Assembly (NCBI GenBank): GCA_034687125.1
Contig: JAQGBZ010000330.1
Location: 1 to 64,000, forward strand
DNA: 64,000 nucleotides
Direction of reading: 5' to 3'
DNA from: Neelides folsomi
Lineage: Eukaryota; Arthropoda; Collembola; Neelipleona; Neelidae
Part shown: in pieces, positions 1-64,000 of the stretch
Numbering within the stretch: position 1 is the first letter of the stretch
Layout: each line of letters opens with the position of its first letter
Made by a program: the position numbers and the translations under genes
Notes under the pieces: model-generated
The model's input: the letters and a program-made list of their open reading frames with translations, nothing else
The model's database searches: none
What the model was told of the DNA's origin: nothing

Positions 1-3000
1 CAAATATTAAAATATTGTATTCATATTACAATATAAGGAAGGAAGAGTATGTACTTACTACTTACTATATTCCAATCCCCATAGTTAAACAATTAAATCC
101 ATGTTATAAGAAATTTCATTCTAATATGTAAAAATTAATTATCGAATTTGATAATAAAGGGTTAAAAGTAGCGCTGGCGCTTTAAAATTTTAAATTTCTC
201 AAAAATCAGCAAACTTCTAAGCACGTTATTATATTTACAGCTCCATATAATCTCTAATACATCCTTATTTTTAAAATATTCAAAAGGTGAGACGTCAATA
301 TTATTAATTGATATACTACACATGTAAATATTCATTACATATTATTATATGTATACCTACTATTATGATACGTAATTTATTTCAAAAATACAAATGGTAT
401 TTCTGTAAATGGCTATATTTAACTTATTTTAATAAAATTCACAATTGCATTCATAGGATACATACTATGGGACATATAAATCATATGAATACATATTTTA
501 ACATTCATTTCATACAAATAGTTACGAACTTGTAATATATATGGTACACTATTATTTTACGACAATACGTACAGTGTAACATATATCTGTACTTATAAAC
601 ATATTAAAAGTTTGTAATGATTTGTATGAAATGAATGTTAAAATATTTGTAGATAGGAGTGCAATTTGGAATTTTAATAGTTAAATATAGAAATTTATTT
701 TAACGCTCAAAAGATCAAGTTACAATAATACGGCATGGATGTTATGTCATAAAAGTATTTTTATTTATTCAGATGTGTGATGTTGAATAATTATTTATTC
801 AGAACGGAAGGTTGAGAGTTGGGGGAAATCCAACAATCATGTTGACCGAATGAAGAATAGAAGGCGAAGTTGGCCAATAAAGTCGACACTCAAACGAAAC
901 GTCCTCAATGGCCCTTGACCACTCGCCACTCAAACCCACCCCAATTGATCCCCTGGTACGTAGAAGTGAATTGAATGACACACAGGGAAGTCGGATGACA
1001 CCCTGACACACCATCAACATTCCACTTTTATTTTCTCACACCCTTCGTCTGACTTGAGAGCCATAAACTTCCTTTAATCTTTCCAATCTCTCCGTCTCCT
1101 ACTGTTTTAATATCAATATTGAATGGGAACGTGCGTGCGGAAACCGGCGACAAATTCATTTTCTCGTCTGCCCAAACATTAAACAAAAGAGTTTGGGAAG
1201 TTGTCTGTCTGTGTGTGTCGTTCTCTATTTTATTGTATCTTTTTGCTAATTCTCTTAATTTGATTGACTAAAGGGATGTGAGGACGGGAGAAATGATCAA
1301 CTTAGCACCTTTGGCTCCCATGCAAATTTGAGTCCAAGTTCATTATCATACCCTTGTTTCTACCTTCATAAATCCTCACATGGACATCATTTAATAAATC
1401 CCATACATTCACCTGAAGCTCAATCAACCATCATTATTGTGTAATCATATTAGACTATTTGCACCATTCAAATCTCAAACTCATGAAAATTCCTTTAAAA
1501 TTAATAAACTCTTAGAAATTCTTAGGTATTTTTTGCATCTTTAATAGCCATTAATGAAAATAGCCGCAAAGTACAAATATGATTTAGAACTAATTTATCA
1601 TACGAATACTCCCTATGCTTAATTATAAATGAACGATTTATTAAGCGAATAATGTTAAAATTGTTTAATTTGATTTATGTTGATCTCAACAATGCAGAGA
1701 TGCACATAATAAACTTACAATTAAAGATGCACCGTCTCCCGCATAAAGACGCCCTTAATGACAAAGAAGAAAAAGGAGATGTTTTTTCTAAGCATATAAC
1801 AACATAAATACATATGAAGTTATAATATTTATAAACTGTATATGGTACATTACATACCTGCATATTTAAGACCTGTGTACCAAAGTGCGTGTCCGGTTAT
1901 ATTAAAAGTTCATATTTATCAAACTCGTATAAAACTTGTATTATTTATGTGTGTTGGTTTTGGATATTTGTGCCATAGGAGTGGTTGGAACATTTGCCTA
2001 CCTGCTGTCACATCATGATCAATATTGACACAAGGATTTTCAAGGTGGGCTGTTCGGAGGTTCGGACTTGAAAATTGAAAAAGCCCTACGTGCAGAGCTC
2101 ATATTTATAATTTATTTAAATGTGCCCTCAGAGAGAGTGGAAGTGTGGGAAAGTGATGGAGGGGATTTGATTCAAATAATATGTCCTGAAAAGGAAGCGT
2201 CTACCCCGACTTGAGAAAATGACATGAGATGACATTCCAGAAAGAAAAGAAATCCTTTGTCGCTTTCCATTTCATACAAATGGAATGCCAAGTGGGTACT
2301 TCTGTCCCTTCACATAAAAAACAACTCTTCGCCCTTTCGCTCTCAATGAGACTCAAATTGTTAATTTAAGCTCGAAATCATTCAATTTATCAAATGCTTT
2401 ATATGGCCTTTATTACTATGTAATAGATCAATCCGACACTAACAATACCGGCTTGTATTGTAGGAACTTAACTATACTAATTGTACATGTAACTTAACTT
2501 GTTAGAATTAGAGATTTACTTACCAATAGGCAAAGAAGTTTCAATTTTCTTCTCATCAGTTTTCTATTTTTCTCCATTTTAATTGACTTCTCTCATTTTC
2601 TTGGACGCTTTGCAATTAAACATTCTCTTAAAGTTTGTTTGCTTATAAGGGCCAATGGAGAATAACTCTTTACAACTCAACAAAATGCATTTTAATTAAA
2701 AGTTAATTAACCCACAATTTGTTACATATTGGAACGGACTATTAATAATTATACATTTTAATGCTCGAGACTGAACAAATGAGAAATTGAACTTGAATCT
2801 GTAAATGTTTATTGGAAGAAGGCGCGAAGAAGAAGAGTTTGCTTGTTCTCACCGAATGTCTCGGCTCGACGTTTCCTCTTTTTGTCGAAGATATTTTGAG
2901 CGTGTGGAGACGTGGAGAGGGTGAGGAGAAGTTTGATAATCCACAATCTACTTCAATCTCATCACACTCTTTTAATGGGGACGGGAAGGTAAACAGCAAA

Positions 3001-6000
3001 CAAACATTAATAAGTGTCTCATTAGCTTCACACTCCTCTAATCCTTTCTCGTTCCTCAATCCCTACGGATGCTTGACTACAACTTTTTACCCTTTTCACC
3101 AAAACGAGACAAATTGATCGTTTAATTGGGGAGTCTTAACTTTCACTATAACTTTTAGTTTGCTGGTCGTTCAACTTGATTAAATTTTTAATTATTGACC
3201 TTTAAATAATGAAAAGTCAATGTGAAAATTTTCATATTTTCGTATTATTAAAAATAAACTTAAATTTTTAGCTTGCTCTTTCAACTCTATTGGAAATGTT
3301 TATTCATAGTCAAACAATGACAATATTTAAATTAAATATCATATGTGGAGATGACTCAAAATTTGTTAACTTTGGAAATTAGGATACTTTTAGGAAAAAG
3401 AAAAAAGGAAAGTTCCTCGGTCCGTTACAAAGGTGAAATGAAGAGTCTGGCGGAGAAGAACAATCTTCACAACAATGGGGCAGTAGTATAATTTGGGCTA
3501 TTGAAAAGGTATGAACCTTTCTAATTAGCACTTATTTCTCACAAATTCCTTGGACTCATGCGAAGGAATTGGAGGACTGGACGAGTCAATTGGTCCGTCT
3601 CACTCCTCCCCCAACCATTGGAGAAGAATTCAATTGTTTGAAGGAGAGAGAATGAAAAAGCGTCGTTGGTGAACACCCGCCTTCTGCCACTCAACGTTCT
3701 TCCAATCCTCCGTTTTATGCACTCGGCTCTCCCTTCAAAATCCCTCGGTTTTCTAATATTAAACTCCTCTTTGATCTTTCCCACAATCACGACGACCAGC
3801 AGATTAAATTATGTTCCACATTTGAGCTCCTTAACGGCCGTCACATACATATTTTACAATCACAATCACTCAAAAAATCACGCCTACGTCAGCATAATAA
3901 GAATAACAACATATTTGAAATTCTTTGAATTACCAAAATTTTGTATTTTCATATTTTCCTACTTGTAATTCAATTTTATAAGTATTCGTTTAGAGGCTTA
4001 TTTATACAAATATAGCCTTTTGTAGCTTCAATTTTTCCCACGGTAAGATCCGAATCCGGAAGGATACTTGGTGTAGAAATTGAAAAAAACTGAACTTTAT
4101 AAAAATAAGGAAAATGTTTGTGAAATGGTCTGTGTATTACAAGTACAGAGAAGAGCGGAGATCAACTTTCCTCAACGGACTTCAGCCCTTTGAACTCAAC
4201 AGAAGGGATGAAGAGGAGTTATATGAAATCATATCTAATAAAGTTATATGACTATCATAACTATGCGTAATAACATACCTGTAACAATACATTCTACTGC
4301 ATTGTTGTGGCCTTATAAGTCCTACATGAATTATACATTTCCTTATTTTAGTGTAGGTACTTATCTACCATAAGCTACACAACTAATACATAGAGTATCA
4401 ACATAATATAGATATATATATATATATTAAGATTTTCTTGACTACAAATAGATAGGTCGATTATTAAAGAAGATGATAATAATGGGTAGTAAGGGAAATG
4501 TTGAATGTCTCGTGGTGGTCTTTTTGCTCCCAACTCTCTTTTAATCCTTGAGGAGTCATTGAGTTGGAGTGTGAACTAGGGGGAGTAAAAAGGTGTCAAA
4601 GGACCCTCCATCATCACCTTAATTCTCCTCTCCATCAAACTCCTCATTTACCGTTCATCTCCCATGTGAATCTTAAATTTCTCAATTCCTCTCAAAATCT
4701 CTCTCCCTCGAATAAGAATGAAATCCGACCAACTTCCAAGTAATTCAACATCCATTCGAGAGCAAAAGGTCCGCGTGTGACTTTTTTAACCTCCGCCCTT
4801 CAATTTAACAATGAAGTTTATTGCATTGGGTATTATTCTTTGTTTATAACACGTTCCATGTACCACCCAAACACCAAACAATTTTCCTTAATTTTATTAT
4901 GTCCTTTCCCAAACATCCCTTATACAAATAAGTTTATATGAGCTTGGCTATTACTATGTTTAGTAGTATCACAAAATAGTGATATATTAAATTACAAAAA
5001 CATTCTGTTCTAAAGATCTTGATATAACATTGTTTTTTAAGACGCGAGAACGAATAAAAAGACATTAGATTAAATACCTGTCGCTTCCTTCTTCATTGCA
5101 TCATTGTATGGAAATTTTATCCATGAGTTGATCTGACAGTGCAGTTGAGATTGAAATGTTATCCCTATGTCTTCTCGCGTCGTCTTGTACATGTACATAA
5201 TATATCGAATCTCTCAATTTTCTTTCTTCCATCTGAATCTTCATAAGAATGAGAGGATTTGAGCGGCTCACCGAAAAGCCCATCTGATCCCGAACACTGT
5301 TCCTTTAAGTTCCTTTAATAAAAAAACATGTCTATGAGGTTAATGTAAGAAGTTTTAATAAATGCAGAAATATTATAATGATGCGGAGCTGTGTAATGGG
5401 ATTAGCACCTTTCCCAAAGGATTCCTCCGAAGGAAATCCTCAGGTGTCAATTTACCCCTCCCCAAGTTCGACTCCAAAGGATTACAGCCGCTAACGATGC
5501 CCATATTCGGAATATTTTCTTGGTCTACTTTGTTCCAATACATTAAATTTATCTTTGACTATTTATAATAATTTTGAGTAAAAGTCTAATAACATAATTC
5601 CCTGACCTTCATTCACTTTCACATTACTCTACATTACATTAAATTAAATCGCTTAAATTTTTTCTAATTCATGATCATTTATGTGCTTATTAACATTATT
5701 GAGTAATGAATAATTGAAATAAATTGTTCTACAATTTTTTATTATTAAAGAGAAGTCTTATTGGATATAATTTATATTTATATTATGGACGCATGTTCAA
5801 TCGGCTTCGGAAGAAAAGGACAAAGCCAAAGAACGAAGAGGTTTCAACGTTTGAAGGGTTCTCAATTACAGATTGTATACCTATGTGTGTATTTGTTTAC
5901 AAAGAGGATCCTTAGCGGAAGAATCGAAGGGATTCTTTGGACGCAAATGAACTCTCACTTCCCGTTAAGTGACGGACATGGAGAAGTTGAAAAGAAGTGA

Positions 6001-6586
6001 TGAGAAAGCTAAACATACTTACTTATCATCAGTTCGCTGCTTTGAACCTTTTTTTACCAAGCGGCTTATGAAATATATTTCTTGTTTGTAATATTATACA
6101 TGTCGGCTTAAAGTTTTGAACATTTTTTCAATAATTCTGCACGAATCATGTAATAAGGAAAAGGAAAATAACAGAAATGGACATTTTATAATATTATGCT
6201 TAATGTTCATTAAGCTGTGCGAATAACCACAATTGGTTCTTGTCAGAAATGAGAGGTGATAAAAGAATGTTGGATTTCTTATAAAATATGCCTTTAGTTA
6301 ATTATCAATTTATTTACATTTTTTAATGAAAAACTGATAGTTTTGTATTATTTGAATTTCAGAGGTTCTCAATGGGCAAATTGAGAAATTGTTTCTGAAC
6401 GAAGAGCTAAGTTTTGGCTAAGGCCTCCGCGTAGTACAAACGATCTATAGTTAAATATTGTTTTAAACTCTGTTAAAATTAAAATGACCCTGTATGTTTT
6501 CCTTCAGGGGTTCTAAGGGTCTCTGTATGGTCCTGGGTAAAGGAGCCAAAGTCTCATCAGTATTAAAGCCTAAAGCATTAAGCAGG
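1..6586. other. Gene-free left flank
   Basis: No open frame here resembles a known protein and none shows a convincing exon-intron series. The longest open stretches (for example about 2812-3117 and 3666-3968) overlap open frames on the other strand and look like chance. The stretch alternates very AT-rich DNA with somewhat more GC-rich blocks (about 790-1290, 2810-3100, 3400-3850, 4480-4800) that could be regulatory. A long imperfect inverted repeat sits at 485-653 and a short AT microsatellite near 4410-4428. Confidence 0.6.
485..653. repeat. Imperfect foldback (hairpin) repeat
   Basis: The left arm (about 485-545) contains TTTTAACATTCATTTCATAC and continues CAAATAGTTACGAACTTGTAAT. The reverse complement of the right arm (about 598-653) gives the same 20-mer followed by CAAATCATTACAAACTTTTAAT. 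The arms are about 55 bp with a loop of about 50 bp. No coding capacity is seen. It looks like a foldback or MITE-type element. Confidence 0.75.
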
Positions 6587-7233
6587 ATGACGTCCGAGGC
6601 CGAGAGCGAGAAATCGATAAAGATGAAGGAAGCTGAGAATTGCATCTTCTGCAAGATTGTTAGTGGGAAGAGCGAGACGCGGATTATTTATCAAGTAATC
6701 TTCATTACAATTCACCTACTAATTACGAACACTAAATGATCATGCCTATTTGGGAAGATGTGAGGGAATGAAAATTTGTTTAATATTCAAGGACGATGAT
6801 TTAATTGCGTTTCCGGACATTCGACCAGCCGCTGACACTCACGTCCTCGTCATTCCCCGTGAACATATCAAAGATGCCAAGAGCCTTGGGCCTGAGCAAA
6901 AGGAATTGTTTGAGAGGATGCTCCTCGTTGGTGAAGAACTCATGAAAGGAAAAGGAGAAAAGATTTCAGGATTTCATTGGCCTCCGTAATTGACAATTAA
7001 CCAATTAATAATAATATTATTATCACTATTAAATGTAAATGGAATAAAGGGTAGTAAATTAAAATGGTTTAATTTTTAGATTCCAAACAGTTCCTCACTT
7101 GCATCTTCACTTGATCGCTCCGCGGGCAACGATGGGATTTCTGTCAAAACTCATCTTTCGGCCGAACTCTATCTGGTTCGTTACTCCTGAATATGTCAGG
7201 AGTCGGATTGAGAGTCCTCCAGACAATTCTTAA
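6587..7233 (+). CDS. HINT3: HINT3-like histidine triad nucleotide-binding protein
   Basis: Small HIT-superfamily hydrolase expected to split adenosine phosphoramidates or acyl-AMP. Three exons: 6587-6694, 6792-6985, 7080-7233, giving 151 residues. Residues 15-22 read ENCIFCKI, the N-terminal HINT signature. Exon 2 gives FPDIRPAADTHVLVIPREHI. The third exon carries the HIT motif HLHLHLIAP (the last three histidines in H-x-H-x-H-x-x) and then the HINT3-type C-terminus GFLSKLIFRPNSIWFVTPEY, which separates it from HINT1/2. The start is chosen at the methionine before TSEAESEK. An upstream in-frame ATG at 6494 would add 31 residues, but a likely splice acceptor near 6509 suggests this is 5' UTR. 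Length fits the family. Confidence 0.9.
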
Positions 7234-8343
7234 AAACCCGCTTTTTAAGCTCATATTACATTTTAAGCTAATTCACTAACTCCGCACCCGCTGTGATTTC
7301 CAATCATGTCAATTTTACTTGTGCTATCTATCTTACCGATTAAGACTTGAGATATCATTCAATTTAGTAGCGGCTCAATTAACTTAATTACAACTTGTGT
7401 CGTCGTTGTGTAGCTTTAAAAATTATATACTTAAATACGTAATTTAAATTGTAGATGACTATAGTTTTAGTTAATTATTGTTAAAAATGAATGTTACTTA
7501 TTAAATATTTAGTTAGTAATATATTTTAAAACGCTTAAAACTACATAATTATCATATTGAAGTCAACTTGAATTGGCCCAAAGTTCCAAGTTGACTTTCG
7601 CTGCCTTCTCCATGCACTTCATATGTATTTAATGGAGAATATGGAGGAAATGAACGTGAGATTTTAACTGGCCCGGTTTAAGCTTCCTAGTAATGAGTAG
7701 TGAGGATTCATCGTCTGGCTTTTGAGGCGTCAAAGTCAATCGAGTATTAAAAAACGAAGTGTCAAACGACTTTCTACTACGGTACATATCTTCATATTAC
7801 CTGTAGGAACATCTTGCCTAAATACAGGATCAAATTTTAAACTTAAGTAGTGTAATTAGTTAACTGTTATTAAATATTAATAGAAAATGTGAGTCATGTA
7901 GTGGAAAATACAAATGTATGTAATTGTCAATTTAGACTCAAAATACAATTTAAACATGTTAAATATGTACATGTGTGTACGTGTGTGTAAAATGTATTCT
8001 TTAGTTGGAATTGTCATTTGTCATTAAACTTTGTCAATAGACATCTAAGAAATTTCAAAATATTTAGCGTATTTTGTTGTTTTCAAATTCTAATTTTATC
8101 GTACTTTTTAGCTAATGTAGAATTGTAATTATTTAATTTTTCAATTGTAGCTGATTTGTATTTAACAAACGTTGAAATTAATAAAAGTTAGAATGTTTCC
8201 GCTTTGAATTCGCTACTAAGAGAAATTGCTCATTTAATTTGTCACTAAAAAATAATTCACAATTTTTTATCAGTATTTCTTATGCATTTACTTTTACTTG
8301 TTTTTAATGTTTCCTCATTACAATTTGATTTTAATGTAATATA
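7234..8343. other. Intergenic, HINT3 to tetraspanin
   Basis: AT-rich DNA with no recognisable gene or long repeat on either strand. It separates two plus-strand genes and probably holds the promoter of the tetraspanin. Confidence 0.6.
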
Positions 8344-9699
8344 ATGGGATGTCCAGTATGGTGCCAACATGAAAGAAAGAAATTGGGAATTTTGGATTGG
8401 CTCACTTACTCCGTCGTCATTCTGCTAACCGTGAGGAATTTGATTTTAATGGCAATGGATGTCTTTGGGAGTTTTGAACAAAGGTATTTTAAATTATCCC
8501 TCCCTCATTTAGTTATATGCCATCTCAGGATTTATCGTCTTGCTTGTCATCAATGCCGAACGACACGGAGAAGTTGAGGAGAAGTACGATGGTGAATTGC
8601 GATATCATCCAATTAAATCACTGAGGGTCTTGCAAAATACTTTCCAAATTCTCCTCTTCATCGCTTGCTTAATCACAACTCATTTCATCTTCGGCTTTAG
8701 GAATATCGTCTTATTCCTCTTTGTAAATAATTTATTTTTCTTCCCTTACACTATAATTAACTACAATTAACTAATTGTAACATTTAGTGGTTTATGGTTT
8801 AGGACTACTTTCTGCTCTCATTGCTCTTTACGGCCTTTCTGGGTCTTTTCATCGCAGCCGTGTGCTTTCAAGGATCTAGCGATTATCATGAAACCGCTTA
8901 TGGAAACGTCCACGTTTTTTACAAGTCACTTATGACAAAGGAACTGTTAATGAAGAAATTTTCTGATTTCCAGAAAAAGGTATATTGAACAAAGAAAACA
9001 CATAACATATCTGTACATAATATACATACACTTATGTATTACAAATAACATTTGTCTTTAGAATCAATTTCACATTTAAGCAAATTATTTTTTTATTTAA
9101 TAGAATAAATGCTGTGGAGTATTTGGTTTCCGGGATTATAACTTGATGATTAGAAATCATGCTAATTTAAATGGAACAAATCCTTTCAATACTTGTTGTA
9201 TTAACCAGACAGTGACATGTGATATCAAAATATTGAATGAAAATGATGATGCCAAAGCTCACGCAGTTGTGCATAAGAATGTAGTTATTTTTCAAATTGT
9301 TTCTTATCTTTTTATTAAATCTCACAATGAGTTATATTGTCTTAATAGGGATGTAAAAGCAAATTGGACAAATTGATAGAAAAGTTCTATGTTGGAATTT
9401 TAATTGAGAATTTGTTGGTCGCCCTTGTGATTCTCATTCTCCTCATTCTTTTGCCCATCATGTCATTCTGTGCTCAGACCTTGCCGAAGATCGGAATGAC
9501 AACAACAATGTCGACTGCTCTTACTCCATTGAAATCGCACAATTCTTTACCCAAAAAATCTCGAGCGGAAACAGTTAAGAATGTATCTGTGCATCCAACA
9601 GCTAAATCTTCTGTCATTACTTTGCCATTGAAAAAGGAGCCTGAATCAATAGAGGAAAGCGTGATGGAACCAGACGAGGAAACTTTTTATTCTCCATAA
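8344..9699 (+). CDS. Tetraspanin, peripherin/ROM-like
   Basis: Four-pass membrane protein of 333 residues. Exons: 8344-8430, 8513-8722, 8803-8979, 9104-9280, 9349-9699, all phase 0. TM1 runs from WLTYSVVILLT across the first junction to SGFIVLLVI. TM2 contains ILLFIACLITTHFIF and TM3 contains LLFTAFLGLFIAAVCF. The large extracellular loop opens with NKCCGVFGFRDY (the CCG signature), then has NTCCINQTVTC and a final GC at about residue 219, six cysteines in all. TM4 is LLVALVILILLILLPIMSF. The CCG-x-x-GFRD start and the roughly 85-residue cytoplasmic tail recall peripherin-2/ROM1, but this is similarity only. NGT and NQT in the loop are possible N-glycosylation sites. The partner and cell type cannot be read from the sequence. 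Confidence 0.85.
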
Positions 9700-10575
9700 A
9701 TGCTTATATATTTAAAATATTTCAGTAATAAGGAAATGAACAACAATTATGTGAAAGTGTTTTTCAAACGGAATGATTTGATAATAATAAAATAACGCAT
9801 AAATAATAATTTTGTTTTCATCCTCTCGATTATTGGATGCATAAATATAAATAATTGATTTTAGTATATAATATGTATATTCTACATAATTATATTGATT
9901 GAACTTTTACGTGGATTCAGATCCAAATAAAAATCATTTCATATAAAAATTGTATTACATTTCGTATATATTACCTTAATTTATGTATCCCTCCATTTAA
10001 TTTTAATTTCTAGCAACATGCTATGCATTAATAATTAATACAGGACATAATGAATTCATTTAAGTTGTGTATTTAACACATTTCTGAGATTTTTATTTAA
10101 GATTGTATTTATAGGTCGATAGGGATAATTAAATTATATAGGTAATACAGTAATACCATTCCTCAAGCAAAAATTGGATTTCTATTTGCTTAGACATTCA
10201 CAATTGGTTTTTACTAGTCATATGCAATAAGTACTGATTTAAGCACTGACTGCTTTAAGCACTGATTGTTAGCCATTCATTAATATATTTATTAACTAAT
10301 AACGTAATAACATATTTCTTGTGAAAGTTTTATAAAAGAAAAAAGCCGAAATTGAATGAGTGGGATACATCAAACAATCACTTGATGTGCTCGTGAATGA
10401 AGAAAATGATCATAAAATAATTTTAATGGTTCAGGGAATTTTTTTAATTACGTGCAAATGAATTTAATTTAGGTTATGGGGGTTCTTCCTGGTAATTCCC
10501 TTTAATGTGTTCAATATCAATTAAAAAATACTCAATCAACGGTGGCAAATTAAATCGGCCAATTTCTTTTCACAC
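9700..10575. other. Intergenic, tetraspanin to insulin-like peptide
   Basis: AT-rich and gene-free. Possible polyadenylation signals for the tetraspanin (AATAAAATAA near 9785) lie near its left end. A short direct repeat, AAGCACTGA(C/T)TG, occurs near 10240-10267. Confidence 0.6.
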
Positions 10576-11141
10576 ATGTTTTCATCCTATCTGATTCTCT
10601 ATTTGTTCGTCTCCCACTGTCCTATGTTATGGAGTAGGGAAGAACGGAGCTTCTACGCTTGTGGATATAAAATACACAATCTCATCGCGGCCACTTGCCG
10701 AAGACATGGGAAGTTGTTCTACTCACCTGATCATCACCTCAATGAAACTAGGAGGAACAACTGGTCAGATGGAACTTTAAATCGAACCTCCCGCCATGCA
10801 ACGACGCTGACCCAACAGTGTTGTCATCAGGGATGCACTTTAAGTAAACTCCTTTCTTTTTGTGCTGTCAATAGCTCGTATGTTCACCTTTATTTACTCC
10901 ATATTATTTAAATGTTAAAAGGGATTAAAATATAAGTTTCATTAAGTGTTAATTTAACAGGGGGTTGGAGGAGACAACGCTGAGTCGTTCTAATGACTCT
11001 GAAAATGAAATAGCACAAAAGATTTCTCCAACTACTCAAGCTTTACAAGGCGGTTTCATGATCGTCACAGAAGCTCCGATTCCTGACATTGTCGTTCTTC
11101 CAAGAGGAACAAACGACGCACTCACAAATCCTCAACATTAA
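10576..11141 (+). CDS. Insulin/relaxin-like prohormone with C-terminal extension
   Basis: Secreted insulin-superfamily precursor of 160 residues in two exons (10576-10877, 10961-11141; donor GTATGT, phase 2). Residues 1-20 form a hydrophobic signal peptide. The B chain is ACGYKIHNLIAATCRR, with the two cysteines (C29, C41) 11 residues apart as in insulin. The A chain is QQCCHQGCTLSKLLSFC: CC-x3-C-x8-C (C82, C83, C87, C96), the invariant A-chain pattern. Between them lie dibasic sites (R42-R43, R59-R60) and two N-glycosylation sequons (NET, NRT). After the A chain the frame continues for about 64 residues, to ALTNPQH, so the precursor is longer than a standard insulin. This arrangement recalls IGF-type members. 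The receptor and subclass cannot be fixed from sequence alone. Confidence 0.85.
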
Positions 11142-11646
11142 ATTGATTTTTTACCATACAGTTATTATAATAAAACAATCAATTATCGAAGTAATATCGA
11201 ATAAAAAATACGTTATCTATACAATATGTCAGAGAAGTATAGTTAATTGTGTTCGGGAAACAAAGAATAAATGGTATTGAAAAATAAATAATTTGTGTGA
11301 AAAATTAAAAATAAATAAAAATTGTAATTATCAAAATTTCTAGTAATTTTAATTAATTGGCCTTAATTCAATTTAACCCTAAATTTTCAAGTGTGCACTT
11401 ATATAAAATAAACCAATAAAATTAATAAAATCATGTAAATAGAAATTGTTCCTTTCTAATCTTCTAAAAAAAGTAATTCTTTCCACATATATAAAAATAA
11501 AATTATACTAACAATAAAATATTTACATAATATGTAAATCTCTGTATCTGTACTTATCATAAGTAGGTATAACTTATAAATATAATCATGGATAAAACGA
11601 GAAATAATATAATACGGTATGCAAAATTTACTTTGATTATTTTTAG
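11142..11646. other. Intergenic, insulin-like peptide to kinase
   Basis: About 500 bp of very AT-rich DNA with several AATAAA-like sites (for example around 11264-11320) that could end the prohormone transcript. No gene is seen. A TTTTAG just before the kinase ATG could be an acceptor for an unseen 5' exon. Confidence 0.5.
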
Positions 11647-14320
11647 ATGCATCAAAATGTCAAGAAGAAAATTGATCATTCCAGACAATGCTCTGCGAAA
11701 ATCAAACGCGACTCCCCCGAAGGAGTGCTTATGGAAAAGCGCGGATTTACATTTGGACGCTGTTTGGGAGAAGGGCAGTTTGGCAAGGCATGAATAAAAC
11801 CCGCTGTAACTTTCTTAAATCATTTAAATCAAACATTAATTCGGATATTGTTTTAAAGGCATTAAACCATTGGCGTTAAATCAGGTCCTCTACGCTGAGA
11901 ATTATGTAACTGATCCGAAATCCCGTTCCAAGACACGTGTCCGACTCGCTTGCAAAATTGTTCTCAAGAAATTGCCCTAAGGACAAGAAGCATTCTTTAA
12001 GAAATCCTTCTCAAGAGAAATTTATATAATGAGCGTGTTGAAACATCCAAATGTGATCATGATCCACAGTATGTACGAAAGAACAGACAAATTTTACATT
12101 TTCATGCAATTTGCTGAAAATGGAGACATGGCCGAATACATTTTCAAAAATGGGTATATTCAAGAACAGAATTCCAGACCATGGATCACACAAATTCTCA
12201 AAGGTCGATCTTCAACTTTGAATTTAGAATTTCGTGCGAGATGAGTAACTGAAAATTTAAATTTATTAAAACAGATTTTATAATAAAAAGGTCTTCGGTA
12301 TCTCCATTCAATGAATATTGCTCATCGTGATCTCAAATGTGAAAATCTGCTCATTAGTCATAATAACACGATCAAAATCGGAGATTATGGATTTTCTCGG
12401 ATTTTCAAGATTGAAGATCCTTTGAGTGAAACTTTCTGTGGGTCGCTTTCTTATTCAGCTCCTGAAGTTCTGGGCCATGTAAAATATAACCCTTTCTTCA
12501 GCGACGTCTACTCATTTGGAGTCATCATCTTTTATATGCTGAATAAGAAATTTCCTTATAGTGGACGATCCATGTGGTCAACCACAGCTCTTTTGGAAGA
12601 ACAAAAAGCAATGGAACTTGAATATGACAATTTTGTATATTATTCATTTTTAACATTCATTTTAATACAGTTGAATTTAAATTATAGTTTAATAGTTTAA
12701 AATGGTAATTTAAAAACATTAATTGGGCTTTAATTAACTAAAAAGGTAAAGGATTTCATATCTGACAATGTGAAAAACACCATCAAAAGTGCAATGAAGT
12801 TTAATCCCGAAGATCGAGTCACACTTGAAGACATTTGGATGAATCCATGGATCCAAAAGACCTCAAATACAGATATCGGGAATTCTTTAATTTCTGCAAC
12901 ATCTCGTACACTCCTTTCCTCTCCACCTGTCATCCTTGTAGACGTGGACAACTTGCACTCAAGATCTGTTGATATAGACATTGACCTTGGTTTTGACCGA
13001 GAGGAGAATGCAGGAGATGGAGAAAGCCAACGATATTCCCACGTGGTTCAGCCAACCCATCCCCAAACTCCAGTCAATGTCAATACCAAAGAACTTCAGA
13101 AACAGTCACAAAGGCCTCCAAAAGAATTAAAATTCACAGTGCCTACACATATCGTAGCAAAAGAACCAACCCAGGCCAAAGACAATTTGTTGGTTCCACA
13201 GAGAGCATTAATTGATGCACGGAGAAATAGTCCCAACATCCAAGCGACAGCTCAGAAAGAGACAGGCCTTTTGGTGCCCAAAATTGATTCTAGAAGAAAT
13301 AGCCCAAACCTCCCTTCACCCAACAAAGAGAATCTCGTGGTTCAAAAAGATCTCAAGGATTCACGTAGGAACAGCCCAAACATTCAAGCTAATGTGGGAC
13401 CAAACAAAGAGCAGAATCTTCAGAAAATTCTCAATAATTCTCGGAGAACAAGTCCGAATTTGATTCAAGTGCCGCCAAAGAAAAATGAAAGTCTTTTAGC
13501 TCCTGAAGTTGCGAATGATTCGCGGAGAAATAGTCCAAACCCGACAACGCTAACCAAAGAGACAAGTCTCGTACAACAGAAAACTCCCAATGATTCAAGG
13601 AGAAATAGCCCGAACACGATTCAAGCAACACCAAATAAAGAAGAAAGTCTTTTAATTCCTAGGCCTAATAATGATTCAAGGAGAAATAGCCCAAATCCGA
13701 TTTCCGTAACACCCAACAAGGAGATGAGTCTTTTAAAACAGGCAACTCTGAACGATTCAAGGAGAAACAGTCCGAATCCGACGCAATTGCCAAATAAAGA
13801 GATGAGTCTTTTAGAACAGAAAACTATTAATGGCTCTACCCAACCAAATAAAGATAATGTCTTGAATCAATATGAGGCTAATGATTCGCGGAGAAACAGT
13901 CCGACTCTACAGCTAAAAGAGATTGCAAATGTTCCGAATCAAAAAGTTAATGATTCAAGGAGGAATAGTCCGAATTTCCCAAAAATCAAATTAAAGGAAG
14001 CTGGACAAAAAGTTGTGAATGATTCGCGTAGGAATAGTCCTCAGCTCCCGGAACCTTCGACACAAAAAGGGAAGGAGAACGTTAATCAAAACGGTGTGAA
14101 TGATTCGCGGAGAAACAGTCCGAAAATTGCCGTTCCGGCTGGCAAAAATAAAGCACCAAATAATGCTAATCAGAAAGGTGGCATTGATTCGCGAAGAAAT
14201 AGTCCCACCATAGCGCCCCAACCAACAGCAAATAAAGAGAAGGATATTGAAAAAATTGGTCCCAATGATGCACGTAAAAACAATCCGAACAACCCAACTG
14301 AGACAAATCCCACATCCTAA
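11647..14320 (+). CDS. Divergent TSSK-like Ser/Thr kinase with RRNSP-repeat tail; internal stop
   Basis: Protein kinase closest in pattern to the testis-specific (TSSK) family. Exons: 11647-11787, 11885-12203, 12291-12634, 12746-14320 (793 codons). The glycine loop is GEGQFGK and the VAIK-type lysine is in LACKIV. The catalytic loop is IAHRDLKCENLL, as in TSSKs. The DFG motif reads DYG (GDYGFSRI) and the APE motif is SYSAPEVL. The last exon adds about 480 low-complexity residues with 14 spaced copies of DSRRNSP. Two oddities: intron 1 needs a GC donor (AAG/GCATGA), and exon 2 has an in-frame TAA at 11978-11980 between KKLP and GQEAFFKK. All other exons stay open and in phase. It may be a recently damaged gene, a nonsense allele or a sequence error. 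Confidence 0.7.
13213..14295 (+). repeat. Coding array of 14 DSRRNSP units
   Basis: Within the last exon of the kinase, a core DSRRNSP followed by 15-35 variable residues rich in N, K, Q and P recurs 14 times. Thirteen copies keep RR(N/T)SP; the last reads DARKNNP. The core is conserved between units while linkers drift, as expected if the core is selected. RRxS is a basophilic-kinase site and SP a proline-directed site, so each unit is a potential multi-kinase phosphosite. Confidence 0.9.
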
Positions 14321-14387
14321 AGTTTAATATTTTTTATTGTTTTATTACCTATTTCTGTTACAAATTGTAAATGCATAAAGATTGGAA

Positions 14388-15740
14388 TTAATTAATGTTA
14401 TTAATAAAAACGTGAGAAGGATAACAACTGACATCGAATACAACATGGTCTATATGAGGGGCATAGGACTTGACTCGGAATATCTCTATCAGTTTGACAT
14501 TCCATTTCTCTCCGTACATTTCTCTTAAAATTAAATCCAGTTTCTTCATTACCTTTAGACTAAATGCTATATACTGTTTTGGAATGGTAGTTAGGTATTG
14601 GAAATTATTGAAATACCCTGATTCTTGTATGAAATCGAGGTCAATAACTTCGCTCGGGTCCTTGCAATTGACTAACTCATGAATGTGCAAAACTCCTCCA
14701 CTGCGTTTGAGAACTGAGCACGCGAGATCGTAACTTCCTTCTGACGTCGGTAAAATTCCAAGATTAATGTGATCTCCAATGTGCTTCGGACAATTCTACA
14801 ATAAGCATTAAATAAGTTAGGTTATTGACATTTTAATATTTCTGCAGAAAAAGATAGTATTCAATCTATTCAATCAAAATGAGAATTTTATCAATATACT
14901 TTATTATCTCCGTGTATAATGGAACATCTCTTTGAAACATTGTTAAGATCCAAATTCCTTGTAAGAGCTTCAACAGCGTTGGGATTCCACTCACATGCAA
15001 TCACCTTTTCTGCCTATTCAAAAATTCAATTTGTAAAGTAAGTGATAAAATTGGTATTAATCATTTTAATATTATTTATTTAGACCTTACGTACCTTCGT
15101 ATAGATAAGATATGACAAAGTAAAATAGCCAATTCCAGCAAAGAGATCAACAACAATTTTCCCAATTAAATTCATCTTCGAAATTCTGAATTTTTCAGTC
15201 AAATTCCCTGAACTGAACATACATTTCGTCACGTTCCAAGTATACCTAATTCCATTAAAAGATATATTAATTAACTTTGATAATAAACAAAAATTTTAAA
15301 ATATTTACAACGATGTAAAAACTCACAAAATATTGTTTTCCTTTTTAAGGGCCCAAGGATCAGACCCAAAGAGAAGTTGAACGCGAGGTGAGCGAAATTC
15401 GTCATTTTTAGTTGAGCCCAATTTCCTCCCCAATTTCTCGCATTTTAATATTCCACAGACATCCTTCCACAATTGGTCTATAAGTGATTTAGATCAATTT
15501 AGATCTAATATGTATAAGAGTTGATTAAATGTTGAAATTGAACTAAAAGCATAAATGTTTAAATAATTAACCTGAGCAATTGTCCCAAAACTGTGAAGTA
15601 AAGGACGTTTGTGGGAACAAGACGAGATTTCCGTGTTTCTCCCATTTTCGAGGAAATTGGTCTACCAATGCTTGCCCATTGTTTCCTTCTTCAACACAAT
15701 ATTTTTTCAATGTAATTCGAAGGGCCTCTGTCAATTTCAT
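14388..15740 (-). CDS. TYW2: tRNA wybutosine-synthesizing protein 2 (TYW2/TRMT12)
   Basis: Transfers the alpha-amino-alpha-carboxypropyl group from S-adenosylmethionine in wybutosine synthesis on tRNA-Phe. Exons on the minus strand: 15740-15572, 15477-15327, 15245-15095, 15013-14900, 14795-14388, giving 330 residues. The N-terminal part has FPRKWEKHGNLVLFP. SAM-binding motif I is VVDLFAGIGYFTLSYL, followed by VIACEWNPNAVEAL. Later come SIIHGDN, NLGILPTSEGSY, GGVLHIHELVNC and the C-terminal KSYAPHIDHVVFDVSC. GILPTS rather than the NLP(A/P) motif of TRM5, and the CEWNP/SYAPH(I/V)DH blocks, point to TYW2 rather than TRM5. It faces the BTB gene across 395 bp. Confidence 0.93.
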
Positions 15741-16135
15741 TTTAATTCATAATTTAAATTTTAATCCACACGTCAGTCATTCAGTTAAAGGGAAATAATT
15801 TTATAAATAAATGGAGAGGCGCAGAAGTTGGTAAATGAAGGTCGCGGGAGAGTGAGAAGGAAACTCGAAAAATAGGTCTTTATTTTCAGGAAGCAGGTCC
15901 AGTTACATTCCATTCTCCGCACGAGAGAGATATCTATTTTATTAATTTCCGTTATACTTTTATTTACTTTTAACTATTATTTAACAATGCCTGTATTTGA
16001 AAGCCATTTAATTATTTTCATTCCCTGTCTAGCTATATTTTAGGTTCTTATTTTTTACTCTTATAATTTATTTAGCAATAACTTATATGAACAACTCGCC
16101 ATTGGGCTATTCCATTACTCCAAACATAATAATAA
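15741..16135. promoter_or_regulatory. Shared head-to-head promoter interval
   Basis: This 395 bp lies between the start codons of TYW2 (minus) and the BTB gene (plus). It should hold both promoters and both 5' UTRs. No specific core element can be assigned by eye. Confidence 0.5.
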
Positions 16136-18900
16136 ATGGAAGAGTTCGCGATTGAAAGCGATGGTGAGAATTTTTTTCATTTAATTAAAGATTATATTAT
16201 TTAATTATAATAGTTAAAATTATTAAATGCATAATTTTTGTAATTGTCATTATTGTTATATTCTAAATCATTTCCCTAAAACTGTTATTCCTTGATCGTT
16301 TTTTAATTAAATTGTTTTAGAGCCTCGAGCTCAGCACACTTTGCGTCGGCCGTTCAAACTCGAGGAAAAACTTGTTCATCTTCAGGGAGAGAGACTCGAA
16401 ACTGATTTGTTGTTTTGTTGTAAAGGAGGCATTGTTATGGCTCATGCTGCCTATCTTCAAGCACATTCTCCCTTACTGAGAAATATTTTTACGGAACAGG
16501 TATAAACTATATTTTAATTTCTCTAATTTCTATTACTAAATAATATAATTATTATGATAATAACGATGTTGTTACATACTGTGTATACAGGGAGGGCCAT
16601 AAGTATCTTTCTTTTTTTTAATCAGCTCGTATCTCTTTTAGTCATTAATCAATTTTTCTAACATTTGGAATGGTAATGCTTATATATTAATATATTTAGT
16701 AATATTATTTTGTCACTTGAGCTTCATCAGCTTCGAGGCAGCGTTGCAAACGCAAACAAACGACAGCTTCACATCCACGTTTGCACATAGCAACCTGAAC
16801 TTCTGCAAACGCTTCGACTATTCCAACCTGATTTCATCAAGTGTTGATGGAATCTTGGCGTAAACCTTGCTTTTGACAAAACCCCATAAAAGAAGTCCAA
16901 GAGAGTGAGATCTGGAGAGCGTGGAGGACATGGAAAAACGCCTCGTCGGGCCCCGTCCTATCTATCTCGTTCCAAAGTTCGCGCTTTCTCAAAGAAAAGT
17001 AGCTGTCGATTGATTATTTATGCTTTGACCAAATCAGTTTTTAGTTTGCTTCATTGTAGATGGATATATTTAACATAAATCACCGATGTTTAAAGATTTT
17101 TATCTTTAATCACATTAAAATGGTTGCCCATTAAAAAAAAGAAAGATACTTATGGCCTTCACTGTAGTATAATGTAAAATCATTTTGACCAGGGTTCAAT
17201 GAAAAAGCGAATCGTGAATGTCATGGATTGGTCAGTTGAAGAAGTTCGTAATGGTCTTCAAGTCCTTTACACCGGTTACGCAAGTCTTGGGAACTATAAA
17301 GAAGGAAGCTCAGTCCGTACTTTTCTACAGGAGCTTCAAATCGACGGCATATTTAAAATTTCACCTCTTCAAAAAGACATTGAAGTAGCATCGACGAAGC
17401 CTAAAATTAACTATTTTACGCGTAAGTTATAAAGCATAATTTTAGATAAATTATCCTAAATTTTTAATATAATAGAATAGAACGCTTTTAAAAATCTTAA
17501 TCAAATCCCATTACATCACCTTTATAAATTATTTTTTTAGCCATCATTACTGATAATCAAATGACTCCTGAATGTTCTGAGTTAAACCGGACAGAAAATA
17601 ATAGCGAATCTCACACCCCTAAAAATGGATGGAGCAACCATCCCCATTTGGTTGATAAAATGAAATCTCATATTTTTAACCGCAGTCATCGGATTTCATC
17701 ATCCTCTTCAATTGCTTATGATAGCACAGCCGAAACTTCGAGTATAAGAGAAGAGTTCGTCAAGTCCCCTTCGCATCGTACGGATTCCGATTTCGTCGAG
17801 ACATCATCTGGGAGTCGAATTGGTGGTCCTGTAGTCACCATTCCCAACAAGCCCACAGGACGAGGATCTAAACGTGGTGGAGCACGTTTTAATAGTCTAA
17901 CTCTTGACCCAAGACGTCGTCCAATCACGAAGACGATAGAAATAACCAAGGAGGAAGCTCTGAAAATCAAAGCTCTCAGTTGTCAACTAAAAATTGACAT
18001 GACAAAAAATAATCAGATTTCAACTTACGTGTCACCAACACCGAAGAATAAAAGCATAAAAATAATCGATGTGAGTGACAAAGAAGGGAGGTCGAAACCT
18101 AAGCCAAGGAGCCGCCAAAAAAGACGGAAAGAAAAATCAATAACTCCGATAAAGAACTTAAAACGTAATATTCGGGATTATTCAATCGAATCATCAGCAT
18201 CTGAGGGAAAGAAGGCAAGAGTAGAGGAAGTAAAACCAGGCTGTCCCGAAGTACTGAACGACGAAAAAAAGTACAAAGATAAGGAATGGTTTTGGAAACA
18301 AGCGACGAGATGTCAATCTTGTGAAACTCAACATACAACCCCTGTTGATGCCTCAAACTGTGTCATTGGACATGTTTTACTCCGCTGTTATTTCTGCTTT
18401 GCACTTGTCAAAGACACTGAACGTCTTTTTGAACACTTTAAGAATTCACACAAGAAATCAGGTAATTGAGTTATAAAAAATATTGAACCGAATTACGAAA
18501 TATAGATTAGTTTTTAGATTCTGCAATAATTCGGCATGCTAATTAATGCTTAATTAATTGACATTTTTTAGTTTTTCCCGGACGTGAAAATTGTTTGGTT
18601 TGTCCAATGTGCGATGCTTCTGTTCCATACAAGAGCGTTTCTTGTCATGTCATCTCTCTTCATCTGAATTCAAAGGAGAATAAGAAGGAAGCAAGGGAAG
18701 CGATGGCTAAAGAAAAGATGAAGAGGGAAGAAAAAGAATCTCAGAAACCGATAAAGATCAAACGGTCAATAGACATCAACATCGATGGGCACAAGTTGAC
18801 TCTGAAAAAGAAGGAAGTGGATCATATTAAAAAATATACTCTCATTGGAAAGTCAATTACAGGTCGAGAAAAAACTGTTACAATCAATACAAAACGGTGA
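16136..18900 (+). CDS. BTB-domain protein with C2H2-like zinc fingers
   Basis: Likely nuclear DNA-binding regulator, 561 residues. Exons: 16136-16163, 16321-16499, 17193-17421, 17541-18461, 18572-18900. The BTB/POZ domain spans exons 2 and 3: DLLFCCKGGIVMAHAAYLQA, SPLLRNIF, then VRNGLQVLYTGYASL and FLQELQIDGI. The middle is basic and serine-rich with nuclear-localisation-like runs (KPRSRQKRRKEK). Near the end of exon 4 are CQSC and CYFC...HFKNSH, and exon 5 has CPMCDASVPYKSVSCHVISL followed by H, i.e. cysteine/histidine pairs like degenerate C2H2 fingers. A lysine/glutamate-rich segment follows. Intron 2 is enlarged by a mariner-type remnant. The orthologue is not recognised. Confidence 0.8.
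16586..17166 (-). mobile_element. Degenerate mariner-type element in BTB-gene intron
   Basis: Terminal inverted repeats: the left end reads TACAGGGAGGGCCATAAGTA, and the right end reverse complemented reads TACAGTGAAGGCCATAAGTA; both continue TCTTTCTTTTTTT. TA lies at both ends, as for Tc1/mariner insertion. The internal minus strand encodes a broken transposase end with RSPDLTLLDFFLWGFVK (third catalytic D in the DLTxLDFF block). The full element should be about 1.3 kb, so most of the transposase is lost. It interrupts the intron that splits the BTB domain. Confidence 0.85.
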
Positions 18901-19637
18901 AGGAATTTTTATGTAAAAATACGTAGATCACCGTTTTATCTATAATTTATAACTAAACAATCAAGCTCATTTTGAAATTAATATTATTAGATCTGTTAGA
19001 CCTTAAATTTTTAAATATGGTTATATGCATTTGTACAATTATTTCTACTATTTTATACTTTGCAACAAATGACCTGAACAATAATAATCTTAATTTATAC
19101 CATAATGGTATAACTATTTATATTAATAATATAAATATACATAAATATGAATAAAGGTTTATAATGTGTTCACTTTATAATATTTTTTTATTTTGTGTTA
19201 TATAAAGTCTTCATATCATGTTTTTCTTATCAATATAAACCTAATTATTATGAATATAAAGTGTTTAAATAGGCAATAACAAATGTTATATAAATTTCAT
19301 CAAATGAATTTTCTTTTATATTAAAACATGTCATTTGGAGTTAATTTGTGATTTTAATTTCAAGAAATTGAAGATTCTCTGAATGCATGGGATATTTTGC
19401 ATCTATTCTATGCCTATATGCATAATGCCTATGCATATACAAACTCGATGCTCACTGTTCCCTCTCGCAAGATTCATTTTCACCATGTGCTTCATGAGCG
19501 CTCAATCAAAATTTCTCTTGCCTTTTTAACTTTTTAACGAAATTCGCCGGAGAATGTAAAGATTTAATTAACATTAACACCGTTTTCACATGTTCGACAT
19601 TTTGTATTAGGATAATTATTATAAATTTTTTGATAAG
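18901..19637. other. Intergenic, BTB gene to OXA1L
   Basis: AT-rich, no recognised gene. The 60-codon open frame at 18972-19154 is AT-biased with no similarity seen. The right part (about 19390-19560) is less AT-rich and may be the OXA1L promoter. Confidence 0.55.
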
Positions 19638-21823
19638 ATGCAAGGGAGTAAAGTTATGTCGAAACAAATTACTAGATTTCTAAGATCTAATCAGTCAAGA
19701 AATTTTCTTCTTTTCCCTTTTTCATCACAGGTAAATTTTTTATAATAGTATGTTAAATTTTACTTAATTTGTATTATATTATTTAATTGTGAGAAAAATG
19801 GTTATTTGTTATAAAGAGATTTTTAATTTGAATAGCAATGTGCACGGAATCTTCATCATTTAACGAGAAGAGATCATCGGGGAATTACAGTTTTAAAGAA
19901 TTTCAAGATAAATGAATTTCTTCTCTTTAAGAGACATGAAACAACATCGGTATTTGAAGATGAAGGGAATTTAACCCCGTCGCCATCGCCATCAACGAGT
20001 CACATAGGGCCTAATGATGTTAAAAGTCAATTTCAAACAACAGCAGAATCACATTCACCACATGAAATTGACTTAAGTATTGTAAATGTTGATCCATCGC
20101 TAAAAGGTTCGTAAAAATCAATATTCAGTTAAATAGTTTTAGCACTTTGCTAAAGTTGTGCATTTTTTTAAATTAACATTTTGAATTTTATTAATATTTA
20201 GGGATTGAAAATTTGGATATTGTGGAAACGATGTCAATTCCCGAACCTCCGATGATCCCAGTAGAAGTAGAGAATATAACGGAAGTACTTTTAAACGCGG
20301 CTGGAGAACCAACTTTGGCCAGTCAAGGTCTTTGTAATTGGACACCTCCTGGCCTCATTCAATACTGTTTGGAATTTCTTCATGCAGACTTTGGTTTGCC
20401 CTGGTGGACTTCCATCATGATTGGTAATTTATTCTATAAAACCAATTGTGGAATGGAATGAAGATAAATACATTTACTGTATTTCAAATTTAACGTTTGG
20501 TGCTTTTATATATCATCCTTTCTTTTTCATTAGGAACTGTTGTTATTCGTATTCTTGTTTTTCCACTTGTAATCAAAAGTCAGAGGAATATGGCAAAGAT
20601 GCAAAATACCATGCCGGAAATGCAAGCAATTCAAATGAAAATGACTGAAGCACGTCAGAGCGGAAATCAATATATGGGTAAAATACTAATAAAATTAAAA
20701 ATTTTTATAATTAAGAAAATCCAAAAATGAAGAATACAAATCTATAAGATTAAGTCTAATTATTTCTTAAATAATATGATTAAATAATAAATATAGCGGC
20801 AAAATACGCCAACGATATGATGATATTCATGAAAGAAAAAGATATCAACCCCATCAAGAGTATGCTCGTCCCATTTGCAATGGTATTTATTTTAATTAAC
20901 TCTATAATCATCTTAAATTGGCAACTAAAATAAAAGACTTGTTATTGATGAAAATTTTTAATCAAGATGACTTTTTTAAATTTAGGCTCCAATCTTTGTC
21001 AGTGCATTTTTTGGATTGAGAAAAATGGCCAATTTGCCCGTTGAGAGCATGAGGGAAGGAGGATTATGGTGGTTTACGGACCTCACTGTGGCAGATCCTT
21101 ACATGATTCTTCCTCTAGTTGTAGCCTGCACTCTGGCTGTAACTCTTGAAGTAAATTAAATTACATTTAATACTTTTGGTGAACTTTATGACCGATGAAA
21201 TAATAATTGATCGATCGTGATTAAGGTTGGAGCTGATGGTGTGCGTATAAATTCAACAGCATCGAGTCAACTAATGAAATACGTCATGAGAGGAATTCCT
21301 GTCATCGTCTTTCCACTAACAATGAATTTCCCTGCTGTAAGAATGCTTTTAAATAGATTCTGATGATTATAATTTAATTTATTAAAATGGCGTAAATTTT
21401 TAATTAGGCACTTCTTGTGTACTGGGCGAGCACGAATGCTGTATCTCTTGTTCAAGTCTTATTTTTGAAAATACCAGCAGTTCGAATGAAATTGAAAATT
21501 GACCAAGTGAAGAAATTTAATAAGGAAGACTTACCTGTTAAGAAACTTGGGTTTGTGGATTCGGCAAAAGAAGGTATTAAAATAAGTAGTTAAATAAATG
21601 TATATGATAAACCTACTTAGGTATTGTTAGTAGTTTAAAAGTAAACTAAACCATTTTTACAACAATTTCAGCTTGGAATAACTCTAAAATAACTAGACAA
21701 CTCAACGAACGGGCAAATTATGACGAAATGGCTTTTAAGCGAGCTGGCCGTGGTCCTGTTCCCAAAACTTATAAGTATGACCCTACGAAAGTTACTGCAG
21801 CAGCCGCACCCAAGAAATCTTAG
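19638..21823 (+). CDS. OXA1L: Mitochondrial inner membrane insertase OXA1L
   Basis: YidC/Oxa1 family insertase that places mitochondrially made proteins into the inner membrane. Nine exons: 19638-19730, 19836-20106, 20202-20423, 20534-20677, 20797-20882, 20986-21150, 21226-21336, 21408-21573, 21672-21823; 469 residues. The N-terminus is basic and serine-rich (targeting-like). The core begins [29 protein letters not shown], then [20 protein letters not shown], a cytoplasmic-loop-type [53 protein letters not shown] and a C-terminal helix pair ending [18 protein letters not shown]. The lysine-rich tail fits ribosome binding in this family. Tail-to-tail with RPA1. Confidence 0.95.
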
Positions 21824-22202
21824 TCCTCTTAGATCAATTTGATATAAAATTTATTCTAGTTATTTGTTTTATTACAGAAATAATGTTTGAAATTCATAAT
21901 TACAGGCAAGATTAATAAAAATGTATAGTTTTTAAAAATGTGTTATCATTATTTTATTGTTATACAAGACATACATTATACAAGATAAAATCAACAATTC
22001 TATAAAGTTTCACAAGAAAATACGAACTTCATTTTACAAGAATCAAAGCTTAAAAACATTTCTCATAATTGCACGCAGTTCTCTTAATTATCTTGGTTAA
22101 AGCTGCAAATAAACTTTACATTTACATATATAATGTAAATAAAATATCCTTAATTATGTATTATAATATACCTAAACATTACATTACAACATTATCTTAT
22201 AT
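21824..22202. other. Convergent 3' interval OXA1L / RPA1
   Basis: 379 bp between two stop codons on opposite strands. ATTAATAAAAATG near 21909 is a plausible plus-strand polyadenylation signal for OXA1L. Confidence 0.6.
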
Positions 22203-25200
22203 TTAAAATTCGGACATATTAAAACTCCTCAGTTGGTCTCGAAGTTCTTGAATGTAAGAAGGCAGATCAATTCTATTAATTCGATCTACTTGAAGCTTTT
22301 GTCGCTCAACGTTCTAAAAAAATAAAAAAATATCAATTACGATCAATTATGTAAACACCAATGTTTAAACATTGTAACAATTAAAGCTTACATTGTAAGT
22401 TTCCATTTTTGTCCTGAATTGAGCTTGGAAGCTTTCAAAGAGAATCGTAGGCTTGATAAATTCATTTAACCCTTCAGAATCATCACTGTAAAGGTCGGCA
22501 AGTTCTCGTGCTGTTTTTCCCAATAAAGACTCGGCAATGTCATTGAAGCAAGTCGCAAAACGCCCATCGGTAGCATCAACAAATTTAATCTGATATAACA
22601 ATTTTTGTTATTCATTTACATAATTTTTAATGTAATTTCTTACGTCGAGAATTAATCTCCAATTGAATGCAGAAATGTCCTTTCGGCATTTCTCACATCT
22701 GTATTTATCCTCTTCCAGCTCAATTAACTTTTTATTGCAGTCAGGACATCCCTTGTACAATGGGTTTTTATCCTTTTCCCAACCCACTGCGTAAACTTTG
22801 TTAATAAATTTTCTCTCTCCGCCTTTCACTTCATCAAACAATTTCCATTCGATTGCTACAAATAATTAGTTATATTTAACAGAAGGTTATTAAAGTTTGT
22901 CTTTTAATATTTACTAGATCATATTTTTTAGCTTACGGCCGACCGAAGGTGCATCTGAAGTAAAGTTGAACGAAAATGAATTTGGAATGGTCGAATACCA
23001 CTTTTTCAGTTTATCTCCATCCGCAATTTTAGCATCAACCTATAAATAAAATATTTATTTTATTTACTTTTTTGGGCATTTTAAATCTCCTATAAAAAAA
23101 TTTTTCGATTTGCTTACTTCAAGAAATGTCTGTGAAGAAATTGAGAGATTCTTTTTATTATTAAATTCTCCAACTTTCCCCTTTCGAATTGAAATAAGAG
23201 AACCTTGAGTGCCCTTAAAATTCTTCGCCTCCGCATCCCACAATGTAACATTAATCTATTGAAACAATTATTAAACCAATTAATAATTCAATAAATTCCT
23301 AAACTCATTTAATTGCATTAAGTCCTAATCAGGGCAAAATTATGCAAGTGTAGATTCAATTTTACCTCGGTATTTGACGGATCAACAATTGTGAAGTCTC
23401 TTTTAGTTATTTCCTTTCCAGAATATCTACTTGTTACATTCGTCAAGTCAAATATCCGATGGCAAATTCCTTTCACATCTACAAATTGATAATGAATAAA
23501 TAAATTTTTTAAATGCTATTTTTAATATTAATTACCAATTAAGGAATCTTTAGGCATAGAAGTAATAGATACAATCGTTGGAACATAATTGTGCACAATT
23601 GGCGGCGGAAGCTCTGCTGAAGGTGAAGGAAGGTGAATTGTGGTGTGTCCTTTAACTTCAATTTCATATTGCGATTTATCGTGTTTAAAAGCAGGTTTGA
23701 CATCATAATATTTTAACTCGTAAACTTCATCGACCTACATAATTAAAATAAGATAAGCAATAAATACTCTCGATCAGAGTTTACAAGTGTAATTTAATTG
23801 TTTAAATGCTACATAAGTACAAGGTGGGCCTCATGTCGATGCGTATTTTTAACGGATTAAAACTTTAAGACGGCTAATCATAAAAAACAATTAAGATGTG
23901 CAATACATGGGGAATACATTATTTTATTATGCAGCAAAATATTAGCTCAAATGGTTAAGCCTCAAATAAACGGCAGTTAATTTTCTTCGATAAAATCGCC
24001 GTTACCACGCAAAATGCATGAAAGAAAAGTTTGGTTCGAATTGCATAGGAAGCGGTGGAGCCTTTTCATGGCCTCCTCACTCGTCTGATTTGACTCCCCT
24101 CGACTACTTCCTTTGGGGTCATGTCAAAAACTATGTCAACACAGAAACCTTCGACTCTGGACGGATTTAAAAATGCCATCAACCAAGTATTCGGGAAAAG
24201 TTGCTGTGTAAAAGAATGTGAGGCCGTCGAAGGTAAGTTATAGAAGTGAATCGGGATAAATTGACGAGTTAAGGTATTTATTTATATACATGGATGTATA
24301 AGGCATGTATTGTCGTGGGAAAGGAAGGAGTTGAAATCCCACATTTTTGTTATAGCGTTAATTAGAATTCGCAAATTGTAAATTTCTCAATTTACCCTAA
24401 TATCTTTATTTAAATTACTTACCTACTTTATTATATCTATGTAAATTTTTAAGTAATTTAAATATTCTTTATGTTAAATATAAATGTTTTGAATTATTGA
24501 ATGTTTAAAACTAATTTTCTTTGTCGTCATCATCGCTGCTTTCTGAATCTTCTGAAGTATCGCTTTCATCCTTATCAAATTGAATGATGATTGGGTCAAT
24601 AGCCGAAAAGATAGCCTCATCAATTAAACGGTCCCTTTCCCACATCGTATTTTCATATTTGATAGCGTGATTGGCGCAATTTTTCCAAAGTTCAGGCGTT
24701 ACACTAGCGATTCCTTTCTTGCTCAGCTCTAAGATTCCTTGAATATTATTCCCCTTGTTGTTCTTAGAAATAAAGCCTTTGACGAACGACCAAATGAGCT
24801 CAATTGGGTTGAATTCGCAATGAGCGACAGGAAGCCACAAAATTTTTATTTCTTTTCCACAATCTTCAATGGCCTCGTCTACAAGAAACTTCGGGGAAAC
24901 AGGCTTTTCTTTGGAAAGTTTAATAAGCGAAATTTTGGTGAGTTCGTGAAATGAATTGACATGATCTGGAAGTGTGATTTTATGTTCAATATTCCAATTT
25001 ATGATGTTTTCTTTTAACCAGAAAATTTTTGGCATAATGGATGACGTAACCTTGTAAAAGGTTTAAACAATCACTAATTTTAATTTTTTGTTTTATATAA
25101 ACAATTTCTCAATATTAGATTTTAATAAAAAATTAAAATACCCTTTTTTGTGATATGGAGCTTGATCCAATACAAGAACCGAACGATTTGGGACGATCTT

Positions 25201-27793
25201 AATTAGGTTTTTAAACCATTTCATATAACGTTCACTATTCATATTTTCGTGGTAATTGTCGGTCTTCTTTTTTGACACAAAAATATCGTCAGCTCCCTCA
25301 ACAAATCCATTCTGGTTTCCAACATGATTGATAATTACTCGACCCCCAGCCGATTTAAGCAGAAAGCCACCTTTAAAAATAATTATATGTATAATTTAAA
25401 TATTGCAATTTATTTTCTATTGTAATTTTGTAATTATATGTATTAGCACATATTCACTAGCATATCCTTTCATATTTTGGAGAATTATCCCACCTCAATG
25501 ACCTTCCAATTCTTTTCTTTCATCGACGGACAAAAGCATTTGCCAACTTCTTTTGCGAGATTGATCCGGAGAAGCCCAAGTTTCATCTGTGTAATAAATT
25601 GTGTAGGTATTTTTTCTGTACCATCTGACATCCCTCAAATATTGCTCCCTGTGACGAACAATTTCCGATCTTTAAAGAGACGGGCTTTTTGTTAAAAAGG
25701 CGATATTTGAACTTGCAGTCTTTTACCATTGATCGGTAGAAAGTCTTGCGACAAAGTTGTGGAAAATTGGGATCTTCTTTACACTTTTCATGAAGAGTTT
25801 TAACTGTAGGATATTCTTTGTTAGAATAATATCAATGTGCCTCATCAGACTAATTGTGAAACGATCAGGTTTTAAAGCTTTGGAGGATTTTTGTTCCTTA
25901 TTTTCACTCACGTTTGACTCTTTAGGCGTGTAAACTTTATACACTGATTGTACACTTAAATTTGTAATGTCAGACACTGTCTCTACAATCCAATTTAACT
26001 TCAAAAATTTAATTAATTCTTTCTTATTATTTATTGAAAGTTCAAAATCTAAAATTATATTTCTAGCTTGGGTTAAATAATTATTTAGATTTTTAATTAT
26101 AAGTTCTTCTTGAGGACTAATTGGCAATCTTTTTCTTTGATTGTTATTTAAAAACATTACAAGTAAAAGTTTTAATTAGAATTAAATTAATCATTAAATG
26201 TGAATGAAAGTAACTGTGAGCAATTTGGTTGTTATTTTGTGGCGGCGTGTTTAAAATTTAAACTAACATAAGGGTGCCTTGAGAGATTTATAATTTGTGA
26301 ATTCTAATTAAAGCTATGACAAAAATGTGGGATTTCAACTCCTTGCTTTCCCACGACAGTACGTGTGAATTTTAATGTATTTCGGTTAATGAATAAAAAA
26401 GTTTTTTCAGATTAAAAATACACATCGACTTAAGGCCTAACCTGTATTATACCTGAAGTGTATCAAGTCTATCGGCCTGATCTTCAAAGCCTTTCACTTT
26501 CATTTCACCCGACTCGTCCGCAAAAGTCAAAGTCATGACTCTAAATTTACCAGTCCCGTTCCTTCGATCAAATTCGTGAAGTGATTTTCTCGTTACTCGA
26601 CCGCGAATTGGCCGTGACTTGCTAAAAATTATAAAACATGCATTTTTACAAAAAAAACCATTAATAATTACTCCCGAAACCAATCTAACCGTGCACCTCG
26701 AGACTTTAGCGATTTGAATGTCTCACATTGCCTCAAGCAATATGAACGTATGTTATTTACATGACATCGAAATTATCTTTTACTCCGTTATAAAGAAAAT
26801 GCAAATTGGGTTGAGATCGGGGCTCCTTGGGTGGTCTTTGGGGGGAGCAACTGTATTTAGATTACTAGCAATATAGTCTATGTACGCCGCAGATTAAAAA
26901 CTTGGTTTTTTTATTAAAATTATGATTTTAAAGGATCTAATGACTGATAGGTAGCGATACAAAAGTCAAGAGTCCGAATTAAGTTGTGGGTGTTGGGAGT
27001 GTTCAATAAAGAATATTGTCTACACAACTTAATTAGTGCTGGAACTCGTGACTTTTATATCACCGTGGAAGACCAACCACGTTAAAAATGAAGTTCTGCG
27101 GTAACGGTTCTTCCGAAGTCCGCAGAACTTCGGAAGTTCTGAAGTTCTGCGGTAACGGTTCAAAACGGTATAAAGGTTGAGAAATTTAAATATTGATATG
27201 ACGCTAAAGTCCCGAAGTGCACGGCTAGGTTGGTTTTGAGAGTAAATAATATGGAAATTCTATTAAATACAACATTTTTAATTAAATATTTGTTCAATGT
27301 ACGTTGGTGAGCTAGGCGTGACATCATTGAGAGGAATATTGGGTGAATTCTTAGGTGAACATTCAAGTTTCTGTTTTTTCGCCGGAGGAATGCAAATCGG
27401 CGAAGCATTGGTTTTCCCTGGGATGTTCGTTGGTGAACTATTTATTTGGTCATCGATTCTAGTTGCAAATTCAATGAAGTTATTGGGCGCAGGTGAGCTT
27501 TGCGTGGCCTCAAAATAGTCCTGGGATAGAAAGTCGGATTGCGAAAGAACAGATTCTTGAGTTTCAGGAATGACATTTATTCCTTCGTCGTCGTCTTCTA
27601 CTACTGGCGTATCGTCATAATCCGTCAATTGGGTGTCTGGAACTGAAATATTCCATATGCCAACGTAATAAAATTATATTGTAATCAAGAGAGAAATATA
27701 TGATATAATAATTATATATTTGAATTATATAAAATGGAGGGAAAATAATTTGTTACCAGTTTCATCTAAATCCATTACATCAATTACATGCAT
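22203..27793 (-). CDS. RPA1: Replication protein A 70 kDa subunit, apparently lacking the N-terminal OB fold
   Basis: Large subunit of the single-strand DNA-binding RPA complex. Minus-strand exons: 27793-27757, 27642-27303, 26621-26453, 23734-23536, 23478-23366, 23255-23118, 23039-22937, 22855-22644, 22589-22392, 22313-22203; all phases match, 539 residues. DBD-A: RGRVTRKSLHEF and FADESGEMKVKGFEDQAD. DBD-B: KRDFTIVDPSNTE, INVTLWDAEAKNFKGTQGS. DBD-C holds the C4 zinc ribbon CPDCNKKL...YRCEKC, then FNWRLILDIKFVDATDGRFA. About 110 acidic, Ser/Pro/Asn-rich residues precede DBD-A. The usual DBD-F domain is not found; the first exon reads MHVIDVMDLDET, like the last strand of DBD-F, so upstream exons may have been missed or lost. 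A 2.7 kb intron carries nested transposons. Confidence 0.88.
24308..26361 (-). mobile_element. IS630/Tc1-superfamily transposon nested inside the mariner remnant
   Basis: Terminal inverted repeats of about 75-80 bp: the left begins TGTCGTGGGAAAGGAAGGAG and the right, reverse complemented, TGTCGTGGGAAAGCAAGGAG; both run on through TTGAAATCCCACATTTTTGT. TA flanks both ends. The minus strand encodes a DDE transposase in pieces. 26157-25723 has an HTH-like segment (SDITNLSVQSVYKV). About 25630-25560 holds YYTDETW (first D). 25368-25093 holds GGRVIINHVGNQNGF, DNYHENMNSERYMKWF and VLVLDQAPYH (second D). 25035-24511 holds HCEFNPIELIWSF (catalytic E). Some breaks look like introns (acceptor near 25372); one near 25660 looks like a true frameshift. 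High TIR identity suggests it is the younger insertion. Confidence 0.85.
24511..26157 (-). pseudogene. Transposase of the nested element, probably frameshifted
   Basis: DDE-type transposase, minus strand. The N-terminal part (26157 downward) is open to about 25723. The frame continuing TLHEKCKEDPNFPQLC reaches NKKPVSL, and the conserved RSEIVRHREQYLRDVRWYRK then appears in another frame with a stop between, so a one-base change near 25660 breaks it. The downstream blocks YTDETWASPDQSRKRSWQ, VLVLDQAPYHKKGYF and LPVAHCEFNPIELIWSF retain the D, D and E positions. The tail is acidic (DESDTSEDSESSDDDDKEN). Splice-like junctions near 25372 and between 25093 and 25035 suggest an intron-containing transposase gene. 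Confidence 0.65.
26780..26880 (-). mobile_element. Short Tc1/mariner transposase fragment
   Basis: In the RPA1 intron between the linker exon and DBD-A, the minus strand reads VAPPKDHPRSPDLNPICIFF before a stop, resembling the WPPRSPDLNPIENLW block of Tc1-type transposases. No terminal repeats were matched. A third, independent transposase relic in this gene. Confidence 0.5.
26955..27070. repeat. Short inverted-repeat element
   Basis: The left arm includes GATACAAAAGTCAAGAGTCC and AATTAAGTTGTG. The right arm, reverse complemented, includes GATATAAAAGTCACGAGTTC and AATTAAGTTGTG. Total about 115 bp with a short spacer, consistent with a small MITE in the RPA1 intron. Confidence 0.6.
27090..27161. 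repeat. Direct repeat with a palindromic centre
   Basis: The 21-mer GAAGTTCTGCGGTAACGGTT plus C occurs at 27090-27110 and again at 27141-27161. The spacer contains CGCAGAACTTCGGAAGTTCT, partly the inverse of the repeat. It lies in the RPA1 intron that holds the other repeats. Confidence 0.75.
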
Positions 27794-28392
27794 CTTCTTT
27801 GTATCTTTGAAGCTAAATTATTACGTATGAGAAAAGTGAAAAGTGCAGTGTAAGAATTTAAAATAATTAAAATCTCAATTAGATGAAATAACTAAAGTTT
27901 AAGGGGAACAGGAACAGGCCGAACAGAACGAAACGGAAGAACGGATTTAACGGAAAGACGAAAGAATTGAAAGATAGGAAATTACAATAGGAAAGGACAA
28001 AATCGTACGGTTATATGAAATCCCCACTAGAAATTGAATCTTTTAGTATTACAACTCCTTTATAATGTAGCATATCTCCCCAACGTTTCCAATTTCTTTG
28101 TTCTATCCTCAATCTCAATTCCATTTATTTTCTTGTACATACATAATTAAATATATATTATGTATTCCTGCAATTGAAATTACTTTAGCCTTTTAACAGA
28201 TAATCTTTCATTAGAGAGCTTATATTTTAACTTGCAATTAACTGAATCCAATCAATCAAAAATAGGTCATTATAACAGTTTTTATATTTTTATTAAAGTA
28301 ATTACCTATAAAGTAAATAATTGTTTTATACAAAAGTAAATAAAGAGTCAAAATGTAGTAGTTTATTGAACATGATGGTTTGGATTGGAGCT
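27794..28392. other. Interval upstream of RPA1 model, downstream of MARVEL gene
   Basis: 599 bp. I searched the minus strand for an RPA1 N-terminal OB-fold exon and found none. A purine-rich stretch at about 27900-27985 has repeated GAAC/GAAA motifs. It should contain the RPA1 promoter and the 3' UTR of the MARVEL-like gene. Confidence 0.5.
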
Positions 28393-29354
28393 CTAGGGCG
28401 TAGGAGCAGCCATGACAAATATAGCAATAGCTCCATACAGGAATCCGTTGATCATCCCGAGTATCTGGCAAACAATTAAAAATGTTAATCTCGCTCCAAA
28501 GTTGCTTCACTTCCGTTTAGCTCTTACACTTCATCCTACTTTCCATTCCCTAATTATTCATTATGTAAAAACTGATTGAATAATGGAAATTACATAAATT
28601 ACATACCCCTGCCGCCAACTTTTCGTCATAATGTTGACAAATATTCCGGAACTGATAATTGTAATTGTAGCCGTTGTAATTGAAATCGTAGGACCTTCCA
28701 AATATATTATGATTGTTGTAAATATTTTGGCCATAAGATGGCGGGAATCCTCCTCCGATCCCGCCTCCGAGCCCACCGCCATAAGGACCGCCAAATGCCC
28801 CGCCTCCTTGGCATAAAACTTTCTTTCGAATTTCCTCTGCTGAATAAACCATGAAACCTCCTGCACCAACCAACATTGCTCCGGCCAAAACATGGAAAAT
28901 GCAGTCCTAATGTTAAATAAAATGTTCAATATTTTACATCAATTAATAGCTTTAATTGTTTTAATCACTTTTAACTAATTAATTTCTAGAATTTCTACAT
29001 TTTCCATTACCAGATTTATACTCACCATTGCTTTGTTCCCTTTGCTGTTTTCAATCCCTTCCGACCCAAGATGCACTATGAGATAAATGGCCGAAATAAT
29101 AAATGCAACGATTGACGTCCCAATTAAGAATTCTTCACGTTCAGGAACCCAATCTCGATTTCTTGGCACAAAATGGTAAGTGTAGCTGTCAAAATGACTG
29201 TGACATGCCAAAGCCACAACCACCGCTCCTAGCAACTGAATCACAAAGTTAAATTAATTTACCATTTAATTAATAATGTTTAAGAGGAAAATCTTACAAG
29301 TGAAATTATTTTGCAAATGCCAGGCTTCGAAGACAAATATTGAACGTTCCCCAT
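28393..29354 (-). CDS. MARVEL-like four-pass membrane protein with Gly/Tyr/Asn-rich loop
   Basis: 212 residues in four minus-strand exons: 29354-29298, 29235-29026, 28906-28607, 28464-28393, all phase 0. Four hydrophobic segments: IISLLLGAVVVALACH, GTSIVAFIISAIYLIVHL, IFHVLAGAMLVGAGGFMVYS and MINGFLYGAIAIFVMAA. The spacing matches MARVEL proteins (vesicle or junction membrane-apposition proteins). Unusual for the family is the loop between TM3 and TM4: a glycine-rich run (GGAFGGPYGGGLGGGIGGGF) then a Tyr/Asn-rich stretch (YDFNYNGYNYNYQF). The C-terminus is short (APTP). The family call rests on topology and the short CDSYTYHF-type first loop region rather than a diagnostic motif, so another tetraspan family is possible. 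Confidence 0.7.
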
Positions 29355-30666
29355 GATGATCTCCGTCGGAAATGAAACGACTCGAGCAATGAGGTAAAAG
29401 AAGAGTAAATGAATTTATAAATGAAGTCATTTTTATCTCGCCCCACTTGGACCTAATGGAAATGAACGACTTCCTTCCGTTCTTTCCCAATGGTTCTCCT
29501 CATTTACTTCCAACTTCACTCCTCATCTCCATTCCAATATTTGGGTTCGGAGTGGCTAATTCTGATGCTATACAGGTACACTCATATACATACAAATACA
29601 TATTATATTCATTCTCAAATAATAGACTTTCTCACTTTACTTTTTGAGTGTATATTTAATATTTATGATATAGTAAATATGTAAGTACACATGTATTGTA
29701 TATAAGGATTATAAGGTATAAGAAAACTGAAATGCTTTAGTTGTGAATATATTAAAATGAAATACTACAATTACTTACATTTAGATAATATTGTAATTTT
29801 TATTACTTTTATGTATTTCCTCGCGTATGAGTAAAGTGACTGGGACATTCCTTGACTGTTTGTTTTGCTTCGTTTCCTCTTCTAATGATTTAACTCATTA
29901 GCCGTCGTTTAATCTTAAATTGCTATTTTGACTCACCTTTTCTCATGGAAGCTGGAGTTGGTGACTCAACGTCAACCCATTTAATAAATATTTAACCAAT
30001 CCTATTTCTGATATATAATTTGAACATGTAATTTGGAATTGGGATTATGTTTACTAATCTTGTTTGCATCTTTTATATGATCTTGTAAATTGGATTTATC
30101 GTTATTTATGTAGTTTATGTAAAAAAAATTTTATGAATAATCAAATACCTATGCACATGAATATCATTGTGTCAACATTAAGTAAAGTCAAAAGTACCAT
30201 AATTAATTAATTACTCATAATTACATATTTTCATTTGAGCTTATTCATTGAAAGCGTAATTCCACCATGTATCAATATAAGATGTTTTAACAATTAAAAT
30301 TTGGCTATGTTAAAAAATTAAATGTGCCACGGTTTGAATAGTAATTGTTCAGGTAAGGATTAGTTAAATAAGAATATTCAAGGAGGTTTAATTGACCTAT
30401 AAATTAAATAGTTTCAAAACTTCAATAGTAAAGTTCAATTCTACTCTCAAGTAATTACTAACCGTAATCATTAAAGGTAATTTTAATTAATTGTAAATAA
30501 TAATAAAAAATAATAACAATTAAACATTTTAATGATTTCGCTTTTAACAATAAGAATTTCATTACAAAAGTTTATTTAATCTTATAAATTGTCAATTTAA
30601 AAATTACAGGCTTGAAAATTTTGATTAGTGTCATGTGTCAAGAAAAAAGCATATAGAATAAATGAA
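29355..30666. other. Intergenic, MARVEL gene to next plus-strand gene
   Basis: No supported gene. A plus-strand open frame at 29447-29647 overlaps the MARVEL promoter side and ends at a donor-like site, but nothing in it is recognisable. The remainder is very AT-rich. Confidence 0.5.
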
Positions 30667-30921
30667 ATGAAAATTATCACATTAATATATTTCATTTTGG
30701 TGCTATCAACAGGCAGATCAATAAATATTATTGAGGAACTTGTTGATCCCTACAATGAAGATGATTTATTCATCCAAAATAAACATTCAGGAAAAAACGA
30801 AGATAGAACTTTGAAAGAAAGTGTGAATGAGAATTCGAGTGAAGAGGTTCTGGGTCCAATCCATAGAATGTATAATTGCTTTTTAAATCATTATTCATAT
30901 AATGAATATAGCAACTTATGA
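30667..30921 (+). CDS. Possible small secreted peptide precursor
   Basis: 84-residue open frame, unrecognised. Residues 1-16 (MKIITLIYFILVLSTG) look like a signal peptide. The rest is acidic and polar (EELVDPYNEDD, KNEDRTLKESVNENSSEEV) and ends in an aromatic/Asn-rich segment. It has a single cysteine. A possible donor (GAG/GTTCTG) near 30848 could shorten it or link it to further exons. It lies 160 bp upstream of calaxin on the same strand. It may be a chance frame; only the signal-like start supports it. Confidence 0.3.
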   Translation: MKIITLIYFILVLSTGRSINIIEELVDPYNEDDLFIQNKHSGKNEDRTLKESVNENSSEEVLGPIHRMYNCFLNHYSYNEYSNL

Positions 30922-31079
30922 TTAGTTATACAAGTTTGGAATTTAATATTTTAATAATTAATTTCTACATATTTTACGGAGGTTTAATTTAACTTAATTT
31001 TAGTTTAGGCTAGAAAGCTAGAATTCTAGACATTAAATTTTAGTAAATAAGTTAAATAAAATTAAATTCGTGGTTTAAA

Positions 31080-32573
31080 ATGCCGAAATCTCGGATGTTA
31101 AAACGGATCTTGGAGCTGACAAGTCTATCAGATAAACTCGCAGCGTCGACGCACTTCAACCATGAAGAAGTTTAAAAAATGCATCTACTTTAAAAATCAT
31201 AAATAAATATGAGAAATAACGAATTCACACAATGACTATAATGATTACAATTGTTTGAACTTTTTATAATTCCTTTTAAGATTAAACTGACAATAAGTTC
31301 TTATTTTTATAGATCAAATGTCTTCTCAATATGCACCACCAAATTTTGAAAATGTCAAGAGAGAAATCAATTGATCGTCATCGGTTTAGAGAAATTCTCC
31401 ATTCAACATTTGATATCACAAGCGACATTATGCTGGATTTAATGTTCAGCGCATTTGACACTGACTCGGATCCATCTCCAGAGGTAAACACATTTTAATA
31501 TGGTAATGTATTAACTCTATGTTAATATGTAATACATTAGATCATATGAACCATACGAATGATCTTAAGTCAATATAAAGAGATTAAACTAATTTTATCT
31601 TGGCATCATTTTAAATATTTTAGATCAGTGAAGTAGAATGGATAAATGGATTGTCAATTATGTTGCGTGGTTCTCCTAAGGAACTCATTGAATTCTGCTA
31701 TACTGTTTTCGGTATATTTCATTTATTTAACTAAGAGTAAAAAATTAATTTATTATTTTAATGCAATTTCAATTTATAAAACTTCTTTGATTTGATATAA
31801 AAATCATATTTGTTTAAGACATGAATGGCGACGGTGGTTTGTCCCGTGAAGAACTTTATCAGTGCTTGAAAGGTTGCATGATTCCAGGCCATGGAATTGA
31901 AGCTGAGGAAATTGACGAAAGCGAGAGAGAAATCATTGAAATGGCCATGAAAGCATTGGACAAGTCAATTAATTTATCATTCATATTTAATAACTTAATA
32001 AATATTATGTATAGTATAGATTTTAATAACATACCACTATACATATATTTGTGTATTATAGTTACGTTTACATCATTATCTTAGATGCCATATTTATAAC
32101 CTTTTTTTCTAGGGATCGTGATGGTTCAATAACATTTCATGACTTTGAGGTTATTAAAATAATAAAGTTTTGATTAAAGTTAAACAATTAAATTTCTAAT
32201 ATATTTCGACCAGTAGGCAGCCGTTTGGGAGAATCCTCTGATGTTACAAGCTTTTGGTGCATGTTTACCTTCTGAGCCAAGAATGCAAGCGTTTCTCGGT
32301 TGCTTTGTCGAAGACTATCGATCTTACACTCCAATCTACGGCAAATTGTGGAACCCCGAACACTCTAAAAAATCCAAAGTTCATAATATTTTGAGCGTTA
32401 AGACAAGGGCTTCTGACGCTTCTTGGACTCCAGAATTAGAATTTCACAACCCAATAAATCCAACAGTTTCGAAGCCAACTTTGGGGGATGAAGGTGAAGA
32501 AAAACCCCACAAGAAAAAGAGAGAACAATCGCGGGTGAGTTTTGCCGAATTTGGGGAATTTAATATTCATTAA
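31080..32573 (+). CDS. CLXN: Calaxin (EFCAB1)-like EF-hand protein
   Basis: Calcium sensor of the neuronal-calcium-sensor type that binds outer-arm dynein in cilia and sperm flagella. Six exons: 31080-31169, 31313-31483, 31624-31711, 31819-31963, 32113-32149, 32217-32573, giving 295 residues. N-terminal HFNHEEIKCLLNMHH and HRFREILHSTFDITSDIML. EF-hand 1 is FDTDSDPSPEISEVEW (weak loop), EF-hand 2 is FDMNGDGGLSREEL, and EF-hand 3 is LDKDRDGSITFHDFE. Then VWENPLMLQAFGACLPSE, the calaxin C-terminal block. The human protein is about 211 residues; here about 80 extra residues follow (YTPIYGKLWNPEHSKKSK, KPHKKKREQSRVSFAEFG), basic and proline-containing. The start fits the family's first helix. Confidence 0.9.
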
Positions 32574-33291
32574 TTGAATTCCTTCGTCGATCATCTTGAG
32601 TTGACATCCAATGAGAATTATTGTCATTGTCTATAATGTTAATATTTTTTACTATTGCTATTATATTATATATGCTTAATTAGTTTAAAGAAATAAAATT
32701 ATTGATTGAAAAATGGTTTCATGCATAATGCTTGTTTGGTTTTGATGATAAATAAATTATGAGGGGTTTGTTTGCTTAAGAAAATTATTTTTATTGATTC
32801 ATTTTTACTTGTTTCGTTTTTAAATTAACATATTGAATATACCAAAATATTTATTATATCTAGTATTATAGTATTATAAATATCTTGTAACATACTTGTA
32901 GTACTTGTACATAATTTCTTATATTGTACAAGTAGTACTTTCCAGACAAAAAATGAACAATCACAGAGGAATTGAAGCAGATAAGTACATGTATTCGTGA
33001 TTAAATATTTATTAAATTATTGAATTATTCAAAAGTCCGAACTTCTATGAAATTGTCTACCTTGTAAAGTTGTTGCGGTTTTAATGAAATATTTTTTATT
33101 TAGCTCAAGCTTTTCATGCTAAAAACTTTAATGTTTTTCAAATTGTTTTTATTCCTATTTGAAGTGGGTCATTGAAATTTGCGTTGTAGGACGAAGTCAC
33201 TCGAAAGTTCCAAACTTTCCAACTCTTAAAGAAATATTTGTTCAATTGAATTCCTTAAATTAAATTTTTGAAATTAGTCTTTTATACAGCA
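32574..33291. other. Intergenic, calaxin to scramblase
   Basis: AT-rich, no gene seen. AAATAAAATT near 32691 is a plausible calaxin polyadenylation signal. Confidence 0.6.
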
Positions 33292-34338
33292 ATGAACAAC
33301 AGCCCTTTTACAATTGAAAGTCCTGTGTCTCCGCCAAAAGTCATCCAAACTCAGCCTGCCAGAAAGAAAAGTTTGATTTATCCGGGTACTAATATAAAAT
33401 ATTAAAATATTAATTAAAATCCATTTTATCAATAGAACTGGAAGATTTAGAAGAAAAATTAAATCGGTTAACTGGGCTCGCTTCACTTTCAGCAGCAAAT
33501 GCACTTTTAATCACATTTGAACAAGGTTTATTAATTAATTTATTTAACATAATATTTTTTTAAACTTGAGTTCATTCATAGTGTTCTTAAATTTTCAAAA
33601 AATTCAGATTTCTGCAAAGGATCTAAACGATACAAAATCATGGATTCAGAGAGAGATAGCCTTATTTTTGAAGCTGGAGAAGACAACAGTTTATGCAGTT
33701 GCAGTTGCACGACCAAATTGAGAAATGTTGTCATTTGGGACTTGGAACATCAGCCAGTGGCCCGGGTTTGTTATAAAGGAATTTCCCAATGTTTTGGGAG
33801 TGGAATGGTCATTGCGGTTTATTCTCCTCCGGATCTCCTTGTTGGAACAGCGGAAGAAGTCGCAACCTGCGGATTTTCTACATTTTCCCTTAAAGACTTT
33901 GAAGCTGAAGATCTCTTTACTGTTCAACATTCACGGGGTCTTTGCGAGTCAGCCTTTTTTAAAGTAAATATTACTAATACTGATAAATACAAATATATTT
34001 AATTAATTATCATGTATTCTTTAACGATTTATTTGTAATTTAAGGGATTTCTTTCTCTTAATTTCTTCTCTTTCTCCATTTCAATATTTTTTACTTTGAT
34101 AGATTTTTTCTAAAGCTGATGGAACAGAAGCAGCAAAAATTACATCAAAGGATGCAAAGCTCATTCGGATCAAGTTTCTTCATAAGATGAACATTACGTC
34201 CAAAGTGAACTTGCTTGGCTTCTGCATTGGAATTGTAATATTAAATTATATTTTCAATTTATTCTCTTCATATTTTCATAAATTTTTGATTGATTTAATC
34301 AACAGGTACATAAAGCTTATAGACAAGATCCAACATAA
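33292..34338 (+). CDS. Phospholipid scramblase family protein
   Basis: Member of the PLSCR family (calcium-linked lipid scrambling; some members act in signalling). Exons: 33292-33385, 33436-33525, 33608-33963, 34103-34234, 34306-34338, giving 234 residues. The scramblase core is visible from LNRLTGLASLSAANALLITF through DFCKGSKRYKIMDSERDSLI, FEAGEDNSLCSCSCTTKLRN, PVARVCYKGISQCFGSG, then IFSKADGTEAAKITSK and a C-terminal hydrophobic segment VNLLGFCIGIVHKAY. The CSCSC cluster resembles the cysteine patch palmitoylated in PLSCR1. The N-terminal proline-rich region is reduced to VSPPKVIQTQP. It is shorter than human PLSCR1 (318), mostly at the N-terminus and in the calcium-loop region, where the usual acidic loop is not clear. 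Confidence 0.85.
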
Positions 34339-35346
34339 TTTGCAAATATGAATAATCCACAAATTTAAACATTGATTTGGATTATGCTATTTAACATCTT
34401 GTATTCCTTTATTCCACTAATTGTAAGGTATGTTACGTATTTAATTATACAAAAATATCGAATATTTATGTAGCAATATTATTAAATAATTGTCTTATAT
34501 GATATATTGATATTTTGGTAGTCAAACTAGGAAATCCTAAACCTCAAGATGCTTTTAATATTGATGATTTCTTTATTTATACTTTGATAAAACAGGTGTA
34601 AATTCCTTGAATAAATCTTGAGCAAATTGCATTTATAGAACACACGGCTGCTTTTATATTCAAATCTGCATCTGTTCTTCTAATTATAAACATTAGTTAT
34701 AAATGTAATCTTATGAGAGCATACTACCATCTGAACTCATCTTATACAAATAATATACACAAGCACTTACCCTTTACGCATACATTCCTACAATTAACAC
34801 TATGAAGCAATTACCTATAGATAATGTAAATCAACTTATCGTTAGTATCACATAACATTAGATGTATACCTTGCAATGTAAGATAATATACATGAGAACG
34901 TGAAGCAAGATGGTTAGTTAGTGAAAGAGAAGTTGAAAAGTCCGTGTAAAAATACAAAGTGAGTCTAGACCGGGTTGATAAATAAACATCGGAGGAAGGG
35001 AAGATGGTGAAGGTAAAGAGAGAACAAAGAACCGCCGGGATTGTCTCACCACACTCCTTGTCACAATGCCAAAAAACGCCAGTCTAATTTTACACAACTT
35101 TCCACATTTTAATGAAAGGCTTTGAGGTTAAAGGTTTATCTTACATTTACACCTTTAACATTGGCAATTCATTTAAAAGCTTGAGACATTTCAATTTAAA
35201 ATAGTTAAAAGTTAATATCAGTTTTAATTTAATATTGAAATTAATTAATTTAATACACCAATTTTTACATTACTTCTTTTCTTGCTGCAAGTTTATCTAA
35301 TTTATTCTATTTGAAATTATTGTATATAAAAATATTATTAAATAAA
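34339..35346. other. Intergenic, scramblase to SMYD
   Basis: No gene. A block at about 34900-35110 is less AT-rich than its surroundings and could be the SMYD promoter. Confidence 0.55.
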
Positions 35347-37642
35347 ATGACAACGGAAGTATTATGTGAATTGTGCAAAGTGACTTGCACACTTGTTTGT
35401 GCATCTTGTAACAAAGTTGCCTACTGCTCAAGGTTAAAAATAATTATAATATATATTCTACAAACTTAATTCAATTAATTTAATTATTTAACAAATGGTT
35501 TACAAATATTATTTAAATTGAACACAAAAGAGAACATCAGAAGAAAGATTGGAAAAGACATAAAAAGGAATGTTTCCCTGCACAAATCGTTTCGGACTCT
35601 ATTCGGGGGCGTCATTTAACCGCAACGAGGGATATTCATGCGGGAGAAATAATTTTCAAAGAAACACCGTTAGTGACAGGGCCTTCAGGGAAAACCCGAG
35701 CTTATCCAATTTGCTTATCTTGTTTCAAAATTCCACTAAGTAATTATAAATGCTCAAAGTGTAACTGGCCGCTTTGTAACAAAATATGCGAAGAAGTAAG
35801 TTACGCTAAAGAATAACTCAATTGGCCTTTAAATCAGTTTAAATTCACGGTAAATCAATTAATAATTCTTAATAATTTTCAGACTCGGACGCATCGAGAT
35901 TTTGAATGTGGAATTTTCCGTGACAAGAAAATTGAATGTTTTTCGGCCGATGAAGTCATTTTATATGAAAATATTACAATCCTCAGAGGTCTCCTCATGA
36001 AAAAATTTGGAAAGGAAACGGAATGGAGGAAAATCCTCGATTTAGAATCTCATCAACAAATGAAAAAAGAAAGTTACAAAATCAAAAAACTCACGCCGGA
36101 ATTCTTTATCAGAGATGCATGTGGACTGAGAGAATTTGAAGAAAAAGAAATAGCACATGTGAGTGGAGCCATTCGAGTAAACGCTTTTTCAAGTGATGAC
36201 ACTCCAAATTCTCAACAAGCAAGGTAATTGAATTCAAATCATTTAACTTTATTCGCTCTTGTTAAAATACATTTATTAGATAATCAAAAACACAAAGGGA
36301 GATCTTTACATTAAACACTAAACAGACTCAAGACACTTTAAACTAATTTAAATTAATATGAGGCCATTGCTTATAATCATTTTATATTTTTAATTCTACT
36401 GGCAATTTATTACTAAAATCTTTATTAAAGTAGATTTAAAAATTAGTATGGTTTGTATTTTAGAAATGGAACTCATTTGTTCCATCTTGGGAGCATGACT
36501 TCCCACAGCTGCACACCAAATGCCCAATGGGTTATTCAAATCAATTCTGAAATTCATCTCCGTGCTTCTATTGGGATCAAAAAAGGAGAAATTATTTCTC
36601 AGCTTTATGCCCAACCAACACTTGGAACTTATGAAAGGAGAAAACTCCTTCGGGCTCATCATTTTGAATGCAGTTGTGAAGTAAAAACAATATTCTAGCA
36701 ATTTCAAATAAGTTCTCATAAAAATGTGTTTATGACTTATGAATGTTCATTTACATAAATAAGATAGGATCTTAATTTTATATTAAAATATTAATTTTTT
36801 AGAGATGTATTGACCCAACAGAACTAAATACAAATCTTTCAAGCGTTAAATGCAATTGCGGTAATGGATTCCTTAGTGCAATTTCACCCCTTGAAGATCC
36901 ATCAATTTGGGCTTGCAACACGTGTTCAGAACAAACTCAATATGGAGCAATAGAGGGGAAATTAAATTATTTAAAAAATAAGAAAAATTGTGTCGTGGGA
37001 GAAGATGACAGCGTGGGTTCATTGAAAAAGCTCATTGAAATTGTCGAAGAAGGGAAAAACTTATTTCATGAAAATCATTATTTGATACATGGGATGGAAA
37101 ATGAAATCATTCAAAGGATTTCTTATTTGTTTGCTGCTTCTCTCATTCCTCAGTATCATGTAAAAGTTGATCTCGCCCATCGACTAGTTCAACTATGCAG
37201 AAAGAGTATGAAAATGGCAGATGTTATTTGGCCAGGAATGAATCGTCATCGAGGTATTTTGATTGATTTTCGCATTGAATTAATAGAAATTCTAATTAAT
37301 TTTAAATTATACTAATTAAAATTTATAAACTAACTTTGTTCATCGCTATTTTTTGTTCAAGGGCGTCTGATGTACTTTCTTCAACAAGGTCTTATTATTA
37401 TTATGTCTCAGCAAATGGAAAAATGGAAAAATGAAAAGAATAAAAGAAACGAAGAAGGCGAAAAGATTAAGGAAAGCTTGGATGAGATTTTACAGCTAAG
37501 GAGTGAATGTTTAAAAATTTTGAATTTTGAACCCGAAGGAAAAGATGAAGCTTTCATTGCCAAATCTTTATCAAGTCAACCAAAAGAAATTTTAAATGCT
37601 CAATCGTTTCTAACTTCGCTTTCAAAAGGATCCAAAAAATAA
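35347..37642 (+). CDS. SET and MYND domain protein (SMYD/SmydA-like)
   Basis: Putative protein lysine methyltransferase, 546 residues. Exons: 35347-35432, 35531-35795, 35883-36223, 36464-36680, 36803-37253, 37362-37642. MYND zinc finger at the very N-terminus: CELCKVTCTLVCASCNKVAY then CSREHQKKDWKRHKKEC. The split SET domain starts TATRDIHAGEIIFKETPLV. After an insert with four-cysteine spacing (ICLSCFKIPLSNYKCSKC) it resumes HLGSMTSHSCTPNAQW (the NHSCxPN core, here SHSCTPN). The post-SET type region has ECSCERC and CNCGNGFL. The C-terminal half is helical, TPR-like. The MYND-before-SET order and divergent SET recall the arthropod SmydA group, several of which lack demonstrated histone activity. 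The substrate is unknown. Confidence 0.88.
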
Positions 37643-38323
37643 AATAAATTATTAATTAAATATTTTAATATGTGTGCATGAATTGCCATTGTTTCATTAT
37701 CAATGATTATGAATAAAAATGATGTTTTTATAATAAAAAAATTAGTAAACTTTATTGAACACAATTACAATTTAAATTAATTTAATTATCATAATGTACT
37801 ATAATCGATTTCCTATAATTATCAATTCAATAGAATAAGTTTACTCAATTAAATTATCACATTATATTTTACATAATTTTGTACAACATATTAAAATTTA
37901 ACAGAGTCATTAAGTTTGTTAAATCATTTAAAAATATGATTTTTAAGAATTTTTTAAACTTCTATCACTATAAAATATACAACTCTCTTAATGATTATAT
38001 AGCTTTAAAGATTGTCAAATTCAATTTTAAATGTACAATTATTAAAAATGTTCAACCAAGAGAATCGAGGGGTAATTGAACGTTTTCTTACATTTAAGTT
38101 TATTATTTTTTCCCAATTTTTTTTCTGTTATGAGTTGGTTATGATAACAAACTAGTTAACAATTGTGGAAGACGAATAAAATTATTTTTTGTTGTCAATT
38201 TTTGAATTTTTGATTAAGGAATCACTTATTTAAAATACCCGTATTTGAAACTATCGAATAAAGTTTAAATATATGATTACTCCCTAATTTAAAAAGACAA
38301 ATAAAAAGAAATCAAATGGTAAT

Positions 38324-39321
38324 TTGTGCGCTCTATTTAGTGTGCGTTGAACATTGTGCGTAATTCAGTTTTAGGAAATCAAATACCTAATTTTGAACAA
38401 CTCAAGAAAATGTTTTGTTAATTTTAAAAAGTAATAAGAAAATTGTGCGCTATCCATTTCACAATTCTTAATACAATAGTAAAATTCCTAAATGAATTGT
38501 CGGGAAATAATGTGTATATTGAAATGTTAAGGCCTCCGTGTGTTTTAATCCTGAGATTCCCCCTTTGATCAAAATGTATTTTAATTCTATAGAAAAAGGA
38601 TTTGAACGATGTGTGAAACCAGCACAGGCACACTCCTACTGCTTGGCAAATTTCCCAATTTGTGCGTTTTGCAACATGTTTTTGTGCGTTTGCAAGAACA
38701 ACTGTAAAATTTGTGCGTTTAACAACAACAACTGTTTTGTGCGTTGAAGGTCTTGTGCGTTTAATGCCTTGTGCGTAGATGCCAGATGTTGTTTCCCCAG
38801 ACACATTTAAAGAATATACAAGATAAAACCCACAACATCAATTGTGCGTAATGATGAAGAGAAAAATATAGAAATCATTTTTGTGCGCTCACAACTGATC
38901 TTTTGTGCACAGACAGCAATTAGCATTACGATTATCTGTAATGCTTGTGACGTGTAATGCGTGCGCTTGTAACGTGCGCATGAGACGTGCGCTTGTGACG
39001 TGCGCTTCGACTTGTGCGCAGAGAGCAAAAAGAATTTCATCTCTCGGCTTCACATAAAAATGAATAAAACCCTAAAGGTTTGACAGGCAAAAAGGAAGGA
39101 ATTAAGCGAAGGAATTTTCATAAGGCTAAACGATAATCAAATGGAGCGTGATGTCTTGAGATGAATTTTTGCCAACGATGTTGGTTGTGCGTTAAACTCG
39201 GAGTGGAATTGTCATCAAACTCGATGAAATGACTTTGCTGACAACTTGACTGATGTTCTTATGTGCGCTTGGCAGGTTAAAATTTGTAATCTAAACATGT
39301 TGATTAAGGCAATCGTGTGCG
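38324..39321 (+). repeat. Dispersed cluster of strand-biased (T)TGTGCG motifs
   Basis: I count about 20 copies of GTGCG on the plus strand within 1 kb (for example at 38326, 38342, 38356, 38445, 38662, 38684, 38713, 38739, 38755, 38771, 38844, 38883, a run at 38951-39017, 39187, 39263, 39317). I found no copies of the complement CGCAC in the same stretch. Most copies are preceded by TT or T. Spacing is irregular (about 14 to 200 bp), so it is not a simple tandem array. In DNA this AT-rich only a fraction of one copy per kb would be expected. No open frame accounts for it. Confidence 0.8.
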
Positions 39322-40007
39322 TCATGTTCTATCGCCATCTCTTCACCCAACACGCCAATTCATCTTCACATTCCTAAATGAACAATTAAATTTTTCAATT
39401 ACTATTTAATAATAATCCAAAATCATGGTTAATTTCATATTTATTTTGATAGAGGAACGTTTGCTTACAATAAAAAATTCCAAGCTATTGTAGATGGTGA
39501 CTTAAGGGACATGTCGCTTTTGAACTTTTTCCCGTGAAGAATCTTGAGGAATCAAGGAGGAGACGCGATAGCTTTCTCAACTCTTCCAATTCAACTCCCT
39601 ATTTAAAGAATTTAATTAAAAATGAAATTAAGAAAATAGCAAATATTAATTTATTTAAAAATATTTAAAAACCTCTTGTTGGAAGCTGAAACGTGTGAGT
39701 GGATTTCATCAGCTCTTTATTTTCCAACGTTTCTTCTTTTAAAAACCCATTCGAATAGCAAGCAACCTTTAAAAACAGGAATTGGAAAATCATTAAAATG
39801 CAAACAAGTTACTTAAAGACAAAGGTAAGAGAATTATTGCCAAGATTTGAAATATGAGTAGTAAACGAGTAGTCTACATATTAATATGCATTGTTAGTGC
39901 ATATGGCGGACGGGCTTTGAATATTTGGAAAAGTGTGGTGAAAACTAACCTTTGAATTAGGAAGAGACGGAAATGTTTTTTTACAATTTTAAACTTTAAT
40001 TATCAAA

Positions 40008-40145
40008 AGGGGAATGAAGGGAGAATGAAGGTGATGGAAAAGGAAGGAAAAGAGGAGAAAGAGAAGGTGCAAAAAGGTGAAAAAGGAAGAGGGGCGAAAG
40101 AAAGGAGAGGAAAGCAAGGGAGGAAGAAGAGGAGGGTAAAGATGG
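40008..40145 (+). repeat. Polypurine tract
   Basis: About 140 nt in which the plus strand is almost all A and G (for example GGAAGGAAAAGAGGAGAAAG and GGGAGGAAGAAGAGGAGGGT). The Lys/Glu/Gly-rich open frame that covers it is a product of this composition and not a credible gene. Confidence 0.85.
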
Positions 40146-40684
40146 ACGGGAATTTCCTCGCATCTATATTCACTCCATGTGGGGATTTCTGGGAGCTCGG
40201 AGTTCCCCACCCAGCTCAAATACGCACATCATCCAAAAATCGATGAAACCAATCGACGTTCATTCATCTCTTAAGATGCGCAATCTCATTCTTGGATTAA
40301 AATGAACAAACAATGCCGGGCAACATCATGAAACGTTAAACTGAAAGGCAAAAGGCTTAAAAACGGGCCAATGACAAATACATTATATATTTGTATTAAT
40401 TACTTTTAATTTCGAAGTTCATGATAACAATTTGCGATTAAAGTTGCGATTATAATAAATAGTTATAGATTATAGCGAATAATTCATATTATTACATAGT
40501 ATAGTATTAAGATTCAAACGAGAATAATAAACTATGCTAATAAACAATAATTAAAAGATTAATATATAAATAAAAATTAATAAAATTAGGCTTTTGAATA
40601 GGTATGCACAATTTATAATAATTCATCGTAGAATGTGATTTTAAAAGGTAACATATGATGTGGCAATTGAACAAGATTAAAATT

Positions 40685-43296
40685 TTATGCGATTTTTTTC
40701 TTAAACATTGTGGTAAAGAATTGGATCAATCCCCTTTCAAATTTCAATACAGCGAACATGTTCAAACCAAACATAATAAGTCCTAAAGCCAAATGCGGGA
40801 ATCGGCCAAGACCAAGAAGTATCTATTAAAAAGATAAATGTTCAAATTTTAATTCGGCAAGAACGTACAACGTAATAAATCATTTTTAATTCTAGTTGAG
40901 AATAGAATTTACTTTTGATAGAATGATAAGTGTGAATGCAGAAACGAAAGAAGCAATGATTTCTCTTGGCGGAATCCAATATTCAAAAGGTGTAAAATCA
41001 CACGAGATGAAAACTTTTCTTATCAGGTACATACTGCAAGAATTTTATAATTTAATTAATGGTTCATTAAAAATTTTAATGAAAGAGTTGGCAGAATCAA
41101 GATTTTAAAAAAATTACCTTTGCAAAACTCGCAACCCCATGTTCAATGAATTGGCCAAGTAAAATCCAACACTCCCGAACATCTTTGTAAAGACGTAGGA
41201 AGCGAATAAAAAGATAGCTGAGAAAATCACAAGTCTTTTGTTGAATCTATCAACAATAAAAAGGTCAAACGGCATTAAATTACAATCACAATAAATATTC
41301 CAAATTGTTAAATAAATCGGTTTTAATTTTTACTTGTCCATTTCAGTCTGTGTCATTGCAGCAAAGGTAAAAGTTTCGGTGACCCCGTTGAGTGCCATAA
41401 TGAGAATGTATGCGCAATTGGCTTGAAGAAGAAGCGTCGCTGGTCCTTGTTCTGATAAATTTGGTCCTCCATAAAAGAAAAGGACAGTATTGCTGTAGGG
41501 AATTCCATAAACGATCCCAATGAAACCAATAATTAAAATCAGTCTCACAAGGTTCCCAAGAACCATTCCAGAGTCTTTTGCTAATTTCTGTAAACAAAAT
41601 TAAAATAACTTTACTTACGACCGTTTACAACTCAAAAAACAAGAGTTTGGGAAAAGTTGGGGCATTATAGCACTTTATAATAGCTCAATCTAACGGAATT
41701 GAAAATAACTTGTTGATTTTTAATTCAGCCACTAGATAACCAATTATCAATGTACCCCAATATGCCATTTGAACAAAAATATGTGTAAAAGATACGAATG
41801 GAAACAAAATGGGATTAAAAACGTTGTTTAGGTCAAGGTATTTGTTCAGTACGTTTTCTCGATGACTGAATGTTGCTTTTCTTTGAAGTGTCTGTGCAAA
41901 ATAGAAGTATGCGCTTTCTTCAATAGGAAGAAATATAAAACGTGCCGCAATGGAGCCCAAATTGGAAACGAGATCATAAACGCCTTGCTCTTCAAATGTC
42001 AAGAGATCAAAAACAGTCATCATGTAACGTTCACCTTCAGTCAATAACTGTTTTAAAATTCCCTGTTTGAAGAAGGCATATGCCAATGAACCACTCTCTT
42101 TGGGAAACTCAATTCGCTGTAAACAAGAGAAAAAATATAATAATATTTATAAACTGTAATTAATTTTGATTTGCTATTAATTAAGTGCTATTATGATAAA
42201 ATATAATTCTATTAAATATACCGTATTAAACGAAGGCACAAAATCTTTAATTGAGTCGAATGGCAATAAATGATTCTTTTTGGAGAGAATATAAGCGAAG
42301 AATCCATAATAAATTAATAGCACGAAAATAACTCCAGCGAGAGTTCCAAGACCATATGCGACAATTACGTGTTGTGGATAAAATAAGACTCCAACGCAGA
42401 GGAATAACGCACGAATTGCAATTAGTGAAGAATCTGCGGCGATCTAAATAAAATAAAATTAATTGGTTTAATTGTTAATTATTTGTAGCATAAAATTAAA
42501 AAAATTACTCTTAATTTATAATAAAGAAAATATTGGCCGATGATATATGGTGTTTCTGCCAATGATTCAATGACGGATGAGATGCAAATGGCAATGACTC
42601 CAAAGGAATATTCAAATTCCATCTTCTCTTCAGGTTGGCTTAAAGCATTAATCCAAATGTACCCAAGAACCAGAGACCATAAAATGGTCAGTGGAATTCT
42701 AAAAAAATCATTCAACACTTGTAATACCTAAACATATCTCATCAATGCATAATAGTAAAACAAATGAATACAAAAATGATTCAAAGACTTTTAATCTTAC
42801 GAAAGCCAAATGAGGTTGATTGCTTCTTTCCATGAATGCGAAGATTCTTTTCTTAACACAGCTCTTCTGAAAGGCTCCCGACTCAAAAAGGCAATTGATG
42901 AGTAAAGAAGTGCAAGACGAACATTGCAAATTCCCAGAAATCCATGCGAAACATGTCGAAGTATAAAAGCGTTGATTCCAAATGTAAAGAATCGAGTGAA
43001 AACCTTATTATAAAAGAATCCGTATATTATAAATTATAATAATAAAAATATAACAATAATTCTAACAGTAATTCAGGTTCGAAAATTCTCCATTTTGAAT
43101 CATGTAACTTTACCTGAAAAATCATATTATAAGATGCTGATCGAATGCTCGTTGATAAAATGGTGTCATTGTCTAAAGGTAAATTTCGTGTTTTGGGAGT
43201 TTTAAGTCGTTTGGGTGATCCTGTGATTTCTCCTTCATCGGTTGATGTGTCGGAACTCTCCTCTAAATTCTTTTCTATTATTTTAATTAAATTCAT
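40685..43296 (-). CDS. RFT1: RFT1, dolichol-linked oligosaccharide translocation protein
   Basis: Multi-pass ER membrane protein needed for N-glycan precursor assembly. Minus-strand exons: 43296-43114, 43003-42801, 42698-42509, 42443-42222, 42116-41823, 41587-41334, 41246-41118, 41018-40913, 40822-40685, giving 572 residues with all phases consistent. Diagnostic blocks: FGINAFILRHVSHGFLGICN then VRLALLYSSIAFLSREPFRR; LIWLSIPLTILWSLVLGYIW; FKQGILKQLLTEGERYMMTV; QGVYDLVSNLGSIAARFIFL and PIEESAYFYFAQ; NGVTETFTFAAMTQTEMDKF; GSVGFYLANSLNMGLRVLQR. The N-terminus is longer than in human RFT1 and is Ser/Thr/Lys-rich (SSDTSTDEGEITGSPKRLK). An in-frame ATG at 43392 could extend it by 32 residues. Intron 5 holds a small MITE-like repeat. 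Confidence 0.95.
41657..41760. repeat. MITE-like GGGGCATTATAGCAC repeat, copy in RFT1 intron
   Basis: TTGGGGCATTATAGCACTTT at 41657, followed by ATAATAGCTCAATCTAA, closely matches the left arm of the element at 46242-46371. The right boundary is weaker (TACCCCAA near 41753-41760). Confidence 0.55.
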
Positions 43297-43445
43297 GATA
43301 AATAACTTAAATGAGCGAAAGTTATTTCCAAAAAATGAATTTATTCGAAAGACTTTATGTGAAAAATTGGGTAAAACGAATTTTATTAACAAAGCAGTGG
43401 CATGATGAGAGTTGAAAGAAAAATGTCATTGGGTGTTCTGTACGA

Positions 43446-44022
43446 TCAATTGGATTCCTTGAAAATTGCCAATGTAAAATCGTTCCCTTTCTGAACCAAG
43501 CAGTATCTACAAATGTAAAAGATAATTTTATTTCTCAATTCTTATTTTGTTTTATTAATTAAGAATTGGAATCAAAACGAACCCTTGATCTGACTCTAAT
43601 CTGACAATTGGATTTGTAGGGCTCGTTGGCTCAAGCTTTCTGGCCTGGTCGGCGATCGAACAGAGAACCCCTGACATTTCTCCCTCACCAACTCCTTTAG
43701 CTGCCATGTTAAATAACAAGCAATTATGTTAATTCATTTTAACCCAGCTTAATTATTAAGTTTTTTAACAACCAACTTCTACGTATTTTAATGTTAAAAA
43801 TATAAAAAATTCAAACTAACCAGAAACGCAAAGTCCTCGTTTGTCAACACAAACTGCTCCGACTACTCCAGGTTGCTCCATTCTTAAAATCATTGACAAA
43901 TTATATAATTAAAATTGAATTTTATAATAAGTCACTAAGTCAAGTGTCACCCAATCCCAATGTAAATAACTAAAAAATACTTACATTTTATTCATCGAAT
44001 TTTCCAAGTTTCTCTCCATCAT
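43446..44022 (-). CDS. LAMTOR5: Ragulator subunit LAMTOR5 (HBXIP)
   Basis: Roadblock-fold member of the Ragulator complex that anchors Rag GTPases and mTORC1 at the lysosome. Four small minus-strand exons: 44022-43985, 43882-43821, 43700-43583, 43506-43446, giving 92 residues (human 91). It starts MMERNLENSMNKIMEQPGVV, then GAVCVDKRGLCVSGAKGVGE, GEMSGVLCSIADQARKLEPT, PIVRLESDQGYCLVQKGNDF and ends LAIFKESN. These parallel the human ENTM, SIVGVLC, GVISVLAQQAAKL and VVCLESD blocks in order. No single exon exceeds 118 nt, so the gene is easily missed. It ends 150 bp upstream of the RFT1 start codon on the same strand. Confidence 0.92.
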
Positions 44023-44499
44023 TAAATAAATATAAGTTAATTAATTGATGCCAATTACAGTTATAATCAGTAATATAATTTATTAAATGACAAAATTATA
44101 TGATTTTGATTAATTTACAAAACAAATCAGTTAAAAAAATTTAACCGATTTAATATGCTCTTGGTCTTTAAACTGAATGGTTGGATGGAAGTGAAATAGC
44201 TTCTTATGAACTCTAGGGGCTAATTAATACATTATGGTTGTTTATTCACATTCAAATCTTTATTGGTATTTTATTTGAGGAGAATACACATCAAGTTCTC
44301 GGACAAATTCAATTAATCATAAGCACTATCGACATTATTATTAATTAAGGTCGTAGAACAACATTATGAATACACTTGCAGTGATTTAATTAATTTTAAT
44401 TGTATTTAAACATTAATTTTTTTACTGGAATATCAACTACTGAAACTAGCCTTGCCGTTTGAATAATCAAACCAATCTGTTTACTTATAAGAATTTATT
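44023..44499. other. Intergenic, LAMTOR5 to orphan gene
   Basis: 477 bp of AT-rich DNA between two minus-strand genes; expected to hold the LAMTOR5 promoter. Nothing else seen. Confidence 0.5.
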
Positions 44500-44900
44500 T
44501 TACGGTTCTCCATTAATTTCCTTGTAGTTGTTCAATGTATAAGTTTTACTATTTACTTTCGGATTCGCAAAAAGTAAACGAAACCCAGTGGCAATCCCAT
44601 CTGCCTTTGTTGCACCACTCGCATTCTGGCCAATTCCGTACTTTTCAATTTCGCTGTAATTTAGTGAAAAAATAAAATACTTTCATTAATTATTATGATT
44701 TTCGTATAACTTCTACAATTATGATAAAGTTTGAGAATAAAATAACTTTACCTCATTCTATCTATTACGCCTTCCAAACGCATGTATAATTGCAAATGGA
44801 GAAAAGCCATAAATAAAAATCCCTTGATTCCAAAGAAGAATAAAGAACTCTTGGTCAAACACCTCCCAAACTCTGGGATAGAATTTCTTGTGGAATTCAT
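44500..44900 (-). CDS. Unrecognised 100-residue putative membrane protein
   Basis: Two minus-strand exons, 44900-44752 and 44653-44500, joined in phase 2 with good splice sites (AG/GTAAAG, TTACAG/). The product starts MNSTRNSIPEFGRCLTKSSL, then one hydrophobic segment (FFFGIKGFLFMAFLHLQLYM), then RLEGVIDRMSEIEKYGIGQN, ASGATKADGIATGFRLLFAN and a polar end. It suggests a single-pass membrane protein. I do not recognise the family. The length and clean splicing support a real gene; an upstream exon is possible. Confidence 0.5.
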
Positions 44901-45566
44901 TTCTCTGTATTTATTTTGATGCTATGGACATTCCTTCTTTCAAGAGCTTCCACTTAACAATGAACCAAAATTTGCAAAATTTCAAGACAAAATACCTCTA
45001 TAAATACCTGTCTCAAATTGATCCCACTCATGGTGTAATATAATTTAATCCCGTTTCAACTATAATTTCCCAAAAAGGCAGACATCCCCAGACAAGTAAT
45101 TTTCTGAGCTTTTAGTATAATTTATAGAAATCTAATTCCCTATCATTTTCTTTGAAACAATTTTTATTGGTCGGCTTCGGGCTGTCGAACCTTTTAGAAA
45201 TTTTCACTCCCTCTCCCAAAAATCGGAATCAGAGATATAGTATGTATGAATTGAACATTATAATTAAGTTTTTAAAGAAAGTAGTTCATTATGTTAATAT
45301 TCTTGGAAAAGAGGAAATTGAATAAAACCTTGGTCAATTTAGGTTTAACAGGGTTTGGTGATTTTATCAGTTGAAAAGCATGGAAAGATATATGAGATGT
45401 GGAATGAGGCTGAAAGATGATATTTTATCCTTTCAACTCAACGGAAGTGAAATAAAATCAAAGTTAACTCAATTTCAAGAGATCGAGCAAAGTGGCAGAT
45501 TGGCAAAGTGAAGCCAAATTTTTATTTTAAATAGTAAAAGATATAATAAATTAAAAAGTATTTATT
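44901..45566. other. Intergenic, orphan gene to acyltransferase A
   Basis: About 670 bp, no gene recognised on either strand. Expected to contain the orphan's promoter and the 3' UTR of the acyltransferase. Confidence 0.5.
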
Positions 45567-47770
45567 TTATACAAAACATTTAGAGTGATAAAGTTGGAAT
45601 TCTTCGATGATGAGAAAAACAAGTCTTGACAAATGATCATCAGAGGGGAAAACTGTTTCATCGCCGGTTCCGACCATGTACATTTTTCCATTGTAAGTCA
45701 CCGTTGTAATCATTAGAGCTAATATAAATTCATTCAACGTAATTAAATGAGTTTTTAAATTGTTCATCAGGATATGTCCTTATTGTTAATTAAATTTTTG
45801 TATATTAATTTACTAATTCTGAATTTACTCACGACAAGTTCCTGGAATAAGCGAAGCATCAATATTCAAGGTAATTAATTTCTTGCCAAAAAATTCAATT
45901 GGTCTTTTAGGTCCTGGAAAACTCGAAATGTTGAAAGTCGCTACTCGATTTGCGAATATCTTTTTGAGCAATGAGGGGAATATCCCTCCAAGAAGTGGAA
46001 TACTGATAAAAGTCAACATTGGAACAGGCGAATTCTTCAATGATTTTAATTTATGGTTGATCTTTTTCAGCCGCTTTTCTTCATTTTCTTCTCCAAGTGG
46101 AATTCTTATAAAAATAATTGTACTGAAAGATAAACAGCTATTATCTTTTGAAACAATTTTATTACAAATAAAGTGAGAAATAAAAATAAAATACCAATAA
46201 AACATTTGAACTTTGCATTTGTAAAGTTTATTTTTTAAAAACTGGGGCATTATAGCACTTTTTGTGACTCAATCTATCAACAAGAAAGAAAACAATAAGA
46301 AAGTACAACTAAATTAAGTTGTTTTTATTCCCATAAGATTGAGCTACTGAACAGTGCTGCAATGCCCCAAGAAAATAAAAACGATTTCCCTTTTGGTTCT
46401 GATTTCTCTTTAATAAAAACATGTACTTATAATGTTAAATGAGAATAGAAGGAATTTCCAAAATCTCTTGAAACTTACAAGTGATTCCTTAATTTGTTAT
46501 CAGGATGACCCGGGAAAGGTAATGGCGTTCCTAAAATATATTAACTACTTCATTAGTTTGAAAAATCTTTGATAAATACGAGTGATCATTTGAATTGAAT
46601 TTACCCATATGACAATATTGTGGGATGATGGTTCCAGTTTCATCCATAAACTTCCTAATTCCTCCTGTCACTGCCGAAGAAACCAGACTCGTAAGGGAAA
46701 CTCCGTTGCTTTGAGCGGTTTCTTTAAGCGTACCCAAATCCACTGGTTTTGAAATGCACTTGTGAGGAATTTTTGAATATTCTTTCATTGGTGAATGCCA
46801 GGCGTTGAAATCGTATCCTTCAACTGTTTGATAAATCCCTTCGTAGAGGCCGAAAAATAAAAGTCGAAACCAAAAAATGATTTTTGAAAAAATTGAAACT
46901 TTTGGTCCAGTTCCTGTTGGGATTAAATTCGTTTTTTCTCTACATAAATTGATTACAACTTTTGCAAAAGAATAGCCATCTCCTATGAAAAATCATTTTG
47001 AAAGAATTAGAATAAAATTTAAAATGCTTTTAATCGTAAATGTATCGACACATCGGTTTTATTTACCCATTGTATGATGAACTCTCCAAAAATAATATGA
47101 AAATTCATCATCTTTGGTTTTGCTATCCCAAGGACTTGAAATCTCTTCTGAATAATTCTTCACAATGACAATTTCCCATGGACTTCTATCTCGAACGAAA
47201 GGTTTCAAAATGAGTTCTTTGTGTATTCTAAGAATCTCTTTTGGACAAACATCTCCTCCTCGAGTATTGTCATAATAATTGATGTGATTCTTAATATCAA
47301 AATTTTTATCCCAAGCCCAATAAGCAAATCCACACCAGTAAGTAAGCTTTTGGCGAAACTCAGGGTAAATGTAATTCCCGTTTGCATGTTTCAAATTTAG
47401 TAATTTCTCCTCGATGATTTTTCTTGCATCTTCGACCTCAACGTCGCCAGCTAGAATTCCGCTGCTCATCAATGTCGCTTGTGGCTTGTGATATAAATCG
47501 TCAGCAGCAATGATATTGCTCCTTGTACTAATTACCAGAAAAGGTGTTTAAACAAAAGTTATAATTGGATATGAATTACCTGAGCATCTTACCGAGATCT
47601 TTCCTAATGATTGGACTCACTTTGAACACCACGAACCGGAAGAGATGGATCGGAGCGAAGAAAAGGAGGAGGACAAAGGGAGAAATGAGAATTGTGCAAA
47701 AGGAGAGGAAAATCGCAAATAATTTGAAACTTAATTTACGACAGTAATACTTGAACCGAATTCGGGACAT
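45567..47770 (-). CDS. WS/DGAT-type O-acyltransferase, copy A
   Basis: Bifunctional wax ester synthase/diacylglycerol acyltransferase (WSD) family enzyme, joining acyl-CoA to long-chain alcohols or diacylglycerol. Minus-strand exons: 47770-47580, 47527-47067, 46982-46605, 46530-46479, 46122-45833, 45718-45567, giving 507 residues. It starts with a membrane segment (FKLFAIFLSFCTILISPFVL). The acyltransferase motif HHxxxDG is HHTMGDG and is split by an intron after HHTMG. C-terminal blocks: SLTSLVSSAVTGGIRKFMDE, GTPLPFPGHPDNKLRNH, RIPLGEENEEKRLKKI, FPGPKRPIEFFGKKL, then a LMITTVTYNGKMYMVGTGD region. It lies directly downstream of copy B in the same orientation, a tandem duplicate. Intron 4 holds a MITE-like repeat. 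Confidence 0.88.
46242..46371. repeat. MITE-like element in acyltransferase A intron
   Basis: The left end reads CTGGGGCATTATAGCACTTT and later ACTCAATCTAT. The right end, reverse complemented, reads TTGGGGCATTGCAGCACTGT and later GCTCAATCTTAT. About 130 bp, no coding capacity. A relative lies at 41657-41760. Confidence 0.7.
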
Positions 47771-48086
47771 TTTGTACTCGTTGAAGTTAAATTTTGTATC
47801 ACGGGTTTTTTAATCTTATTGGATATAGAAATATAAAATTATAACATAAATTGAAATTTTAAAATGAATTCATTCATTTTGTCCTAATTTCACTTGCGAA
47901 TAAAAAAGGAAAGAGGGGTGAAAAGGAAGAAGAGTCTTGGAGTTGAGTGGAAGATTGAATGCGAAATTATTGTAATTAATTCTAATGTTTCATTTCAATT
48001 CCTTGCATATTCAGTTTTCAGATGTTGGGTGAGTTGGGAAGCGTGTGATGGGACTTGGCCTTTCACAACTTCAATAACGAGAATAT

Positions 48087-48623
48087 AATGGATGGAACAT
48101 AAATTTGGGAATCAGTTTTAACAAGGATAACTTTTTTATTAATCAACCGATTTTAATAAAATTTTAAATATAAGATCTCTATAATATATGCTAAAGATCG
48201 ATAAAGGCTATTATTGGTGCAAACTTAATATTTGATCAAAAAGTTGTAACAAAGTGTCAACCGAAATCCCGCCCGTTCCGTTCGAAAGCTTGAGAAAGAG
48301 ATGGAAATCTCCCCCCAGCATCCATTTTTAGACTGATTATTCATAAAGATATGGGATTTTGAGATTTCGAACTGTCCGGAACTCACTTTATTTTAAAAGT
48401 AAACCAGGAGAGACGAGTTGCAACCTAAAAATTGCTTCAACTTTTTCGGAATCAAGAGGCAGTTAACTCATTAACCATAAGTACATAGAAGCTGAAGGAG
48501 CATGACTTAATAATTTACTCTTTTAGCATATACCGAGAGAAACAATATAATATTGCTTTGGTTGATTAATAAAAAAGTTATGTGTTAAAACTGATTCCCA
48601 AATTTATGTTCCATCCATTATCT
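48087..48623. mobile_element. MITE with about 60 bp terminal inverted repeats
   Basis: The left terminus begins ATGGATGGAACATAAATTTG, then GGAATCAGTTTTAACAAGGA and TAACTTTTTTATTAATCAAC. The right terminus, reverse complemented, begins with the same 20 bases and runs GGAATCAGTTTTAACACATA, ACTTTTTTATTAATCAACC. TA lies at both outer edges. The interior encodes nothing recognisable and has a more GC-rich core near 48260-48320. The near-identity of the arms suggests a recent insertion. Confidence 0.9.
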
Positions 48624-49083
48624 AACCTGAATCCTGAATCAATGTCTATATTATTCTTTTAATGTTCAAATCCACTACATTAAGAATGGATTAAAAATAC
48701 TTGGGAATTTTTCAGTTATTTATTCCATTTGCAACACTACCCTTCATAATAAACACATCTACAAATTTTAGCAAAAATATTTGAGAGTTCTTTTGACCAT
48801 TGTAATTAAATAGTAATTAATATGTAAGTTATTTGTTGTACAAATGATTAATTAGCCATATTTATTTATATTGCACATTATGTGCATACATATTATACTA
48901 ATACTGTAGTAGCTATGTAATAATGTATGCTACTTATTAATATAAAAGTACTGATTATGAACAAAAATTGGATTTGTATGATACTAAAAACTAGATAAAT
49001 TATTAAAATATTTTAAAGTTGTATACTTAAAGTCAGATATTTATTAAATTTAACGTTAAAATTAAAATATTATGTTGATTTAA

Positions 49084-49179
49084 TATGCAATTAGAAATGA
49101 TAATTTGTAATAAATGTGCAATTAGAAATGATGATTTGTAATAAATATGCAATTAGAAATGATGATTTGTAATAAATAT
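49084..49179. repeat. Three-copy 31 bp tandem repeat
   Basis: The unit TGCAATTAGAAATGATGATT plus TGTAATAAATA occurs three times with starts at about 49086, 49117 and 49148. The copies differ at one or two positions. It lies downstream of the copy B stop codon. Confidence 0.9.
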
Positions 49180-49323
49180 TTATTAATGAAGGTTTTTATT
49201 GCACAAAACATTATTCGCATTATTATACATAATTTACATACTGAAAGAAAACAATGAGCTTTAGCACATCTGACACTTAATACCGTTACAGAGCACTTTA
49301 ATAACATCATATTTGAGGATTGT

Positions 49324-51531
49324 TCAAACAGCAAAGGTTGCGTGCATGGAGAGGAATTCCTGTGTGATTGAGTTGAGAAGACTCGACGCTTCTGTTTCAG
49401 TTGGAAAGAACCGAATATCACCAGTACACGACATGTAAAGATTACCAGCGTAGGTCACTGTTGTGAATACTAATGCTGAAAGTTAAATATGAAAATAAAA
49501 TAGAATTAAAATAAAATAAAGATAAACTCACTTATTTCTGAAAAACGAATCTAATCGATTTTTGTTAACTGTTTAATTATTTAAATTTTAATATTAATAT
49601 TTTACGGCTGCTTCCAGGAATAAATGAAACATCTATGTAGAGAGTTGTGAGCTTTAATCCAAAGAGCGTTAAAGGACGATTGGGTCCTGGAACTTTTAAA
49701 TGATTTTTATTAGATTTTAGATAACAAATTAAAATATGATTGTTGGTTGAAAATGTAATTGCTTGTTAATTCATTACAGGAAGTCATATTGAGTGTTGAA
49801 ACTCTATTTTCAAACACGTATTTAATCCAACTAGGAAAAAGTCCACCTAGAAAAGGAATAGCGAGAAAAACAAAAACAGGAGCTGGGGAATCTTTCAAAT
49901 GTTGAAATCTTTCTTCAATCTTCTTTAATCTTTTCTCCATTGAAGCTCCTCGCATTTTAATTCTTAAAAAGGCTGCTGAACTATTGAAACACAAAAATCA
50001 ACCCTAACCGTTTAAAGGTTAAATTAATTAAATTAAATTAATCAAATTAATGAAGTTTGGAGTTTTTTTACTAATAGTTGCGAAGTTTATCATCAGGATG
50101 ATTGGGAAACGGAAATGGCATTGCTGTATAAATATATGAATTTATTTAAATCAAGGTTGATACATTAAATATTTGCAATATTAATAAAAAGTACCACAGT
50201 GCATAATTGAGGGAAGATTGACGTTTTTTTGTTCCATGTATCTTTTGACACCTCCGGCCATTCCTGCAAGAATCACTGAAGAAAGTCCTACTTTAAGCTC
50301 TTTGGCGACTTCTTTCAATTTCTCCAGTGAAATTGGAGCAGCAAGTGCTTTTGAAGCGTCGCCTGAATGAGTTTTTAATGGAGAATGCCAAGCATTGAAA
50401 TCAAAGGCTTCGATCGTTTGATAGATTTCACTATAGACAGAAGTAAATACGAATTTAAGCCAATAAAGACAACGGGAAGTTTCAACTTCATTATTTTCTT
50501 TCCCAGGAGTTGAGATGAGATCTTTAGATTCTCCACACAATTTGATGCAAACCTTTTTCATTCATTGTCAATTAATTTGAATTAACTAATGACCTTAGGA
50601 TTAATTAATTTTTATTTATCTCACTTTTGCAAAACTGTACCCTGTAGAATATTTGTTTTGTCAAATGTTGAATCGATCAGAATGTGATTATAAAAGTGAT
50701 AAAAAAATTAATAAATTTTAATAAATTTTAATATTTAATTTTAATAAAAAATATTTAATCTTAATAAAAATGGCAATTGACCGTCTCCGAGTGTGTGATG
50801 AACCTACAAAATTTAAAATAATTAGTAAAAATATACCAAATCATTTTTAGTTTTCAAACCTTCCACAAAAAAACGGATTTTCTTGACTCGCCGTTCTCTT
50901 CAGTTTCATCTCGATCTTTCTCATTTTGTGAATTGTTGTCAAGATCGTTACGTGTATTTGAATGTGCTAATCCTGCATCATAATTACGCACGATTAAAAG
51001 TTCCCATAAAGCTTTTTCCTTTGAAAACGGTTTAAGCATAAAATCAGCGTGAACTTTGTTCAATTCAGATTTGGAAACTTTTTCTTTCCCGTCATTGTAA
51101 TAAGTGACATGATAAGAAATGTCAAAGTTTGGATCTGATTTCCAAAAGTAAAATCCCCACCATTTGTATAAATATTGTCGGAATTCGGGATAAATCAATT
51201 CCCCTGATTCTCCCTTCACTGTGATGATTTTCTCCCATATTGTTTTTTGAGCTTCGTTCAAATCAACATCACCTTCTAAAATGCCAGTTGCCAGAAGAGA
51301 AGCCCGCGGTCTTTTAAATAATTGGTCCCCAGTCATTACACTACTCCTGGCACTTAACATTTTCCCTAAATCTTTCCTAAAAACTGGGGCCAATTTAAAA
51401 AGAATAAAACGGAAAAGATAAATTGGAGATAAAAGAACGAGCAAAAATGGAACAGAACAAACAAACAAAAGAGACAACAAAAGAGAAATAAATTTCAAAA
51501 CAAATAATCTTAAGAATTTCTTCAAATTCAT
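49324..51531 (-). CDS. WS/DGAT-type O-acyltransferase, copy B
   Basis: Tandem paralogue of copy A, 520 residues. Minus-strand exons: 51531-50860, 50803-50782, 50641-50625, 50552-50195, 50123-50072, 49980-49778, 49692-49606, 49475-49324. The N-terminal membrane segment is LKFISLLLSLLFVCSVPFLL, then YLFRFILFKLAPVFRKDLGK, which aligns with copy A. The catalytic motif HHTLGDG is encoded by two micro-exons of 22 and 17 nt. Later blocks, VGLSSVILAGMAGGVKRYME, AMPFPFPNHPDDKLRNYY, FPGPNRPLTLFGLKLTTLYI and FTTVTYAGNLYMSCTGDI, correspond one to one with copy A. A polar insert (NTRNDLDNNSQNEKDRDETE) precedes the motif. Two introns of copy A (after LGKML and inside HHTMG) are absent or moved. Confidence 0.88.
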
Positions 51532-53815
51532 TTTTACTTCTGATTAAAATTGCTAATTAATTCAAAAATGAATTCTTCATTTAAAATCACTTTTAAGTAA
51601 ACTCATTAGGTAAAATTTTAAATTTTAAAATTAAAATATTATAAATCTTTTTTTGCTTAATCTGATTTAATTTAGATTTAGATTTCAATAAAAATAAAAA
51701 AGAATGGAGTAGAAAGTGTAATCGAAAGCGACTGCAACTGCTGGAAACTTAATTAAATTAAAGAGAAGTCGGTGAGGTTGATTTTCATACAAAATTCCCA
51801 TCATTTTTCCATAGGTAGCTGTGAGAATGAATTCGTTAAAAAGTGAATTGGGAAATTTCTCAATTGGCTCTTAAACTCTTAATGAAAATTGAAGGTGGTG
51901 GAAGTTTTAATTGAAAGGATGAATTAAATACACGAGATGAACCCAATGTTTGTAGTCGTGAGAAGGAGGAAATTCCTTCCTTTGTTCCTCCTTTTTTAAA
52001 CTTTTTTTATTAATTACAATTCCACTAGTGTGCATATAATCTACATTTTTCAGATACATACATCAATATATCAAATGTGTATAAATGAGAATGATAATTC
52101 GCGAAGAGGAATTGTAAATTTGCCCCTCACGTGAATTTATTCACGCTTCGTTAACCTTTTCTTATCACTCATCTTATCCAAAGCAATCGTCTTAATTTAT
52201 TCATTTAACTCCTTTTAGTCACGATTCACGACCTTTAATGACTTAAAAGCGGTAGTGTTTATATGCGTAATACTAAAATTTAATCAAGTTCATCATTACT
52301 CTAAACAGATGTGAACCTTTTTCATTAAATTGTACTGTAATTAAATTATCCTGACCTTTATAATAATGAAATTATTTATTCTGTGTGAGAATAAATATAA
52401 GATTTTGTTTTTTCACAAACTATAAACCTTAATTGTTTAATCAAACATAGTATTTATTTCCATTAACCATACTGGCACATATACCTATTTTACCTATATG
52501 TAATATAGTGAATCAAAACACTATACTAATTTTATAATATTAATGAAACGTATGAATGTAATGTATCAACGGATGCGAAAAGCTTAATTCAAATTATAAT
52601 GTTGAAAACAATCAAATATTTGCTATCAATTAATATTAAAAATGTATGAAATCAATAAGCGAAGAATTTTATCTCATAATTAGTTAGCGAAATGAAATTG
52701 AAATTGAAATTGGGTGATTTTTTAGAATATTTTTTAATTATGTTACGGATATTAATTGAAGCTCACAAAAAGCACTGAAGCACATTACATAAAGTACATA
52801 AGTAAAATATATTCAAATCAGATACTCTGACTCTTGTTATAGACAAGTTTAAATATAACATTATTGTCATAATACAAATAATCTCAATATTTCATAGTTG
52901 TATATTTAAAAAATAGTTTTAAAACATAAATAAAATACTATTAACATAACACGTATCAAATATTGTAAGTATTGTGATACGATTCAGGCAGTCTCTTTTT
53001 ACTAAATATCCAAACACATTATGAGCCTAATAAACTTTAAAAGTATTTACACAGACGTTCATTGTGACAGAAAAAATAATTTTCTCATTTTAAATAAAAT
53101 ATTTTTAAGTATTTTAGTACATCACAATTAAAATTGCATTTTTTCTTTTGTCCTTAACACATTTAAATCTATTTAAATTTAATTTGATTCTTATTCTTGT
53201 AAATTCAACTATAGCATTATCTATATTACAAATATATTTACGACTACATTCATCAATGACAAAATGAAATCCTGAGTATAAAATGAACTTAATATTTTAT
53301 AAACATTCAAAGGATTCAAAAAAAGGAAAGGGAGAAGTAGAGAAAATTACTATATAAAATTAAACAAATTACAACCCAACAGGAACGTCATAAAACTTAT
53401 TATAAACAAAGCCTCTTAACCCACAATTTTAAATATTCCCTAATATTTTAAATTTACACGGTTATTTATAAATATCAAAATGATCAACCGTCTTTTGGTG
53501 AATAATCGTATTTAATTGTATTTATGATCACAGGTACATTTTACATTTAAAAAATTTAAGCACAAATGACCAAGATTCATATATAAAAGTTCAAATTGAT
53601 AAAAATTATTATTAGTTAAATATAGAGAATGTAAATTCTCATATTATTGTTAGTTAAAATAAATTCGAATTATGTATGAATTGAAATTTTCTTCATTGTA
53701 AAGACTAATATTGATAATACAAAATATTTATTTAATATATTTTATATGTATTAAAAATACGTGCTTATTGAAGAATCAGTCTAATTTGATATTTAAATAT
53801 ATAAATGATAATTCG
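51532..53815. other. Intergenic, acyltransferase B to ELOVL
   Basis: 2.3 kb, very AT-rich, with no open frame that looks coding and no matched long repeat. The left end is the upstream region of acyltransferase B; the right end the 3' side of ELOVL. Confidence 0.6.
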
Positions 53816-56800
53816 TCAGTGTCGATGGTGAATTCCATTTCCATTTGAAATTCCATTCGAGTGGGATTTGACAATTTCATTGTTGTTCATCTTTGGTCCT
53901 CCATTAATGCCATTGGCGCCGTTGACGCCATTGCAGGCTTTCCCATTGAGCAGGGCTTCTTTCTCCAGACGCTGTTTTTCCGCAAGAGCTTTTTGTTCCC
54001 TGTCGTTTCTTTGATGTCGATATGTCTCAATGTAGAAATTGGTGAAGAGAGCGATGAGAGTAATGCAGTAAATGATGATGTAGCAGTTGAGGATAATCGG
54101 GAATTCGCAAGTTGAGCTCATTCCCATGATCAAATGTCCGATAATTGCGCAGAATTGAACCTATTTAAATAAAGAATATTTTAACAATGGATTTTTTAAA
54201 TCTAAAATTAATAGTTATATTTTACTAATCATTAATTTTTTTAAATATTAAATGGATTTACAAGTTGGAGTTGTGTGAGGTATCGTTTCCACCAGAGGAA
54301 CTTTTGGAACCGCGGTCCGAATGCAGAAAGGAAATAATATGAGTACATGATCATGTGCACGAACGAATTGATCATACACTGGAAAAACACTGAAAAATGA
54401 CAAAAATGTTTCAGGTAAAAATAGATTATGAAATTTATTTGAACCTTAAATTATTGCTGAGAATGATAATTTACAGTCTTATAGTTTGGTTATATTTTTA
54501 CGCGGTATATACCGTGGTATTCACTCTTACTGTAATACTTGATTTGTTATATAGCTAATAGTTATTGGTCAATTTTTTATATAATTTTTTATTACCTAAC
54601 CTTATTTGTGCGTACTAACCTTGGCCACCTGGAGTATATTTGGCTCCTAACCACCAATTGAGAATCATCGACCCGTGATGATACACATGAAGGAATGTCA
54701 CTTGAGAATTCTTTTTTCTCAGGATGAAGAAGATCTAGAATTTCATTTTTTTCATGGCTTAGAAATTTATTTACACTAGTTTCTAATTCTTATAAAATAA
54801 TTAAAAGGTTATAAAATGAATTTTTGGTTCATTAAAAATTATAAATAAAATATCATTTAACAAAGAATTTCGAAAATTTAAAAACTCATTAAAAAGTAAA
54901 AAATTAAATTACAAAATTAAAATACTTTAATATATTTTTTAAGTTTTTTTAAGTTTTTTAAATTAAAATCTTAGAAATTGGTATAGACATTGAGTTATTT
55001 AATATACTTACGGTGTCAAATGTATCTATAATTTTGGAGAAAAAGAACCACCAACAAGCGGCCGCAATCTGAAATTAAAATTTATCATTATTTATTATAT
55101 ACTTACATACTAATATTAGTTATATTATTAGAGATTGACAAATAAAGAAAAACAGTAATTTGGTGAAAATTTGAGATCAATAGCCAATTTGTATTAAGTA
55201 GGAACAAAAATATTTGCCACGCTTGGATTTTTAATACCAAAAGCATTAAAACAATATTTCAACTTATATGTTAGGAATTGCAACTGTACAATCCTTTAAT
55301 TGTAAAGTTGCAATATTAAGGAGAATAATTAAATGCAATATAAATAAATGTATCTAAAAGTATTCAACTACAAGAGTATTACACTATGTATATATATGTA
55401 AAGGCGCAAAATGTAAAAGAAGGGTGTAAACATTCATTGTCAGTACTAATACCTATTTTACCTATATACCAGAACATTAAATTTTTGTACTGCTCTCAAG
55501 CCTCTGTGCGTTACTGCTAATTTACATGCGGTTAAGATTTAAAGCTTATTTATTCATGGTTAACATTTTAAGCCTTTCCCTGTTCAAGTTTAATTCTGTT
55601 TGAGATTCTGAGTCTCAATGACTTCTACTAACATGTAAAATGTAGGTGAAATGTTGAGCTACATTTGGACAGACTTAATAAAAGGTTTTCATATCTCCGC
55701 TAGTGTGGAAAAGAGATTTGAAATTCTCGTCGTTTGTCAAGAAATTGCAAGGTTAATTAGAAGTGCGACTAATTAGTCTGTCGCTTCTCTATTATATTCG
55801 CAAACGCGAAGGAGAGAATTAAAAACTAAAGTTGTTCTACTCAACGTACTTCTCTAGAATGAACATTTCATATTTATCGTTCCTTGTTAGGGAGTTTCAG
55901 AAAGATGAATTTTTTCCCTTTGTTTTAAACTTTCGTCATATTACGTGCAATTTGTCAAGTGAAGCCAAGACAAGCTATTTCGTTCCACATGAATTTCTGC
56001 ACAAATTCCTTAATAGTTCCGATTGGAATTTCCCTTTTTTATCGTTCCTCGTTTAATGAACACATTGATTTCTCAAATTTCTATTTAATATCTTTTATAT
56101 CATTTCTCATTCACTTTCCACATCGCGAAATTATGTATCTCTTTCATATTTGATTCTCACGTCTATATTTGAGGATCTTATTTTATACTTAAATACTAGT
56201 AATACTCCTTATATCACTTATTTTTTATATCAATACAATACATTACTGAATTATCTTGGTGTTCTTAAAACAAATTCAACACATTCAAAGCATGTTATAT
56301 TAATATAGAGTGAGTATTAAAGGTTTATAAGAAATTCTTGAGTTAAATATATATAAGAAAATGTGAAACTTGGTTAAATTTTATATAATATATATATATA
56401 TCTTATATATAATATATTAATTATAAAAGATAAGCTCATTTTTTACCCTCAAAGCTTGAGGAGAATTGCTGTAATCCACAGGTTGACATCGTAAACTGTA
56501 ACTCGACTGCCACGCACTTATTAGAAACTATAAAAAATCATTTTTAACAGTCTTTCATAATTTGGGTAAAAATACAAAGACCAGAATGCATACTTCTTTA
56601 AACATATAAGCCGAAATGAAGACTTGAAAGAGATTGTAGATTTTGAGGAAATTTCTTAACGTGTACGCGGGCCGTTTCTCCATTAGCTTTGGGCCAATGA
56701 GGACGGTGAGGAAATAGGAACAAATGATGAGGATTATCGGCGTCCATCGCCGCATCAGAAACCAATGCTGAACTCGAGGATCTGCAAGAAATGAAGATTT

Positions 56801-59048
56801 TTTTATTACCAGGCCATGAGCAGGTTGTTAAAAGACTCGAGACATTTGATCTCCTCTCGACTTGTTATAAAAATTTAATGTGATTGGACAATTTTCCTAA
56901 TTGTTAAATTAAGTTTTGGACCGCAACAGGTGTCCTCCTCCGATTTGAGTTTAGGGAATTAAAAGGGAGACGGAGAATTGTCGAGGCAAAGACATGGAAT
57001 TCGACCTTCGAGGCTTCGAACACAAAGTTTTATGCTTCCATGCAAAAAGTTCAATTTGCTCTTTGAAGGTTTTCAACAATTCTCGACAATTCGAAGCATA
57101 AGGGAGATTGGAGTCGTAAAAATTTCATCTCACTCGTCCATCTAAATACAACATATTGGCACTAGGTAAATTAATGTCTTCAAGCGGTGGAAATTAGCAA
57201 TGTTGTTATTCTCAACGGGTCATGGAATGGGTTTTCTAATACGAATGGACCCTGCTAATACAATCAATGCTGAAGGATCAAAGTGCGTCTGGAATTAAAA
57301 GTCTAATTACTTACAAACATTTTTCTACAATTTTTTTATAAAAGCCAAGAAGAGTAATTTACTTATAGATATAGCTATACGTCGCAGGTAAGAAAATTCC
57401 TTCAGGAAGAGAATGAATTAAAAATATGTATTTATTTGAGATGGCCTAATTGCCTCTGAGTCTTCTTAACCCTTCGCTCTACAACTCACTTGGGAAGGAG
57501 TCTGAAGAGTGTCGAGATGGAACAGGTTATCTGAAGGAGAGTTTAGGAATCTTGACACTGGCCGAGAGAACCATTAACCCCTTTCTTCACTCCACATTAA
57601 CAATCATTTTCCTTTCATCCGCCTTTCTTATTTAACTCCTCAATAAATAATAAGACGCATCTCTTACACAAGGAAACACCTCGAACCCTTCTTTTTAATT
57701 ATTAATTAATTGTGTAGAAATGGATTTTTTCTAGAGTACCTCAATTTGGGTAATTAAAGGTATACTACACAGTAGTATGGAGGTAATACCTGTGCATGAT
57801 ACACAGGTATGTAATTTGATATCTCCATTCATTTTTTGACCTTTTACACATTCGTACGTGCAAGTTTGGAAAATAAGCATAAAGTAACTCATTCATATAT
57901 TTTATCTCTGCGTATCATTCCTATGTTGGAGGCTACAGGTGTTTGGGGCGACCTTTGTTATGTGGAATATTAAGACAGATTTTACAATGAAGATTCTTGA
58001 AATGCAAATTCCGACATAACAGTTTTGAGTGTAATGTCTGAGAGAACTGCTTATTGGGTTTGAATCAAATTCTCTTTGGGTGAGCATGGGTAATATTTTG
58101 ATAGAAAATGAGGAGAATCCTCGTGTTGACCCAATTGAGCAACGTAACATGAAAGAATGGGGAAAAGGAACTTTCGTTATTAGGCATAAGTATTCGTAAG
58201 GACCGTCGGGCCCGTATTTATTACACATTGTTTTCTTTGCGACTATGTTTCTCCTTCATGCACAACTATAATCTTCCGAACTCATCTCAATTTATCTTCT
58301 TTGTAAAGAAGAATGAGACGATTGGAGCTCAAGTGCAGATTTTTTCATCAATTCTTTCATGCGGATTTTAAAGGAATGCTATCTGATGTTATGAATGGAG
58401 CATTTTAATTTTGAGTGAAATAACCATTTGTATTTCTGGTTTTCTGCATTCAATCTCTTGTTCGACAGATCGAAGTTCAATCTTAATGCCCTTAACATTA
58501 AGATTGCCTTAATCCTTGCTGTTTAATCAGAGATTTTAGTTAGTGTGAATAAATGAAAACTTATTGTCTATTTTATTTACATTGTCTTACAATTCATTCT
58601 AAAAATGGCAACTTTCCTTTCAGTAAATATTTAATTGTGCATTTCTCTTACAAGCCTAATATTTAAATATATGGGCAATGAAATTCTTTAAATAAAAAAA
58701 CGTTGTGGATTTGAATGGGAAATACCATACTACATTAATTAGGTAAATATAAATTCAAAAATACATATGATAGTGTCAACAACATAATATTTTTAAATGT
58801 TTTAAATAAACCCATTGAGATGAAATTGTATTAGATGGTAGCTATACTCGATACTATATATATTCATTCTATTATTGATAGATATAAGTATGTAATGTAT
58901 ATATAACATGCTTAACATTAATTGTTGAATAAATGTTATTAAAAATTAAATGTCAAATACCTGGTATTTGTTCATAAATTGTGGTTGAGAATCCATAAGC
59001 TAAGACCATCATGTAGACGGCGACGATGGCTAACGGTGTTTTCATCAT
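53816..59048 (-). CDS. Very long chain fatty acid elongase (ELOVL)
   Basis: ER condensing enzyme that adds two carbons to acyl-CoA using malonyl-CoA. Minus-strand exons: 59048-58961, 56781-56594, 56527-56447, 55068-55012, 54734-54620, 54389-54262, 54160-53816, giving 333 residues. Key blocks: [78 protein letters not shown] (the HxxHH box), [19 protein letters not shown] and [18 protein letters not shown]. The pattern fits the ELOVL1/4/7 side of the family. The KxxExxDT motif has Asp for Glu. The C-terminus is a long Asn/Gly repeat-like tail ([18 protein letters not shown]) ending HHRH, not a dilysine ER signal. Exon 1 encodes an extra hydrophobic segment ([15 protein letters not shown]). Intron 1 is 2.2 kb, intron 3 1.4 kb. 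Confidence 0.9.
56380..56420. repeat. AT microsatellite in ELOVL intron 3
   Basis: Near-pure TA run (ATAATATATATATATATC and neighbours), partly self-complementary. Confidence 0.7.
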
Positions 59049-62000
59049 GTTTAAGGCCGGCAGAGACGGTTTAGGTTTGGATCATAGAACAAGTTTCCCT
59101 GATCCTCTCACGGCCAAAGGAGGATCTCAACTTCCACACAACACAGCAACTGGGTCAACTCCAACATCCGTATTTGAATTATGAATCAATTTCAAGATTT
59201 CCTCCTCCTGCAGCTCCTTGGAATTTTTCAAATTCAACTGGTAATAATTTTAAAACAGGGATCCCTTCGGATCAAAATTGTTAATTTCTCCAACTCCTTC
59301 AGCTCCTTCACGAAATGGATTTTGGGGCGGGAAGGGACCGACGAAGGCACCGTGGCACTACGAGGACTGATTGAAGGTGAAAGAACGCTTCGCAACAATG
59401 TGCGGGTCTTTGTTGGGAACGTTGGTTGAAGAACGAAGGAGCGTCTTGTAGGGTAAACGTTGGTTGGGCGAAGACTGAGCAATTCGTCCTACTTTCCTTC
59501 CTCTTACCTTCATCACATCATCACACACATACACACATTTTTCCCCAACGCGAACGCAAGCGCTCAGGTAAAACAAAGATGAATCTGCACACAAAGATCA
59601 CTTCGCCATATTACTCATTATTTATAATTATCTCACGGAACTCATACAGACATCAAATAGATCAAATCTCCTCAAACTTCTTCTCAGAATTCTCTCAAAA
59701 TTTCCCTCGAGAAGTTTACAATTTTGAGCAAATATTTAAACAAATATTTGACACTTTCCAATTTCAAATGCCAATATTTTAATTTTTATCATTGCTTCAT
59801 TGACCAATTTCAAATATTTAGCTCGATATACTCACGTATGTATATGTAAGTAGAAATACATACTGAATGTAAGTAATAGTACTTTGTATCTGTACTAACG
59901 TGTAGAGTATATATGGTAAGTAAGTATGGTAAGTATACATATTATGTGAAATATTAGAAATGGTTTCTTGTCTTTTGTTTGATTATCCCTTCAATGATTT
60001 GCTCATTCTAGCATTAGTTTACTTATTACATGATATAATTCAATTATCAATTACTCTCATCGCCTTCTTGAACATTATGTCATTTTTCATTAGGATCTAG
60101 TAGCTAGACTTGTTTCGATAATTCCCACACTTTCGCTTATTGTTTATCGTGGTTATTAAAACTTTTTGTTGTTTTCGCAAATAAGCGCAAAGAAAAAAGG
60201 TTTTATGAGGTTCCTTATTTTAATGATAATTAGTCAGTGGTTGAACTGTTTTTAGCTCTCACCCCAAGGTTAAACAGATTAAGTAAGAAATAATAGTATT
60301 ATTCATTTAATTGACTTAGATTTTCTTGTGCTCTATGATTTCATTGAGCAGCGAATCAGCTCTAATTGAAACAACTCAACGATTAATTATTTAATCATTG
60401 TTCGGGGAAGCATTGAAAAGGAAATGAGAAGATGAGGTCAGAGAGGGATGACGATCTTCCTCAATTTCAAGCGACGAAACGGAAATGCCCAGATGATAAG
60501 AATCTCTATTCGGACCTTCCTCTTAACCTCACAGAACGTGGTTTAAAAAAACTCGACTTCGAAATGAAAAAGTGGATTTCGCTATAGCTAAAGTTGAAAT
60601 TCCAAGACCGCAGCTCCTCAGAATCAAATGTTGCATAAAATAAAAGTGTTCATGGAAGAATAATAGCCATAATAATAATGTACTCTAACATTAAAAGTTA
60701 TTAGTTATTAAATATGGAAAATCTAATTCAATGTTCGCCACAAAAGTGCCAAAAATTAGCAGTGTAGTATTTTATTACCTCACGATGATGCAAGAAATTG
60801 TTGGAATTCCCAAGTTTATCCATTTGTTGATTATTATTATTATAAGTTGGCTACTTTGCATAATCTATCCTTGCCATTGATTCTAAATGGAAATAAATAT
60901 TATAAATATGTACAAATATCCCTAATATAATTTAATTTTTAAGCAGTTGATGGAAAGTTCTATTTTGGGTATTTATGTAATTGACACATTATTAAATAAC
61001 ATGATCAAAATATACTATTTACTAATAAGTACATAATACTTATTTATAAGGGATTACGATTTTAGCATTTTGGGTTATTTCCAGGTTTATTACTGTAACC
61101 TTTGAAATATTGAGTAATAACTTCATATGAGTAGGTAAACAAGGAGCTACACTTATACCTACACTAATTGTATAGGTATATAAAATATTATATAGGAATT
61201 GGAATTACACATGCATGGAAAGAAGAGGTCATATGGGTCATGCAGCATAAGAGCGAAGACAATGTGAAGGATTGAATGAGAAATCGAGAAGATGCAGAAG
61301 TGCATAACCGAGATGAAGGGGAGAATTGAAGACTGTTAAAACAATGAAGGCGCTTCTGTGCACCCACGCGTTCCTTATTAATTATTAAGGAATAGATTCG
61401 GATCATTCTTCCCCTTCAGAGATGAGATTCAGCTCAATATAAGTAAAACCAAACCTCTTTTTTCTATTCACACACACGTGGAGCCTTGAAGGCTTTCATT
61501 TTTAATTCCTCCGATTTTAATCTTCCCAGACCTCCATAACCCTTTTTTAATTACGCTATCTCAACTCAATGACTTCCACAATGAGAGCCACAACAATGAG
61601 CCAAATTTACATTCCCAAAAAAGATAAAAACATATGCCAACAATTGTTTCATATTTCGATTTACATTTATTACCTACCTACAGTATAGCCACATTACTTA
61701 TACCGTACAATGTTACGTAGGTATAGATATTGTACATGTTTAGCTTAAAAGTGTAAGTAAGACTTATTAAATAATTTAATGCCTTATTATTAAATTACTA
61801 CCAATATGACATTGAGAATTATTTAAGTTTATTATTGAATAATAGTTTCCATTATTGAATGAATAATTATCATCTGTTAAAATAATAATTTCCGATAAAA
61901 CGTAAAGAAAATATGGAAAGGAAAGAAAATGACATTTTCTATTATTTCTGCATTACTTCACGAATTTCTTGTGGATTATTAATTACATGTGTATGATATC

Positions 62001-63225
62001 ATTGATCTTGCAATGATAGTCATAAGAGCTAATTCAACCCAATGATGCAAAGAGAAGGAAATTGAATCATAAAGGGGGCGGTGTGCGTCCTTGATCCCAA
62101 ACATTGTCATCGAGCTTTCTCGGCCCTTCTAAAAGATCTGTTAAGAGGTAGGAAGAAATGCTTTCTTCACTCTTTGTCGTAAGTCGCTCGGAGTCCTGAA
62201 CTTTGGACTTCCCTCGTTGACCAAGAAGCTGTTCGACGGCCTCTTGCCTCACTTCCAACTGCACCTACCCCAAGTGAAACTCAAATGGCTTCCACCAAAC
62301 GACTCGTCTGTGCAACAACAACCCTCGTCCACTGCAGCACATATTTTATTAAACATGACTAGACATCTCTCATAATATTTCGTGGCTCAAGGTTCCTTCT
62401 CTCGGAGAGATCAGATGTGAAATTGGAATTGTACACATTTCAAACCATTATCCATATTTACATGATGTACCATTATTTCTTGTCACAATTAAATGAATGT
62501 AGCAAGTGATGCAAAATTCATCGCGACGTGCTCTCCATTTATCTCTAATCTACAAATGTCTGCATGATAATTAAATAGCTTTTAAAACTTTCCTCTCTCT
62601 TAAACTCTTTTTTCTCTTTAACTTGTGAAAATGAAAGAATCATTTAAGAATTCTATGAATCTTAACCAACGGCCGAAATTTTTGACCGTTTTTTGAACGT
62701 TCTACAAAAGACGTTTTCCATTGACATGTCTAGATTTTTTTGTGTATCGTTTTTATAAGAGCTGAAATGCAAGTGTGTCTATCGATGCTTCGTTGCCTTC
62801 AACTTGAATCAATTCAACTATTTAACCTGTGTTGCCTTCATTCATACAAATCCCAAGCAGAAACGATCTCAACCATTTTTACCAAGAAAATGGGGATTTC
62901 AAGCCGCTCGAAGGCTTGGCTTTATTTTTACCTCTTAAGGCTAAAAGAATTCTTTACCTTTGTGTCCCTTTATCGTAAATATGAATAGACAAATAGTAAA
63001 ATATTGGGCTTTATAATAAGCCTCACTACATTATTTGGCTCCATTATTTGTGGGAAGTCGAAGAGGTCGGATCGTTAGCTAGACATAGTCAAAATCTAAT
63101 TGAATTCAAATTGAAATTTTATAATTCTAAACTTGTTTTTATTAAGAGTAAAGTTGACCAATTCAACACTTTTTGAGAATTTAAAGTTATTGACTGAAAA
63201 TTTTAAATATTTATAATTGAAGACA
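59049..63225. other. Gene-free interval upstream of ELOVL
   Basis: 4.2 kb between the ELOVL start (minus) and the right-edge gene (plus). The first 750 bp is less AT-rich and has overlapping open frames on both strands (59181-59782); none is recognisable, so it is read as promoter or 5' UTR sequence. A CA-rich microsatellite lies at about 59515-59540. The rest alternates AT-rich DNA and short GC-richer blocks (about 61200-61400, 62060-62340). Confidence 0.55.
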
Positions 63226-63975
63226 ATGGGATCAAACTCAACATTGAAATACGCTATTTTGAATAGTCGGGTAATTGTTTTTTTAATTTATTTATTAGAT
63301 CCACTGATCAAGGAATCGATCAACTGAAATGGTTTAAATAATTAATCAGCGCAATTTCATTGGAATATTTAATTTATGTTTTTAATTTAGCGACAGAGAA
63401 CAAATATGATGCTTCTTCAAAAGATCGAGGCAAACAAGAGAATGAAAAGGGATTCTTTGATGAAAGAGGAGACGAGCATCTCTGAGATGAATGTGGGGAG
63501 AAACGAGATTTCTTTTGGTCATCAATCTCATCAGAATCCCTCAACTTCATCGCAAACTTATTTTTCTTCTCACCAAGATGAAAATGAAATTGAGTCAAAA
63601 AGTAATTATTCCATTTAATAGATTCAAAATTTCAATGCCAATTATTCTCCATACTCAACAAAAGTTCATATAAATAGTATCTATGCGCTCTGTAAGAATG
63701 TAATTATTAAAGCATATAAATCTATTTTAATTGTGTTTAAAGGCTCAGCTGACAAATACATTGACACGCTGTCCAGGATGTTGGAGAACGAGGAAGTTTC
63801 CTTATCGGTGTATATTCATCTCTCGAATATTTATTTAAATCTGAAAAAGAATCAGAATGTGCCAAAAAATGACTCTGAAGTTTCATCAACTACGACAAAC
63901 ACAAAAAAAAGCTCAAAAGGTGATAATGAATTTGTAACGTTAATTATTAATTATACTGAATTTGAAGAATACTAA
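63226..63975 (+). CDS. Unidentified small gene at window edge
   Basis: Three phase-consistent exons: 63226-63270, 63391-63601, 63743-63975, giving 162 residues if the stop at 63973-63975 is used. The product begins MGSNSTLKYAILNSR, then a basic helix-like stretch (RQRTNMMLLQKIEANKRMKR), a Ser/Gln-rich polar region (HQSHQNPSTSSQTYFSSHQD) and a helical block, SADKYIDTLSRMLENEEVSL followed by SVYIHLSNIYLNLKK. I do not recognise the family. A donor-like AAAAG/GTGATA at about 63919 means the gene may instead continue beyond the window. The splice sites and the absence of stops make it more credible than a chance frame. Confidence 0.5.
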
Positions 63976-64000
63976 TTACAAGATTCCCAATTAATTCTTA

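Follow-up and report, generated by a model that had tools for sequence, protein, structure and literature searches.

A putative TSSK-like kinase gene of Neelides folsomi encodes a long array of conserved DSRRNSP cores and has an interrupted reading frame

A kinase gene in a 64,000-nucleotide stretch of the Neelides folsomi genome (the window) encodes a catalytic domain followed by a 486-residue tail, in which near-copies of the heptapeptide DSRRNSP recur under strong purifying selection. The best explanation, to which we assign a probability of about 0.5, is a fast-evolving paralogue of TSSK-like kinases with a tail that would act, now or until very recently, as a multisite platform for proline-directed phosphorylation. 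An in-frame stop codon in exon 2 interrupts the gene as assembled and bears on whether it is alive.

Results

Architecture of the kinase gene and its surroundings

The window is part of a 70 kb contig in an assembly of 75.1 Mb and 840 contigs. The kinase gene lies on the forward strand and, from our reading of the sequence, comprises four exons separated by introns of 97, 87 and 111 bases. Exon 1 (11647..11787) supplies the N-terminus and the glycine loop GEGQFGK and ends in a GC rather than a GT donor (AAG/GCATGA, the slash marking the exon border). Exon 2 (11885..12203; 106 codons) encodes the remaining N-lobe, including the lysine of LACKIV and the glutamate of SREI, and contains an in-frame TAA at codon 32 (11978..11980). 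Exon 3 (12291..12634) encodes the catalytic loop HRDLKCEN, DYG, the activation loop SETFCGS and APE; the region 12287-12640 is matched by Pfam Pkinase (E 2.2e-30, 106 bits). Exon 4 (12746..14320) holds the end of the kinase C-lobe, up to WIQK, and the entire tail. Its acceptor (...AAAAAG/GTAAAG) and a frame open up to the TAA at 14318-14320 confirm the borders that a first-pass annotation, made from the sequence alone, had given to this exon. No Pfam family matched exon 4, and Rfam at gathering thresholds gave no match in the window. The catalytic motifs GEGQFG, LACK, SREI, HRDLKCEN, DYG and APE are all present by reading. The same annotation described a kinase domain followed by a tail; both are indeed encoded, but it overlooked the GC donor and the TAA in exon 2 that breaks the frame.

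A convergent gene on the reverse strand lies just downstream (14388-15750) and resembles a tRNA wybutosine methyltransferase (TYW2/TRMT12); its open frame 14388-14795 had no Pfam match. Elsewhere in the window, all on the reverse strand, an open frame at 24514-25062 shows a weak DDE transposase match (PF13358; E 2.7e-4, short of the curated cut-off) and is perhaps a transposon remnant, an exon of an Rft-1 gene occupies 41688-42146 (PF04506, E 8.4e-31), and two open frames at 47059-47547 and 50854-51543 resemble each other by eye. Neither of these two matched a Pfam family; they may be exons of a wax-ester or diacylglycerol acyltransferase. Genome-wide, six-fold TTAGG runs occur in 4 contigs, with 0 matches for the reversed control pattern, which suggests an arthropod.

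Relationship to TSSK-like kinases

The genome contains at least three further TSSK-like kinases, on contigs C3, C148 and C321 (loci L005, L007 and L011, respectively). Outside the gene itself, the genome matches that rank highest by E-value are C3 (52% over 97 residues), C74 (39% over 128) and C148 (49% over 76), and identity over the aligned parts is 44% for C3, 42% for C148, 38% for C321 and 36% for TSSK6. The C3 paralogue shares three intron positions and phases with the kinase gene (by eye), including an intron 1 donor that is GT at the same place and in the same phase as the GC donor here. It also shares the WIQ-SNT junction at the end of the domain, after which its open frame stops about 30 residues later; that of the C148 paralogue stops soon after the kinase domain. 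Neither carries an array after the domain, their tails being read from open frames only.

Comparison with the sequences of solved structures gave 109.9 bits for MARK3 and 98 bits for TSSK6 with the kinase gene. TSSK6 is the best match among solved structures for both C148 and C321, and for the latter the sole one at 1e-45, whereas C3 scored 188.2 with TSSK6 vs 186.1 with MARK2 as a 232 aa query and 192.6 with MARK3 vs 188.5 with TSSK6 as a 271 aa query. In a seven-row tree, obtained by removing four long-branched rows from an eleven-row tree, the gene joins C3 and C148 with support of 96/99; the fork separating TSSK6 and the MARKs from the rest is weak (64/68). The eleven-row tree, which carries long-branch warnings, has a fork supported at 90/99; the gene falls on its TSSK6 side, as do C74 and a CDK-like row. 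The branch of the gene in the seven-row tree measures 1.89 vs 0.47 and 0.50 for the paralogues, a roughly fourfold excess that again comes with a long-branch warning and would also be consistent with relaxed constraint on the kinase portion.

The catalytic loop HRDLKC[DE]N is a mark of TSSKs, the MARK counterpart being HRDLKAEN. HRDLKCEN is present in the kinase gene, C3, C148, C321 and TSSK6, vs HRDLKAEN in MARK2/3, but the loop is not TSSK-exclusive, given HRDLKCDN in the otherwise distant kinase L014 and HRDIKCEN in the kinase L006. Together with RE[ILV] in helix alpha-C, HRDLKCEN is common to the gene, TSSK6 and the TSSK-like paralogues; the gene differs from working members of the family, such as TSSK6 and Drosophila dTSSK (CG14305), among other things in that its reading frame is not intact as assembled. 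The TSSK-like label of the first-pass annotation is supported in part: the gene joins two paralogues, one of them with TSSK6 as its best match, but for the gene itself MARK3 scores slightly higher. As part of the best explanation, and at the same roughly even odds, the gene would be a fast-evolving paralogue of the TSSK-like kinases.

An array of 14 cores in the tail

The array extends from the first core to the last on the forward strand (13214..14287) and accounts for 368 of the tail's 486 residues. The first-pass annotation had counted 14 DSRRNSP units; a loose core pattern recovers 14, of which 11 are exact and three are the variants DARRNSP, NSRRTSP and DARKNNP. Cores follow one another at 23-28 residues, with a single exception of 43 between units 8 and 9, where the long spacer (13775..13882, forward strand) holds linker-like sequence without a core, part of which seems to be a unit that has lost its core. 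The core serine is fixed in 13/14 units, the proline in 14/14 and the two arginines in 14/14 and 13/14, and conserved KE and QK positions are found inside the linkers. The array holds 13 RRxSP sites. It has a net charge of +26, only 2 aromatic residues in 368, and is rich in Asn and Pro.

Exact DSRRNSP appeared in 0/2000 shuffles of the array and the 60 residues preceding it. A degenerate core pattern found 16 places genome-wide, 11 of them in the array and 5 as scattered singles, whereas the reversed control gave 4, and the 75 Mb genome yielded no second array. A single scan each of prokaryote contigs and of viral contigs, where none was expected, found no array either. At a score of at least 50, TRF detected no DNA-level repeat at the array, indicating that the units are old. 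The tail, which is probably disordered, most likely arose in the last exon when a unit of about 27 residues was duplicated in tandem.

Strong purifying selection on the core

Nei-Gojobori counts compared every pair among the 14 units of this one gene, with linkers represented by the 20 columns that have residues in 8 or more units. The core gave pS 0.73 and pN 0.066 (pN/pS 0.09, or 0.056 after dropping the last unit), in contrast to pS 0.67 and pN 0.48 (pN/pS 0.71) in the linkers; synonymous sites are near saturation in both (pS ~0.7). In the neighbouring units 5-8, picked by eye, the core shows 0 amino-acid changes at a linker ratio of 0.46. These values are to be read with the caveat that units were located by their core, which biases towards apparent core conservation. 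We also simulated divergence from a common ancestral core at pS 0.65-0.76, assuming a star tree, and scored runs that kept at least 11/14 exact cores. Such runs numbered 15/150 and 4/150 at omega 0.05 and 1/150 and 0/150 at omega 0.1, and none occurred at omega of at least 0.2 with pS of at least 0.65. The pN/pS contrast and the simulations together establish that the core is held by strong purifying selection, as the first-pass annotation had proposed; a core evolving as fast as the linkers, which it named as grounds for abandoning the idea, is not what the pN/pS values reveal. The tail thus carries recurrent S/T-P sites that are better conserved than the linkers, as a multisite proline-directed phospho-array would.

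The similarity of the linkers in neighbouring units 6-8 could be taken to mean that the array is a functionless low-complexity repeat, its units alike through recent duplication or gene conversion. This is highly improbable, as core synonymous sites differ by ~0.73 per site between units, meaning that the cores were not recently copied, and TRF sees no tandem repeat in the DNA.

Candidate kinases for the core

TSSKs fall within the CAMK group. In our view, the P+1 loop of the kinase encoded here, CGSLSYSAPE, is not of the proline-directed type when set against CDK2 and PKA. All of the RR-x-S/T sites in the tail (13/13) have Pro at +1, a residue that AGC and CAMK kinases exceptionally disfavour at this position, according to PMC7809594, citing Zhu et al. 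2005. Because of this disfavour, RRNSP would be a poor basophilic or self site, and it is unlikely that basophilic kinases or the kinase itself mark the units, as had been suggested from the motif. A proline-directed kinase able to accept an Arg at -3 would fit better. DYRK-type kinases have substrate sites of the form R-x-x-S-P, which resemble the core in their Arg at -3 as well as their Pro at +1, a likeness of sequence context. This DYRK motif was not found in the part of PMC6611643 that was available, and the literature searched offered nothing useful on a TSSK substrate consensus.

The interrupted reading frame

The TAA at 11978-11980 has recognisable kinase sequence on both sides and sits in a stretch of exon 2 that is two residues longer than in the paralogues. 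Because of this stop, the assembled sequence offers no frame that runs from the start codon through an intact catalytic domain into the tail. No further stop interrupts the 712 codons downstream of it in exons 2-4, although neutral divergence would be expected to add about 105 stops per unit; any loss of the gene is therefore very recent and, if the gene is dead, occurred at less than about 0.03 substitutions per site (by arithmetic, 3/105). As a control, 24 of 25 exon matches to the CCT chaperonin (2415 codons) were inspected: 9/24 contained stops, each of them by reading intronic or at the edge of an exon, and interior stops numbered 0, from which interior stops seem unusual in this assembly. 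Among proteasome subunit matches, 10/26 hold stops, counted irrespective of stop position.

These observations bear on three accounts of the stop. The sequenced copy may be dead, as a recent pseudogene or a segregating null allele whose cores record past selection. We regard this as possible, if short of even odds: the interior TAA flanked by kinase sequence, the GC donor, the scarcity of interior stops in the CCT control, the lack of a second gene copy found in the genome and the long tree branch all point this way, whereas the open frame past the stop and the retention of the remaining catalytic residues do not, and GC donors occur in functional genes too. The stop might instead be an assembly or sequencing error in a gene that is intact in the animal, an account that accords with the uninterrupted codons of exons 2-4 and with the strong past selection on the core, but that we consider slightly less likely than the first, given that no CCT match had an interior exon stop and that the GC donor would add another oddity to the gene. 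Finally, splicing inside exon 2 could skip the stop. Removal of any of 13 in-frame GT...AG candidates, 42-150 bases long, would drop the TAA and keep the frame open, among them a 96-base candidate (11906-12001) with a GTAACT donor and a size like that of the gene's introns. However, 12/13 delete the catalytic lysine, the only one that keeps it (42 bases) is very short and cuts the stretch right after the lysine, and what they would excise aligns to stretches that are coding in the paralogues. Such rescue is improbable, and its product would probably be a pseudokinase or scaffold that carries the array and has lost activity. Only if the TAA reflects an assembly error, or a null allele carried by the sample, does an intact kinase with its platform exist today; failing that, the gene is either a pseudogene of very young age or a kinase that is rescued by splicing and probably inactive.

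Discussion

The phospho-platform reading, given above at about 0.5, implies the following mechanism. The last exon would have gained its long, disordered tail through tandem duplication of the ~27-residue unit, and the tail would work, or would have worked until very recently, as a multisite phosphorylation platform in which each DSRRNSP core offers a single Ser-Pro site preceded by an arginine at -3. We infer from the sequence context that a separate proline-directed kinase, DYRK- or CDK-like, rather than the kinase itself, would mark these sites, and that the effect may be cumulative, exerted through charge or multivalent readers. Filling of the sites would lower the charge of the tail from ~+26 towards zero, as 13 phosphates at ~-2 each roughly cancel the +26 of the array (arithmetic). 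Extending this, and more speculatively, the 13-site RRxSP tail may be a counter that is loaded stepwise by the second, proline-directed kinase and, in passing from basic to near neutral, switches partner or place in sperm formation, the stop being an error or a null allele; we consider this version unlikely.

The main functional rival to the phospho-platform is a binding module, in which the basic, Pro/Asn-rich tail with its arginine pairs would hold a microtubule or another partner by avidity. A net charge of +26 and the paucity of aromatic residues are consistent with it, as are the TSSK6 chains in PDB entries 8iyj and 8otz, which we take to be sperm doublet-microtubule structures, and the conserved KE and QK linker positions suggest more than a phospho-site. 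The core Ser and Pro are nevertheless as fixed as the arginines, beyond the needs of a purely basic patch, and we think a binding module rather unlikely.

The repeat array of proline-directed phosphosites in the C-terminal domain of RNA polymerase II is a known system of comparable design. Like the array here, it consists of tandem, probably disordered Ser-Pro units whose core is kept as copies multiply; it differs in that the present units are ~27 residues long, place an arginine pair before the site and are attached to a kinase. Within the TSSK family, the domain of dTSSK is followed by 11 residues, compared with the 486-residue repeat tail here, and according to PMC10164148 loss of the C-terminal 11 residues leads to male sterility, so that even a short, poorly conserved tail can matter. 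The portion of PMC12551868 available contained nothing on TSSK tails, the literature searched, with partial coverage and few subscription papers, yielded no TSSK with such a repeat tail, and RRNSP, DSRRNSP and SRRNSP had no literature match as words. The tail is unusual for a TSSK-like kinase.

If the gene is alive, it would represent a kinase with a built-in tail of repeated phospho-sites and a natural test case for the origin and selective upkeep of multisite arrays amid linker drift. If it is dead, it would exemplify the very young loss of a kinase paralogue. Alive or dead, its intragenic repeats allow selection on a short motif to be measured without other species.
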